Source of the DNA: Promethearchaeota archaeon Loki_b31
Lineage (GTDB): Archaea; Asgardarchaeota; Lokiarchaeia; Sigyniarchaeales; SOKP01
Assembly (NCBI GenBank): GCA_005222975.1
Contig: NJBI01000005.1
Span: forward strand, 1 to 64,000
Direction: 5' to 3'
Length of the DNA: 64,000 bases
Position numbers and translations under genes: made by a program. Position 1 is the stretch's first letter. Each line of letters opens with the position of its first letter. Under the pieces are notes generated by a model, which did no database searches, was not told the DNA's origin, and saw only the letters and a program-made list of their open reading frames with translations. Positions 1-64,000 of this stretch are shown piece by piece.

Positions 1-1
1 T

Positions 2-322
2 ATGAAGTTAATTTATGCCGTAATGACCACCCAGAAACCGAGGGGCGATACGAGTTCTTGGGCGTCCCGCACTTCTCGATTTTATAAAAAACGATGGTTT
101 ATAGAGACGGGGTTTTCCGACTTAAATAGGATGGGTAAGCGCTGGAAATCGAAATACGATAACACGAGATATTTAGACATGCTGGTTCGAATGCTCCTTT
201 ATAACTCGTGGAAGATTAACAAGGCGTGGCTCAAAAAATGTCGTAAAAAAGGGAAGATACGCCAAAAGTGGACCTTACAAGACAACCAAGACGCTTTAGT
301 TGATTTATTTCTCGAGGCGTAA
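2..322 (+). mobile_element. C-terminal fragment of a DDE transposase, truncated by the window edge
   Basis: YKKRWFIETGFSDLNRMGKRWKSKYDNTRYLDMLVRMLLYNSWKI resembles the C-terminal E-containing region of DDE (IS4/IS5-like) transposases. Confidence 0.65.
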
Positions 323-485
323 AGAAAATTAACAACGGTGTATCAAAAAGGTGAGAATAATGTCGGTTCAGAAAAGAATAAAAATTAATAGAAAAAAATT
401 ACTTCCTTAGATACTGAGTATATAAAAAAATCAATAGTTATTACTTTTTCAGGGGATTCTGATAACTCATGAAACCTATGAGCTT

Positions 486-1022
486 TTATTGAGTTCTATT
501 AAAAACGAGATATGCTAAATCAGAAAAGATTGCTTCAATATTCTTATTAGTATCTTCTTTTACAGAAATTTCGTAATATAAGGTAATATTATTTCTCGAT
601 AAATACCGTTCAAGATATTCTTGCTCAATATTTCTTTTAACCATTAAATCCACTTTGTTTCCTAAAAGAATAATTGGTAATGTGGGATCATGCGCACGGA
701 AAATTGGAATGTACATTTCAATATTATATAGCGAACTTTTAGTCATTATATCAAACATCAATAAACCTGCGTCCGCGTCTTTAACGAGCTTTTCTAAGAA
801 AAAATTAAATCGCGCTTGAAAAGACAGTTTCCAAAAGTGAAGTGTCACATCCGACTCAATTAGAAGCGGCACATCTTTAGAATAGTAATCTATTCCAATG
901 TGAAAAGAGCTTTTAAAAGGACTAATCGAATCAAATTTGTGGCAATATTTTGAATATAAACTACTCAATCCATCAGAAGCACTACTTAGAGAAATAATTT
1001 TATATATTTTTCTTTCATTCAT
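486..1022 (-). CDS. Ras/Rab-like small GTPase family protein with degenerate P-loop and G3 (candidate pseudo-GTPase)
   Basis: G4-like GNKVDL retained; LHFWKLSFQARF aligns with LxxWDTAGQERF; P-loop position reads SSASDGLSS instead of GxxxxGK[ST]. Confidence 0.7.
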   Translation of the reverse strand: MNERKIYKIISLSSASDGLSSLYSKYCHKFDSISPFKSSFHIGIDYYSKDVPLLIESDVTLHFWKLSFQARFNFFLEKLVKDADAGLLMFDIMTKSSLYNIEMYIPIFRAHDPTLPIILLGNKVDLMVKRNIEQEYLERYLSRNNITLYYEISVKEDTNKNIEAIFSDLAYLVFNRTQ

Positions 1023-1078
1023 TCAAACAACCTAGGTTCTTTTCAATAATACTAAATAAAAATTTAATAATTTCTATA

Positions 1079-1549
1079 TTAAGAAGTTTTTATCTTGTTT
1101 TCATTGAACGCATCATCAATTATTGGTTTATCTTGACAATACCCCATAACTAATAAAATAAAGATTATAGCACACCCAAGAAGTTCAAAAGCACCAATAG
1201 GTAGAAATAAAATGGTAAGGATCATGGTTAAAAGTAAACTACCAATTCCAATCCAAAATCCCCATAATAAATTTTTCATAAGCCCAATTGCAGAAACAGT
1301 TCTCATTATCGTAAAAGCCCAGAAAAGGGGTGCGAGAGATAAAGGTTGGGTTTCCATAAGTTGTTTTATTATCGGGACACCCCATTCTAAATAAAGATTT
1401 GGGATGATCTTAAATGCAATTAGGACAATTGCTACGCTATCTGATATTTCTAGTAAGGAGTAGAGTAGCATTGAAATTGATGCTACATATAAATACTTAT
1501 TTTCTTTAATTTTATGGGTGTGTTTGGACTGTTCCATAGATATATTCAA
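1079..1549 (-). CDS. multi-pass membrane protein of unknown function
   Basis: 156-aa ORF with about four hydrophobic segments. Confidence 0.5.
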   Translation of the reverse strand: MNISMEQSKHTHKIKENKYLYVASISMLLYSLLEISDSVAIVLIAFKIIPNLYLEWGVPIIKQLMETQPLSLAPLFWAFTIMRTVSAIGLMKNLLWGFWIGIGSLLLTMILTILFLPIGAFELLGCAIIFILLVMGYCQDKPIIDDAFNENKIKTS

Positions 1550-1565
1550 ATCATTTTATTATTAT

Positions 1566-2180
1566 TTATTTTAATTTTGATGCCTTTATTAATTTCGGAA
1601 ATAATGCTCCCGTTCTTTTCTGATATTCCGTATATTTTTCACCGAATCGTTTAACAAGATCTATTTCTTCATAGTGAATCATTATGGGTGTATAAATTAT
1701 GATGAACAATGAGGAAAGGATTACTAAAAACCATGAATTAAACATAAAACTCATAGCAATGAACATAGGAAACTCTCCAAGAGTTTGAGGATGTCTAATA
1801 TAGTTATAAATTCCACTATACATTTTTGTTTCTTTAGAAGGAGTTAGAGTTTCAGCCCCAGCATCCTTCATCCCCCTTATCAGAAGATATATACCTGGTA
1901 TCAATATACAGATCCCTATGATTATCCCAATCCAGATATTTGAACTAATGATCCACTCATTTGCAATGGGAAGAGGAAACCAAATCCAAAGGATTAAATT
2001 TGCAATAGATATAAATTCAGCAAATCCTCCAATTGAGCGGAATTTTTTACAATCTTTCCAAGCTTTGTCACCATATTTTTCTGAACGCTTCATGGGTTGG
2101 ATACTGAGGGTGTAAAAATAGCCCATAACAAAAAAGGTGCATAGTAATGAAATAAAATTTATGATCGAGACTAGAACCAA
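1566..2180 (-). CDS. isoprenylcysteine carboxyl methyltransferase (ICMT)/NnrU-like membrane methyltransferase
   Basis: GIYNYIRHPQTLGEFPMF and C-terminal HYEEIDLVKRFGEKYTEYQKRTGALFP are typical of the ICMT/PEMT family. Confidence 0.8.
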   Translation of the reverse strand: MVLVSIINFISLLCTFFVMGYFYTLSIQPMKRSEKYGDKAWKDCKKFRSIGGFAEFISIANLILWIWFPLPIANEWIISSNIWIGIIIGICILIPGIYLLIRGMKDAGAETLTPSKETKMYSGIYNYIRHPQTLGEFPMFIAMSFMFNSWFLVILSSLFIIIYTPIMIHYEEIDLVKRFGEKYTEYQKRTGALFPKLIKASKLK

Positions 2181-2289
2181 ATTTTTATGCCTCTTATTAC
2201 TGAATATTATTTAGATGTAAAAATTATTGAAAATATTTATAATTATCGCAGCCTTTAAACAAGCTTGAAATTAATTTAATATTGACTAT

Positions 2290-2445
2290 CTACGCCATTC
2301 CAATAAGATATTTAAAGAATAAACCCCAATTTTTAGAGTGTACGAAAAAAGCAGGGATTTTATTTCTGCATTCTCTGCAAGAATCTCCAAATCGATCCTT
2401 TAGTTCTTTTTCTTCTAAAAATTAATATGATTATACATTCCAATG
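2290..2445 (-). pseudogene. remnant of a second ICMT-like methyltransferase C-terminus
   Basis: Minus strand reads INFLEEKELKDRFGDSCRECRNKIPAFFVHSKN, matching the neighbouring HYEEIDLVKRFGEKYTEYQKRTGALFPKLIK; no N-terminal part of the family seen. Confidence 0.5.
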
Positions 2446-2553
2446 TATAAAATTATTATACATAATTATGAATCTTTAATTAAAATTTAATTAAATATCT
2501 TAAACTAAAAAAATATTTACTTTAACAGAGTAAATCTATGAGAAAAGAAAATA

Positions 2554-2874
2554 TTAAAGTTTTGTACCACAATATCGGCAAAAGTCCTGATTACTATCTG
2601 ATAATTTTTCTCCACAGGAAGGACAATAACTTATCGCTTTAGAATTTAATCTGGGAGCTTGAGTTTGAAGTGTGGCTTGTGAGGTAACTTGTTCTGGAGA
2701 TCCCCATACTCTACCTTTACAAAATGGACACTGTGGTTCTTTTATTGAGTAAGAAATGAGGTAGATAATTCCAGGAATAATCCAAACAGCAAATAAAAGA
2801 AAACATAATATTGCATTAAAACTCTTCTGCGGTTCTACAGTCGTTTTACAGTTTAAACAATATTTCACTTTCAT
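2554..2874 (-). CDS. double zinc-ribbon protein with a hydrophobic segment
   Basis: CLNC...CPFC and CPSCGEKLSDSNQDFCRYCGTKL. Confidence 0.6.
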   Translation of the reverse strand: MKVKYCLNCKTTVEPQKSFNAILCFLLFAVWIIPGIIYLISYSIKEPQCPFCKGRVWGSPEQVTSQATLQTQAPRLNSKAISYCPSCGEKLSDSNQDFCRYCGTKL

Positions 2875-3030
2875 ACCTCTAAATTTGAAAAATCTAATTT
2901 AAGATTTCTTAAGATTAAATTAAATTGATTATGTTAATAATTTATCTAAATTTGTATAAAAAAGTTTCGGAGAAAACTATCTGGAGAAAAAATTTCTTTA
3001 GAATTAAGATTAAATCTTACGATTCTTTTA

Positions 3031-3400
3031 AATCATAAAATTTTGAGACAGGCACTATTTGATTATAATTTGAATGGTATAAAAAAAAATTCTAATTTAA
3101 GTTTAAGGAACAAATTATTCAAATTATTTGATATTATTAAAAATGGTTATTTTGATCCAGATATTTTCAAACATGGAAATCCTAGATGCTCACTTTTTAG
3201 AATATAAGGTTTATATGAGAATAAATTATTTAGATCTGATCTAGAACCGTTTGAAGGGGATTTAATCAAAAATAACATTTTTAGTCTGAATCCTTTAATT
3301 GGACAAAAATTATCTAAGTTAGTAAACAGAGCAGAAAGTTTTTATCGAAAAAAAATGCAGCATTTAGCATGGATCATAATCTTAAACATTTTTTTTAGAA
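3031..3400 (+). pseudogene. decayed paralog of the C-terminal part of the 4279..7020 protein
   Basis: Frame reads HKILRQALFDYNL...NPRCSLFRI*GLYENKLF...NPLIGQKLSKLVNRAESFYRKK, then SMDHNLKHFF in another frame; matches DKILRQAPFEYNL...SLRCSMFRIKGSQEIKLL...INGQKLSQMILNAESFYKNK...SIGNNIKHYF. One in-frame stop and one frameshift. Confidence 0.8.
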
Positions 3401-3670
3401 AGATTTGTTTTTAAAAACATAAATATAAGTGGATTTGATTTTATTTTAAATAAAAAAATTAAATAAAAAAGGTTGTTTAAAAATTTAATTAAAGCATCTT
3501 TATTGGTGTTGTTATAAATATTTACGATGCTCAATAATCCCTTCTTTCACTGAACGTGGAATTACGGACTTCATTCATGTAATTCTTGATATTAGATTTT
3601 TTTTTTGTTCTTTAAATAAAAATGTTATAATTGGGTAGTAATAAGTTAAAAAATTTAAAAATAAGTAATT

Positions 3671-4282
3671 ATGCCGCATGTTATTGAAGATCCTTATTTT
3701 GAATCAAAAATTGAGGAATTGTTTAATGAATGGTATGAAATTGAGGGTGTAAGGAAAATAAAAGAACTTTCACGCCAGCTCCGAACTTTTTTTAATTATA
3801 AGATGGAAGTAGTAAGATATCGATTTCGATCCAATCTCTCTCCCACCGAAAACTGCACAAACACTAATGTTTTCGACCAAAAACAAAAGATTGAATCACT
3901 AACTCTTGAATTCATAACCATGCTTAAAAAGATGAAAAAAATTGACCAAACGCTTGAGCAAGCGATTCGATCTCTATTTTTTGAAGATAACAAATCACAG
4001 TTGAAAAAGCTATCAAAAATATCTGAGCAGTTGTTCATATTAATTCACTTTTTTTCAGAGGAAAGTCTTCACAGTCACCCAAAATTTCTTAGATTTATCG
4101 TAATATTAGCACAAGATATTTGTTTGGTGAATAAATGTTTGTACATGCAATTCAGCGAATTCTTTAAGGAACTTGAAATAAACTATAACAGTTTAGAAGG
4201 AGAACTTAATATCTTATTAGACAAAACACCAGTTGAGAAGAAAAAATTAAAAAAACAACTCAAGGAGAGATTAACTTCATGA
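3671..4282 (+). CDS. hypothetical protein overlapping the downstream 913-aa gene (ATGA overlap)
   Basis: 203-aa ORF, stop overlaps start of next gene. Confidence 0.6.
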   Translation: MPHVIEDPYFESKIEELFNEWYEIEGVRKIKELSRQLRTFFNYKMEVVRYRFRSNLSPTENCTNTNVFDQKQKIESLTLEFITMLKKMKKIDQTLEQAIRSLFFEDNKSQLKKLSKISEQLFILIHFFSEESLHSHPKFLRFIVILAQDICLVNKCLYMQFSEFFKELEINYNSLEGELNILLDKTPVEKKKLKKQLKERLTS

Positions 4283-7020
4283 AGGCATATACTAATGTGT
4301 CACGGAAAACTGTGGGAGAAGATCGAGTTGCAATCTGTCCAAATTTTGGTTGTGAGTTTATGTCGCGAGTTAAACCTCTTAAATTTGGATTTCTGGGTTT
4401 TGGTAAATATCCGAAATGTAAGAAACATCACATTCCATTAGTCTACATTGATGAAAGGATCGGTGATTTCGTGGATGCTGCTTTAGCGTGCTTGTTTGAT
4501 AAAACAGGACTCCCTTCAAGTGAATTACTTGCGAGTATAAAATCAAAATTCCCTGATGAATTAAACTCTTTTGTACAAGGATGGGTGTATTGTATCACGG
4601 TTGGGAGGGGGGCATCCATAGTTTCACACTACATGGATACGATTTCGAATACTTATCTCAAGCAATTAACCAAGAAACAGATAAAAACACTTAAAAAAGG
4701 AGATGTTTCTAAAACGAATCTCGTAAATAAAGCAATTAAGAATGGAATGAATGAAATCACCCATCAATATACCCGACTCGTCAAGCACATTCGGATTCAT
4801 TCTGAGGTCCTCATTAAGCAAAGTCAACTTAAACCACTTTCTAATTCTCTTAGAAATCATTTAATCAGTTGGCAAAAAAATATGATAAAACAAAATATGG
4901 CATTCAATTCCGAAGAAATGAAACAAAAAATTCCGCTTCTTGCATTAAAAACTTATTATGATCAAATCCTAAATGTGGGTACATGTCGATGCCTTATAGG
5001 ACTGAATCCTGAAAGTAAAAAAGCTAAGAAAGTAAAATTAACCGCGTTTGATAGATTTTCTGCTTATCATGATTTTTACACTGAAAAGTTAGCAATGAAG
5101 TTTACAAAATCCGATATTAATGACATTAGCACAGGAATTAAATTAAGCGTTAATAAAAATGACTTAAACTCAATTGATAAAAAATTAGGGCCTTTTAAAT
5201 CTCTTAATCACGATAAATCCTATATAATGTCTCATAACGAAAACTCTAGTTCCGATGATGATAAAAATCTCTGTGGGTCTCTCGTTAATCAGGCTAACGA
5301 GAATATTCACATTTTAGAAAATTTTAGTTCAATTCTACAAGAACTTAAAAGTAAATACAAAAATCAGAAAATAACGCGTGATCATATAAGTGAACATTGT
5401 GAATTGACTTCAAACTTCCGAAAATCAGGTATTTTAACAAAAAAGAGTTTTAAGAAATTACAGAATTTACTCGGAAGGCCGATTGAAAAAGAAATTATTT
5501 TAGGTTCTTATAGCAAGAATAAGGTTTTAAACATAAGACATAATAAAAATTTAGCAGAATTTATTGGAGTTCTTATTGCTAAAGGGCATTTAGAAAAAGA
5601 TCGAATGAGGATTAATCTTTCAGGTGTTTGTAAAAATCAAATTTTTTTAGACTATATAAAAGATTTATTAATTGAAATTTTTTTGCTAAAAGAGGAGAGA
5701 CTATATTTTAAATTTGGTAAAGATATGTCATATATATGTGTTAATAGCATTGTTATTCTTCATGAATTAAGGAAATTGGGAGTCATCTCAAAAATCTCGA
5801 ATGTTCCCGTTATTCCCAAATGGATTTTTACAAGAAATGATTTTATAGTTTCGTGTTTAAAGGGGATGTTTGAAATAGCAGGTCAATTAATTGTTAATTC
5901 AAGAGGATCTTTAGAAATAAGGTTTATTCGTCCTAAACGGTTTATTGTAGAATGTTTTAGAGATTTATGCTTTAGATTAGGTTTAGATCTCTCCCGTATT
6001 TACTCTTATCAACGAAAAATGGAGATTTATTCAAATAGCTCTTCTATTTCAAAAAAATTTTATGTTAGTATGAGTAAAAAAGCTAGTTTAAAAAGATTTT
6101 TTAATTTAATTTCTACTTTAAAATGGGAGTTATCTAAAGATAGAATTCAGTCTGTGCTGGAAGATAGAGGATCGTCTATAGCTGAAGTTTTAGAATTTAA
6201 ATTTAAATATGATATAAGGGATAAAATTTTAAGACAAGCTCCTTTTGAATATAATTTGGATTATTTGGACCATATTCCAAATCCAATTATAATACAAAAA
6301 TTGGCACATTTATTCCATATTATTGATGATCGGTTATTCAGTCTTGATATGTTTGGAAAAGACAGTCTTAGGTGTTCTATGTTTAGAATAAAGGGTTCCC
6401 AAGAAATAAAACTATTAAGTTCATTTTTTAAACCTTATGAAGATTATTTGCTAAATGGGAATCATGTTATTGTTGATTCTATAAATGGGCAAAAATTATC
6501 TCAAATGATTCTCAACGCAGAGAGTTTTTATAAAAATAAAGATGATGTTTTTAGCATAGGCAATAATATCAAACATTATTTCTTACAAAGATATGCGTCT
6601 AAATTTAAACCTCGATATGACTCTATTTTAGCCTCTGAATTATTGCTATGGTCTGAAGTAAACGATAATCAATATGACATTAATCACATTACAGGTCATG
6701 CAGATTATCTAGTATATGATCCATCTTGTAACACTTTTTATTTATGTGATTATAAACCCGATGAGATTAATTTTTTACCCACCATTCCTCAGGTTGCAAT
6801 GTACGGTATTCTGTTTGATAAACTTATTAATTTTAAGAATATTAACATAAAATGTATTACTTTTAATAAAAAAGATTCTTGGGAATACGATCCTTCTATT
6901 TTATTTATTCATATTCCTGTAATAATAAAAAATTTACAAGATCAGGGATTTCCAATAGACCCAATATGGCAAAAATGTTTTAGCAATGACTATAAGACTT
7001 TTTTTATTAATACTATTTAA
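4279..7020 (+). CDS. 913-aa protein with LAGLIDADG-like domain (catalytic acids apparently lost) and C-terminal PD-(D/E)XK (RecB/Cas4-like) nuclease domain
   Basis: LAEFIGVLIAKGHL and FIVSCLKGMFEIAGQL resemble LAGLIDADG helices; GHADYLVYDPSCNTFYLCDYKPDE...PQVAMYG matches GxxD-(x)n-DxK-(x)n-QxxxY. Confidence 0.65.
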   Translation: MKAYTNVSRKTVGEDRVAICPNFGCEFMSRVKPLKFGFLGFGKYPKCKKHHIPLVYIDERIGDFVDAALACLFDKTGLPSSELLASIKSKFPDELNSFVQGWVYCITVGRGASIVSHYMDTISNTYLKQLTKKQIKTLKKGDVSKTNLVNKAIKNGMNEITHQYTRLVKHIRIHSEVLIKQSQLKPLSNSLRNHLISWQKNMIKQNMAFNSEEMKQKIPLLALKTYYDQILNVGTCRCLIGLNPESKKAKKVKLTAFDRFSAYHDFYTEKLAMKFTKSDINDISTGIKLSVNKNDLNSIDKKLGPFKSLNHDKSYIMSHNENSSSDDDKNLCGSLVNQANENIHILENFSSILQELKSKYKNQKITRDHISEHCELTSNFRKSGILTKKSFKKLQNLLGRPIEKEIILGSYSKNKVLNIRHNKNLAEFIGVLIAKGHLEKDRMRINLSGVCKNQIFLDYIKDLLIEIFLLKEERLYFKFGKDMSYICVNSIVILHELRKLGVISKISNVPVIPKWIFTRNDFIVSCLKGMFEIAGQLIVNSRGSLEIRFIRPKRFIVECFRDLCFRLGLDLSRIYSYQRKMEIYSNSSSISKKFYVSMSKKASLKRFFNLISTLKWELSKDRIQSVLEDRGSSIAEVLEFKFKYDIRDKILRQAPFEYNLDYLDHIPNPIIIQKLAHLFHIIDDRLFSLDMFGKDSLRCSMFRIKGSQEIKLLSSFFKPYEDYLLNGNHVIVDSINGQKLSQMILNAESFYKNKDDVFSIGNNIKHYFLQRYASKFKPRYDSILASELLLWSEVNDNQYDINHITGHADYLVYDPSCNTFYLCDYKPDEINFLPTIPQVAMYGILFDKLINFKNINIKCITFNKKDSWEYDPSILFIHIPVIIKNLQDQGFPIDPIWQKCFSNDYKTFFINTI

Positions 7021-7137
7021 ATTCACTTATATAACTATAAGTTTTTTTAATTTTGAACTTTAAATATCACATATAATATTATTAGTTATATTTTCTCTTA
7101 AAAGCTATTTATGATATGATTTTAATATTGATTAGAT

Positions 7138-8043
7138 ATGCCAAAGAATATAAAAATTCCAGAACCAGAAAAAAATCTCAAATTCATTGATACTCATTGC
7201 CATCTAGGAGGTCTTCCACACCCAAAGCGAGATCAACTACCTTCTGATGAGCAACAATATAAGGACTTTTTTAAAAACGGTGGTGCTTACATAATAACAA
7301 GCTCGATCAATAACAATACTCTTGATTTAATTTTAAAATTTATTATAGGAAAAGAAAGAATGGGTTTCACATGTGGCTGGGCACCTCAAACTGTTACTTA
7401 TACACCTAAATTCCAATACGAAGGAGAATGGAAAAAATGGGTTGATTATATTGAAGGTAACCAAGAGCAATATTTAGCAATCGGTGAAATTGGTTTAGAT
7501 TTTCATCATGCTAAGACTCTTGAAAAGAGAAATAAACAAGTTACCGAACTGAAGAAAATTTTTGAACTGACTGTTAGTAATAATAAGCCTTATGTTCTTC
7601 ACGTTAGAAACGCTGCTGAGCACGAGTTTGATAGAGTTAACCCTAAACACCGCTTTAATAATAGAGATGGAGCTACAAAAGAAATTCTTAATATTATTAA
7701 GGAATTTAATGTTAATCCAAAAATAGTTATGTGGCACTGTTTTTCGGGGCCACAGGAGTATGGAATTTCTTTACCCAAGCAAGGTTATATGCTTTCCATT
7801 CCTAGTTCGGCTTATAGTATTAATAAATGGCGGAGAGTTACAAAAAATACTCCATTAAATTCTCTACTTACGGAAACTGACAGTTATTACCAACATCCAT
7901 ATCTACGAGGACCCGTGAACGTACCGTTAAATGTTAAATATTCAATTGCGGCTCTTGCATTTTCTCATAATGTACCGCAAAGTATCGTTAGTGAAAGAAC
8001 TATAGAAAACGCAATTAAATTTTTCGACTTAGATATTGATTGA
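7138..8043 (+). CDS. TatD-family metal-dependent hydrolase
   Basis: FIDTHCHL, AIGEIGLDFHH, YVLHVRNA, WHCFSG, LLTETDSYY in TatD order. Confidence 0.85.
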   Translation: MPKNIKIPEPEKNLKFIDTHCHLGGLPHPKRDQLPSDEQQYKDFFKNGGAYIITSSINNNTLDLILKFIIGKERMGFTCGWAPQTVTYTPKFQYEGEWKKWVDYIEGNQEQYLAIGEIGLDFHHAKTLEKRNKQVTELKKIFELTVSNNKPYVLHVRNAAEHEFDRVNPKHRFNNRDGATKEILNIIKEFNVNPKIVMWHCFSGPQEYGISLPKQGYMLSIPSSAYSINKWRRVTKNTPLNSLLTETDSYYQHPYLRGPVNVPLNVKYSIAALAFSHNVPQSIVSERTIENAIKFFDLDID

Positions 8044-8141
8044 TAAAATATTTGGGAGTTTATCTCTTTATTTTTAAAAAATACGCTTTAAATAATGACT
8101 TAACTATTTTTATTCGATAATTAATTTAATAAGATATTAAG

Positions 8142-8669
8142 GTGGATTATATGAAAATTCTAATTACTTATTTTTCCAATACGGGAAACACAGAAAAAAT
8201 AGCTAAAAGTATGAAGGATGGCTTAATGGATTACGATGTAGACTTTACTCCCGCTAAAGATGTAGACCCTACAACATTGAGTTCATATGATATTGTGTTT
8301 TTAGGTTCAGGAGTTTATGCTAGTAGAATTGATAAATCAATCTTAGCTATGATAAAAAAAGCTGTTCCTGAACTCCCTGCAAAATATGTTTATTTTTGTA
8401 CGCATGCCAGTTTAAAATTATTTCAAGAACCATTTAAACGGATAACTGGTATCATTAAAGAGCATAATTGCGAAATTATTGGTGAATTTGATTGTGTGGG
8501 CGAGAATTTAGGCATACCTTTAGATACTCAGTTAGCTATGTTAGAAAGATTGCCAGAAGATCAAAGAGAGAAAGCGAAAAAAGATAGAGAGAAAATTAAA
8601 GGGCGCCCCAATGAAATGGATCTCGAAAACGCTAAGAATTTTGCTATTTCTTTAGTGAAAAATCTCTAA
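8142..8669 (+). CDS. flavodoxin domain protein
   Basis: MKILITYFSNTGNTEKIAKSM; VFLGSGVYASRID. Start may be ATG at 8151. Confidence 0.85.
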   Translation: MDYMKILITYFSNTGNTEKIAKSMKDGLMDYDVDFTPAKDVDPTTLSSYDIVFLGSGVYASRIDKSILAMIKKAVPELPAKYVYFCTHASLKLFQEPFKRITGIIKEHNCEIIGEFDCVGENLGIPLDTQLAMLERLPEDQREKAKKDREKIKGRPNEMDLENAKNFAISLVKNL

Positions 8670-8835
8670 ATTCTTCTTTTTTTATTTATTTATAAAATCT
8701 CATCATAAAACAATGCAGATTTTGCATTAAAGTTTTTATTATTGTAAATAATCATAAAAATCAGTCTAAATTTTATTTAAATATTACCTAACAAATCTAA
8801 TCTTAACCTATTAAATTAAAAATAAAAATACGATT

Positions 8836-9942
8836 GTGAAAAAATTGAGAAATTATAAAATCGCTCTAATTGTTATATCTGCTCTTATTGTTGGTGGAGG
8901 TATTGGTTTTGTAGTTACCGGTTTTGCAACAGCCGGTAGTATCGATGCTTCATTTAGTTTCCAATATGAACCAAGCTCTCCCGATCCTATTGAAGATTTG
9001 AGTATTAATGCTGATATCGGAAAAATTATCGTTAAATATAATACTACTGCGACTCCTTATTTCGCAGAAATCGATGTTAATTTAAAAATTACGGGTTTAT
9101 TCATGTCTGGTAAAAATTACACGGATTTCTTTAAACCACATACTGAATGGTGGGCTGAATCATCTGGTATATTCAATCTTGGGGTTTTACCAGATGTTTG
9201 GTTTGATCCTTCCCACTGGTTTAAATCTTATGAAATTACAATAACAGTTACACTGAGAACCGATGTAATATTTGATATTGAAGCCACAATGGCTACTGGT
9301 GCGATAGAAATGTCAGTTCCAGATGATGTTATCTTAAATAACACTTCCCTTACTTCGAGTACAGGTTCAGTTAAATTAACCACATTAGGCAACAATGAAT
9401 TCCAAGGGAAAGTTGGACTTCAGACTAGTACGGGGAGCGTTGATCTTTTTGCCAAAAATACCAATTTTAATCATGGGTTTGAAGCATTTACATCAACGGG
9501 GTCACTTCTATTAAACTTTACAGATTGTCGCATGGGAGATGATTTAGCTGGAATTGTCTCAACTGGGAGCGTGACATTCAAAAGTTATAACATGGTTTAC
9601 GATAAAGATATAGATTTAAAACTTGAAACTTCAACGGGTAGTATCGATGCGGAGATTTATCAATATATAAATATGGGAGCTAATGTCACTGGTTCCATGA
9701 AATCATCAACAGGAAGTATAGAAGTGTTATACAGAGATAATTTAGCTAATACAGGCGTTAAATTTACAAGCTCGATCGGCACAGGATCTATCAATTATAT
9801 AGATCATGCTACTATGGAGATAACAGGAGTATTAGAAAATATTTATTCTTCATATAATTATGGAGCAGCGACATATAAATATACATTCGCATTATCAACA
9901 TCTACCGGTAACATCGATGTTAATGGTCGAAGTGCTCAGTAA
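8836..9942 (+). CDS. secreted/membrane-anchored DUF4097-like beta-strand repeat protein
   Basis: N-terminal hydrophobic segment; repeated [ST]STGS[VIL] motifs; GTG start. Confidence 0.65.
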   Translation: MKKLRNYKIALIVISALIVGGGIGFVVTGFATAGSIDASFSFQYEPSSPDPIEDLSINADIGKIIVKYNTTATPYFAEIDVNLKITGLFMSGKNYTDFFKPHTEWWAESSGIFNLGVLPDVWFDPSHWFKSYEITITVTLRTDVIFDIEATMATGAIEMSVPDDVILNNTSLTSSTGSVKLTTLGNNEFQGKVGLQTSTGSVDLFAKNTNFNHGFEAFTSTGSLLLNFTDCRMGDDLAGIVSTGSVTFKSYNMVYDKDIDLKLETSTGSIDAEIYQYINMGANVTGSMKSSTGSIEVLYRDNLANTGVKFTSSIGTGSINYIDHATMEITGVLENIYSSYNYGAATYKYTFALSTSTGNIDVNGRSAQ

Positions 9943-10067
9943 TAAAAAATCTGCTTAAAAATTATATCTTTTTTTAATTATTTTTTTTTATTTTTTAAAA
10001 ATAGGTAGTTGTAAAACTGATTTTAACTAATTTTTATAAGAAAAAAAAAGAAAATAAGAATTAGATT

Positions 10068-10919
10068 TTAGCTATAAGTTAAAACTGTAACGACTGGTAA
10101 ATGATCTGAACCAAATTCTTCAGGAATATTTATTCCAGGAATAAAATCTCTGACAACATAACTATTAATTACGCTACTATAACCTGTACCAAAAATATAA
10201 TCAATTGATTCTTCAGGGATATCATACAAGCCCACAAAACTAGGAAATGTATTACCTTTAGAAAAACCATCCATTGTATCGCTTAAAAAAGTTCGGATAG
10301 TCTGAATTTGCACTGTGTCGTTTTCTAAGTTGAAATCTCCCATTAAAATTTTGGGATTACCTGATGTGACCGCGTTAGTTTTTGAAAGTACAAAATCTAC
10401 CTGAGCGGTCATATCTTCGCTCCAATTAATTAACCCTAAATGAGTTACGAATATATCCAAATTTAACGAGGAACTAATTTCAACAACTCCATGAATTAAG
10501 ACTCGTTGAGAAGAAATACTGGGAATTAAATAACCTACTGTGGATTTAATTGGATATTTACTTAGTAGAGCGCATCCTCCTTGATGTTCGTTTTCTGATG
10601 GAAAATAGAAAAAATGCATACCTAACCTATTCGATAACCAAAGTGCCATATCAATTCCTTGAGTTGTAATCCTACCATTATCTACTTCTTGTAAACCAAG
10701 AATGTCGGGATCTTCTGTCAAAATATTTTGTGCTATTCGTTCTAAGTTAAGTTTATCGTCGTATCCTTGTCCAAAATGTATGTTATATGTCATTATTTTA
10801 AATTCTGTTTTTGAGGTTGGTGATTCTACCGGAAATTCACATATCCCATACATTAAGAAAGCGGTTATTAAAGGTGTGAAAAATAAAATTAATATTATTA
10901 TATTATACGATTTTTTCAT
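10068..10919 (-). CDS. membrane-anchored endonuclease/exonuclease/phosphatase (EEP) family protein, CWH43 C-terminal-like
   Basis: MTYNIHFGQGYDD...DPDILGLQEVD...VTHLG...MGDFN...GSDHLPV; N-terminal hydrophobic anchor. Confidence 0.8.
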   Translation of the reverse strand: MKKSYNIIILILFFTPLITAFLMYGICEFPVESPTSKTEFKIMTYNIHFGQGYDDKLNLERIAQNILTEDPDILGLQEVDNGRITTQGIDMALWLSNRLGMHFFYFPSENEHQGGCALLSKYPIKSTVGYLIPSISSQRVLIHGVVEISSSLNLDIFVTHLGLINWSEDMTAQVDFVLSKTNAVTSGNPKILMGDFNLENDTVQIQTIRTFLSDTMDGFSKGNTFPSFVGLYDIPEESIDYIFGTGYSSVINSYVVRDFIPGINIPEEFGSDHLPVVTVLTYS

Positions 10920-12199
10920 CTTTTAGATCCCTCCTTTTTTGATTTAAGCATAATTGCCCCAAAACTTGAAATGGTGAATAAGATTCCTGCTATTAGCATA
11001 ACTATAGGACCTAAACCTTTGAATGCTTCTATTGTTCCTGCCCAGTCTGTTGTAAAGATATGAAGTACATCAAATATAACCATGAATGCAAATCCAATTG
11101 TAAATCCATTGGATATTGTTTTTACTTTTTCCCATTTAAAGCTAATTTTCATCATTCGAGAAATGAGTAGATAGAAGTTTAAATACATGATAATAAGAGA
11201 TATTGAGATAAAAATACTTGCAACATAGGTTAAATCTTTAGGAAAGAAGAAAAGCAATATCAGCGATAAGATCATAAATGCGTTTAAGATAATCGAGAGT
11301 TTAAGATCTAAAAGAGAATCTATTTTTATGAACAGTATCAAGCAAGTTGCCAACATTAAACAAATGATATTTAGGATGTTATTAAAGTAATAACTAGTTG
11401 CGGTATATTGAGCGATAACATTTGGGTATAAGAAAAGGCTAAACTGTAAAAAGAAAAACATTCCAACTCCAACGAAGATCAACGAATTCAATGTTTTATA
11501 CTCGATTTCTGCAGGTTTTTCTGGTTTAATCTCACTAGAAAAGCGGGGAAAATATTTATAGCTCAAATATATACATAATCCGCTTAAAGGAATTTGAAAA
11601 ATCAACCAGAAATATTGCGTTAAATTCCAATCTAAGATTAAGCCAGGAGTTAAGAGATATATATCGAGAGATAAGCCTAATGTCCGAATAAAATAATCTA
11701 TAAGAAACGCAATTAGGATTGTTAAGGTTATGAAAATTATTTTATGATTCGACTTAATCTCATCGTTTTCTCTTAACCATAATGTACTGAAGGTGCTTAT
11801 GTAAAAACCGTAGAAAGTGATAATCAAACCAGCACAAATAGTTTCCAATTTAGACGGTAATTGAAAAGCTAATAATAATCAAAATATTACTATAGCAAGT
11901 ATTGAAAATTTCATCAATTTATTTAACCCAACTTTTTTGCAGATCGTATTGGTCAACCCTGGTATAAAGAAAAATATTAGAGCTAAAAGAATCATCCCAT
12001 TTACAAGAATGTCTTCTCCGAATACGACATGAGTTATTGAGACATACACACCTGGTATAAAAGCTCGCAAAGCCTGTATAAAGAATAGGTTAACATAAAT
12101 AGTTACAAAAACAAGCCCAATAAAATTTTTAGTGCCTAATTTTTCTTCTATCTCTGTCAACGAGAAATCGGATTTTAATTTAATTGCCATTTTATTCAC
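10916..12199 (-). CDS. multi-pass membrane protein interrupted by one in-frame TGA (ORF-track entries 10916..11848 and 11879..12199)
   Basis: Same frame reads ...LMKFSILAIVIF(TGA)LLLAFQLPSKLETICAGLIITFYGF...; 1284 nt, 428 codons with a single internal stop at 11879..11881. Confidence 0.7.
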
Positions 12200-12287
12200 A
12201 TTTTTTTATTAAATTGAGATATTTTTAATATAAAGTTAATTGAATTATAATATTATAATGATTTTATTTTTAATTTAAATCTTACAT

Positions 12288-13109
12288 TTAAATTTTATAG
12301 ATTTCAGGACGTCGGTCTTTAAGAGTAGTAGCAGCTCCACGTTTTCTTTTTTTGTGTAGAACCTTAAGATCTAATTCACCAGTTATTACCATTTCTTCAT
12401 TTGTTTTAGCTTCAGCAATTACTCCATTAGAATTCCAAGGAGTTTCGCATGGACTTAAAATTGACGATCTTCCCCATCCTTCCATTCCTTTATGCGGAGA
12501 TTCTCCTACCAAACACGAATGGAGGACGTAAATCTGATTTTCTATGGCTCGTGCTTGGCAACAATGCCTTACGCGCCAGAATCCAGCTTCGCCTATGGTA
12601 TATGAGGGGCAAAAAATAACATCAGCCCCTTTTAAAGTTAATGTTCGAGCTACTTCTGGAAACTCCATCTCGTAACAGATAGCCAAACCAATGTTCGCTT
12701 TTTCGGTTTCGAAAACTTCTAAAGTGTTTCCAGGAGTCACCCCCATACTTGCTTCTAATGGAAAAAGATGCGTTTTTCGATGTATCAATAATTTTCCATC
12801 GGGGCAAAATATATGCCCTATATTATACTCCTTTCCGTTTTCAATTGTTAAGTGCGAACCCCCTACAATATATTGCCCTTTGTCTTTAGATAAGCGAGCG
12901 AAAAGGGTTCTGTATTTCTCAGTGAATTCAGGTATTTTATTCAAATTGTTGTTTGGAATTAGATATTGAAGTTCTAAAGTAATAGTCTCGGGAAACACGA
13001 CAAAATCCGAATCCTCGGCTTGGTTTAATAAATTTTCCACATTATTAGCGAATTCTTCAAAACTTTCAATTTGTTTATACGCAAATTGAACACACGCTAC
13101 TTTAATCAT
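12288..13109 (-). CDS. carbon-nitrogen hydrolase (nitrilase superfamily)
   Basis: VFPETITLE, HRKTHLFP, GLAICYEMEFPEVAR: Glu-Lys-Cys motifs. Confidence 0.85.
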   Translation of the reverse strand: MIKVACVQFAYKQIESFEEFANNVENLLNQAEDSDFVVFPETITLELQYLIPNNNLNKIPEFTEKYRTLFARLSKDKGQYIVGGSHLTIENGKEYNIGHIFCPDGKLLIHRKTHLFPLEASMGVTPGNTLEVFETEKANIGLAICYEMEFPEVARTLTLKGADVIFCPSYTIGEAGFWRVRHCCQARAIENQIYVLHSCLVGESPHKGMEGWGRSSILSPCETPWNSNGVIAEAKTNEEMVITGELDLKVLHKKRKRGAATTLKDRRPEIYKI

Positions 13110-13167
13110 TTTTCTCTTTCTTTTTAATTAAAAGATTAAATCTTTTTTAGATAATATATTACAATCT

Positions 13168-14217
13168 TTACATTTTAAATGGTAGCTTAGTTTTAGGAGG
13201 AATAGTTTCTATATATTTGCTCCTGAATTCTTCGTTTAACATCGGGCATTCTTTTTTTGCCCAAGTTTCGCACATCATTGGATGGCCCCACATTCTTTCT
13301 AAAATTGTTTTCAGAGGTTCTTCCCTAATATTTCCGAAAGTAAGTGGCATAAAGCAACAAGGCTGGACATCTCCATAAGGCGAAATATAAAAATACACGT
13401 TATCTGCTATTCCCCTGCATTGACTTGAACTTTGAGTTTGAAAATAAAAATCTCTACATACAAATGGAAATTTCGCAATTTTTCTAACTTTTCTCTCTTC
13501 TTGAGCCGTCAATTTTACCTCAGGATTATATAACCATCTACCCGCTGGTGTAGGTAATAAATATCTTACTCCATTTGCACCTAACTCTCTTGCTAATTTG
13601 ATTACATCTTCAAATTCACCGTTAGCTAGATTTTCTTTGGTTACATAAGTAGAAAGTGCACATTTTAGTCTCACTTCAAGAGCATTTTTTATACCCTGAA
13701 CGGCTTTATTATATACTCCTTTCATTCCGCGCAATTGGTCGTGTTTTTCTGGAATTGGACTATCGATGCTAACATAAAGCATTTCTAAACCGCTATCCTT
13801 TAATTGTCTTGCAAAATCTTTCGTGATTTTTAATCCATTTGTATCACAAAATACATACACAGCTCTTTCTGAAGCGTACTTTATTAATTCCATTATATCT
13901 GCTCTCATGGTTGGTTCACCTCCAAAGAAGTTGACCACAAAAGCTTTAGCAGATTGATCTAATATGTCCTTAATTTCATCAGTCGAAAGTTCTCGACGTG
14001 GTTCATTTTTGTAATTACCCACGCAACAATGTGGACATTTAAGCTGACAGTTATACGTTATACCAAACATAAGATAGAAGACATCTGCTCTTCCTTTAAT
14101 TCCCCCCCTTTTTTCATTAAACCATTTTGTCATACTCTCTTGATCATAAGTTAATGGAATCTTATGTTCTTCCCATAGGTTTTCGTCTTCCGAAAATCTT
14201 TCATCTTCTAATTCCAT
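13168..14217 (-). CDS. radical SAM/SPASM domain protein
   Basis: CQLKCPHCCVG (CxxxCxxC), FFGGEPT, C-terminal Cys-rich CRGIADNVYFYISPYGDVQPCCFMPLTFGNI. Confidence 0.85.
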   Translation of the reverse strand: MELEDERFSEDENLWEEHKIPLTYDQESMTKWFNEKRGGIKGRADVFYLMFGITYNCQLKCPHCCVGNYKNEPRRELSTDEIKDILDQSAKAFVVNFFGGEPTMRADIMELIKYASERAVYVFCDTNGLKITKDFARQLKDSGLEMLYVSIDSPIPEKHDQLRGMKGVYNKAVQGIKNALEVRLKCALSTYVTKENLANGEFEDVIKLARELGANGVRYLLPTPAGRWLYNPEVKLTAQEERKVRKIAKFPFVCRDFYFQTQSSSQCRGIADNVYFYISPYGDVQPCCFMPLTFGNIREEPLKTILERMWGHPMMCETWAKKECPMLNEEFRSKYIETIPPKTKLPFKM

Positions 14218-14352
14218 ATTTTACACCCTTATACGATATCTCTCTTCAAAATCAATTATTACTATTAATTTGCTAAATTAGTTTATAAAGATTTTTACTA
14301 AAAAGTAATTTTAGAATAAAAAATTAAGGAAAATTGATAATTCCATTTATTT

Positions 14353-15531
14353 TTACTTCTCAATTTCAATATCCAATTGATCTATGATTTCCATTAGGTC
14401 AAGCACTTCAAAATCGAAGTTATAATTTTCGTTAGCGTCGCTTAAATTCGTCCTACAAAAAGGACATACTGACGATATTACCGTTGCTTCGGTCTCCTTC
14501 GCTTCATCAAGGCGTTCTTTTGATATTTCTACAGACCATTCCGGATATCCAATTTTTACGCCTCCTCCTGCTCCACAGCACCAAGCAAAATTCCTATTTC
14601 TTTTCATTTCTACTAATTTTAACCCCGGGATTTGCTTGTAAATTGCTCTAGGAAGTTCATAAACACCCATATGCCTTCCAAGATGGCATGGGTCGTGATA
14701 AGTCACTGTTTTATTATACTCCGATTTAAACTTTAATTTATCATCGTCTAACAGTTGTTTTACTAATTCTAAAGTGTGGAACACTTCAAAATCGTATTCT
14801 TCGCCAAATTTTTCGAAATCTTTCTTAAATGTTCTATAACAACCCGCACATGAGGTAATAACTTTAGTAGCCCCAGTATTTTTAATTTGAGCGATATTAT
14901 AGCTCATATAATCTTTAACAATGCTAAGTTGACCAGTTCGAATCATAGGGCTCGTACAACAATGTTCATCTATTAAAGTGAAATTAATACCGCTTTTTTT
15001 TAGGAATCTTAAAGTTGAGTCCCTTAAACTTTGTTGGCGATAATTAGAAGTACATCCAATATAATAAACACAATCTGCTTTATCTGGTAAGTCAAATTGT
15101 TTTTTCAACTCTTCATTATCAGAGTTAGACTCTCCATAAGGATTACAATTCTCTTCGCAACGAGAAACCAGAAACTCTTGGTTTTTAGCAGGCCCAATAT
15201 GTTTTACAGCTAATTCTCTTAGAGCCTCTATTATATCTACGATATAATCGGCGTAAGGCGCTTGACAAGCGTCCATACAAGCTCCACAAGTTGGACAAGC
15301 AAAAATAGCGTCTTTTAAATCCTCAGACCATTCCAATTCGCCAGTTACGACACCCCTTATTATTCTTATTTTCCCAGATGCCCAATATGATTCGAATAAA
15401 AACTTTTCTCCTGAAGGACACGAAGGTTCGAAACCCTTATAAGAATATTTACAAGTAGAACAACGGATACAATTATCAAATGCTAATTCCAAAACATCTT
15501 TTCCCATGAGACTTTTATCAATCTCTACCAC
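14353..15531 (-). CDS. GlcF/HdrD-like Fe-S oxidoreductase
   Basis: Two N-terminal Cys clusters (CIRCSTCKYS..., CPTCGACMDACQ) and CCG motifs (TSCAGCYRTF, WCCGAGGG). Confidence 0.85.
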   Translation of the reverse strand: MVEIDKSLMGKDVLELAFDNCIRCSTCKYSYKGFEPSCPSGEKFLFESYWASGKIRIIRGVVTGELEWSEDLKDAIFACPTCGACMDACQAPYADYIVDIIEALRELAVKHIGPAKNQEFLVSRCEENCNPYGESNSDNEELKKQFDLPDKADCVYYIGCTSNYRQQSLRDSTLRFLKKSGINFTLIDEHCCTSPMIRTGQLSIVKDYMSYNIAQIKNTGATKVITSCAGCYRTFKKDFEKFGEEYDFEVFHTLELVKQLLDDDKLKFKSEYNKTVTYHDPCHLGRHMGVYELPRAIYKQIPGLKLVEMKRNRNFAWCCGAGGGVKIGYPEWSVEISKERLDEAKETEATVISSVCPFCRTNLSDANENYNFDFEVLDLMEIIDQLDIEIEK

Positions 15532-17013
15532 TTATGTATTCCACCTTCCTGGGTTAAATATGTTGTTTGGGTCCATACATTTCTTTATTTTTTCAAAGAG
15601 GTTAATCCATCCTGGGTTAATCTTCTTGCGCATTTTTTCCGTCATCCAAGCAGGGGTTTTATAAGGAATACATCCTAAATCAATGGACACATCCGTGATT
15701 TCTTCTAACAACTTGTGGTATCTTTCTTCTTCGCCTTCTTTAAACTTGTTATAACGCATAATAGGACGAAATATCGCGTAATGACTTGATTTCATCATCT
15801 TCATGTAAATAAATGGAGTGATATTGTGTTTATAAAATAATTTATACACCTTTTCGATTAGTTCTTCGAGCTTGTGACTTGGAGCATACGAACCAAACCA
15901 AGTTAAACCTGAATACTCTACTAATGAAAGTACTACGGAGGGTAAATCGAGGTAACACCTAAGCCTTAAGTTAAATAATTTGATGTACTCGTCAGCATTA
16001 ACTAAAATTACTTTTTTCCCTTGTTTATTTAAATTCTCGATTACATTGGATAAAATTTCCATTCTAGCATTGAATTGATTTTTTGTTTTTGCCGAGATTG
16101 AAAACATCACTGCAAAGTATGGTTCACCCGGAAATTTTTTAGGTTCAGGAATTTCTATAGCCATCTTTACTACTTCGATGTTAACTGCTGAAATATCGTC
16201 GATGACATCCATTCTCCCGACTTCCCTCATTACTGAAGCTACATCTGTAAGTTCAAAAGCTATTGCGATATAGTTTTGTTTGATGGATGGATTAGGCCAT
16301 AGTTGAACGGCACATTTGGTTACTAAACCCGTCATACCTTGCCAGTTTATAAAGATTCCCATTAAATCAGGCATAGGGTATCTACACCACCAACTATCGG
16401 GGCATGCTTCTTCCTTTCCATAAAAACACGAGCCAATCCTAGCGATTTCGCCGTCAGCAGTAATTACCTCTAATCCGTTAATTGAATCGCCCATGGACCC
16501 AATTTTACACGAGAGATTATTCATACCACTCAATATCACATTTCCAACAACCCCTGCGTATGGAGGAGCAAAAGGATAACTATATCTTAGGTGAGGGTAA
16601 TTTTCGTCTAAGTGTTTTTTCAATTGACCAAAGGTAACTCCGGGTTCTAAGAGAGCATACATCATATTGTCATCAACATGCAAAATTTTATTCATCTTTT
16701 TACCAAAATCAACGAGAATTCCACCGTTTTCCGGAATTGTTAAACCTCCTACGTTATTTCCTGATATGTAAGGAACAATTGGAATTAAATTGTAATTACA
16801 AAACTTAACTAATTCGATTAATTGCGATGTATTTTCAGGAATAACTATGAAATCAGGCATATGAGGCTTACATTCGGTCATATCGTACGAATAGGGGTAT
16901 AAATCTCCAGACTTATTGGTTACATATTTTTCTCCAAATATTTCGACTAACTTTTTAAACACATCCTCTTTGCTTATCTTCTCATACACATTTCTTTCTT
17001 TTGTTTCGGTCAT
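15532..17013 (-). CDS. FAD-linked oxidase, GlcD-like
   Basis: PYISGNNVGGLTIPENGGILVDFGKKMNKIL...LEPGVTFGQL; C-terminal DPNNIFNPGRW. Confidence 0.85.
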   Translation of the reverse strand: MTETKERNVYEKISKEDVFKKLVEIFGEKYVTNKSGDLYPYSYDMTECKPHMPDFIVIPENTSQLIELVKFCNYNLIPIVPYISGNNVGGLTIPENGGILVDFGKKMNKILHVDDNMMYALLEPGVTFGQLKKHLDENYPHLRYSYPFAPPYAGVVGNVILSGMNNLSCKIGSMGDSINGLEVITADGEIARIGSCFYGKEEACPDSWWCRYPMPDLMGIFINWQGMTGLVTKCAVQLWPNPSIKQNYIAIAFELTDVASVMREVGRMDVIDDISAVNIEVVKMAIEIPEPKKFPGEPYFAVMFSISAKTKNQFNARMEILSNVIENLNKQGKKVILVNADEYIKLFNLRLRCYLDLPSVVLSLVEYSGLTWFGSYAPSHKLEELIEKVYKLFYKHNITPFIYMKMMKSSHYAIFRPIMRYNKFKEGEEERYHKLLEEITDVSIDLGCIPYKTPAWMTEKMRKKINPGWINLFEKIKKCMDPNNIFNPGRWNT

Positions 17014-17031
17014 GTATTTGTTTTCACCTCA

Positions 17032-17454
17032 TTATCTTGTTTCTTTATTTAATTCAAAATAATTATTGTTGGGGTCTGAAGCAACCATTTTCATCGTTTC
17101 TAAAAAGATTTTCATGAATTTTAACACAGTTCCAATTTTTAACAATCCTTTAATTTTAAGCTTATGTTTAAGGAATGCTTTTACAGGATTTAATCTACCA
17201 AAGGCCAAATCTAAAAATGTGTATATGTCCATTTTTACTTTCAGATTTATCTTTTTATCAAAATCCTTTGTTTTAAATTTTATTTCATTACGGTCAAATA
17301 TAACTTCTACTGGGTAAAAACCATCAACCTCAATTAAAACTGTTTTGTTCCAGTTTAAGACTAGATTTATGAAATCCTCATCGTCTTTCCTATAACTTAA
17401 AATATTTTGCAATGTAATGGTAATCAAATCTTCTCCTTTTTGAATCGAAATCAT
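17032..17454 (-). CDS. SCP2 sterol-binding-domain-like protein
   Basis: KVKMDIYTFLDLAFGRLNPVKAFLKHKLKIKGLLKIGTVLKFMKIF matches SCP2 core pattern. Confidence 0.65.
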   Translation of the reverse strand: MISIQKGEDLITITLQNILSYRKDDEDFINLVLNWNKTVLIEVDGFYPVEVIFDRNEIKFKTKDFDKKINLKVKMDIYTFLDLAFGRLNPVKAFLKHKLKIKGLLKIGTVLKFMKIFLETMKMVASDPNNNYFELNKETR

Positions 17455-17650
17455 TTTTATTTTCCTACTAGTATTTTAGTATATATAAAAGTAAAATTGA
17501 CCTTAGAATTTAAATAGTTAATCTTTCGATAATTCAAATTTTAAAATTGGTATATTCCTTGTTAGAAATAAATAAAATTAATTAATATCAATAACATAAT
17601 AATTTTTAAGTTAAAATTTTAATTAAAAAAATCAAAAAAGCGAATAAAAA

Positions 17651-19117
17651 ATGAATATAAACGATGTAGTCTCTGAATTAAAGCAAAAAATAGGAGAACG
17701 ATATGTTTCGGATGATCCTGAAATACAATTTTTATATCATTACGATTTTATTACGGCTGAACCAGAAGGTAAATGTGATATTGCTATAATGCCAGATACT
17801 GCAGAACAAGTCCAAGAAATAGTAAAGATTGCCAATAAATATAAAATCCCTGTGATACCATGGGTTTCAGGTATTAATTTTGGCTCAATAGCCACACCTC
17901 GAAAGGGTGGGATTGTAGTTGACTTAAGAAGACTAAATCGCGTTCTTGAAGTAAATGAAGACGATTTGTACGTTGTAGTTGAAGGAGGAATTACTTGGGC
18001 TGATTTAAAAGGATATCTCGACACAAATCACCCAGATTTAAAAGCCGGAATAACATGGTCTCCTCCAGGAACTGGAGTGATACCTTCTTGCTTATGCTAT
18101 GGAATGTTTGATCTTGGTATGCTTGGGGGAACAGGAGCAGAGTTTATTAATGGCTTAGAAGTAGTCTTGGGTTCTGGAGAATTAATAAGAGTTGGTTCAT
18201 GTAGTCTTTCTAATTATTGGTATGGTAGACAACCATTACCAGACTTAGCCGGACTATTTATTGGTTGGGAAGGGACTACTGGAATAGTTACTAAAGCAGC
18301 AATAAAATTATGGCCAAAATTACCATATAGAGCTGATTTTTTACCAATAGCTCCAAGAATAGATGATGGTATACCAATGATCCTTAAACTTTCAAAAGCA
18401 GGATTAGGTATTATCGATCTATGCGCTCTAAATATAGGCTGGTGTCAAGCACTTATGGGATTGGATGAAGAACATGTTGCTAAAGATCCTTTAGAATTTG
18501 GTTTGCCAGATTTTTTTGGACTAATCTCAACTCAAGCATATACAGAAAAACAGCATGAAGCACAGTGTGAGGGGATAATGAATATATGTAAAGAATACGA
18601 CATGGACCCACTTCCAATTAAAGAACAATTAGAATCTTTTCCCGAAAATCTTCAAGGAATTATGGGACATTTAACACCATCCACAGGAGGCCAAACTCCG
18701 GTTCAATTTTGGGGGTGTTGGAATTTTGCTAGAGGGGGAGGTGGACAATGGATAGGAACCTATTGTTCCACAAGAGATATCATAAAGTTTTACAATATAT
18801 CAAGAGAAATCTGTCTAAAATATGATAAACCCCCCCAGTTTTATAGTAGAATTATGATGGGTGGTCATTATTGCGTTGCTCGTACGAATATAGGTTTTAA
18901 TAAAAATGACCCTGAAGATATAAAAAAAACAAGAATTCTTCTTAAAGAGATTCATAAAGCAGTGCAAAATTTAGATGGCGTAGTTATGTATAAACCTCCA
19001 CTATGGGCAGTTCAGTACTACAAGGATAAAACCCTACCAGCAACAACAAAATTAATTGAGAAGATTAGAAAAATACTTGATCCTAATAAAATAATGAACC
19101 CTGGACAAGGGGTTTGA
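17651..19117 (+). CDS. FAD-linked oxidase, GlcD-like (paralog of 15532..17013)
   Basis: PWVSGINFGSIATPRKGGIVVDLRRLNRVLEV...VEGGITWADL; C-terminal DPNKIMNPGQG. Confidence 0.85.
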   Translation: MNINDVVSELKQKIGERYVSDDPEIQFLYHYDFITAEPEGKCDIAIMPDTAEQVQEIVKIANKYKIPVIPWVSGINFGSIATPRKGGIVVDLRRLNRVLEVNEDDLYVVVEGGITWADLKGYLDTNHPDLKAGITWSPPGTGVIPSCLCYGMFDLGMLGGTGAEFINGLEVVLGSGELIRVGSCSLSNYWYGRQPLPDLAGLFIGWEGTTGIVTKAAIKLWPKLPYRADFLPIAPRIDDGIPMILKLSKAGLGIIDLCALNIGWCQALMGLDEEHVAKDPLEFGLPDFFGLISTQAYTEKQHEAQCEGIMNICKEYDMDPLPIKEQLESFPENLQGIMGHLTPSTGGQTPVQFWGCWNFARGGGGQWIGTYCSTRDIIKFYNISREICLKYDKPPQFYSRIMMGGHYCVARTNIGFNKNDPEDIKKTRILLKEIHKAVQNLDGVVMYKPPLWAVQYYKDKTLPATTKLIEKIRKILDPNKIMNPGQGV

Positions 19118-19127
19118 GGTAAATATT

Positions 19128-20372
19128 ATGGAAAAAGAAAAGAATGTTAAGTATATAGAAGGAAAAGGTATAACTCTGATTACAACGGTGGCAAATCAAA
19201 AAAAACTTGATAGATACAAGGATTTAGAATATTATAAGGATATTTTATATCAATGTGGAAAATGCGGTACTTGCCGAACAACATATCAAGAAGAATTTTG
19301 GTCTCGTGTTTGTCCTTCAGGAGAGTTTGGACAGTTTGAAGCTTTTTATCTTGGAGGGAAGAATCTTCTTAGTTGGGGTGTATCATCTGGAAAGGTTAAA
19401 TGGTCAGCGAATCTTTCTAAAATATTGTATCAATGTTCAGTATGCTTGGCATGTACGCAACAATGCCAAATACCAGAAATTCACCATTATGCTGGAGAAT
19501 GGTTAATGGCCATGAGAGAGCAGGCTGTTAAACTAGGTTTAGGACCTATGCCAGAACATTCTAGATATACGGATCATATCCTAATGGAAAATAATCCTTA
19601 TATGGAAGAACATAACAAAAGATTGAATTGGTTACCCCCTCATTTGAATCAATCGTCCAACGCAAAAATTGCATATTTTGTTGGGTGTACTTCAAGTTAT
19701 CGAGAGCAAAATGTCGCGATTGCAACAGCGGAGATATTAAATGCCCTAAAAATTGAATTCAAAATTCTGAAAGATGAACACTGTTGTGGTTCTCCAGTAT
19801 ACATGACGGGTCAAACTAATAAAGCTAAAAACATTGCTGAGACAAATATGAAGATTTTTAATGACGCTGGAATTGAGAAAATTATTACTTCTTGCGCTGG
19901 ATGTTATCGAATGTTAAAAGAAACATATCCAAATAAGTTTTGTATTAAGCATGAAATTGAAGTAATGCATTTACCAGAATTCTTATTAGAGAAATTTAAT
20001 AAAGGAGAAATAAAATTTAATAAGAATCTTAATATGATGGTGACTTACCACGATCCTTGCCATATCGGACGACATATGGGAATTTATGACCAACCAAGAA
20101 TGCTTTTAAAAAAAATACCGGGTATTAAATTAGTGGAAATGAATCGAAATAGAGAAAACGCTTGGTGTTGTGGTTCTGGTGGAGGGGTTAGATCAGCATT
20201 TAAAGATTTATCTGAGTTTGCAGCAAAAGAACGTATTGAGGAAGCAAAAACTACTTCTGCAGATGCAATAGTCTCATCTTGTCCTTTCTGTTTAAATCAG
20301 TTTAAGTCTAATATCAAAAATGAAGAAATTAAAGCTTTAGATATCGCTGAATTGGTTAGAAAAGTTCTATAG
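19128..20372 (+). CDS. GlcF/HdrD-like Fe-S oxidoreductase (paralog of 14353..15531)
   Basis: CGKCGTCRTTY, CSVCLACTQQCQ, TSCAGCYRML, WCCGSGGG. Confidence 0.85.
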   Translation: MEKEKNVKYIEGKGITLITTVANQKKLDRYKDLEYYKDILYQCGKCGTCRTTYQEEFWSRVCPSGEFGQFEAFYLGGKNLLSWGVSSGKVKWSANLSKILYQCSVCLACTQQCQIPEIHHYAGEWLMAMREQAVKLGLGPMPEHSRYTDHILMENNPYMEEHNKRLNWLPPHLNQSSNAKIAYFVGCTSSYREQNVAIATAEILNALKIEFKILKDEHCCGSPVYMTGQTNKAKNIAETNMKIFNDAGIEKIITSCAGCYRMLKETYPNKFCIKHEIEVMHLPEFLLEKFNKGEIKFNKNLNMMVTYHDPCHIGRHMGIYDQPRMLLKKIPGIKLVEMNRNRENAWCCGSGGGVRSAFKDLSEFAAKERIEEAKTTSADAIVSSCPFCLNQFKSNIKNEEIKALDIAELVRKVL

Positions 20373-20490
20373 TAGTTTAAATTCATTATCTTTTTTTATT
20401 ACTTTATTTTACTAACTTTAAATCAATAGAATAAGTTTGAATAAGAATGAAATTAGTAAATTAAAAAATAAAGAAGGTTAATAATACTTA

Positions 20491-21258
20491 ATGCAAAACA
20501 AAATTATTATAGAAAAGATAAGAGATTTCTTAGAAAGGGAACGAAAGCACGGAAAGCTCTTGGTCTTTTATCGTTCAGACTCGAATCACACTGCTATTTT
20601 AGATAATTTTGGGATTAAAGTTGAATTGAATAAATTTAAAGAAATCATCCTTGAAGAAGAGACGGGTATAGAACTTGGTGGGATGAAAAAAAAATCCTTC
20701 TCAATAATATTTCCAATTGAAGATGCCCAACTAATCGATACTGGAAAAATAAGTTTATTAGGTCCAGAAATTGATAAATGTTTGGATAAAAATATAGATT
20801 TTGGGATGATGATTTTAATTGGAGTCGAGAACAGCACAGAGAAGGATATAAATGAGTTAAGGCAATTGAGTTTTATCTCTAATGGCATGGAAGGGTTTTC
20901 CATTCGAACTATTCCTCGCAGGTTTTGGTGTAGATTAAGTACATCAACCTTGCAGAAAGGATTTTCATTCGAATTTTTAGGAAATGCTATTATTTCTCTA
21001 TACAAACAAAAATTTAAAGGTTTAGTTAAAACTATAGAAGTTATATTAATCAGTTCATATCCCGATTCTATTAAAAATTTCATTACGCTATCGTCAGAAA
21101 TTACAGATAGGTTTAAAGAAAAATGGAGAAAAAAAATAGAAGAATGGAAAAAGAGGATTGATTGCGATTACGATTGGGGTTGTGAAATATGCCCTTATCA
21201 AGAAGAATGTTTAGATATTAAGCAAGTATTAGTTTTAAGAGAGGAGATTGAGAAATAA
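20491..21258 (+). CDS. stand-alone protein resembling the middle domain of acetyl-CoA synthase (AcsB/CdhC), with C-terminal Cys motif
   Basis: ELGGMKKKSFSIIFPIEDAQLIDTGKISLLGPEID...FWCRLSTSTLQKGFSFEFLGNAI...KQKFKGLVKTIEV resembles ELGG...F...DGK...GPDID...WLRVSKDAVAKGFRFKNYGE...KEEFPAIVDRVQV of ACS; tail CDYDWGCEICPYQEEC. Confidence 0.6.
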   Translation: MQNKIIIEKIRDFLERERKHGKLLVFYRSDSNHTAILDNFGIKVELNKFKEIILEEETGIELGGMKKKSFSIIFPIEDAQLIDTGKISLLGPEIDKCLDKNIDFGMMILIGVENSTEKDINELRQLSFISNGMEGFSIRTIPRRFWCRLSTSTLQKGFSFEFLGNAIISLYKQKFKGLVKTIEVILISSYPDSIKNFITLSSEITDRFKEKWRKKIEEWKKRIDCDYDWGCEICPYQEECLDIKQVLVLREEIEK

Positions 21259-21281
21259 ACGGATAAATTGAGGTGTATTAA

Positions 21282-22058
21282 ATGAAAAACCAGAGAAAAA
21301 AGCCACTTATAGTTGCTATTGTCGGAAAAGGAGGGGTTGGAAAAACAATTGTAACAACTCTTATTGCTAAAGCAATTTCAATCTCTTATAATTTCAAATT
21401 ATTACTGATTGATGCAGACCCTACTCATCCGCATCTTAGTAAAATGGTTAATTTACTTCCTGAGAAAAGTCTCGAGATGGTTAGAGCCGAATTAATTGAT
21501 AAAACAATAAATAAAAAAAAAGATATCCAAACGCTAGCAGAGAACATAGATTTTGAGGTTTATAGCGCTATTAAGGAAAGTAAAGATTTTAGTCTGTTTT
21601 CAATTGGTCAGCCCGAAGGTCCAGGTTGTTTCTGTCCCTCGAATGCTCTACTACGAAAAGTTATAGAATCAATTTCTAGTGATTTTGACATCGTTTTGAT
21701 AGATTGTGAAGCGGGACTTGAACAAATTAACCGAATGGTAATTAAATCTGTTGATATTATCTTAATTATTTCAGATATATCTCTAAGGAGTATAGAAACT
21801 GCTAAATCAATTAAAAAAAGCGCTAAAAAATTTACAAACTATAGAAAAATAGGCGTTATAATAAATAGAGTTAAAGGTGATATTACTAATATTCTGGATA
21901 AGCTTAGAGAATACGATTTACCTTTAATTGCATTAATTCCTGAAGATGAAATTCTAACTAAATTTGATTTAGAAGGTAAGGCTATAATTGATGTTCCAGA
22001 AGATTCTAAAAGTTTTCAAAAAATAACAAATAATATAGAAAAAATACTAGAAATCTGA
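21282..22058 (+). CDS. CooC/MinD-like P-loop ATPase (nickel-insertion type)
   Basis: GKGGVGKTIVTTLIAKA, LLIDADPTHPHL, PGCFCPSNALLR, DIVLIDCEAGLEQINR. Confidence 0.85.
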   Translation: MKNQRKKPLIVAIVGKGGVGKTIVTTLIAKAISISYNFKLLLIDADPTHPHLSKMVNLLPEKSLEMVRAELIDKTINKKKDIQTLAENIDFEVYSAIKESKDFSLFSIGQPEGPGCFCPSNALLRKVIESISSDFDIVLIDCEAGLEQINRMVIKSVDIILIISDISLRSIETAKSIKKSAKKFTNYRKIGVIINRVKGDITNILDKLREYDLPLIALIPEDEILTKFDLEGKAIIDVPEDSKSFQKITNNIEKILEI

Positions 22059-22269
22059 ACATTGAATTAAATATTCTTTTCAAGTTAAATCTATAATTTT
22101 AAGCCTAATAATAACACCAATCTGACAGTTTTCTCTTAATTTACTATTTATAAAAGTTTAAATATAAAAATTTAGATTGAAGAATCAAGAAAGAATGTCT
22201 TATTTTTAACTGAAACTAAAAAAAATACAGTATAATTATAGATCCTTAATTGTATAGCATTCTGGGTTA

Positions 22270-23859
22270 ATGAAAATGTTGCGACAAATATATATCTTAA
22301 AGGATGGGAATATAATATACGAGAAAGACTTTGGTAAAGTCTTGTCTTCTGAAAATTTTCAAAGTATTTATCAAGAAGTTGAGGCAGAGATATCTCGTGG
22401 TCTTTTAAACGATTTTGGAAGCTCTAATTTTTTTAAACATAGAATTATATATACCGTAGACAGAGCTTTAAAATTAATCTTTATATTCATAATTGGATTC
22501 AATGATGATATGGAAACTGTAAAACTAGAATTAAATAAATTAAAGAATGATTTTTTAGAATCATTTGGTGATATTCTCGACAATTTAGATCCATCGCTCT
22601 TCGAAATATTTAACCCATTAATAGAATCAATTCATAAAAACATAAAAACTAAAATCTCGTTGGTAGGATTTTCTGGAGTAGGGAAAACAACAATTACTAA
22701 ATTAATACGTAATGAAGAGGTTCCCGAAACGCACATTCCTACAATAACAGGTAAAGTTTCCACTATTAAAATTGGAAAGTTAACCTTCCATTTATGGGAT
22801 TTTGCTGGTCAAGAACAATTTAGCTATTTATGGAACGATTTTATCCTGGGGAGCGATGCTGTCCTCTTAATTACAAACTCAACTTTAGAAAATGTAGAGA
22901 AAAGCAAATACTTCGTTGAATTAATAAAAGAACAGACACCAAACGCGCATTCCGCTGCAATTGCAAATAAGCAAGACTTAGATGGGGCGTTAAGCGTTGA
23001 AAAGATCGAAGAAATACTCGGAATCAAGACATATTCGATGGTTGCAATTGAACCCAATAATCGAGATAAAATGGTCCAAATCGTTGCAGATATCTTAGAA
23101 ATGAATATGGAAGAATCAACGCTATTGAAACCTTTATTTGAAAGAGATCAATTAATTCAATTAGCTAAAAAAAGCTTAGAAAACGGAGATATTGCTGAAA
23201 GTGCGAGTTATTTTGATAAAATCGCAGACTTATGTCTTGAATTGGGAGATGATGCTCTTTATAAAGAATTTTACCTAAAATCTGAAAAATTAAAACGATA
23301 TCTACCCGATATAACAAATCTTCAAGAATATCAAAACAATACCGATCTAAACGACTCTGACTCCGATGACGATGGACTGACTGATGGACAAGAAGTTAAT
23401 GCTTACTTTACTGATCCAAATGACCCCGATAGTGACAATGATGGAATGCCAGACGGATGGGAAGTAAATAACAGCTTAAACCCTAATGTTGACGACTCTG
23501 CAAACGACCCTGGTGGTGATAGGTTAACAAATCTTCAAGAATATCAAAATGATACCGATCCAAACGACTCTGACTCCGATGACGATGGACTGACTGATGG
23601 ACAAGAAGTTAATGCTTCCTTTACTGATCCGAATGACCCCGATAGTGACGATGTTGGAATGTCAGACGGATGGGAAGTAAATAACAGCTTAAACCCTAAT
23701 GTTGACGACTCTACAAATGACCCTGGTGGTGATAGGTTAACAAATCTTCAAGAATATCAAAATGATACCGATCCAAACGACTCTGACTCCGATGACGATG
23801 AACTGACTGATGGACAAGAAGTTAATGATTACTCTACTGATCCGAATGACTCTGGTTAA
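22270..23859 (+). CDS. longin-like domain + Arf-like GTPase + thrombospondin type-3-like calcium-binding repeats
   Basis: N-term RQIYILKDGNIIYEKDFG (longin/roadblock-like); GFSGVGKT, LWDFAGQEQF, NKQDL; C-term repeated DSDSDDDGLTDGQEVNAYFTDPNDPDSDNDGMPDGWEVNNSLNPNV. Confidence 0.8.
   Translation: MKMLRQIYILKDGNIIYEKDFGKVLSSENFQSIYQEVEAEISRGLLNDFGSSNFFKHRIIYTVDRALKLIFIFIIGFNDDMETVKLELNKLKNDFLESFGDILDNLDPSLFEIFNPLIESIHKNIKTKISLVGFSGVGKTTITKLIRNEEVPETHIPTITGKVSTIKIGKLTFHLWDFAGQEQFSYLWNDFILGSDAVLLITNSTLENVEKSKYFVELIKEQTPNAHSAAIANKQDLDGALSVEKIEEILGIKTYSMVAIEPNNRDKMVQIVADILEMNMEESTLLKPLFERDQLIQLAKKSLENGDIAESASYFDKIADLCLELGDDALYKEFYLKSEKLKRYLPDITNLQEYQNNTDLNDSDSDDDGLTDGQEVNAYFTDPNDPDSDNDGMPDGWEVNNSLNPNVDDSANDPGGDRLTNLQEYQNDTDPNDSDSDDDGLTDGQEVNASFTDPNDPDSDDVGMSDGWEVNNSLNPNVDDSTNDPGGDRLTNLQEYQNDTDPNDSDSDDDELTDGQEVNDYSTDPNDSG
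23313..23859 (+). repeat. in-frame 213-bp (71-aa) tandem repeat, two full units plus partial third
   Basis: aacaaatcttcaagaatatcaaaa begins at 23313, 23526 and 23739; units near-identical at nucleotide level. Confidence 0.9.
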
Positions 23860-23955
23860 TACGAATGATGAGTAAATAAAAATCGTAAAATGATTTAGTT
23901 TTAATTATAAAACTTAATGTTCAAAAAATTAAAATAAAAAAAAATAAAAAATAAT

Positions 23956-25059
23956 TTATTCTTTAGATTTTGTTTTAAGCTTGTAAGGACGATATGCATC
24001 TTCAAGCACATTTAGATACTCAATTAAAACCGGCTCTGATTTTGATTTCACGTCGTATTGATGTAGTATCGTACTTAACATATATCTAGGATATACAAGG
24101 GAAATATGTAAGTCAGAAAGCAATGCATAATATTCAGTTCCATTTTCTCTTTGGAATACGTGTAAAATTTTATTATCCCATAACTTCTTAATTCCGCCGT
24201 CTATATCATCTACTCCTTTTTTTCTAAGTTTTTCCAAAGTATTCCTAGTTACTATTGCGATTCTCATTAATTTTAGTATCTCATATAACTGTGGATCAGT
24301 GAGAATATCTACTAATTTCAAATTGTCATCTTCAGAAGGTCGGTAATTTTGAAAGAATCTTCTAACTTCAGAGTTGTACGCTTCGACTAAAGGTTCAGGA
24401 AGTCCTCGCCCTACAGGATCGCTCAATATTTTGAGAGGTGGTCTTCTAATCATGAATATGTCGTTTATGAAAAATAGTAGCTCAGAAGGCATTCCTTTTA
24501 CAGAAGCTTCTTTTACGATATCTTTTTTGATCAGTTCAATTAAGATCGCATCAATATCAAAAAAGCCTCTACGGTATTTATCTTTTAACCACACTTTTAG
24601 TTCTGATTTGGAAACGACTCCTTCGTCTCTTAATCTGTTTATGAGTAATCTATTTATTTCATCTTGAAAAGTTAAAGCGAGAGCTTGTTCATTGTTTAGA
24701 TGAGGGTAAGCAGACAAACGTTGGAACAAAAAGGGAATCATTTCGAGATATGCTCGATTTTCAAAATTCTGAAGGATTATCCGTGATATATCCGCCAATC
24801 CGCCTTCGTAAAGGTCTGGGTCGTCGTCCAAGTTTAAAATTAAAATGAGATATAACGGTCTTTCACCTCCAGTATAGTATGACGCAATATTCAAATGACC
24901 CACCATTAAGCTTATCATTCCGGGGTCTCCCGTATATTCATGAGCGGCATAGATTTGCATTAAGGTCTCATCCGATATGATAATTTCTTCGGGGTACTTT
25001 GTAATAATATCCGTACTTACTTTAGGGTCCCATCTCATTATGATAAATCCAATTGGCAT
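23956..25059 (-). CDS. cytosolic protein of unknown function, possible longin-like N-terminus and winged-helix segments
   Basis: GFIIMRWDPKVSTDIITKYPEE N-terminus; starts overlapping the stop of the upstream 1460-aa gene. Confidence 0.5.
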   Translation of the reverse strand: MPIGFIIMRWDPKVSTDIITKYPEEIIISDETLMQIYAAHEYTGDPGMISLMVGHLNIASYYTGGERPLYLILILNLDDDPDLYEGGLADISRIILQNFENRAYLEMIPFLFQRLSAYPHLNNEQALALTFQDEINRLLINRLRDEGVVSKSELKVWLKDKYRRGFFDIDAILIELIKKDIVKEASVKGMPSELLFFINDIFMIRRPPLKILSDPVGRGLPEPLVEAYNSEVRRFFQNYRPSEDDNLKLVDILTDPQLYEILKLMRIAIVTRNTLEKLRKKGVDDIDGGIKKLWDNKILHVFQRENGTEYYALLSDLHISLVYPRYMLSTILHQYDVKSKSEPVLIEYLNVLEDAYRPYKLKTKSKE

Positions 25060-28000
25060 TAGTCTCTATCGCCTCCTTTTTTGGATTTTTTCCCTTTCAA
25101 TGGAATAGTCTTTAATTTCAAATCACGCGTACCTAATGTATCTTCAAGGGAAAGGTCTAAAGCTTTCCAATCTTCTCCGAATAATTTCAGCATCATTTGT
25201 TCCTTTGTTTTGATTGCATAAGATTCAGATATAGTTTTTTTTGATTTTATCGTACTTTTAACTTTCCTGATTTTTTTGACGAACTTTGGAATTCTCGCCT
25301 GCTGAATAACCCTATAAGTTATTAAACTTCCAGCAATGCCAACAATAGCGGCAGTAATTAAGATAAAGTAAAACACGGGCATGCCAGGAAATAGTTCTTC
25401 CATTTGTATGTTAATGACTATTCTAATTTCTTGAGATGTGAAATTTACTATTTGAACTCTTATTATTCCAGACAAGAGATTTGGTGCGAAAAAGGCTTCA
25501 ATTACTTCGGTTTCGAAAGTCAATGAATATATGCCAGGAGAAGTTTCGTTAAAATTGTATTCAGATCCTCCAATACTAAGGGTTACCGTAGCGTTTTCTA
25601 ACGGAATATTTCCTCTGGTTATATCTTGTAAATTTATTTCAAAACTTACGCTATCTCCATGAATTACATTAACTTGGTTTCCCACTAAATTTTCTACGCT
25701 TATCTCAACCTCAAATTCTCTTAAAACCATCTCTAAATTAATAAGGGCTGATTTTGTCTCATAGTTTTCTTTTTGTAATGTAACATATAAATAGTAAAAA
25801 CCGACTTGTTGATGTTCTGTGTTAAAGTCTAAAGTATAAGTTTTATCTTCGCCTTGTATTAGCGTTCCTGAACCGTCTCTACCTGGAATAATACCTCCAC
25901 TTTCATTTAATTCTTGCCAGATGTAAGTAGCAATTGTCAAATCCCCTAATATTTCCAGCGTATTAGCATCGCTATAAGTAAATATGAAATTGTGAGCATC
26001 CTGAACCCATACTTTTGGGTTTAGATATACTAATTCGCTTTGTCCGTTAAGATCAGTTTTTCTCTCAAGTATAGTAAGGTAAATCAAGAAATTAGATTGC
26101 GTAGTATAATTTTCAAATGAAGCTATAACATTAATAATTTTAAGTCCCGTACTTTGAGCATCTGAAGTGTTAATTGTAAATGTATAATACAAGTTATTTA
26201 AAGGGTCTGTAAATACATTAATAGGGTTAAGACCCATCCAAGTATAAGTTAAAGTAGCACCCATTAATGGGGTACCTGTTTCATCTATGAAATATTGTAA
26301 TGAAATATTTACAAGTTCATTGTAATATGCAGAAATAGACTGATCCAATATCTCTATACGCGTATCATAATCATGGACGCTGATATCTGTAGGTATGGTT
26401 TTCACCTTAACTATGAAATTCACCGAATTAGGTTCTGGATATCCAGGATATAAACCTTCTATTACCACGTAATATAATTTATAAGTACCTCCCGCAGATA
26501 ATCTATTAGAATTAATCGTTGCCGTAAAATTTCCAGGACCCGATCCTCCTCCCATAGTCTCAGTTATTAAATCGATCTCTGAGCCAATTTCTCTAAAATA
26601 TAATATACATGTCGCACTAGGATCAGTTATGGCATTCCATGTAATTCCGTTGTCTAGAGTATAATTAAAGATTACAGAATAGGTTAAATCTTCGCCCCAA
26701 AACACTTCTAATGTCCCAGAAGAATTAAAGAATGCTGTGTCATAATTTGTAATGTTTATTTCTTGTTTGAAAATTATGTTGAATGTAATTGATGCGGCTC
26801 CCAATAAAGTATAGTTATAAAACTGTACGCCGTTATTATCTGTTGGTCTCCATTGAATATCAGGATATAAGTATGTTACATTGAAATCTGCGTTAGTTAT
26901 GTTAACAATATCAATTGAAAAATTATATACTCTATCTTTAAAAAACCAAAATGGAATATCATTTATTTGACCATAAGCATATCCATTTCTATCAGAATCA
27001 GATATTAGGTTAGTTATAGCCTCTCCGGTTTGATTGTCAAAAACTTTAACCACCGCATCTACTGGTGCTCCTTCTGGAGATAACTCATTTATATTTATAA
27101 CTCTAATATTTAATCTTGATAAATGTGTTTTATTTAAGACGTTGCAAGTCTCGAGTAAATCAATCGTAATAAGCCCATTACACGTAGTATCATTTACGCC
27201 GTTTATCTCAATAAATAGTCCATAAACCTCGAACTTTTCGCTTTCTAACTTTAAATTCTCCACCTTAGGAATGTCAATTTCTATAAAGTCATGATCCTCG
27301 TTAAAACCATAACCATCTTCGAAATATATTAGGTTTTCATCGCCAGTACCTGTTGAGTTGTATTTATCTATATAATAAATCGAAACATTCGTTAGTTGAT
27401 TGTTCATTCCCGTTAATGTGATGTTGGCTTTAATAATATTCTTATTTCCAAAATCGGTTCTCGATCCATCAGTGTAAACGATTTCTTGTACAAGGTATCG
27501 TTCTTCACTCAAGGGTGCTAAGTTTGTATCATCAACTAATAGAGCGTGAGTTTTACTTTTTACGTTTTCATATTCGTCCCTGGTAATGTATGATTCGTTT
27601 AGCAGAAATGGACTTTCGCTATAATCATCGTTTGCGTAAAAAACTCTGAAGTAATAATCTGAAGTATTAAGCCATCGAAATGTTGCTTTTCCATTATTTT
27701 CCAGCGTTAAGGTATCTAATAAAACACCACCATTACTTTCATTGATTTCAATGTATCCATAATTTAAAGGAATTCCTTCCCAATCTGTGACCTCAAAATC
27801 TATCGTCCATAAATTTAAGGTGAAATCAAAACTGTACGATGTTCCATTAAGGATTTTTACCATACTTCCTACAAATTCTTCACGAGAATCTAAAGTGTAA
27901 TTTGCTGTAATATTATATTCGCCATTAAGTAACCCTGAGAAGAATACGGAACCATTGAAAGCAGATGTATATGCTGAATCAACAATATAACTTGGTGTAC

Positions 28001-29441
28001 CTTTAGCAGATTCGTTTAATACAAAAATTTCGGCATTAGGCACAATACGACCATCAACATCTCTAGCTGTAATCGTTAACTCAGATTTACGAGCTTGTAC
28101 TTCGTGAACTGAAGCAGTTAAAGTATAATTAAATCCTAGATCGTCAACTTGGAAAAACGCTGATTTTTCTTTGTATGATGCATCTGATTCGTCACCCCAT
28201 ACCCCAATTTCGAAAAATAATTCTTTACCCATATAACTACTTAAATCAATGTAAATATAACCAGTTAGTTCTCCGTCGCTAGAACCTGATACCGTATCTA
28301 CCGTAGTAGAATGATCAGGAAAATCAAATAATTCAGTAGTATCATCCCACTTTCTCGCTGGAACATTATAGTATGCGTTTCCATCGTAAGATTCGGCGTA
28401 ATTCTGGTAAGTAGGGCTTATGTCGTTATCATCGTGGTTATCAGGGTCTGGATCGTAATGAGGACTCGACCCATTTAGAATTTTTATAAAGTAACCATCT
28501 TTATGGATCGTATCTGGATTTACGTTTTTAGGTCTTTCAAATCTAAACGTTCTGATGTTTCTATATACCTTTAAGAAAATTCCACCACCTTCAACTATTG
28601 GAACGGTAAATGGATGAGAAAAGAGGGTTCCAGCATAATCGTGAACAATTGGATCCTCTGAAAATTCGTAAGCAGCGCCCCATTTATAAGCATATGTTCC
28701 TTGTGCAACTCTTTCTGCTCCTGTCGGATTATCAAGCAACTTATTTTCAAAATATTCATAACTAGTTGCTGAACTATTGGATGGATCAGGACTTGGATTA
28801 TTTTTGCCCTTTATCGTGTCAACTGGATTATGCGAGAATGTCCACCCGTCAGGTACAAATTTAACACTAGTATCAATATCTAATTCAAAATCACCATTTT
28901 TAACCCATCCAAAACTATCGTTTGGGTCTTTAGATTCCGCATTGACAGCTCCTGTATTTCCGAAATACATATAAGCGTCGATTTCAAACGTATTTTGAGA
29001 AATATTGGTGTCAAAAAAGACTATTGCATAATTTAAAGAAGGGTAATCCTTTACTACATAATATTTCCGTAAAACACCGTTCTCTACGATTCTTATGTCA
29101 TCTAAATCTGGCTGCATCTTTCCTGCTTGTACTAATTCGTCATAATTGAAAGAGAAACTAACGCCAAAATTGGTAAAATTTAGAGCGTATGGGTTGGTTA
29201 TGTTTACCAAACACCTATATTCAAAAGATGAATCCCACCACGATGCTTCACCAAAAATGCTTAGTTTAGGCGTATCAAAAGTATCATAACCAATTTCAGT
29301 GTCGTCATAATAGTTAGGGAGCGAAGGATCTGGGGATTGTTTCGATGAGAACAATGCCGGATTTATATAGACGCTAGACACTAAGAAAATCGAAATTAAA
29401 AGCAATTGTTTAAAGTATTTTGTGTTTATCAATTCTATCAA
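25059..29441 (-). CDS. 1460-aa single-pass surface protein (DUF2341-like N-terminal domain, Ig-like repeats, C-terminal TM and basic cytosolic tail)
   Basis: Signal-like N-terminus; WWDSSFEYRCLVNITNP...MYFGNTGAVNAES (DUF2341-like); TM VFYFILITAAIVGIAGSLITYRVI followed by Lys-rich tail. Confidence 0.7.
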   Translation of the reverse strand: MIELINTKYFKQLLLISIFLVSSVYINPALFSSKQSPDPSLPNYYDDTEIGYDTFDTPKLSIFGEASWWDSSFEYRCLVNITNPYALNFTNFGVSFSFNYDELVQAGKMQPDLDDIRIVENGVLRKYYVVKDYPSLNYAIVFFDTNISQNTFEIDAYMYFGNTGAVNAESKDPNDSFGWVKNGDFELDIDTSVKFVPDGWTFSHNPVDTIKGKNNPSPDPSNSSATSYEYFENKLLDNPTGAERVAQGTYAYKWGAAYEFSEDPIVHDYAGTLFSHPFTVPIVEGGGIFLKVYRNIRTFRFERPKNVNPDTIHKDGYFIKILNGSSPHYDPDPDNHDDNDISPTYQNYAESYDGNAYYNVPARKWDDTTELFDFPDHSTTVDTVSGSSDGELTGYIYIDLSSYMGKELFFEIGVWGDESDASYKEKSAFFQVDDLGFNYTLTASVHEVQARKSELTITARDVDGRIVPNAEIFVLNESAKGTPSYIVDSAYTSAFNGSVFFSGLLNGEYNITANYTLDSREEFVGSMVKILNGTSYSFDFTLNLWTIDFEVTDWEGIPLNYGYIEINESNGGVLLDTLTLENNGKATFRWLNTSDYYFRVFYANDDYSESPFLLNESYITRDEYENVKSKTHALLVDDTNLAPLSEERYLVQEIVYTDGSRTDFGNKNIIKANITLTGMNNQLTNVSIYYIDKYNSTGTGDENLIYFEDGYGFNEDHDFIEIDIPKVENLKLESEKFEVYGLFIEINGVNDTTCNGLITIDLLETCNVLNKTHLSRLNIRVININELSPEGAPVDAVVKVFDNQTGEAITNLISDSDRNGYAYGQINDIPFWFFKDRVYNFSIDIVNITNADFNVTYLYPDIQWRPTDNNGVQFYNYTLLGAASITFNIIFKQEINITNYDTAFFNSSGTLEVFWGEDLTYSVIFNYTLDNGITWNAITDPSATCILYFREIGSEIDLITETMGGGSGPGNFTATINSNRLSAGGTYKLYYVVIEGLYPGYPEPNSVNFIVKVKTIPTDISVHDYDTRIEILDQSISAYYNELVNISLQYFIDETGTPLMGATLTYTWMGLNPINVFTDPLNNLYYTFTINTSDAQSTGLKIINVIASFENYTTQSNFLIYLTILERKTDLNGQSELVYLNPKVWVQDAHNFIFTYSDANTLEILGDLTIATYIWQELNESGGIIPGRDGSGTLIQGEDKTYTLDFNTEHQQVGFYYLYVTLQKENYETKSALINLEMVLREFEVEISVENLVGNQVNVIHGDSVSFEINLQDITRGNIPLENATVTLSIGGSEYNFNETSPGIYSLTFETEVIEAFFAPNLLSGIIRVQIVNFTSQEIRIVINIQMEELFPGMPVFYFILITAAIVGIAGSLITYRVIQQARIPKFVKKIRKVKSTIKSKKTISESYAIKTKEQMMLKLFGEDWKALDLSLEDTLGTRDLKLKTIPLKGKKSKKGGDRD

Positions 29442-29653
29442 CTTTTTTTTTAAATTTATAATTATTAGCTATATAATCTAGGAAGAAATATTTAAATGCA
29501 AACATGTCAGAAGATTTAAAAGTGAATTTTTTAAGTTTTCTGTATTTTAAATCCTTCAATTTTAAGATATATTAGAATATAAGAAAAAATTCGGTTTAAG
29601 ATGTATTATAATAACAAACGATACGAATAATATTTCATTACTAGAGTAGGAAA

Positions 29654-30694
29654 TTATAAATTAATCAAACAATATTCCACAAACTTTATAGGATCTAAAG
29701 CACATCCGCTTGAATCAAGCCCCCCGAGCTGGTCAAGCAAATTTTGGAGAATATTATTTCCGTTAAGCCACAAATCCTTTAAATTCATTAAAGATTCTAG
29801 CCCTTTTATCTGATTAATTTGATTATTTCCCAAGTCTAATGTCTCTAAATTTTGAAGAGTCTCAAGTCCCTTTATGAAAGTAATCTCGTTCCCCGAAAGA
29901 AATAACTTATTTAATTTCGTTAACGAATATAATCCGTTAATCTCGTGAATTTTATTATCTTTTAAATTCAAAACTTGTAAATTTTTACAGTTATCTAGAC
30001 CTTTAATCAGTTCAATTTGGTTTGCCGTAATCCACAACGTTTCTAACTGAGTAAGAGAATCTAAACCTTTTAATTCTTGTATTTGGTTATCATTTAGATA
30101 TAATTCCTTTAAATTTTTCAGATTTTTAAGCCCCTTAATGCCAGTTATTTGATTACCTGCCGTATTCAAAACTTTCAAATTTTTTAGATCTTCAAGTCCT
30201 TTAAGTTTTGTTAGCTGATTTCCAGCAAGCCAAAATACTTCTAAATTCTGTAATTCAAGCCCTTCTACATTACTAATTAAGTTCCAAGACAAATCTAATT
30301 TTTGAAGCGAAGTTAAAGAATTAAGCCCGCTCAACTGATTAATTTGATTCCCTCTTAAATATAATTCATTTAACTCAGTAAGATTATCTAGCCCATTTAT
30401 TTCTGTAATTTGATTTGATGCTAAATGCAAGATTTTTAGGTTTACTAATTCTTCTAATCCCGAAATTTCGGTAAGATTATTGCTTCCACAATTTAATATT
30501 TCTAGGTTCTGAAGCGTTTCTAATCCTTTTATTTCCGTAATCTCATTTGAACTAAGTTCTAGATGAGTTATATCAACTTTGTCTAAACCTTCAATTTCAG
30601 AGATATCTTTAATTTCTAATAAACCAAGATCTAGAAAACCATCCTTAATTTCAAATTTTTCGTTCTTATATTCAACAAATTTCATGCGCTTCAC
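29654..30694 (-). CDS. leucine-rich repeat protein (SDS22/internalin-like)
   Basis: ~13 repeats of LxxLxxLxLxxNxIxxIxGL, 22-aa periodicity. Confidence 0.9.
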   Translation of the reverse strand: MKRMKFVEYKNEKFEIKDGFLDLGLLEIKDISEIEGLDKVDITHLELSSNEITEIKGLETLQNLEILNCGSNNLTEISGLEELVNLKILHLASNQITEINGLDNLTELNELYLRGNQINQLSGLNSLTSLQKLDLSWNLISNVEGLELQNLEVFWLAGNQLTKLKGLEDLKNLKVLNTAGNQITGIKGLKNLKNLKELYLNDNQIQELKGLDSLTQLETLWITANQIELIKGLDNCKNLQVLNLKDNKIHEINGLYSLTKLNKLFLSGNEITFIKGLETLQNLETLDLGNNQINQIKGLESLMNLKDLWLNGNNILQNLLDQLGGLDSSGCALDPIKFVEYCLINL

Positions 30695-30876
30695 TTGAAT
30701 AAAAAATTCGGTTATTTTTCAAATTGATATCTCTGAGATTTATATTAAATTATTTAAAATTTATAGTTTTACGTTATATTCCTTACTTTTTTAAATATCA
30801 ATCAAAATTTAAGCGTACTTTTTTCCTATAATTTCAAACTTTAAAATAAATCGCAACCTTTAACACTTGATTTGGA

Positions 30877-30987
30877 ATGTTATTTTGTTTGAAATGTAAA
30901 ACTAAAACAATTGGTACAGAAGAAGGTTACTACTATTGCAAAGTATGCAAAAAAATTACTCGCTTTTTTACGTTAAGATTCAAATGA
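30877..30987 (+). CDS. 36-aa zinc-ribbon microprotein (below ORF-track cutoff)
   Basis: MLFCLKCKTKTIGTEEGYYYCKVCKKITRFFTLRFK: CxxC-x14-CxxC. Confidence 0.4.
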   Translation: MLFCLKCKTKTIGTEEGYYYCKVCKKITRFFTLRFK

Positions 30988-31095
30988 TAAATAGCTTTCG
31001 CTTAAATGTATATAATATACCCTTTTAGGAATGAGACGTACATAAAAATATTAGATGTGTGTTGACAACCCCCGCTAGGGTTTTAGGGTAACGGT

Positions 31096-32067
31096 TCAAA
31101 CACCAATGTGAAAATAAGATTCAATATTTTCGTCCATATTGCTTATCTCGTTAATTACCAATGAAAACTCTTCAGTAGAGATCCCTTTTCTGTTTATTAA
31201 TTTGCTCACTAAATGATAGTATTTCTCGTAAACTTCTACAGAAGCAAAATTTTTTAATTTTGAACTAAAAGAGTACAGATTCGAGTAAACTTCTTTAAAA
31301 TCACCTTCTATTAGTGTCCTTTCTCCGAAAGTATCTAAGGCTACTTTTAACGATTCCTTGGCTCGGTTTAGATAATATTTCAATCGTATTTTCTGGTCAT
31401 TGATCTCATTAGCTATAATTTTAGCCTTTTTTTGGTACTCTAAAAAGAATTCTTCGTCTTCTAACTTATCTGAGAGCTCTAGTATTAGTTTGCATAAGGA
31501 AAATTTTTTTAAAACATTATTTTCTTTTAGAAGGTTATTAATTATAATTGTTCTCTCGTTTTCTAAATCTTTTCTTTCGTCTCTTAGTTGATCTGAAATT
31601 TTTCCTCTCTGATCCCATATAGATTTTAAAAAATCTTTCTGTTTTTCAATTAATGCATTAGGATCTAATATTTTTCGATGGGAAAGTATGATATCATTAA
31701 TTTCTTTATCAAAATTTTCGAAATCTTCCGATTTGACAGCGTCAACTAAGAATAACTCTTTATAATTTAAAACGATATTTTTAAGCTTTGAACTTAACTT
31801 TTGAATTTCTTTTTTATCATCTTTTTCAGCGATTATCACTAAGTCAATGTTAGCTTCTAGTATCCTAATTATAGAAGCCATTAAATCTCCTAATCCAATT
31901 GTTTTTAATTCCTCTATACCCTCATTTACCATTTCAGAAACAAATAATTTTAATGCAGAAAAAAAAGAACCAAATAGGTCCATATGAGAATCAATATCTA
32001 CTTGAAACTCTTTCTCATAAAGTAATTCTCCTGATTCAATTTGATAAAGAAATAAAAAATAAAGCAT
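31096..32067 (-). CDS. longin/roadblock-like N-terminal domain with coiled-coil/helical C-terminus
   Basis: FLFLYQIESGELLYEKEFQ...SALKLFVSEM...IIRILEANIDLVIIAEKDDKK resembles the N-terminus of 22270..23859. Confidence 0.5.
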   Translation of the reverse strand: MLYFLFLYQIESGELLYEKEFQVDIDSHMDLFGSFFSALKLFVSEMVNEGIEELKTIGLGDLMASIIRILEANIDLVIIAEKDDKKEIQKLSSKLKNIVLNYKELFLVDAVKSEDFENFDKEINDIILSHRKILDPNALIEKQKDFLKSIWDQRGKISDQLRDERKDLENERTIIINNLLKENNVLKKFSLCKLILELSDKLEDEEFFLEYQKKAKIIANEINDQKIRLKYYLNRAKESLKVALDTFGERTLIEGDFKEVYSNLYSFSSKLKNFASVEVYEKYYHLVSKLINRKGISTEEFSLVINEISNMDENIESYFHIGV

Positions 32068-32299
32068 AGGTTCATCAACTAAGGTTAAATAATAATTCTT
32101 TTAAATTCTCCTAAAAATAGTTATCTTTCATATAATTGTACAAGGATATTAAATTTGAGTGATAAAAATCATAATACACTATCTTTTTTTTAAATTATTA
32201 AAAAAAACAAATAAGTCTTATCTTTTATTTAAATAAGGCTTAGATAATTTCTATTTTATAATAAGAACATTTTAAAAGTTAATTCGTGATTAAAATACT

Positions 32300-32452
32300 A
32301 TGAACGCGGTAGTTTGTAAAGAATGTGGGTATTCGTTTTCCGATAAAGAACCTGATAAATATTTCTGTCCTAATTGCTCCAAAGAAATGAAATTTATGAA
32401 GATTGAAGCTTTCTGTGGTGCAAAACCCGGAGAACTCTATGAAAAAGATTAA
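32300..32452 (+). CDS. 50-aa zinc-ribbon protein (below ORF-track cutoff)
   Basis: MNAVVCKECGYSFSDKEPDKYFCPNCSKEMKFMKIEAFCGAKPGELYEKD. Confidence 0.5.
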   Translation: MNAVVCKECGYSFSDKEPDKYFCPNCSKEMKFMKIEAFCGAKPGELYEKD

Positions 32453-32601
32453 AATAAAAAAATTTATCTGAAATTAAAATTTTTCAACGATTTGCCATTC
32501 TTACTAGTTATTTTTAAGAACTAGTTGATTTTTATAGATTTTGGATATTGCCAGAAAATCTTAAGAATAAAATTATAAGTGTAACTACTTTCTTATATTC
32601 T

Positions 32602-33309
32602 ATGACTGAAGCATTATACATGAAAGATTCCTATTTAAAGAATTGGAACGCTAAAGTTGTTTCTGTAAAAGATGATAAATATATTATCCTTGATAAAACA
32701 GCTTTCTATCCTAAAGGAGGTGGCCAACCATGGGACGAGGGTTATATAATTAAAGACGGTGATAAATTTAAGGTTGTTTATGTAGGTAAATTTTCTGGGG
32801 AAATTAGCCACGAAGTAGAAAAACCGGGATTAAAAAAAGGAGACTTGGTTACATGCGAAATCGATTGGGAAAGGCGATATACCTATATGCGTTATCATAC
32901 TGCTTGCCATCTCGTCTCAAATCTACTATTCCGAAGAGCGAACGCTAAAATCACAGGCAACCAGATTGAATTAGATAAAGCAAGAATGGATTTCTCAATG
33001 GAGGATTATTCTCCTGAGAAATTACATACTTATGTTAATGAAGCAAATGAAATTATCCAAAAAAATCTACCTGTTACAATTGGTTATTTATCTCGAGAAG
33101 AGGTTTTACAAAAACCAGAACTAGCTAGATTAGCAATAGGATTACCGAAAAACATTAAGGAATTTCGTATTATTAAAATTGGAGATATAGACGAACAAGT
33201 AGATGGTGGAACGCATGTTAAAAATTTGAATGAAATTGGCGAAATTGAAATCATTAAAACTGTTAATAAAGGAAAAAATAATCGAAGAATGTATTTTGTT
33301 ATAAAGTAA
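32602..33309 (+). CDS. AlaX-like alanyl-tRNA editing protein (ORF-track start 32548 likely too early)
   Basis: ILDKTAFYPKGGGQPWDEG, RYHTACHLVSNLL (HxxxH), QVDGGTHVKNLNEIG (CxxxH-like site region). Confidence 0.85.
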   Translation: MTEALYMKDSYLKNWNAKVVSVKDDKYIILDKTAFYPKGGGQPWDEGYIIKDGDKFKVVYVGKFSGEISHEVEKPGLKKGDLVTCEIDWERRYTYMRYHTACHLVSNLLFRRANAKITGNQIELDKARMDFSMEDYSPEKLHTYVNEANEIIQKNLPVTIGYLSREEVLQKPELARLAIGLPKNIKEFRIIKIGDIDEQVDGGTHVKNLNEIGEIEIIKTVNKGKNNRRMYFVIK

Positions 33310-33313
33310 GAAA

Positions 33314-33859
33314 ATGATAAAAATAACTTATTTTGTTCACGGAACTACGACACAAAATGAGATGGGAGTAGCTGCGGGTTGGTTACCTGGTGATTTATCA
33401 ATTTTAGGATTAAAGCAATCAATTGAGTTAGGAAACATAGTATCAAATAAAAAATTCGAAGTAATATTTTCTTCTGATTTAAAAAGAGCTGTTGATACAG
33501 CTAATCTCGCATTTGGCAGTGAATTTCAAATAATTCAAGATAAGCGATTAAGAGAAGTTGATCTTGGTGATTTCACAAATAAACTTGTTTCTGAATTTCA
33601 ATCCAATTTTTCCGAATATATTAAAAAACCATTCCCTAATGGAGAAAGTTTTAAGGATGTTGAAACTAGGATTTCTAAGTTCTTAAGTTCCATAAGGAGA
33701 AAATATTCTGGAAAATATGTCGCTATCGTTGCTCATCGTGCACCTCAATTAGCGCTAGATGTAATTTTAAGAAGTAAAACATGGAGACAAGCGATTGCTG
33801 AAGATTGGAGGCTAACCAAATCTTGGAAACCCGGTTGGGAATACTATATTCGAGAATAG
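33314..33859 (+). CDS. histidine phosphatase superfamily protein with VHG in place of RHG
   Basis: ITYFVHGTTTQNEMG...IFSSDLKRAVDTA...VAIVAHRAPQLALDV. Confidence 0.75.
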   Translation: MIKITYFVHGTTTQNEMGVAAGWLPGDLSILGLKQSIELGNIVSNKKFEVIFSSDLKRAVDTANLAFGSEFQIIQDKRLREVDLGDFTNKLVSEFQSNFSEYIKKPFPNGESFKDVETRISKFLSSIRRKYSGKYVAIVAHRAPQLALDVILRSKTWRQAIAEDWRLTKSWKPGWEYYIRE

Positions 33860-33874
33860 AAAAAAATTATTTAA

Positions 33875-34317
33875 TTAAAAAAAGATTCTAAGAAAATTAT
33901 CCACCACTTCAATTGTTTGATCTTCCCTACCTGACTTAGGAAAAACCTTATTTAATAAATAAGTTTCAATTTCCATCACATCAAGACCGACTAGCTTATT
34001 TTCTGCTGTTTTTATTATGTTGTTAATAATTTTAGCAGCACTAATGATAGTTGATTGATCAAGTCCTAGAACATTTCTAAATCGAGAAGCAATAATTTCT
34101 TTTAAAGCACCAACATCTACATCAAAGGACAGATAAAAATTTGATTTCAATGTATCCTTTAGGATTTGATTTAATTTATCTAGCATTTGTGAAGTTTCTG
34201 CTTTGGGTATGAATTTAACACCGTTTCTTTCCATTTTATCATAGAACTCAACAAATTCTACAATTCTTGGATCATTTAAAGCTCGATATTTTTGATCTGG
34301 ATAATCTTGACATCCTT
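33875..34317 (-). pseudogene. C-terminal fragment of an arginase/agmatinase-family (ureohydrolase) gene
   Basis: Extended minus-strand frame KGCQDYPDQKYRALNDPRIVEFVEFYDKMERNGVKF...SFDVDVGAL...KLVGLDVMEIETYL...SGREDQTIEVVDNFL; no N-terminal catalytic half. Confidence 0.6.
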
Positions 34318-34835
34318 TTAATTGGAGTCAATAAAAGTGAAATAGAAAATGATGAATTAAGGCAATTGTCTTTTATCTCCAATAGCATTGAGGGTTTTCT
34401 AATAAGAACAATTCCTCGGAGATTTTGGTGTAGAATAAGTTCCAATACATTACAACACAATTTTTCATTTGAATTTTTAGGAAATGCAATCTTTCATCTT
34501 TATCACCAAAAATTTGGAAATTTGATCAAAGCTATGGAAATATTCTTTATCAACACATATACAGATTCAATAGGACATTTCAAAGAAATCTCTTCCGAAA
34601 TAACAGCACAATTTGCCAAGAAATGGAAAGCCAAAATCGAAGAATGGAAAAAAAGGGTTGACTGTGAATATGCTTGGGCATGCCAAATTTGCCCCTATCG
34701 AGAAAACTGCTATTATGTTAAAGAAGTTCTAATTAAGAGAGAAGAATTAGGAAAATGAAAAATCTTGAAAAAAAACCATTAATCCTCGCAATTATCGGAA
34801 AAGGTGGTAAAAAAAACCAAACTTTATTGTACTGA
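34315..34835 (+). pseudogene. truncated duplicate of the ACS-middle-domain gene plus start of the CooC-like ATPase
   Basis: 34315..34758 parallels the 3' part of 20491..21258 (RQLSFISNSIEGFLIRTIPRRFWCRISSNTLQHNFSFEFLGNAI; CEYAWACQICPYRENC); 34755..34835 reads MKNLEKKPLILAIIGKGGKKNQTLLY*, breaking inside the P-loop. Confidence 0.85.
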
Positions 34836-34857
34836 TTTCATCTAATTAATCTAATAA

Positions 34858-35835
34858 TTAAATGTTAAACATGTCGTCATACATATCGTCTTCTTCTCCC
34901 TCTTCTCCCTCTTCACCCTCTTCTAGTTCAACCCCGTACCAATATTGCTCTTGCGCTTTCGTCTTTCTTTTTATTTTCTTTCGTTCTTTGTATTTTGGTT
35001 TTTCGTCATAGCGTTTAGTATAAATTTTTTCGTATTTTGCTCTTAAAGCTTCTACATCTTCAACTTGTCCTATTTTCTCTTGTAAACCATCTTCAAAGAA
35101 ATAATTTCTTTTAAATTTTTTTGCTGGAATTCCTACGTAGATATAACCATCCTCGAGTTTTTGATCTACCGTTGTTATTGAATTAGCAGCTAAGACGCTT
35201 CTTTTTCCGATATAAGTACCAGGCATGATTATTGCGTGAGATCCAATTCTAACATCGTCTTCAATAATAGTTCTCTTAATTATGAGGAGATTACCGATAA
35301 TTACACTAGATTGTACAATTGCTCCTTGACCAACAACAACGTTTTTTCCGAACGAAATAAATTCAGTATCCACCCAGCCTTCAAATAAAGAGTTTGAAAA
35401 TTTTGTCTTTACACCGAACACTTTAAAGCAAATATTGTTTAAGAAAGGAAAAGGAAATCGATGACTTAACCAAAATGGCCATCTTTTTATTATATTCCTA
35501 ATACACCAATACCGATAATCCTTATCGCTTGGATGTCTTAAAAATATGCCAACTTGTGGCTTGTGAATGACATTAACGGCCATAAATAAGATTTTGGCAA
35601 TAAAAATTGCACTAAATACAAGGGTAATATACATTGGTAGAATTACAAGAGGTAGGAAAGTATAAAAGTGAATCGGTCTACTATAATTCCACAAAAATCG
35701 CCAATAAACCCAAAATTCTAAAAAAACAGGAATAAAACTGAACCAAACAATAATTAGATAGAAAAATAAATATCTTTTCTTTACTAAAACTGTCGGTATA
35801 AATGGACCTATGCGCATAGTATTAGGAATTGACAT
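34858..35835 (-). CDS. membrane-anchored left-handed beta-helix protein, unit C (copy 1)
   Basis: Hydrophobic N-terminal half and hexapeptide repeats (VVVGQGAIVQSSVIIGN...IGSHAIIMPGTYIGKRSVLAANS); close paralog of 40060..40986. Confidence 0.8.
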   Translation of the reverse strand: MSIPNTMRIGPFIPTVLVKKRYLFFYLIIVWFSFIPVFLEFWVYWRFLWNYSRPIHFYTFLPLVILPMYITLVFSAIFIAKILFMAVNVIHKPQVGIFLRHPSDKDYRYWCIRNIIKRWPFWLSHRFPFPFLNNICFKVFGVKTKFSNSLFEGWVDTEFISFGKNVVVGQGAIVQSSVIIGNLLIIKRTIIEDDVRIGSHAIIMPGTYIGKRSVLAANSITTVDQKLEDGYIYVGIPAKKFKRNYFFEDGLQEKIGQVEDVEALRAKYEKIYTKRYDEKPKYKERKKIKRKTKAQEQYWYGVELEEGEEGEEGEEDDMYDDMFNI

Positions 35836-35837
35836 TT

Positions 35838-37676
35838 CTACCCTTCATTATTTTCCGTTTTTATTAATTTCTTTTTATCCTCATCAATATTAACTTCGTG
35901 TGTCATCTCAACTTTCACTTGCTCGTCAACATCGCGCTTTATTATAATATCTCTTCTCTCTTCGGCATATTTATTTTCTTTAAGTTTAATTCCGGGAATT
36001 CCAAAATATATCCAATTTGGTTCTAAAATTTGATTATATGTAGTTGTACTGATAGCGCCCATAACCGAATCGTGTCCCATTATCGTGCCAGGCGCGATAG
36101 TGGTGTGACCACCAATCATAACATAATCGTCAAATATAACCTTTTTAATTATTAAGTATTTGCCGACTACCATTGAGGACATTATTGTTGCTCCTTGTCC
36201 AATTAAATTATTTCGCCCAAAGTTTACAAATTCGGCATCGCACCACGCATCGTTTAAATGACTCGAAAGATCCATATTTATTCCAAACCATTTAAACGCT
36301 ATTACATCTACCCAGGAAAATGGAGAATTTCTAATTAGCCAGAGGCTGATCTTTTTTAGTTCTGTTCTCAACATCCAAAACTCGTAATCTTTATCTCCAA
36401 TTTCAGCGATAAAAATACCTTCTCGCGGTTTATGTATTAAATTTACAAGAATTAAAAGCAATTTACTAAAAAATAACACTCCGAAGATGAATATGTACAA
36501 CATAGAAAAGATTGCGACTGGTAAAAACAAAATCATTATTAACCCAAAATATCGTGTACATTCATACCAATAAATCGCAACTAATAAACCGCTTAACCAG
36601 AAAATGGGAATATATACTGCCAAAAATTTAACATTTACTCTGCTAATAGCGCTACTAGTAGTAAAATCTAATGCTAGATCTTCTTTTGTAAGACTCTCTA
36701 TATCAACTGGTTCTTCTTTTTCCTGCTTAATCGTAAAATCTTCTTCAAGTTCTTCTTTAATTTTTTCTTTAGTTTTGTCTTTTTTATTTTTTGTAATAAA
36801 ATCATTAAGAGAATCGTTTCGCTCTAAGTCTTCAGGTGTCAAACCTAAATAATCCATAATTTTTTTTTTAAAAATTTTTCGCAGGGGGATTCCTACATAA
36901 TATTTCCCTCCTTTTAATACGCTGTGTTTCGTACATGAAGCTAAGGGTAATAAAAAAGAATCTTTGCCAATTTCGGTTCCTGGACCTATTTGATTCATCG
37001 CAGCGAGGGTAACGTTGTCTTTCAGCTTTATTTCGAAATAGGATATGTTCCCGAAGATGCCCTGCACTAAATGAGACGCTAACGTAGAGTTTACGCCGAT
37101 ATAACAGTTTTTCCCAACATCAATGAATTTATCTGATCCAACAGATTCTTCAATTGTGGACCCTTTTCCAATTTTGCTTGAGCGGGTAAAATTAAAAAAC
37201 CAATTGGAAAGCCAAGGGATCATTCCTTTGGTAAATACATTTTTTCCATATTTTATCATGAAACTTCTCATATGATAATAATTTGCCGTCTTACTTTGTA
37301 TGTTTCTTGGGATTATTCCATTTTTTGAAGGGGACATTTTTTCAGTAATACTCCAACACAATTTTGTTGCTAATCCAATGAATAATAGGTGTATAAGATA
37401 ACAAACTATTATTAAAAGCGGCATTAAAATCAATGAGAGGAGGGGATACAGTTCTGTGAAAAGCATAACAAAATTGCTGGTTTCTAAAAAGTATTTTCGA
37501 AAAATCATAAAAAAATATGCCATTAAGATAATACCAGGGATTATCCAAGAGGAATAGTAAATAACAGCAAATATCAATATGTAGATTTTAAATTGTATTT
37601 TCACGGTTTCTTTAATAACGGCTTCTTGAGAATCCTCTGATTCATCCAATGATTCTGGTTTTATTTTTTCAACCAT
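35838..37676 (-). CDS. membrane-anchored left-handed beta-helix protein, fused units A+B (copy 1)
   Basis: N-terminal half parallels 41897..42847, C-terminal half (from DFTTSSAISRVNVKFL) parallels 40983..41894. Confidence 0.8.
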   Translation of the reverse strand: MVEKIKPESLDESEDSQEAVIKETVKIQFKIYILIFAVIYYSSWIIPGIILMAYFFMIFRKYFLETSNFVMLFTELYPLLSLILMPLLIIVCYLIHLLFIGLATKLCWSITEKMSPSKNGIIPRNIQSKTANYYHMRSFMIKYGKNVFTKGMIPWLSNWFFNFTRSSKIGKGSTIEESVGSDKFIDVGKNCYIGVNSTLASHLVQGIFGNISYFEIKLKDNVTLAAMNQIGPGTEIGKDSFLLPLASCTKHSVLKGGKYYVGIPLRKIFKKKIMDYLGLTPEDLERNDSLNDFITKNKKDKTKEKIKEELEEDFTIKQEKEEPVDIESLTKEDLALDFTTSSAISRVNVKFLAVYIPIFWLSGLLVAIYWYECTRYFGLIMILFLPVAIFSMLYIFIFGVLFFSKLLLILVNLIHKPREGIFIAEIGDKDYEFWMLRTELKKISLWLIRNSPFSWVDVIAFKWFGINMDLSSHLNDAWCDAEFVNFGRNNLIGQGATIMSSMVVGKYLIIKKVIFDDYVMIGGHTTIAPGTIMGHDSVMGAISTTTYNQILEPNWIYFGIPGIKLKENKYAEERRDIIIKRDVDEQVKVEMTHEVNIDEDKKKLIKTENNEG

Positions 37677-37859
37677 TTTTTATCATGTGAAAAGTAATGA
37701 TAAGCTAATAGATAAATTCTTTTTATTATTTACTCAGTCAAATATTACACATTAGTAAAATAGATATGTTTTTTACTTTTTAAATTTATATTAACAACAA
37801 AACAGCCAAAACGATTAAGAGCTAACCTTAATATCACACAAACTAATAGAAAAAATAAC

Positions 37860-38258
37860 ATGAAGAATAGATGTGAAGATTGTGGAAATTGCTGTATCGA
37901 GACAGAGATGATTCTCTCTGACCAAGACATCGAAGCTATCGTTAGTAGTCATAAAACAACCTTAAGAAAAACAGATTTTGTACAAAAAAATGAAGATAAC
38001 TTTAATCAATTAAAAAATTTTAACGGACATTGCTTCTTTTTCGATGGAGAAACAAAATTATGTAAAATTTACGAGATAAGACCTCAAGGATGCCGATTTT
38101 ATCCTTTAATTTACGATTCAGATAAGAAATCATGTGTTTTTGATAGCGAATGTCCACGACCAGAACTTTTTTATCCAAATAAGAATACAGTTCGAAGAAC
38201 TTGCAAAAAGATAATAAGTTTCTTAGAGAACCAAGTAATTTTTTCTAAATTACGATAA
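37860..38258 (+). CDS. YkgJ/UPF0153-like CxxCxxCC metal-binding protein
   Basis: CEDCGNCCIETEM...CKIYEIRPQGCRFYPL. Confidence 0.8.
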   Translation: MKNRCEDCGNCCIETEMILSDQDIEAIVSSHKTTLRKTDFVQKNEDNFNQLKNFNGHCFFFDGETKLCKIYEIRPQGCRFYPLIYDSDKKSCVFDSECPRPELFYPNKNTVRRTCKKIISFLENQVIFSKLR

Positions 38259-39252
38259 TAGTTTTTATATAATCTCGGTTTTTCTCGTAAGAAACAAAAG
38301 CTTCTTGAATATAATTTAACGCATACTCTTTAGAAATTAATCCTTTAACCTTAACTTTTCCTGAACTTAACCCTTCAATAGCTTTATCAAAGGGACCACA
38401 TCTACTGCTGTAAATAGTAATTTCCCTGACCACAATATCGGTAAAATTAATTAGAGTTTCTAACCCGTGAGTACTTTTTATGTGGACTTTTCCACGCGTT
38501 TTACACGAAGAAACAACATCCTTTAGGGCATCTAGGTTTCCTGTAGTATCAACAACGATATCAGCTCCAATGTCTTTTGTTAATTCTCTAATTTCAGTTT
38601 GTATATCTTTTACATTCAAACGATTAATTGAATAGTGTGCGCCAAACTTTTTAGCTAAGGCAAGTTTTTTATCTGAACCGTCAATTACAATTAACTTTAA
38701 TCCTTTTAATAACGCAACTTGAGTTAGCAATAAGCCTAACTTTCCAAGACCAAAAATTGCAACAAATTTATCGTCTTTTTCTATAGGCATCATTTCAAAA
38801 GTTTGATAGGCTGCGGCTAACGGTTCGATAAAGGTAGCTTCTTCGTAAGAAATCTTTTTCGGTAATTCGTGTATCAAATAAGACTCGACAGCAATGAACT
38901 CCGCGAACGCTCCATTGATATCGATCCCTAAAGCTTTTCTAGAGATACATTGTGTAAACATGTCTCGTTTACAATAATAACATTCAAAATCAATGTTACT
39001 ATTAATTTCTGAAGTCACTCGTTTACCTAGCCAAGTGCGGGCTACATTTTTCCCTACTTCTACAATTTCACCAGCAAATTCGTGCCCTAATATGAGTGGG
39101 ATGGTAGTTGGAAGATATCCACTTACTATTGCTATATCCGTGCCACAAATTCCCACAGCTTTTACTTGGATTAAAACTTGAGAATCCTCAGGCTCAGGTT
39201 TAGACACTTCTTTAATAGCAATTTTGTGCCCATCAAATACAGCAGCTTTCAT
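38245..39252 (-). CDS. zinc-dependent medium-chain (alcohol/threonine-type) dehydrogenase
   Basis: VGICGTDIAIVSG, LGHEFAGEIVEVG, CYYCKRDMFTQC (one structural-zinc region), IFGLGKLG; ATG at 39252 preferred over ORF-track start. Confidence 0.85.
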   Translation of the reverse strand: MKAAVFDGHKIAIKEVSKPEPEDSQVLIQVKAVGICGTDIAIVSGYLPTTIPLILGHEFAGEIVEVGKNVARTWLGKRVTSEINSNIDFECYYCKRDMFTQCISRKALGIDINGAFAEFIAVESYLIHELPKKISYEEATFIEPLAAAYQTFEMMPIEKDDKFVAIFGLGKLGLLLTQVALLKGLKLIVIDGSDKKLALAKKFGAHYSINRLNVKDIQTEIRELTKDIGADIVVDTTGNLDALKDVVSSCKTRGKVHIKSTHGLETLINFTDIVVREITIYSSRCGPFDKAIEGLSSGKVKVKGLISKEYALNYIQEAFVSYEKNRDYIKTIIVI

Positions 39253-39271
39253 GTTTTGAATCTTTTTAAGA

Positions 39272-40057
39272 TTATTGAAGATAGAACTCTGGTCTTCTAT
39301 CATTTAGTATATCATTATAACTATTAAGTTTTTTATCTCTTGTGTGGATTACATCAATTTCTATAAATTTAATATAGACTTTATCCATTGGTGCGGACGA
39401 GAGTATGTCCCCATTATAAGACGTGATTTGGCTTCCCCCCGTAAACTTAAAATCGTCTTCTCCCCTTACTTCGTTGCCAATTCTGTTAGAAGTTACAGCA
39501 AAAACGCGATTTACCAAACAATGAGTAGTCATAGCTTTTTGGCAATACGGAAGTACTAAGTTAGCGGGATGCGCAATGATATCGGCTCCAAGAAGCGTGA
39601 GCGTACGAATTGTCTCCGGAAAAAACCAATCGAAACAAATCATTATTCCGATTTTCACATTGTTTACTTCATAAATTCGTAAAGGCTTGTTTCCAGGAGA
39701 GAACCATAGGCGTTCTTTATAGTATAGATGGATTTTCCTATATGTGCCAATAACTTCATTTTTTGAAACTATCATCGCAGAATTGAATATTTCATCGCCA
39801 TCTTTCTCAATAAATCCTCCAATTACGACCCCACCTGTATCTTTTGATAATTTCTTTAGAAATTGAGCGGTTTGCCCGTTAATGTCTTCCGCTAAGGATT
39901 CAGCTTCTTTTTTAGAAATGAAAGCGTAACCTGTTGCGAAAAGTTCAGGTAATACAATTAAATCTGCTTTGGTATTGCTTAATAAAATCGTTACTTGTTC
40001 AAAGTTTTGAGTTTTTTCGCTAAAGGTTGGAGAGGTTTGAACATAACCAATTTTCAT
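39272..40057 (-). CDS. carbon-nitrogen hydrolase (nitrilase superfamily)
   Basis: LIVLPELFATGY, YRKIHLYYKE, IGIMICFDWFFPE. Confidence 0.85.
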   Translation of the reverse strand: MKIGYVQTSPTFSEKTQNFEQVTILLSNTKADLIVLPELFATGYAFISKKEAESLAEDINGQTAQFLKKLSKDTGGVVIGGFIEKDGDEIFNSAMIVSKNEVIGTYRKIHLYYKERLWFSPGNKPLRIYEVNNVKIGIMICFDWFFPETIRTLTLLGADIIAHPANLVLPYCQKAMTTHCLVNRVFAVTSNRIGNEVRGEDDFKFTGGSQITSYNGDILSSAPMDKVYIKFIEIDVIHTRDKKLNSYNDILNDRRPEFYLQ

Positions 40058-40059
40058 GA

Positions 40060-40986
40060 TTAATCCTTTTCTTCAGTTTTTTCTATAGTTATTTCTTCGG
40101 ATTTTTCTTTTCTTATGTGAATTCTTCTTTCTTTGAGAGGTATTTTTTTTTTAACTTGCCGTTTAACATATTGTTCGTCGTATTTCTTTAATAATCCGTC
40201 AAGGTCTCCAATGGTTTTAGTAAGTTTTTCGAGTGGAATGTCTTCGAAAAATCTATTTTTCTTGAATTTTTTCGCAGGACCCCCATTGTACACCCAACCT
40301 TCTTCTAGTTCTTGACCTACCATTGTAGACGACCAAGTGTTTAAAATACAGTTTTTTCCTATATGGGTGCCTGGCATAATTATTATATGTGCGCCTATTC
40401 TAACGTTTTCTTCAATGATAGTTTTTTTAATGATTAAAAAGTTTCCTATAATAACTGAAGATTGTATTATAGCGCCCTGGCCAACAACTACATTTTTACC
40501 GAACTCAATATATTCAGTATCCACCCAACCTTCAAAAAGCGAGTTAGAAAATTTTGTTTTTACACCAAATACCTTGAAACAAATATTGTCTAAAAATGGA
40601 AAGGGAAATTTATGCGCGAGCCAGGTTGGCCACTTTTTAATTGTATTTCTAAGACTCCAATATCTATAATCCTTGTCTGCGGGATCCCTTAGAAAAACGC
40701 CTTCTCTTGGTTTGTGAAAAACATTAACTATAATTAATAAAATTTTAGCAAAGAATATCGCAGCAAACACGGTTGTGATGTACATTACAATGAAAAAAAG
40801 AGGTAAAAACACGTAGAAATGAAGTGGTCTTATATCATACCACAACATTTGCCAATACCACCAAATTTCCAATATCGCAGGAAGTAGACTTATCCATATT
40901 AAAAAAATATACATAAGCAGATACTTTTTCTTAGCCAGTACGGTTGCACAAAAAGGACCTATGCGCATTGAATTCGGAACGCTCAC
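40060..40986 (-). CDS. membrane-anchored left-handed beta-helix protein, unit C (copy 2)
   Basis: SVPNSMRIGPFCATVLAKKKYLL and FSNSLFEGWVDTEYIEFGKNVVVGQGAIIQSSVIIGN parallel 34858..35835. Confidence 0.8.
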   Translation of the reverse strand: MSVPNSMRIGPFCATVLAKKKYLLMYIFLIWISLLPAILEIWWYWQMLWYDIRPLHFYVFLPLFFIVMYITTVFAAIFFAKILLIIVNVFHKPREGVFLRDPADKDYRYWSLRNTIKKWPTWLAHKFPFPFLDNICFKVFGVKTKFSNSLFEGWVDTEYIEFGKNVVVGQGAIIQSSVIIGNFLIIKKTIIEENVRIGAHIIIMPGTHIGKNCILNTWSSTMVGQELEEGWVYNGGPAKKFKKNRFFEDIPLEKLTKTIGDLDGLLKKYDEQYVKRQVKKKIPLKERRIHIRKEKSEEITIEKTEEKD

Positions 40987-41894
40987 TTTTTAACGCCTCC
41001 CTTTTTTCTTCTAAATAAATGTTTTTTATCTTCGTCGATATTAACTTCGTGCTCTACCTCAATTTTTTCTTCTTCGTCAACATCTACTTTTTGTATAATA
41101 TCTCTTCTCATTTCAGCGTATTGATTAGGTTTTAATTTTCTAGCCGGAATACCTGAATATATCCACCCGTCTTCTAGTTTTTGATTAAGAGTGGTAACTG
41201 ATACCGCACCTAAAACAGTATCTTTTCCAAAGTGAGTTCCAGGGGCAATCGTGCTCTGCCCTCCAATAAGAGCGAAATCTTCGAAAGTTATTCTTTTAAT
41301 GATTAGATAATTACCTACTACCATTGAGCTCATTATTACTGCCCCTTGACCGATAGTTACGTTGCTTCCAAACTTAATAAATTCAGCGTCACACCAGGCA
41401 TCGTTCAAGTGGCTTGAGAAATCCATACTTACTCCAAACCAACGAAATGCTATTACATCTATCCAAGGTAAAGGCCAGTTTCTTATTAGCCACAAAACAA
41501 TCTTCTTTATTTCGGTTCTTAACCTCCAAAATTCAAAATCCGTGTCTCCCTTCTCAGTTCGGAATATTCCTTCTTTGGGAAGGTGAATTAAATTTATTAA
41601 AATTAACAGAAGCTTACTAAAAAAGAAGCAACTAATAATAAATAGAAATGTGAACGCTAACAATAAAAGTGGTAAAAATAACAATTTAATTATCCATGGT
41701 AGTTTGCTTACAGTGTAGCCGTACCAAAAAGTTGCTACAATAATACCTGAAAACCAAAAAATTGGTAAATATACTATTAAAAACTTAAGACTAACTCTGT
41801 TTATAGCAGAACTTGTAGTAAAATCAATATTAAAGTCAGAGTCATCATCTATGTTTTCAGGACCTTTATTTTCATCTTCTATAGTTTCAGCCAT
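40983..41894 (-). CDS. membrane-anchored left-handed beta-helix protein, unit B (copy 2)
   Basis: DFTTSSAINRVSLKFLIVYLPIFWFSG; LNDAWCDAEFIKFGSNVTIGQGAVIMSSMVVGN. Confidence 0.8.
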   Translation of the reverse strand: MAETIEDENKGPENIDDDSDFNIDFTTSSAINRVSLKFLIVYLPIFWFSGIIVATFWYGYTVSKLPWIIKLLFLPLLLLAFTFLFIISCFFFSKLLLILINLIHLPKEGIFRTEKGDTDFEFWRLRTEIKKIVLWLIRNWPLPWIDVIAFRWFGVSMDFSSHLNDAWCDAEFIKFGSNVTIGQGAVIMSSMVVGNYLIIKRITFEDFALIGGQSTIAPGTHFGKDTVLGAVSVTTLNQKLEDGWIYSGIPARKLKPNQYAEMRRDIIQKVDVDEEEKIEVEHEVNIDEDKKHLFRRKKGGVKK

Positions 41895-41896
41895 TT

Positions 41897-42847
41897 TTAT
41901 CTCACGCCTTTATTTTTTATTTTTTTTTCATTTTTTTCAGCTTCTTTTTTTATCCTCTCTAACTTTGCGTTTTCTTGCTTAACTCTTAAGTCTTCAGCCT
42001 GAACTAAATTATCTTCGTTAACCTTTAAATAATCCATAATTTTCTTTTTAAATATTCTACGCAAAGGCAAGCCAAAGTAGTAATTATTTCCTTTTAACAA
42101 ATTATGCTTAGTTGCTGCTGCCATTGGCAATAGATAGGAATTATCTCTTAGGTCGCAACCAGGGGCAATGTTATTAAAACCCCCTAAAGTAACATTTTCT
42201 CCTAGCTTTATTTCAAAGTACACAATATTTCCGAAAATCCCCTCAACAAAATGGCTAGAGAGTGCCGAATTAACGCCAATATAGCAGTTTTTTCCGATGT
42301 TTACATTTCTATCCGTAACTACTGATTCTTCGAGCGTAGAACCCTTTTTAATTACGCTGGTTCCTACAAAATTAAAAAACCAATTTGCTAACCAAGGAAA
42401 TATTCCTTTCATGAAAGCATTTTTTCCGTATTTAATCATAAAGGATCTTATATGGTATAAATTAGCAGTTTTAGAAGGGATGTTTCTTGGAATAATGCCA
42501 TCTTTACTAGGTGAAATTTTTTCCGTATATCTCCAGATAATTCGCGAGATCAAACCTACTAAAAATAAGTGGATCAAATAGCTCACAATAAGAACTAACG
42601 GTAAGGCTAAAAAAGATAGTAAAGAATCAAGGTTCGTAAAGACAACAAACAGGTTATCTACCCTTAAAAAGAGTGGGATAAAAACTAATAAGACATACGC
42701 CATAAAAACAATTCCCGGTATTAAATATGAACAATAGTATATAACAAAAAAGATACTCAAATACCAATGGAATTGGAGTTTAATTTTTTCTTTAGCAACT
42801 TCACCATCAGAGTCACTCATATCAGGCGGTTCAATTTCGTCTAACAT
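41897..42847 (-). CDS. membrane-anchored left-handed beta-helix protein, unit A (copy 2)
   Basis: GIIPRNIPSKTANLYHIRSFMIKYGKNAFMKG, NVNIGKNCYIGVNSALSSHFVEGIFGN, parallel to N-terminal half of 35838..37676. Confidence 0.8.
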   Translation of the reverse strand: MLDEIEPPDMSDSDGEVAKEKIKLQFHWYLSIFFVIYYCSYLIPGIVFMAYVLLVFIPLFLRVDNLFVVFTNLDSLLSFLALPLVLIVSYLIHLFLVGLISRIIWRYTEKISPSKDGIIPRNIPSKTANLYHIRSFMIKYGKNAFMKGIFPWLANWFFNFVGTSVIKKGSTLEESVVTDRNVNIGKNCYIGVNSALSSHFVEGIFGNIVYFEIKLGENVTLGGFNNIAPGCDLRDNSYLLPMAAATKHNLLKGNNYYFGLPLRRIFKKKIMDYLKVNEDNLVQAEDLRVKQENAKLERIKKEAEKNEKKIKNKGVR

Positions 42848-43296
42848 TTTTTACTACACCAATATTATCGTTAAAATAGATTGTTTTTAGTATTTGAACT
42901 TTCTAAATCAAATTTAATATTATTAATATTAATAATATAGTAATCAATTTCAATTTTTTTTTTTAAATATGCTAACCAATAAAAAGATATTAATAATGAA
43001 GGTTTCTATAAGTTATAAAAACCGACATAAATATATTAGAAAACCATAAGAGATGTAATATAGATAAGTCGTTAAAAATTTAAACTAATTGGGTAATTGA
43101 ATAGTAGATGTAGAATTAAAAGAAATATGCAAGATTTTAACAGATTCATCAATCGCTTAATAAGATTGAATCAATAATTTTATATTATATTATAACTTAA
43201 ATTAAAAATTAGGTTAAGGCAATTAAAATTTAGATATTTTTAATAACGCCGATAAAATTAATGTATTAACCATTATCGCAATTAAGGAGTAAAATA

Positions 43297-46200
43297 ATGT
43301 CTGAAAATTCGTTTTCATTAGTAGATTTGTATCCAAAATATGTAATAAACTCGAAAGGAGAAAAGAAAAAATTCGAAGTTACTAACATAGCAAAAGTATT
43401 AAACAAAGAAACTGGTCTTGATATGCACATTGCGGAAAAAGTTACAGAAGATGTAGTTCGAATAATTATTGGTCTAGGAGTTGATGAGATCACTACTAAT
43501 TACATTAGAGAATTAGTATGTGTCGAGCTAACCCAACGAGGTTTAAATAAATACCGAAATCTATTCGCCCGAGCTATCAATTTGGAAAACATATCTTTCA
43601 CGTTAGACGACAATTTTATTGCTAAATTTATAGGGAAACAACCTGATTGGGGGCCTTTAGGGCACATCACATACAAAAGAACTTACGCCAGAGTTGTAGA
43701 AGGAGAGAACAGAAAAGAAGAATTCTGGGAAACGATCAAAAGAGTTGTCGAAGGTTGTTATTCAATCCAAAAAGAGCACTGCATTAAGTTAAGTTTACCT
43801 TGGACCGATGCTAAAGCTCAGAATTCTGCTCAAATAATGTATGAAAAAATCTGGAATTTTAAGTTTTTACCTCCAGGAAGAGGTCTTTGGATGATGGGGA
43901 CCGAATTTATCGCACGTCACGGTTCCATGTCGCTTAATAACTGTGGTTTTGCCTCTACCGACGATATTAACTTAAAATACTCGAAAGCGTTTCAATTTGT
44001 GATGGATGCGCTAATGTTGGGTGTGGGGGTAGGTTTTGATACGAAAGGAGCGGGTAAAATTACAATTAAAAAACCTATAGAAGATCATTTTACTTTTCAA
44101 ATACCCGATAGTAGAGAAGGTTGGGTGGAAGCACTTAAACTTGTTATAGAAGCGTATTTTTTAGGTAAGCGAATTCCAAAGTTTGATTTTAGCTTAATCA
44201 GGTCTGCAGGTCAGCCAATTAGAGGCTTTGGAGGGATTGCCAGCGGTCCAGACCCTTTAAAGGATATGTTGATGAATATTCAAAAGATTTTAGAAGCTCG
44301 AATTGGTCAATCAATAAGTTCACTTGACATTTTGGATATTATGAATCTCATTGGAAAATGCGTCGTCGCTGGAAATGTTAGGCGTAGTGCTGAGATTGCA
44401 TTAGGGGAAGCCACCGATTTAGAGTTTATAAAGTGCAAACAAGACAAAGAAAAACTTTATTCGCATAGATGGGCAAGCAATAACAGTATATTTGCAAAAA
44501 AAGGATTAGACTATTCTTTCATAGCAGATCAGATTTCCGTGAATGGAGAACCGGGAATTCTTTGGTTAGAAAACGCAAAAGCGTATTCTCGAATGGGAAA
44601 CCCACCAGACCATAAAGATAAGAAAGCTGCGGGCGTGAACCCTTGCATTACAGGTGATACATTGATTGCTGTCGCTGATGGTAGGAATGCTGTAGCAATA
44701 AAACTATTGGCAGAAGAAGGAAACGATGTTCCTGTGTACTGTAAAGATGATAAAGGATTAACAGTAATAAGAATGATGAGAAATCCAAGAATTACAGGCT
44801 ATAATGAGAAAATATATGAAGTAAAATTGGATGATGATAGTATAATAAAATGCACAGGAAATCATAAGTTTATTTTAAGGAATAAAACATCTAAAGAAGC
44901 TAGAGAATTAAGAAATGGAGATAGTCTAATGATAACGCCAAAATGGCAGACAACTTGGGCAGAGATAATGGGAGAAGAAAAGAAGAAAAGATCAATTTAT
45001 TGGATGTTAAATAATGGAATGAAAAATACTTTCGAACATTCATTTATTTATGAACAATTTAATAAATGTAAAATTCCCAGTGGGTATGTTCTCCATCATA
45101 AAGACAAGGATGGTTTGAATAATAGAAAAAGTAATTTAGAACTTATGCTAAAGGATGATCATGATTCTTTACACGATATATCAGGTGATAAAAATCCTAT
45201 GCGTATTTGGTATCCCCATGCTACTCCTGAAGAAAAACAACAATATCATCAAAGGATGTCGAAAGCTACTTCCGGTACCAAAAACCCAAGATATTCTGGA
45301 ATCTCTAATGAGCAAATTTATAATGAGATGATTTCCTATATCAAAAGAACAAATGAACCATTAACTATTCCCGCTTGGAAAGAATATTCAAAAGAAATAG
45401 GATTAATATCTTCTTTTACTGAATTTCGTGGTTCATTATTGAATTTCATTAAAAGAGCGAATATTGAATCTGGATTTGAACATTTAGATAACCCAGCTCT
45501 AATGAGAGAATATAAAAAATATATTAATTTACTGAAAGAAAGCGATCTTGAGTTAATTTTTGAAGATGGTATGTTTGTTGTAAAATATTGTGCATTATGT
45601 AGAAGGGAATTTAAAGTAAAATATGGCAGACGAGAGCAAGCTTATTGTTCACATAAATGTGCTAATAAAATAGCTGCAATTAAGGCAGGCGCAGCGATGA
45701 AAAATAAAGGAAAAAGAAATCAACAAGAAGCTAGAAGAAAATTATGTCAATTATTTGCTCAATATATTTATGAACAAAATGAGGTTCCTCAGTTAGCTGA
45801 TTTCTTAAAGTTTATTAAAGAAAATGGAATCAACGATTTTAGAACTGCTGGAATCTATAAAGGTTATCAATATGTAATGGATAAGATCACTGAGAAATAT
45901 GTTTGTCAAAGAATCTCTGTTCGCTCATTAAGTAAACATCAGTATAGGCAACAAATGGCACTAAAACTAAAAGACTGTGGTCTATCTTATAACCATAAAG
46001 TTGTATCAGTTAATTATATTGGGGAAACTACAGTTTATAACGGCACAGTCGATGATTTCCATAATTATGGAATTATTCTAACTGAAAAAGAAACTAAATC
46101 AGGTAGACCAAAACTTGAAATGATTTTTACTGCGAATTGCGGAGAACAAACACTAGAGTCATTCGAGCTTTGTTGTTTGGTTGAAACCTTCCCTTCAAGG

Positions 46201-47025
46201 CATGAATCATACGAAGAGTATCAAAACACTCTAAAGTACGCTTATTTGTATGCCAAATCTGTTACGCTCGTAAATACGCATTGGCAAGAAACTAACGCAG
46301 TGATGCTTAAGAATAGGCGAATGGGAATTTCACAAACAGGAATAATTGAAGCTTTTGTGAAATATGGGAGAAGGACTATATTAGACTGGTGCGATAAAGG
46401 CTATAAATATTTACGAGAATTGGACGAGGAATATTCTGATTGGTTGTGCGTCCCAAAATCGATAAAAATTACTACGGTTAAACCGAGCGGAACCGTTAGC
46501 TTACTTCCGGGAGTCACTCCTGGAATTCATTATCCTCATTCAGAATACTATATTAGAAGAATTCGCATTTCGAAGAATTCTGATTTGATAGAACCCATTA
46601 AAAACGCGGGTTATCGCATAGAGGACGATTCTTATTCTCCTAATACTATTGTAGTCGAATTTCCCGTCCACGAACAATTATTTGAACGTTCCAAGGACGA
46701 TGTTTCCATATGGGAACAAGCGGAAAATGCCGCAGACTATCAAAAATATTGGTCCGACAACCAAGTATCAATTACGATTACATTTAAGCAAGACGAGGCA
46801 AAACAGATTAAACACGTGCTGGAGTGCTTTGAAGATAAGCTAAAAAGCGTGAGTTTTTTACCGATTAAAGAACACGGTTACAAACAAGCTCCTTACGAAG
46901 AAATCACAAAAGAAAAATTCGAGGAAATGGTTTCAAAACTTAAACCTTTAGATTTGGATAAAACAAAAGATAGAGCAATAGGAAGTAAGTTTTGTGATTC
47001 GGAGGCTTGTGAAATTAAGCTTTAA
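43297..47025 (+). CDS. class II (adenosylcobalamin-dependent) ribonucleoside-triphosphate reductase with ATP-cone and intein
   Basis: N-terminal ATP-cone; FLPPGRGLWMMGTEF, LNNCGF, split NPC/GEQTLESFELCCL, TTVKPSGTVSLLPGVTPGIHYP; C-terminal CDSEAC. Confidence 0.9.
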   Translation: MSENSFSLVDLYPKYVINSKGEKKKFEVTNIAKVLNKETGLDMHIAEKVTEDVVRIIIGLGVDEITTNYIRELVCVELTQRGLNKYRNLFARAINLENISFTLDDNFIAKFIGKQPDWGPLGHITYKRTYARVVEGENRKEEFWETIKRVVEGCYSIQKEHCIKLSLPWTDAKAQNSAQIMYEKIWNFKFLPPGRGLWMMGTEFIARHGSMSLNNCGFASTDDINLKYSKAFQFVMDALMLGVGVGFDTKGAGKITIKKPIEDHFTFQIPDSREGWVEALKLVIEAYFLGKRIPKFDFSLIRSAGQPIRGFGGIASGPDPLKDMLMNIQKILEARIGQSISSLDILDIMNLIGKCVVAGNVRRSAEIALGEATDLEFIKCKQDKEKLYSHRWASNNSIFAKKGLDYSFIADQISVNGEPGILWLENAKAYSRMGNPPDHKDKKAAGVNPCITGDTLIAVADGRNAVAIKLLAEEGNDVPVYCKDDKGLTVIRMMRNPRITGYNEKIYEVKLDDDSIIKCTGNHKFILRNKTSKEARELRNGDSLMITPKWQTTWAEIMGEEKKKRSIYWMLNNGMKNTFEHSFIYEQFNKCKIPSGYVLHHKDKDGLNNRKSNLELMLKDDHDSLHDISGDKNPMRIWYPHATPEEKQQYHQRMSKATSGTKNPRYSGISNEQIYNEMISYIKRTNEPLTIPAWKEYSKEIGLISSFTEFRGSLLNFIKRANIESGFEHLDNPALMREYKKYINLLKESDLELIFEDGMFVVKYCALCRREFKVKYGRREQAYCSHKCANKIAAIKAGAAMKNKGKRNQQEARRKLCQLFAQYIYEQNEVPQLADFLKFIKENGINDFRTAGIYKGYQYVMDKITEKYVCQRISVRSLSKHQYRQQMALKLKDCGLSYNHKVVSVNYIGETTVYNGTVDDFHNYGIILTEKETKSGRPKLEMIFTANCGEQTLESFELCCLVETFPSRHESYEEYQNTLKYAYLYAKSVTLVNTHWQETNAVMLKNRRMGISQTGIIEAFVKYGRRTILDWCDKGYKYLRELDEEYSDWLCVPKSIKITTVKPSGTVSLLPGVTPGIHYPHSEYYIRRIRISKNSDLIEPIKNAGYRIEDDSYSPNTIVVEFPVHEQLFERSKDDVSIWEQAENAADYQKYWSDNQVSITITFKQDEAKQIKHVLECFEDKLKSVSFLPIKEHGYKQAPYEEITKEKFEEMVSKLKPLDLDKTKDRAIGSKFCDSEACEIKL
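44644..46137 (+). mobile_element. 498-aa intein with HNH-type homing endonuclease
   Basis: Starts at Cys in GVNP|CITGDTLIAVADG, block B-like CTGNHKFIL, ends VDDFHNYGII...MIFTAN|CGEQTLE; internal SGYVLHHKDKDGLNNRKSNLELM is HNH-like. Confidence 0.9.
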
Positions 47026-47240
47026 ATTAGTATTTAGCTAATTATAATATCTTTTATCTTTTCTTAATGTATATCTTGCCTAAAAATTGTCAACTTAAAA
47101 CAATAAAATTATTAACTTCAAACAATATTTGTATAACTAATAAAATTCTTAAGAAAAAATGTCTTATTAAGAAAAAATTAAAAGCTATCTAAGAAATTTA
47201 ATTTTATTACAAGAATAAAATAATGGAAGAGTGAATAAGT

Positions 47241-48149
47241 ATGGAAAATGATCCTGAAGAAGATAAAAAAAAGAGAAAGGAAAGAGCGAAGGCAAGGGCT
47301 GCTCCTACGAAAAAAAAAGTAGCTAAACCAAAAAAAGGTGAGGAAGTTCAAAAACCTAGGGGAAAAATTGTTTATAAAAAGATAAAAGTCAATTTTTGGA
47401 GAACTCGTTTGCACGACGAGGAATTGGGCATACATCAACAACTCAAATATACCGCAAAAACACGTTGGTTTTCTAAAAACTTCGATATCGAAGGTGTAAT
47501 TGAAATAGACGACCAAAAGAAAAATATCATTGCTTTTAATAAGGAGCAATGGGAAGAGAGCCCGATAGAGGAGAAGAGACTCGTGTGCCGTTATTTTACG
47601 ATTATGGAAGAAACTATGGCATCAACGGCTAAAGGTGGTAATTTTAAAGGGGGAATAGAGTTAAGCATAGCTCATTCTCTCATTCAGAGTTTTGAAATTA
47701 AGCACCCCGGACCGGTTTTTTACGCACAAATTCCAGGAGTAAAAAGTTTAATTCGATTCGTAAGAGGATGGCGATTCATCGGTTCACGTTGGACCTTCCC
47801 CCTCTTACCTGAAGAAAAAGGCGATAAGCTCCAGATGGTTTTAGCAAAAGGAGTTGTCGGTCCCGGGAGGAACTATAAATTTTTAATCGGAAAGAAAATA
47901 ATTGCGAGAATAGATGGGCATCCTATACAAAAAGAATATATTCTTGAAATCTTCGATGAAGATTACGCAAAAGACAAAACTTTTGTTCGCTATATGATAC
48001 TTTTTGGCTTGGCTTGTAACTTTATGGACGAGGCTAAAAAAATAGTTAAAAGATTGTATAAAAAGATGAAATCAACAGGTACTACAGATTATAAGATACC
48101 CAAAACTGAACTTGACCTTTTCCGCAACCCCAGAATGATGAGAAGGTAA
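47241..48149 (+). CDS. hypothetical protein with basic N-terminal tail
   Basis: 302-aa ORF; Lys/Arg-rich first ~45 residues, then globular sequence without recognised motif. Confidence 0.5.
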   Translation: MENDPEEDKKKRKERAKARAAPTKKKVAKPKKGEEVQKPRGKIVYKKIKVNFWRTRLHDEELGIHQQLKYTAKTRWFSKNFDIEGVIEIDDQKKNIIAFNKEQWEESPIEEKRLVCRYFTIMEETMASTAKGGNFKGGIELSIAHSLIQSFEIKHPGPVFYAQIPGVKSLIRFVRGWRFIGSRWTFPLLPEEKGDKLQMVLAKGVVGPGRNYKFLIGKKIIARIDGHPIQKEYILEIFDEDYAKDKTFVRYMILFGLACNFMDEAKKIVKRLYKKMKSTGTTDYKIPKTELDLFRNPRMMRR

Positions 48150-48310
48150 AATTTACATATAATAAACTTTTTTATTTTTTCTAATTTTTTTTAAAAAGAC
48201 TTTTACAAGAAGATCTACAATTTAATACTTACTTAAAAACTAATAAGAATTAATAAAAAATTAAGAAAAAAAATAGGAAAGAATCTTTTTTATTTTTTTA
48301 AATTTTGAGT

Positions 48311-49081
48311 TTAGCTCAACATTTTGCGTTTCCAAGACTTGTAGGCTCTAGTTTCCTTTCCTCGATAAATCGCTTTTTTTCCAGTTTGTTTTTCGTAGAT
48401 TTTATGAAGACTTTCGTCGTCTTCTCCCTTTAATTCTTCTCTTCTAATTTCGTCTTCGATTTCGTCTTCTTCTTCTATTCTTTTAACGCGTTTGAGGACG
48501 ATAAAGACTCCATGATTCCAAATAGCAAACCCCAAATAGACAAGCATCACAATAACAAATAACATTAATCCAACAAACAAAACCCAATCTCCAGGGTTGA
48601 AATGCGTTATAATGTAATACCAAAAGTCCCTAACTAAGTCTACGAAAAATGTAGGAACTATTACGACAAATAATGTTATGAGAAATAGATAAACACTAAT
48701 TAGTGTTACTGCTATTAAGAGTCTTAGCGTTGTGTAGTCTTCGTACTTCTTGGCTAATATTCTATCCTTGAAGAGTCTCTGGCATAATCTAAGTATACCT
48801 CCTCGAAATAAAGTATAAAATAGGACGAGCAAAAACATATGTAATACGATAATCCCCACGATAATTAAAGCGGCGGCACCAGGACCCCAACCTGCTACTA
48901 TTTCCCATCTACCCGATTCTATTAACCATCCAATAATCGTTAACCAAATGCCTAAAATCGTGATTGCTGAAGAAACTATAATTGAGTAATAAATCGCTTT
49001 AGCAATGCGTAAATCCCAGGTTGAATACTCGTCTAAGGGATTAGCCGCTCTCGTTGGTTCTCTTCTTGGTTTTCTAGGCAT
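48311..49081 (-). CDS. multi-pass membrane protein of unknown function
   Basis: 256-aa ORF with about four long hydrophobic segments. Confidence 0.5.
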   Translation of the reverse strand: MPRKPRREPTRAANPLDEYSTWDLRIAKAIYYSIIVSSAITILGIWLTIIGWLIESGRWEIVAGWGPGAAALIIVGIIVLHMFLLVLFYTLFRGGILRLCQRLFKDRILAKKYEDYTTLRLLIAVTLISVYLFLITLFVVIVPTFFVDLVRDFWYYIITHFNPGDWVLFVGLMLFVIVMLVYLGFAIWNHGVFIVLKRVKRIEEEDEIEDEIRREELKGEDDESLHKIYEKQTGKKAIYRGKETRAYKSWKRKMLS

Positions 49082-49216
49082 AATTTTTTCACTCTCAAAT
49101 ATTTTAAATTAGATTTTCAAATTTTTATTATTATATTATATGTATTTTAATTTATTTGAATGTTTTCTATTTAATTATTAAATAATAAGTGATTGATAAG
49201 ATTCTAAAAATTAAAA

Positions 49217-49663
49217 TTAATAAGGTGTTTTTAGTGAAGAATGGCAATATGGACATTTGACAGCGTCGGGTTTTATATCTTCTCCGCAGTAGGGACAAAA
49301 TGTCTGATCTTCTTTTTTCTTATCGGTTATTTCCGATGGCGCTTCTTCTTCCTCCTCTTCGGCTCTCTTTTTAGCTTCTATTTTTTTTCCAGCCTTTTTG
49401 AGAACCCTTTCTTTTGTGGTAAGTGGCTCCGTTTCTTCCTCAGGTTTTTTATGTGGTTTTCTTGAAAATTCTACTTTTGCTCGACAAGTAGGACAATAAA
49501 CCTTCTTCTTATTCATGTAGTAAAAGGCAAATACAATACCCGCGATCCCTATTGTTGCAATCGTTACCATCACCCATATTATTTTTTGAAATGTTTCTAT
49601 TGGCTTTCTTACGGCGTGATCGATTTCTTTATCGCAAACTTTACAGTAAATGTACTTTGTCAT
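49217..49663 (-). CDS. membrane protein with two zinc ribbons
   Basis: YCKVCDKEID...TM...YCPTCRAKVEF and C-terminal FCPYCGEDIKPDAVKCPYCHSSL. Confidence 0.6.
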   Translation of the reverse strand: MTKYIYCKVCDKEIDHAVRKPIETFQKIIWVMVTIATIGIAGIVFAFYYMNKKKVYCPTCRAKVEFSRKPHKKPEEETEPLTTKERVLKKAGKKIEAKKRAEEEEEEAPSEITDKKKEDQTFCPYCGEDIKPDAVKCPYCHSSLKTPY

Positions 49664-49848
49664 AATTTTCCACTTATTAATTAAACTATATTAATTTTAA
49701 TAATAGATTAGTTTAATTAAAAAAATTTCCATTATTTTAAGAAGTTCGTTATTTCTTGATTTGAAAAATTATTGCTTTAGTCCTTAATAAAAACTTTTTA
49801 CGCATATATCATTTTAATAGTTATATACTCGTACAGATTTTAAAAAAT

Positions 49849-51180
49849 ATGGAAAAGAATTTATTTTACATAGAAACTTACGGATGTACGTCAAATAAGG
49901 CGGATTCCAACATTATTTCTAATGTTTTATTTAAATCGGGATACACTGAAACAACGCTTGAAGGCGCTGAATTCGTAATTATTAATACATGTGCCGTAAA
50001 GCAACAAACCGAAAATAAAATAAAATCTCGTCTGAAAGAATTGTATAACACATACAAAAAAGAAACAAATAAGTATTTCATCATCGCGGGCTGTTTGCCA
50101 CATATAGCACCAAATTATATTGATGTGGTCAAAAAGATAATCCCAAACTTTTCTGCCATTATTGACTTAGAAAATTTAAACGATCTTCCTTTAATATTTC
50201 AAGATATTAAATCCGGAAAAACTAATCTAGTTTTTAAGTCCAAAAGTTCGATTGATAAATCAACATTTTTGATCGAACACCCTAAAGAAAAAGTTACTGG
50301 AATTTTACCGATTTCGGAAGGATGTTTAGGTTCTTGTACTTATTGCTGCGTAAAAAACGCCAGGGGTCGATTAAATTGCTATAATCCGATAAATATCGTA
50401 GAGAACGTAACACATCAGTTAAAACAAGGAATTAAGCAAATATACTTAACATCTCAGGATTGTAGTACTTACATGTATAATAACACGAGATTAGTCGATT
50501 TAGTTCGAGAAATTGTGCATTTGGATTACAAGTTCTTCTTAAGAATTGGAATGCTAAATCCAAGGTTTATTGTTGATAATTTTGATCAATTAATTTCTAT
50601 ATTCAAATTTGATAAAGTGTACCAATTCTTACATATCCCCATTCAATCTGGAAGCGATCCTGTTCTCAAAAAAATGAATCGTACTTATTTAATTTCAGAT
50701 ATAGCAGAAAAACTCAAGATTTTGAGGAAAGAATTTCCATACATAACCATCTCGACAGATATAATATGTGGGTTTCCTGAAGAGACTGAAGATGATTTTA
50801 CGAAAACAATAGGCTTAATAAAATGGCTGAATCCAGAAATCCTCAACATTTCAAAATTTACTCCACGACCTGGAACAAAAGCTAAAAATATGGAACAAGT
50901 GAATAGTAAGATTATAAAAAAACGGTCCACAATACTTTCTAATGTCTTCCGCGAATCCTTGAGTAAAATAAATACTAACTGGAAAAATTGGGAGGGTGAG
51001 GTTTTAGTCTTACATGAAGGACTTAAACCAAATCAGGTTTTTGGCAGAAATTTTGCTTATAAAAATGTATTTATAGATAATTATGATGACGACATTGGTT
51101 CATTTGTTAATGTTAAAATAGAAAAAGTTGAAGGTTTTAACCTATTTGGAAAAATCGGGAGTAAAAACTCTTTTCGTTAG
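49849..51180 (+). CDS. MiaB/CDKAL1-like tRNA methylthiotransferase
   Basis: YIETYGCTSNKADSN, NTCAVKQQTENK, SEGCLGSCTYCCVKNARG, STDIICGFPEET. Confidence 0.9.
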   Translation: MEKNLFYIETYGCTSNKADSNIISNVLFKSGYTETTLEGAEFVIINTCAVKQQTENKIKSRLKELYNTYKKETNKYFIIAGCLPHIAPNYIDVVKKIIPNFSAIIDLENLNDLPLIFQDIKSGKTNLVFKSKSSIDKSTFLIEHPKEKVTGILPISEGCLGSCTYCCVKNARGRLNCYNPINIVENVTHQLKQGIKQIYLTSQDCSTYMYNNTRLVDLVREIVHLDYKFFLRIGMLNPRFIVDNFDQLISIFKFDKVYQFLHIPIQSGSDPVLKKMNRTYLISDIAEKLKILRKEFPYITISTDIICGFPEETEDDFTKTIGLIKWLNPEILNISKFTPRPGTKAKNMEQVNSKIIKKRSTILSNVFRESLSKINTNWKNWEGEVLVLHEGLKPNQVFGRNFAYKNVFIDNYDDDIGSFVNVKIEKVEGFNLFGKIGSKNSFR

Positions 51181-51995
51181 TGATGTTTTATTTAATTTGA
51201 GTAGTTTCGCCTCAAAAGGTTCGCAATAATCGTGGTCTACCCATATACGCGTTCTACCTTCAGATAATGCTTTTTTGATAACACTCCAATTTGGATCCTT
51301 TAATTCCTCTGGATTAAGAAGAAGTTCAGTCCAACGTGTTGCCCATTCTTTAAGGGGATTGTGAATATCGGTTCCTGTCGATAAAAATATCGGTCTTGGT
51401 AATTGATTGTTTTCTTTAAGCCTTTCTAACCAGTGAACTGTTTTGGGGTCGTACCACCGCATTTCGTTATTGATTTCAAACCCATCCACGCCCCATTCTA
51501 AAAGTTGCTGCCTTGTAGGATGAGTATATTTTCCTTTTCGAAGCTTGGTTGGTCCATTGTCCATGTAATGTGATCTACTTGAACAATTGCGCCCATTTCC
51601 TTTGCTCTCTTTATAGCAGACTTAATTTGATCATCAGTTGGATTAAATTTAATTTTCCCTGGGAAGTCCTCAATACCTAAAAAATTGAGATGGATACGGA
51701 GGGTAGTCCACTCGAATCCGGGAATAATAACAATTTCAGGATATTTATCTTGGAGTTCTAAAATGTACTTATTGTTTTTACCAGTATTGTGATCAGTTAG
51801 AACAAAAGCGTTAAATCCATTTGCTATATGCCACATAATACATTGTTCTGGAGTCATCCAACCATCGCTGGCTGTTGAATGCGCGTGAGTATCAAGAAAG
51901 AAGCCCTTTTCCGGTAAAATATCTGATTTTCTTTTATAATCAAACACATAATCGGGAATTTTACCTTTCAAATTCGAATAAATACCTTGCTTCAT
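51142..51995 (-). pseudogene. PHP-domain metal-dependent phosphoesterase, split by a frameshift near 51530-51560
   Basis: 51498..51995 has DTHAHSTASDGWMTPE and LTDHNTG; 51142..51564 continues with GVDGFEINNEMRWYD and STGTDIHNP; together one PHP protein. Confidence 0.7.
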
Positions 51996-52111
51996 GTGAT
52001 AGAAATATGTATTAAATTGATTAAATTCTTTTTGTAACTAAAAGGAGTTTAAAAAAAGGTTTATAAATGCTATTTTAAACCTTATTTCATTAAAAAAATT
52101 ATTAATATAAT

Positions 52112-52999
52112 TTATTTAAACCCGTTTTTTTCTAAAAATGCTGTTAATCTGGCACGGTGAAACTTCAAACCAAGCTCGTCGGGGTTCATTCCAAAAGATA
52201 AAGCGAATAACTCAGTTAAATATAGGATTGGTATCTTAAATTCGTTATTAGATTGAGTTCCTGCTTTCTTTTGGTTGGTATCCATTTGTTGGAAACAAGC
52301 AGGGCAAATAACGACAAATACATCAGCCCCAGCTTTTACTGCGCTAGAAAATTTATTTGCTAACAGTTGCATCGATGGCGCTTCTTCAGCGTTACCAACG
52401 CCAGACCCACAACAGAGCATCTCTTCGACGTAATCTATTGGTGTCGCTCCTGTCGCAGCTACTAGTTCTCTTAATTTCACAGGTTCCATTGGGTCGTCAG
52501 TTTGAACAATTTCAGAAGGTCTATTATAGTGACATCCTGTGTGGCACGCAACTTTTAACCCTGAAAAATCGTGAGTAACAAATTCTTTTATTTTCTCGGG
52601 ACCGTAATCGTGTAAGACCTCTACAAAATGCTTTACGTTAATTGAACCCTTGAATTCTTTTCCAATTCCTTTTAAAATTTTGTTTATCTTTTCCTTTTCG
52701 TGTTCGTTGTTGTTTAACTCTACATTCACAAGTTTAAGGGTTTGAAAACAACCATTACATAGTGAAACGATATCTTTTCCTTCGGCTTCGGCAAGCGTTA
52801 GGTTACGAGCACCCATTGCCAACCAACTTGTATGGTCAACTGAATTAAAACCAACTGGATCGGGACAACACGCAAAAGCAGCGTCGGAAGTTTTTATTCC
52901 TAGTTTATCAAATACTTTACGGGCGCTAGCTTCTATGAACGGAATTCTGTTGCCAATAGTGCAACCAGGAAACAGTTTATATTCTTCAACTTTTGCCAT
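52112..52999 (-). CDS. hdrB: heterodisulfide reductase subunit B-like protein
   Basis: Two CCG-type motifs: CCPDPVGF...SLCNGCFQTL and CHTGCHYNRP...LCCGSGVGN...CPACFQQM. Confidence 0.85.
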   Translation of the reverse strand: MAKVEEYKLFPGCTIGNRIPFIEASARKVFDKLGIKTSDAAFACCPDPVGFNSVDHTSWLAMGARNLTLAEAEGKDIVSLCNGCFQTLKLVNVELNNNEHEKEKINKILKGIGKEFKGSINVKHFVEVLHDYGPEKIKEFVTHDFSGLKVACHTGCHYNRPSEIVQTDDPMEPVKLRELVAATGATPIDYVEEMLCCGSGVGNAEEAPSMQLLANKFSSAVKAGADVFVVICPACFQQMDTNQKKAGTQSNNEFKIPILYLTELFALSFGMNPDELGLKFHRARLTAFLEKNGFK

Positions 53000-53015
53000 A
53001 ATAAATTCTCTTTTC

Positions 53016-53513
53016 TTATTTATTTATAATTTTATTTAATTTAGTTTCATTTAATATTGTTTTGACTTCTTCAATGTTTGGTGTTTCAACTTTAGGAAGT
53101 CCTAATTGTTCTCTTCTTCTTTCAATTGCGGGTTGAGGTGGGATTGCTTTGCCACTATCGTAAATTGCTGAAGCTTGAATCGTATAGTATTCCGGTCCTT
53201 CACCCATAGCAATTGACATATTTTTTAGTACAGTAAAAACGCCAGTTAATTCAATTTTTTGAGGACATATCTCGTCACATGTGTCGCACATAGTGCAACC
53301 CCATATATTAAAACTATCGTCCCCTCCAAATATGTTTCCTCTCAATCCCAGAAAAGAATTTAAGATTAAATTTCGAGGGTTATATCTATTTGGTGCGAGA
53401 TCCGCAACCGGACAAACATCTGTGCAACGATTGCATTGATAGCAATATTTTAAAGCGTCGTGAATGTGAGCATCCATTATCCTCTTTTTTAATTCGTAAT
53501 CAATCATTACCAT
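53016..53513 (-). CDS. hdrC: heterodisulfide reductase subunit C-like ferredoxin protein
   Basis: CYQCNRCTDVCPV and CTMCDTCDEICPQ. Confidence 0.85.
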   Translation of the reverse strand: MVMIDYELKKRIMDAHIHDALKYCYQCNRCTDVCPVADLAPNRYNPRNLILNSFLGLRGNIFGGDDSFNIWGCTMCDTCDEICPQKIELTGVFTVLKNMSIAMGEGPEYYTIQASAIYDSGKAIPPQPAIERRREQLGLPKVETPNIEEVKTILNETKLNKIINK

Positions 53514-54916
53514 TATTCTTCTTCCTCAATTTTATCGTGATATTTATGACCTAAAACGCTATCTGCTAAAGTAAATCTATTAAACAATCCTGCTGGATCT
53601 TTTATCGCTATCGTTACCTCGTCGACATCGCGGTCGGCACAGAGAGAACCTAAAGCACTAATAAATTTTAGACCTTGATCTTCTACTCCCACTGGAGGGC
53701 CATAACATCCTAAGCAAGGTGCGTTCCCTTTATTTGGACAAATTGCACCGCAACCGGCTTGTGTTACAGGTCCCAAACATATATAACCTTGCTCTAAAAA
53801 ACATGTATCCATGGAGGGTAATCCTTCATAGTCTCTTTTCAATTCAGTTGGAACTTTATCAGCGACTTCTCTATCGCAATGGCTACAAACCGTTTTAGAA
53901 CTGAACTTAAAATACGGATCGTTCTTTAATAGGAACAATGAAGTTCCAACGATTTCATCGATAGTATTAGTCCCAGTTGGATTGACATCTAAAATTAGTT
54001 TTGGACCTTTCTCAGTTTCAATTTCCTTTACTTTGAAACTGTCGGGTTCGTAAGCTAATCGCTGCAATAAATCTCCCCTAAAATAAAAGTTGGTAATATT
54101 TGACGCGCCTAAGTACAGATTAAGAAAATGCTGTAAACTAGCTCCTGTTTCAGCGTCTAATTCTTCCACACCATCTAATATCTGTTTTAATTGCTTAGAC
54201 TTCTCACCCGGTTTATTTGTGGGCTTAAAGCAACCAAAACATATATCTCCTTCGTGGGGGCACATTAATTCGCATCCTGCAGCTGTAATTGGTCCATAAC
54301 ACAATTTACCCTTATCTAGAAAACAGCCTTCTTTGAAAAGGTCGCAATTTTCGCATACACACTTATTCTTGTCAAGAGAACTTGGGCCCTCGCCCACTAA
54401 TGTAAACAAATATGTTATCGCAGCTACTATGTTATCCGTCGTTGGTGGGCATCCAGGGATAAATACATCTACATCAATTATATCTTTTACGTTAACAATA
54501 AATTCCTCAATTCCAGGTACATGTTGGTCTGGCTCCTTTGGATTTTCATCAGTAATAGATTCGGTTTCCATAAATTTTCTTTTTGTTAATTCGTCTTTAT
54601 CAAACAAATTTGCTAAACCTGCTACGCTTCCATAACAAGCGCAAGTCCCAAAAGCAACTATTATACTGCATTTCTTTCTCATCAATTTAATATTGGCTGT
54701 ATCTTGTTTAGTTCTAGCTATACCTTCTAAGAATCCAACAACAATACTTCCATCTTTCCTTGCTTTCAATGAATCGTGCTTGAAATCAACTACAGCCGGC
54801 CAATAGACGATATCTAAATTAGGCAGAATATTGAGTAGTCCTAGATGGGCGTTCAATAAACTCTGATGACAACCCCAACACGAACTTAACTGCATAAACG
54901 CAACGGATACAGGCAT
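53513..54916 (-). CDS. MvhG/[NiFe]-hydrogenase small-subunit-like protein with duplicated C-terminal Fe-S module
   Basis: SSCWGCHQSLL, GTCACYGS, PGCPPT; two copies of CFLDKGKLCYGPITAAGCELMCP...CFGCFKP / CFLEQGYICLGPVTQAGCGAICP...CLGCYGP. Confidence 0.85.
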   Translation of the reverse strand: MPVSVAFMQLSSCWGCHQSLLNAHLGLLNILPNLDIVYWPAVVDFKHDSLKARKDGSIVVGFLEGIARTKQDTANIKLMRKKCSIIVAFGTCACYGSVAGLANLFDKDELTKRKFMETESITDENPKEPDQHVPGIEEFIVNVKDIIDVDVFIPGCPPTTDNIVAAITYLFTLVGEGPSSLDKNKCVCENCDLFKEGCFLDKGKLCYGPITAAGCELMCPHEGDICFGCFKPTNKPGEKSKQLKQILDGVEELDAETGASLQHFLNLYLGASNITNFYFRGDLLQRLAYEPDSFKVKEIETEKGPKLILDVNPTGTNTIDEIVGTSLFLLKNDPYFKFSSKTVCSHCDREVADKVPTELKRDYEGLPSMDTCFLEQGYICLGPVTQAGCGAICPNKGNAPCLGCYGPPVGVEDQGLKFISALGSLCADRDVDEVTIAIKDPAGLFNRFTLADSVLGHKYHDKIEEEE

Positions 54917-55112
54917 TCTTATAATTTCCTCAATACAATCATATATCTTATTTTATATATTAATTATATTGGTTTAATGCAAAATTTATTAAAAAATTTG
55001 GTAAATCAAATTTTAGTTTAATCTCTTTTATTTACTTCTGAAATTAGAAGAAATCTTTTTCTAATACATGTATTAAAAGAAAACCCAAAAGATGTTTTTT
55101 TTTCAGTTATTA

Positions 55113-56696
55113 CTAAAATGTATATTTTTTTCCTTTTTCAGGCAAAATTACTTTTCCAGATAATCCAAATTCTTGAAACGTTTCGGGATGTTCCGTATGT
55201 ACTGGTATTATATTTTCGGCATCAATTTTTTGAAGAAAATCTATTAAGTCATCTACGTTGCAATGCCCTGATGAATGAACTGTTTTAGTTTTTGATATTC
55301 CGAATCTTTGTAGCCACATATCTAACTTTTCTTCTTTTATGATCATCTCGTCATTAAATGGGTCAGTAACAGAGTTTAGAAATAAAGTTTTACCAGGTTT
55401 CTGATCTAAATCGATTAATTCGCTCAGCATAAAATAATCAAGATAGAGTAAATATTTTTCAGGTTCTTTTTTAACATCCTTGTATGTAACATAGTTACCA
55501 ATTTTAAGGATATCTTTTTGATATCCTTTATAATCTGCGGATTCGAATTTGCCCCAACCTTTTCGTGGTAGATATATAACGAAGTTTTTATCACTAAAAT
55601 CAGGAAGATCATAATTGTCATAATATTGTTTTATAATACTTTCTTCCATATTATCAAGTCTCATTCTAAAGCAATCGATTAAGTGAAATATTTTGGGGGT
55701 AATCGCGAATCTTCGATTGAACTTTTTTGCAAGTGAATAATATAATAAAATTCTATCGAGACTTCTAGAAGGACATCTCACAAGAATTAACCCCGGATGA
55801 CTCCTAATAGTTTCTCTTGAGTGAACTTCTACATCGCTTTCAGATTGTTCATCACTACGATATTTGCCTTTCCTAAAATCTTCAATATTCGGAACTCTTG
55901 TACCTTCAGTAATAATTGCTATTGGATTGGATTCACAAGCTTGTTTAATAAAATCATTTACCCAAACACTATGAGATCCATGCCGTCTAAAATCGCCTGT
56001 GTAAATGACACTTCTCCCATCGCACTCAATAATATAGGAACAAGCACCTGGAATTGAATGGTCTGTTTGAAACTGAGTGATATTGATCTCGCCTTGAGAC
56101 GATTTAAATGACAAAGGTATGCCTTCTTTTATAATCTTAATTGGTCTCTTAATTTCTGATTGATTGTAATCCGGTTTGGTCGCTCTCTTATATTCAATTT
56201 CACTATCCTTACGTTGTCTTTTCTTTGGTACGATTTTAAAAATTTCATAAAAATTTAAAACTTCATGTATGAGAGGGTCAATTGAAGTGCTTGTAAGATG
56301 TTCGATTATCGTATTTGATATCCAGTTCATATAGATTGGTGTTTTTTGTTTGAGAAAACATATGAATTTGTAGTGGTCCATATGTGCGTGCGTAAGAAAA
56401 AAGGCATCAACAATATTTTCATTAGTAGTAATAATTTTATATGGTTCTGAATTCAAAATATCCGAAAATGGAGTAATTAGATCGTTTCGGTATAATTTAT
56501 TAATGGAGGGTATAAGACCTAAGTACAAATAATCAATAATTCCATTTAATTTGCGTGGATTTAGGAATTCTGAAAAATATTTTTGATTTTCACTAAAAGA
56601 AAGACCAAAGTCAAAGAGAAACTTTTTATCTCCAATATTAATGAAGATTTTATTTCCTCCAATTTCTTTAATTCCACCAAAAATTTCAAGATTCAT
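55113..56696 (-). CDS. RNase J-like metallo-beta-lactamase/beta-CASP protein
   Basis: GGIKEIGGNKIFI, HAHMDH, DHSIPGACSYII, YTGDFRRHG, SSGHCN, PVHTEHPE. Confidence 0.85.
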   Translation of the reverse strand: MNLEIFGGIKEIGGNKIFINIGDKKFLFDFGLSFSENQKYFSEFLNPRKLNGIIDYLYLGLIPSINKLYRNDLITPFSDILNSEPYKIITTNENIVDAFFLTHAHMDHYKFICFLKQKTPIYMNWISNTIIEHLTSTSIDPLIHEVLNFYEIFKIVPKKRQRKDSEIEYKRATKPDYNQSEIKRPIKIIKEGIPLSFKSSQGEINITQFQTDHSIPGACSYIIECDGRSVIYTGDFRRHGSHSVWVNDFIKQACESNPIAIITEGTRVPNIEDFRKGKYRSDEQSESDVEVHSRETIRSHPGLILVRCPSRSLDRILLYYSLAKKFNRRFAITPKIFHLIDCFRMRLDNMEESIIKQYYDNYDLPDFSDKNFVIYLPRKGWGKFESADYKGYQKDILKIGNYVTYKDVKKEPEKYLLYLDYFMLSELIDLDQKPGKTLFLNSVTDPFNDEMIIKEEKLDMWLQRFGISKTKTVHSSGHCNVDDLIDFLQKIDAENIIPVHTEHPETFQEFGLSGKVILPEKGKKYTF

Positions 56697-56929
56697 TTTT
56701 ACATTATGGATAAATCAATTGTAGATATAAATATAATAACCCTAAATAGAATCATAAAACAATTGAGATATAAACCTTTACTTTATGATTTCATTTAATA
56801 TTAATTAGATTCTTTTGTATAATTAAACAGAGAATTTTTTTTAAATCTTTTTTGTTTTTCCATTATTGAATTAACTAAATATAATATTAAAATTACTAAA
56901 TTTAATAAAAAAATAAAAGAAAGGATTAT

Positions 56930-57025
56930 TTAATCGAAATTCGTTCCACATTAGTTGCAGAAATTGGCTTTAATAGGCAATTTCTCGCCACAGTTTGGGC
57001 AGAATTTGCTATCAAGGTTTTCCAT
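56930..57025 (-). pseudogene. zinc-ribbon microprotein with one in-frame TAA
   Basis: MENLDSKFCPNCGEKLPIKANFCN*CGTNFD*, stop at 56951..56953 between the last two Cys ligands. Confidence 0.5.
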
Positions 57026-57061
57026 GATAGAATCATTGCTTTTTGTTTTTTATGTAGAGAC

Positions 57062-57532
57062 TTATTTTTCCCCTTTCTTAGGTTTCTTTATTTTGTATCG
57101 ACCAATAACAGCAAGGATAGTTCCAGTAAACGCAAACCCTGAATTGTATGTAAACAAGCTGTACATTTGATCCAAAATTGTTTGAACGGCAGAACTGACG
57201 GCAATACCCGAGTATCCCAAGATCCAAATACCTACGTAAAAGACTAACCCTAACATTCCAAAACTCGTGGCAACCGTAATGATAATTCTACCTAATCCAA
57301 TTTGGTTTATCATTATCAAGATAGCTCCTACGATAACAGAATATCCCCCAAAAAAAGCAATGTACTCTAAAACAATTAGTATTACGGAAACCAATGGCAT
57401 AAATTCTGGACTAATATACGAAGATACAAGATCAGCCAAATAGACCTAAAACTCGGCGCTCCCAATTGCTGAACCTATAATCATTAAAATCCCACCAAGA
57501 AAACACAATAAAATCCATATTAAATTTTTCAT
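57062..57532 (-). CDS. multi-pass membrane protein with one in-frame TAG (ORF track shows only 57062..57439)
   Basis: Continuous frame MKNLIWILLCFLGGILMIIGSAIGSAEF(TAG)VYLADLVSSYISPEFMPLVSVIL...; 157 codons. Confidence 0.55.
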
Positions 57533-57610
57533 TAATCCCACTTTTTTAAAAAAATTTTTTTATTTAGATATCAATAAGATAAAAATTAAAGTTTGAGTTT
57601 TTATATCACA

Positions 57611-58420
57611 CTAAATTTTAATTCTTTTGGGGTGAGTATAAATATTCATCGTACCACCCCTGACAAAGCCAATTAAAGTAATTCCATAGGAAAAAGCTAA
57701 TCTTATGCCAGATTCAATAGCGGCAGATAGTGAAGCAACAATAGGTATTTGCGCTCTTACAGCTTTCAGAACCGAGTCACCCGTTAACCTACCGGTTGAG
57801 GTTAAAATTTTATTGTTGAACGATTCTCCTTTCAATAGCATATACCCAATAACTTTATCTATTGCGTTGTGCCTTCCTATATCTTCTTTGACAGTTATTA
57901 GGTTTCCCTTCATATCAAAGATTGCAGCTCCGTGACAACCGCCTGTCTCTCTAAATAGTTTTGTTTCTTGTTGCATCTTAACGATAGTCGAAAAAATCAC
58001 TTCTTGGCTTATTGTCTCTTGTTTTTTAAGATCAAATGTTGCATTGGTCTCCTTCAATTTCTCTTTAATTAAATTGCGCCAAGGCGAGGGAATTCCACAT
58101 GTAGTATCAATCACTCTACTAACGGGATTCACGTCTAAAATTTTTGAACTGAAATTTATAGTCTCTACTAAGTCAACGTAAACCCGTTCTTCTATATTAT
58201 CAATCTTGATAGCTTTAATATCTTCTATACAATTTATGATTCCTATAGAATACAAGAATCCTGTAGCCAAATCCTTTATGTCTTTATTTAAACATATTAT
58301 ATTCACTAAAGGTTCTGAATTTACAATAATATCGATTGGGCTCTCTATTAGAACTACATCTATCTCTTCGATTCTTTGATCCTTGCGAATTCTAGTAATA
58401 TTTACCTTTCTTTGAAACAT
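57611..58420 (-). CDS. fdhD: formate dehydrogenase accessory sulfurtransferase FdhD
   Basis: FRETGGCHGAAIFD, VKEDIGRHNAIDKVIGYML, STGRLTGDSVLKAV, GFVRGGTMNIYTHP. Confidence 0.9.
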   Translation of the reverse strand: MFQRKVNITRIRKDQRIEEIDVVLIESPIDIIVNSEPLVNIICLNKDIKDLATGFLYSIGIINCIEDIKAIKIDNIEERVYVDLVETINFSSKILDVNPVSRVIDTTCGIPSPWRNLIKEKLKETNATFDLKKQETISQEVIFSTIVKMQQETKLFRETGGCHGAAIFDMKGNLITVKEDIGRHNAIDKVIGYMLLKGESFNNKILTSTGRLTGDSVLKAVRAQIPIVASLSAAIESGIRLAFSYGITLIGFVRGGTMNIYTHPKRIKI

Positions 58421-58680
58421 CTACCATTCCCTTTTCTTGATTAAGTTAATATTTAAAGAAGGTTTAAATATATTTTAATTACTTAGCTAATAAAATAAAC
58501 TTCTATTTATTATAAATCTATTACATAGCAATTTTAAACGATTTAGATTGATTGAAATGGATTATAATACTTTCGAGCAAATTTCGAATACTTTAGAATT
58601 AAAAAAATGTTGACAACAATAATAAGGAAAAATTGACTCTTACCTTTGATTTAAATATTACAAACTCCTTATAAAACTAG

Positions 58681-59124
58681 ATGAAGAGACCTATATATAA
58701 AACCATATCCTTTCAAGAGTTGAAACAAGGTACGAATGATGTTTTTAAGCAATATGATGAAATTCAATTAGCATATCTTTATGGCTCATATGCTAACGCA
58801 ACTCAAACGGAATTTAGTGATATTGATATAGGAATTGTTTTAACAGAAAGTTTTAAAGAATCTGCTTTATACTTTGCTGAATTAAGCGTGAAGATTGAAA
58901 AAAGTTTAAATTTCCAAATTAATATAGATTTAAGAATTTTAAATGAAGCAACACCTCGATTTTTATTTCAAGTAATCAAAAATAATAAAATTCTATATTG
59001 CAAGAATAAAACTTTTATGTATGAGTTTGAACTTAAGGTTATGTATGAGTATCAAGATATTAAACCAATGTTAGACATGTACGATAAGATTTCAGTAATG
59101 GAGGTATTTAATGATGAAAATTGA
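58681..59124 (+). CDS. MNT-type nucleotidyltransferase (antitoxin-like)
   Basis: LAYLYGSYANATQTEFSDIDIGIVL. Confidence 0.85.
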   Translation: MKRPIYKTISFQELKQGTNDVFKQYDEIQLAYLYGSYANATQTEFSDIDIGIVLTESFKESALYFAELSVKIEKSLNFQINIDLRILNEATPRFLFQVIKNNKILYCKNKTFMYEFELKVMYEYQDIKPMLDMYDKISVMEVFNDEN

Positions 59125-59554
59125 TCGTGATGTTCTTTTAACTAGATTTAAAAAAATGGACAATTTAATTCAAAATTTAAAAGAAATAAAGAAAAAACCC
59201 AAAGATGAATTCCTCTCTAATTACCTCCTTTATTTAAGCACTCAAAGAGCCTTAGAAATGTGTATTAATATTTGTATCGATGTCGGAAATCATATTCTTT
59301 CAATGAATAAGAACGGGAAACCAGAAACTTATGGTGATATTTTTACTGAGTTATCGAAACTAGGTTTAATAGACAAAGAATTGAAAGAAATTCTTATAAA
59401 AATGGTAAAGTTCCGTAACCTATTAGGTCATTTGTATATGGAAATAAGCAATGAAAAAATATATGAAATTCTCCAAGAAAATCTTGATGATTTCAATCTT
59501 TTTAAAAAAGAGATATATTCGAAATTTAAAGAACAACTATTAAATGAAAAGTAA
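59111..59554 (+). CDS. HEPN/HepT-like (DUF86) toxin
   Basis: FRNLLGHLY matches RX4HXY; overlaps upstream MNT gene. Confidence 0.85.
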   Translation: MMKIDRDVLLTRFKKMDNLIQNLKEIKKKPKDEFLSNYLLYLSTQRALEMCINICIDVGNHILSMNKNGKPETYGDIFTELSKLGLIDKELKEILIKMVKFRNLLGHLYMEISNEKIYEILQENLDDFNLFKKEIYSKFKEQLLNEK

Positions 59555-59587
59555 AAATATATTAAAAGTAATTAGAAACGATAATTT

Positions 59588-60436
59588 TTAAACGGCTATA
59601 AATAACCTGCCATTGACACCTATATTAAGTTCCCCTGTCTTTTTACTAATAGCAGAATGGTTTTTCTTTACAGAATGGTCTCCACTGTACTCAATAAATT
59701 TCCCGGATATTTTTTCACCATTGAATAGTTCAATTTCTTTAACTTCCCCAATTTTTATAAATGATGGAAGTACGGGGGTTTTTCCCTTAATCACTATAGT
59801 TCCTTTTATTTGGTCCGCTCCAACGCAGCGGTCTGCATCGCCTTCAACTATGATAGTCGCACCATGCGAATGAAGCCCTAAAAATGCTGCTGCTCCGCCA
59901 CAATATAAAGTAGGGAATCTTTTAGCAACTATAGAACCGTTTGCCCATATCATTGATTCGCTACCAACTTTGCCTTTAACTCGAATCACACCATTTCTCA
60001 TTCCCTGCCAAAATCCTCTATATGCAGAGCCAGTATAATGACCAGAATCTCCATTGATCTCAAGTTCACCACCTTTAAGCATAGCTCCAGCCCAATCGTC
60101 TGCATTTCCATTAACTACAATTTTCCCCCCCGACATGTTATTTCCTACGTGCATACCGACATCACTATTAATCACGATTTCTCCTCCCTTCATTTTTTCG
60201 CCAATACGCTTTACGTTAGATATATCGCCATCTATAATAATTTTAGTGTCAGCAACTTCAGCTGATTTTCCAGAAACATCAAAAAAATTACCAATAGTCG
60301 TTAGTTCTTTAGCGTAATATAACGGTAATTTCTTAATATCGCTTAGAGTCTTCCCAGCGAAATTATCTGGTGTGATACTATCTGCTTCTAAAGGAAAATC
60401 TAGTTTCTTTTTTATTTTTAACTTAATATCAGCCAA
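59588..60436 (-). CDS. fwdC: formylmethanofuran dehydrogenase subunit C
   Basis: GXGXG-type repeats: NMSGGKIVVNGNADDWAGAMLKGGELEINGDSGHYTGSAYRGFWQGMRNGVIRVKG. Confidence 0.9.
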   Translation of the reverse strand: MADIKLKIKKKLDFPLEADSITPDNFAGKTLSDIKKLPLYYAKELTTIGNFFDVSGKSAEVADTKIIIDGDISNVKRIGEKMKGGEIVINSDVGMHVGNNMSGGKIVVNGNADDWAGAMLKGGELEINGDSGHYTGSAYRGFWQGMRNGVIRVKGKVGSESMIWANGSIVAKRFPTLYCGGAAAFLGLHSHGATIIVEGDADRCVGADQIKGTIVIKGKTPVLPSFIKIGEVKEIELFNGEKISGKFIEYSGDHSVKKNHSAISKKTGELNIGVNGRLFIAV

Positions 60437-60439
60437 ACT

Positions 60440-61774
60440 TTATTCACCCATCTTTTCTTTCACATTTTCTATTAATCTTTCTAATATTTCTTTGTCAGAC
60501 AAACATTCTCCCGGTGGTTCCTTTACTTTCCTCAATCTTAAAGGAACTTTATCCATACGGTAAGCAGTTCCTTCGCACTCAATACCGGCAAACGCTGCAG
60601 GTAAAATTACGTCGGCAAATGCAGATGTTGGGGTTTCATGCGGTTCTATTGAAATTAAGGGATGTTTGAATAAATTTCTTACTGATGCTGCGGGAAAATT
60701 ACTTGCTGGATCAGAGGCTACAATTAATGTAGCGTCTATTTCGTCTCTCATTAGAAGATCGACAGAAGAGAATTCTCCAGGATTATAACGCGGATATCCT
60801 CTTGAAAAATCAATAGAATACGCGTAGCCTGTATTCCAAGTAAAAACTTGGTTTGCTCCAGCGACATTGTAATGCCCTCGCATGGGAGTCAAAAGAAATT
60901 TAGTATGGTCGTTCAGCTCCCTAACTAAGCATATTGCTGTGTCAACGTTGCGATGATGTGCTAATGTTTGCGTTAACCCCATACCGAAGAAAATTACTCC
61001 AAACTTACACGATTTTAATATTTTCACTAGTTCTTTCATTTTTTCTATTGGAACGCCAGCAACTTCTTTTACGTCTAGCTCTGTACCTCTTACCATTGCT
61101 CTAATTGCATTTAATAGTTCGTAATCCTCGTTAGGATTTATTTTGATGTATAAGTCTGCAATTTGGGCAGTGTGAGTATTTCTCGGGTCTACAACTACAA
61201 TAAATCTATCGTTTCTACCATCAGTTCTAAAATAACCCCTCACAAAATTGCTGTATCTACTTAAATGTCGAGGGTGAGCATGAACTGGATTAGACCCCCA
61301 AAAAATTACTAAATCGGCTCTATTTTTATATTCTCCTAAAGTGGACGATGGCGCACCAACATCTTGTATTGCTAATAAGCTAGGACCGTGACAAACCGAA
61401 GCTGTATTATCTAAAAGAGCGTTTAATATTTCAGCTAACTCAACGCCTTTACTTTGAGCTTCACATTCAGTGCTGGAGAATCCATACAATAGAGGTCTTT
61501 TGGCATTAATTAATATCTCGGCAGATTTATCAAGTGCTTCGTCCCATGAAACTTCTTTAAATTCTCCTTTCTTTTTAATTAAAGGTTTCATATAACGATG
61601 CTCGCTATTTGAGGATAAGAATTTTTTACTGCCAATTTGGCAAGCGTTTCTCACTTCAACAACTTTATTTTCTTTAACATCCAGATCTATTTCAAGGTCA
61701 TCACAAAAAGTTCCACAAAATGGACAAGGAACATCACATATCGTCTTAAGCTTTCTTTCTACCATTCTTTTCAC
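60440..61774 (-). CDS. fwdB: formylmethanofuran dehydrogenase subunit B (Mo/W-bisMGD)
   Basis: CPFCGTFCDDLEI, RNACQIGSKKF (Cys not Sec), FWGSNPVHAHPRH. Confidence 0.9.
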   Translation of the reverse strand: MKRMVERKLKTICDVPCPFCGTFCDDLEIDLDVKENKVVEVRNACQIGSKKFLSSNSEHRYMKPLIKKKGEFKEVSWDEALDKSAEILINAKRPLLYGFSSTECEAQSKGVELAEILNALLDNTASVCHGPSLLAIQDVGAPSSTLGEYKNRADLVIFWGSNPVHAHPRHLSRYSNFVRGYFRTDGRNDRFIVVVDPRNTHTAQIADLYIKINPNEDYELLNAIRAMVRGTELDVKEVAGVPIEKMKELVKILKSCKFGVIFFGMGLTQTLAHHRNVDTAICLVRELNDHTKFLLTPMRGHYNVAGANQVFTWNTGYAYSIDFSRGYPRYNPGEFSSVDLLMRDEIDATLIVASDPASNFPAASVRNLFKHPLISIEPHETPTSAFADVILPAAFAGIECEGTAYRMDKVPLRLRKVKEPPGECLSDKEILERLIENVKEKMGE

Positions 61775-61778
61775 TCCT

Positions 61779-62174
61779 CTAAGCCTCTTTCAATTTTCCT
61801 ATTAATTCCAAAGCATCTAATACCTTTCCGCTTTTAATAACTTCAACCTTTGCTTTCATCCCTTTATATGTTGGAGTGCCACACCCTTGTGAATCGGGAT
61901 TCACAAGTTGATTAGCCCATGGACCCATCGGAACGAATAATATCCCGGGATGAGGTCCCTCTTCTGAAATTGTAGAATAGACTATAACCTCTCCAAAATC
62001 AGTTGTAATTTTAACAGGAGTTCCAACAAGGCAATCTAGTTTTTTAAAATCGTTTCTATCGAAAGCACAGATACCCGCAGCTCGGACATTTTCCTTTGTT
62101 ACTTTTCCACCTTCAAGAGCTACTCCTTGGTTAATCGTTCGACCAGTTAATAAAATTAAATTTTCTAAACTCAT
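61779..62174 (-). CDS. fwdD: formylmethanofuran dehydrogenase subunit D (molybdopterin dinucleotide-binding)
   Basis: LLTGRTINQGVALEGGK, FVPMGPWANQLVNPDSQGCGTPTYKG. Confidence 0.9.
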   Translation of the reverse strand: MSLENLILLTGRTINQGVALEGGKVTKENVRAAGICAFDRNDFKKLDCLVGTPVKITTDFGEVIVYSTISEEGPHPGILFVPMGPWANQLVNPDSQGCGTPTYKGMKAKVEVIKSGKVLDALELIGKLKEA

Positions 62175-62176
62175 TT

Positions 62177-62887
62177 TTAAGAGCCCTCCTTTTTACTCCA
62201 TCTTAATGTTTTCAATCTTTCTAACAATGGTGGCCAAAACAATTTGCTAAATTCACCAGAAGTTTTCACTTCGGTAATTTCAAGCTGCAACGCTCCCGTT
62301 GGACAAGCATTATCGCACGCTCCGCAAGCCACGCAGGCATCTTGGTCGACAACTTCTACATTTTTAGACATTTCCCAACCGTGCTCAGGTCTTTTAGCTA
62401 TTTTAATAGTTCCTGAGGGGCACACTTCAGCGCACGATCCACATCCCTTAGCACATTCTTCGTCAATAACATTCACAGTTGCTTTAGCGTATTGTTTTAC
62501 TATTCTATCGTTATTTAACTTTTTCGCTTCAAATTCAATTTTAGGAACTACTTTTTGAGCAACAATAGGGATATCTACTAAATTAATTATTTCTCCGTCT
62601 TTTTTTAGCGTCAATGCGCCAAATGGGCACATAATTACGCAAGTGCCACAAAAAACACATTTATGAGGGTCGTATATTTCTGATACTATATCTTCGGTTG
62701 TTGGAAATCGACGTGATGCTCCAACAGGTCCTCTGGAAATAGCTTCTTTGGGACATACTCGGGCGCAAGTTCCACAACCTACGCATTTGGATCTATTTAA
62801 AATAAGTTCTAAACTTTCTGTTAAAAATTGAACTTTTACATGTTCCTCTTCTTGAGTTAAAGTTCTAGATATTTTAGGAAACGACAT
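62177..62887 (-). CDS. fwdF: polyferredoxin, FwdF-like (four [4Fe-4S] motifs)
   Basis: CVGCGTCARVCP, CVFCGTCVIMCP, GCGSCAEVCP, CVACGACDNACP. Confidence 0.85.
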   Translation of the reverse strand: MSFPKISRTLTQEEEHVKVQFLTESLELILNRSKCVGCGTCARVCPKEAISRGPVGASRRFPTTEDIVSEIYDPHKCVFCGTCVIMCPFGALTLKKDGEIINLVDIPIVAQKVVPKIEFEAKKLNNDRIVKQYAKATVNVIDEECAKGCGSCAEVCPSGTIKIAKRPEHGWEMSKNVEVVDQDACVACGACDNACPTGALQLEITEVKTSGEFSKLFWPPLLERLKTLRWSKKEGS

Positions 62888-62890
62888 TTT

Positions 62891-63148
62891 TTAAACTCCC
62901 TCCATAACTTCAATTCTGATTGCAACTTGAGGACACATTTTTACGCATACTCCACAGCCGTCGCAATTAATTTTTCTTTCTTCATTGTAAATAGGTACCG
63001 CAATTCCGTTTTTAACTAGTATAACTGCATTTTCCTTGTTCAAATAACTTTGTTTCCTCAACTGGTTAAAATTAATTGGACAACTTACAACGCACGCATT
63101 GCACCCAGTGCAAGTGTTTCTATTTATTTTTAATTCGTAAATTTGCAT
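62891..63148 (-). CDS. fwdG: ferredoxin, FwdG-like
   Basis: CTGCNACVVSCPI and CDGCGVCVKMCPQ. Confidence 0.8.
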   Translation of the reverse strand: MQIYELKINRNTCTGCNACVVSCPINFNQLRKQSYLNKENAVILVKNGIAVPIYNEERKINCDGCGVCVKMCPQVAIRIEVMEGV

Positions 63149-63152
63149 AGTT

Positions 63153-63575
63153 TTATGCCTCCTTTTTCATAGGATTAGGTCCTAATTCTTTTAATTCATG
63201 GACAAATTCTTCGACAATTTCGGTCAGCTCTGCACCTTCAGAAGCCGAAACGAACGTGTACTTAACTCGTTTAGGGTTAATACCGAATTGTTTTAGATAT
63301 AGATGAAGCATTGGAATTTTTCTCATTGTTTTTAAGTTTCCCTCAACATAATGACAGTCGCCTACATGACAATGAGACACTAATACGCCATCTGCCCCAT
63401 TTCTTAGTGCGTCCAAGATAAAATGTGGTTCTACTCTTCCTCCGCACATTACGCGCATAATCCTTAGATTTGCGGGTCGCTGCATGCGAGATGTTCCAGC
63501 TTGGTCAGCGCCAGCGTATGTACACCAGTTACAACATATACCTAAAATGAATGGATTAAATTCGCTTTCGGTCAT
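63153..63575 (-). CDS. mvhD: MvhD/VhuD-like hydrogenase delta subunit
   Basis: CCNWCTYAGADQAGTSRMQRPANLRIMRVMCGGRV, SHCHVGDCHYVEGN. Confidence 0.9.
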   Translation of the reverse strand: MTESEFNPFILGICCNWCTYAGADQAGTSRMQRPANLRIMRVMCGGRVEPHFILDALRNGADGVLVSHCHVGDCHYVEGNLKTMRKIPMLHLYLKQFGINPKRVKYTFVSASEGAELTEIVEEFVHELKELGPNPMKKEA

Positions 63576-63755
63576 TGTTATTCAATAATATAATTTTTAG
63601 GATAAATCAGTTAATAAGTTTATAGTCTATAAAAATTATGATATAAAATTAATTTTTAAAAAGTATATTATTTTAAAAAATTTAGTATAAGACTTTTTAA
63701 AGTTGTTAAATAAATAATAATATTCAAAAAAGTCAAAAGGAAATTATAAATCTAA

Positions 63756-64000
63756 ATGGTAGATTCAATAATCTCTAAATTGCTCAATTCTGACGAACCT
63801 TCGATAAGGTATAAAGTTTTAGTAAAAATTTTAGGCGAAAATCCTAACTCTAAAGAAATTGAAGACCTTCAGCATCAAATAAAAATATCTCGTCGGGTAC
63901 AATCATTACTCTCTGAGAGGGATTCTGATGGAAGGATTCCGTTTCATCCTTATAGAAAATGGTACGGTGCTCATTGGGTATTGACCAGCTTAGCAGAGCT
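63756..64000 (+). CDS. 5' part of a hypothetical protein, runs off the window (possible alpha/alpha-toroid family)
   Basis: MVDSIISKLLNSDEPSIRYKVLVKILGENPNSKEIEDLQHQIKISRRVQSLLSERDSDGRIPFHPYRKWYGAHWVLTSLAEL; open to the edge. Confidence 0.5.
   Translation, partial: MVDSIISKLLNSDEPSIRYKVLVKILGENPNSKEIEDLQHQIKISRRVQSLLSERDSDGRIPFHPYRKWYGAHWVLTSLAE

Follow-up and report, generated by a model that had tools for sequence, protein, structure and literature searches.

The open reading frame at positions 22,270-23,859 (+) of the analysed stretch of Loki_b31 DNA (64,000 nucleotides, referred to as the window) starts with ATG and runs through 529 codons in a single frame without internal stops, joining a small GTPase to a tail of thrombospondin type-3 (TSP3) repeats. 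This raises the question whether the locus encodes a calcium-responsive intracellular GTPase or the product of a recent fusion of two genes, both of which had been put forward in the original prediction on the basis of the letters alone.

The GTPase domain (residues 121-279; 22,630..23,106, +) was clearly recognised as Arf by Pfam (E=1.1e-20, 74 bits versus a cut-off of 22.3). A profile search against the PDB yielded Arf1 as top match (E=2e-18), with the Asgard ArfR structure 8OUM also among the matches, and Foldseek returned Arl1/Arf1 together with 8OUM and 8OUK. By sequence and by structure, the GTPase is nearest to Arf/Arl, and its G1 (GFSGVGKT), G3 (WDFAGQEQF) and G4 (NKQD) motifs, predicted to be intact, vary little or not at all across the alignment of 42 relatives. 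The longin-like N-terminus was likewise confirmed: residues 1-125 (22,270..22,644, +), modelled alone by AlphaFold2, gave a pLDDT of 90 and the order beta-beta-alpha-beta-beta-beta-alpha-alpha, with Sec22b, the VAMP7 longin and AP sigma subunits as Foldseek top matches (TMq about 0.5-0.72). Using the alignment of 42 relatives, most of residues 1-345 were modelled confidently. The GTPase is followed by a bundle of three helices (residues about 285-345; 23,122..23,304, +; helices at 287-304, 308-325 and 328-342), which, as judged from the model and the ends of the orthologues, is the usual end of the longin-Arf family. As expected from the earlier reading, no signal peptide or strong transmembrane (TM) segment is visible in the sequence or hydropathy windows of the 529-aa protein, and the single 19-residue window above 1.6 (1.83, residue 59) falls within predicted longin strands. 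Arf proper of the eukaryotic type carries an amphipathic, myristoylatable helix directly before the GTPase domain. Here, a longin domain precedes the GTPase and the protein starts with MKMLRQ, lacking Gly2, so that the name Arf-like is used rather than Arf. Since the Loki_b31 genome yields 62 Arf-family matches, a longin-Arf GTPase in itself is not unusual in this lokiarchaeal genome.

The tail (residues 346-529; 23,305..23,856, +) starts directly after '...KSEKLKRYLPD' and comprises 184 residues with a net charge of -54. Pfam assigned three stretches of it to TSP3_bac (E=5.6e-14, 52 bits versus a cut-off of 25), in the frame of the GTPase and without an internal stop, as had been proposed; with such E-values, neither the Arf nor the TSP3_bac domain is a chance match. 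A search of the tail against PDB sequences gave no match. The tail consists of degenerate bacterial-type TSP3 repeats: DxDxDGxxDG loops are still present at residues 364, 387 and 435, and calcium-loop positions are lost in DDVGM (458), DDDEL (506) and DPGGDR (413 and 484). At the DNA level, Tandem Repeats Finder detected a 213-bp tandem repeat (23,312..23,850, +) in 2.5 copies beginning at 23,312, 23,525 and 23,738, with 95% matches and no indels, a feature absent from the original prediction. AlphaFold2 produced no confident structure for residues 349-529 (pLDDT <50). This low score is not proof of disorder, because TSP3 repeats take up their fold around calcium and the tail region is represented in few relatives.

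To place the junction among relatives, homologues were collected from other genomes. The GTPase has a homologue in all 58 genomes searched, and matches over about residues 1-345 occur in many relatives in other Lokiarchaeia, with up to 94% identity. The orthologues identified by synteny are 94% (CSMAG_2743, G022), 93% (HM4_B22, G004), 92% (33X4, G010), 84% (G007), 71% (G019) and 62% (G005) identical to the protein of the window genome (G000); the relatives at 92-94% are 'Candidatus Lokiarchaeota' MAGs. A TSP3 tail follows the same residue in Loki_b31, HM4_B22 and 33X4, each tail being different, and a query spanning the junction matched across it only in these three among 79 genomes of the order. 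Fifteen tail-less orthologues (those of G022, G007, G019, G005 and eleven others) end with a stop within 5 residues of position 345. Among the TSP3 open reading frames retrieved from relatives, many at loci cut at their ends, only that of the window has GTPase motifs. The recent fusion offered as an alternative in the original prediction is thus supported by the same in-frame junction in two independently assembled relatives. The prediction had also named an outcome that would speak against it, namely homologues all ending near residue 345 and no related genome carrying the fusion. That ending applies to every short-form orthologue outside the three-species group, but the fusion itself is present in HM4_B22 and 33X4.

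The same comparison bears on an assembly or binning artefact, in which a misassembly joined the repeats to the GTPase. Near-identical repeats of 213 bp are indeed awkward for short-read assembly, and their copy number could be wrong. Nevertheless, such an artefact is scarcely credible, as the HM4_B22 and 33X4 MAGs have the same junction with different tails, the flanking genes are conserved on both sides, and a second copy of the tail DNA, a possible misjoin partner, was not found in this genome. Because three assemblies share one junction yet differ in their tails, a chimeric join is excluded, and an assembly join was rejected on this ground. The GTPase-TSP3 join is genuine and, among the genomes examined, confined to three closely related species.

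Within this group, tail length, repeat order and stop position vary among all three carriers. The Loki_b31 tail has 2.5 repeat units and no Gln/Glu-rich stretch, that of 33X4 has a Glu-rich stretch followed by about one and a half units and terminates at a different stop, and in that of HM4_B22 the Gln/Glu-rich stretch is duplicated, a single unit follows, and the sequence then becomes A-rich and ends differently. A four-gene tree placed CSMAG_2743 outside the three carriers (bootstrap 97); single genes were weakly resolved, and one single-gene tree (cdhC-like) conflicts with the four-gene tree. This position favours a single gain, and the shortest history is one tail gain after the CSMAG_2743 split. 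Alternatively, the tail may possibly have been lost in CSMAG_2743 by deletion between CCTG repeats, since this genome retains the 3′ flank of the tailed genes (GGTTAATACGAAT.ATGAG), which is also found at the tail ends of Loki_b31 and 33X4. CCTG is found at both tail ends in 33X4, and the last codons of its gene (VNTNDE) weakly resemble a decayed repeat (shuffle P 0.015, post hoc); together with the shared flank, these features would fit a loss.

The GTPase core is under clear constraint, with pN/pS of 0.21-0.32 across species. For the shared TSP3 unit, pN/pS ranged from 0.30 to 1.2, and purifying selection was not significant in any comparison by neutral simulation (P 0.10-0.82; low power, with 6-11 differences each). 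Within the window, one half-unit is present in two complete copies, which differ by four nonsynonymous and zero synonymous changes. The shared unit retains most DxDxDG positions in HM4_B22 and 33X4.

Where the tail came from was addressed by searching for related repeats. No other copy of the tail and no donor gene was found in Loki_b31 by protein and DNA search (genome 92% complete), and a TSP3_bac family search of this genome gave three matches in all, with no donor gene among them. Within the genus, the nearest TSP3 repeats are 51-53% identical and belong to large proteins that contain a caspase-like domain; matches from other genera rise to 59-68% identity. Three such loci, L168 (G020:C59), L170 (G007:C74) and L169 (G022:C64), combine a caspase-like part (SGHGG / CNSGG, recognised by eye without a family search) with a TSP3 spacer, a TM-like segment and a C-terminal zinc ribbon. 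Donor-like TSP3 proteins have hydrophobic N-termini or a TM-like segment following the repeats, and six TSP3 proteins of relatives have a signal or strong TM-like segment, whereas the GTPase encoded in the window has neither. In lokiarchaeal surface-type proteins with TSP3_bac (PF18884), DxDxDGLxDGxE alternates with DGWEVNNxLNP / LTNLxEYQ units as in the window tail. There, however, the repeats separate an extracellular-type domain from a TM segment, while those of the window follow a cytosolic-type GTPase without a TM segment. Since the nearest repeats belong to surface-type proteins, the tail appears to be a fragment of the extracellular kind, carried by a protein without a visible export route.

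An addition at this place is not unique to the fusion. In the main paralogue (54-58% identical), the same helix is followed by about 220-430 residues of low-complexity, proline-rich sequence with a coiled coil at the terminus, which indicates that the C-terminus of the longin-Arf GTPase tolerates additions. At paralogue loci including L016, L018, L019 and L027, the last part of the extension is a conserved segment resembling a coiled coil (MxLDxDMKELTGEIT..EEL).

The observed architecture, the junction in three genomes, its absence elsewhere and the repeat dynamics are probably best explained by a recent capture of a TSP3 spacer fragment of a surface protein, which would now be an acidic, dispensable appendage on a cytosolic longin-Arf GTPase. 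The gene product would be cytosolic and belong to a lokiarchaeal family of longin-Arf-like GTPases whose members normally end at about residue 345. In the common ancestor of the three very closely related species, or a little before it if the fourth has lost the tail, a TSP3-coding fragment of the kind forming the extracellular spacer of lokiarchaeal membrane proteins would have been joined in frame after the last helix, and later tandem-repeat change may have expanded, contracted and decayed it. Judging from the intact motifs and from what is known of the family, the core presumably works as a GTP/GDP switch as in tail-less relatives, and might be regulated or localised through the longin domain and helical bundle that it carries, probably in concert with the products of the conserved neighbouring genes. 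The tail most likely forms a flexible acidic chain which the protein can do without, although the chain may bind some calcium. The frame that stays open in three species is a counterpoint to a dispensable tail, albeit a weak one, because random change at this divergence produces a stop in only 15-27% of cases (132-bp unit).

A role for the tail can nevertheless be conceived in several ways. If intact TSP3 loops bound calcium and the folded tail altered localisation or nucleotide cycling, the protein would be a calcium-responsive GTPase, similar to Miro though unrelated to it. The remaining loops and the in-frame tail in three species would agree with this, but we regard it as unlikely, as the tail is absent from all other orthologues found, including the 94% sister, loop positions are lost in the window copy, significant purifying selection on the tail is lacking, and TSP3 repeats are normally extracellular, where calcium is high; none of the observations calls for a calcium sensor. 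Calcium responsiveness as a conserved property, as the original prediction would have it, is not supported by the same data, the module being variable and its loops decayed, present in three species and missing from the 15 short-form orthologues. That the three sister species gained from a surface protein a working cytosolic calcium-binding tail, and thereby a calcium-sensing switch, seems very unlikely to us; if true, Asgard archaea would have arrived independently at small-GTPase signalling under calcium control. The acidic tail might instead have a calcium-independent role in solubility, spacing or as an electrostatic binding region, comparable to the proline-rich extension of the paralogue. 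The presence of that long extension after the same helix, the strongly negative charge, and the Gln/Glu-rich stretches in HM4_B22 and 33X4 are consistent with such a role, which we still consider unlikely, as orthologues without any tail are the rule and the window tail does not end in a conserved segment as the paralogue extension does.

The GTPase gene also has conserved surroundings. Downstream lie the gene of a conserved 367-aa protein (p367; 23,956..25,059, -), convergent with the short-form GTPase, and that of a large surface-type protein (p1460; 25,059..29,441, -), for which the open reading frame list and reading of the sequence indicate a hydrophobic N-terminus and a C-terminal TM-like segment. 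The GTPase gene followed by convergent p367 and p1460 was found at 16 of 17 near orthologue loci (L088-L103 and L149; exception L093), whereas the proline-rich paralogue is mostly without these neighbours. The p367 protein matched nothing in Pfam or NCBIfam and gave no significant match against the PDB. The link to p367 and p1460 is better conserved than the tail and offers a more promising route to the function of the GTPase; a conserved neighbourhood with a membrane-anchored surface-type protein provides testable partners for an Asgard small GTPase. At L155 and L161, a p367-p1460 pair, differently arranged, is located close to another longin-Arf gene. On the other side of the GTPase gene, positions 20,491-21,258 (+) encode a 255-aa protein with a partial match to the CO dehydrogenase/acetyl-CoA synthase beta subunit (CdhC, 55 bits), adjoined by a MinD/NifH-like ATPase (21,282-22,058); beyond the nearest species, neither is present at the orthologous locus.

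The locus offers a clean natural case of a domain fusion caught within one species group: a sister lacking the tail is 94% identical and the junction is almost exact, so that gain, loss and repeat change can be traced step by step. It also illustrates that an odd domain arrangement in a single Asgard genome is not necessarily a functional innovation. In the open-licence literature, we found neither a TSP3 tail on a small GTPase nor relevant work on TSP3 in archaea. Five longins fused to Arf-like GTPases have been described for Lokiarchaeum (PMC4917890, Box 1) and GTPase-longin architectures for MK-D1 (PMC10933270). As in the window protein, the fusions treated there combine an N-terminal longin with an Arf-like GTPase with intact motifs, of cytosolic type; unlike it, they are presented in Box 1 and the corresponding part of PMC10933270 without mention of a TSP3-repeat tail. 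As far as these sources go, the longin-Arf fusion was already known in Lokiarchaeum and the tail alone is new. The Asgard ArfR structures 8OUM (GerdArfR1) and 8OUK (HodArfR1) share the Arf-type fold of the window GTPase, but their chains of about 170-178 residues leave no room for a longin domain or a comparable tail. A calcium-binding GTPase is known in Miro, in which EF-hands lie between two GTPase domains and a membrane anchor is present. Both proteins combine a GTPase with a calcium-binding motif in one chain, putative in the window protein as read from its sequence; Miro does so with EF-hands, two GTPase domains and a membrane anchor, the window protein with TSP3 repeats.
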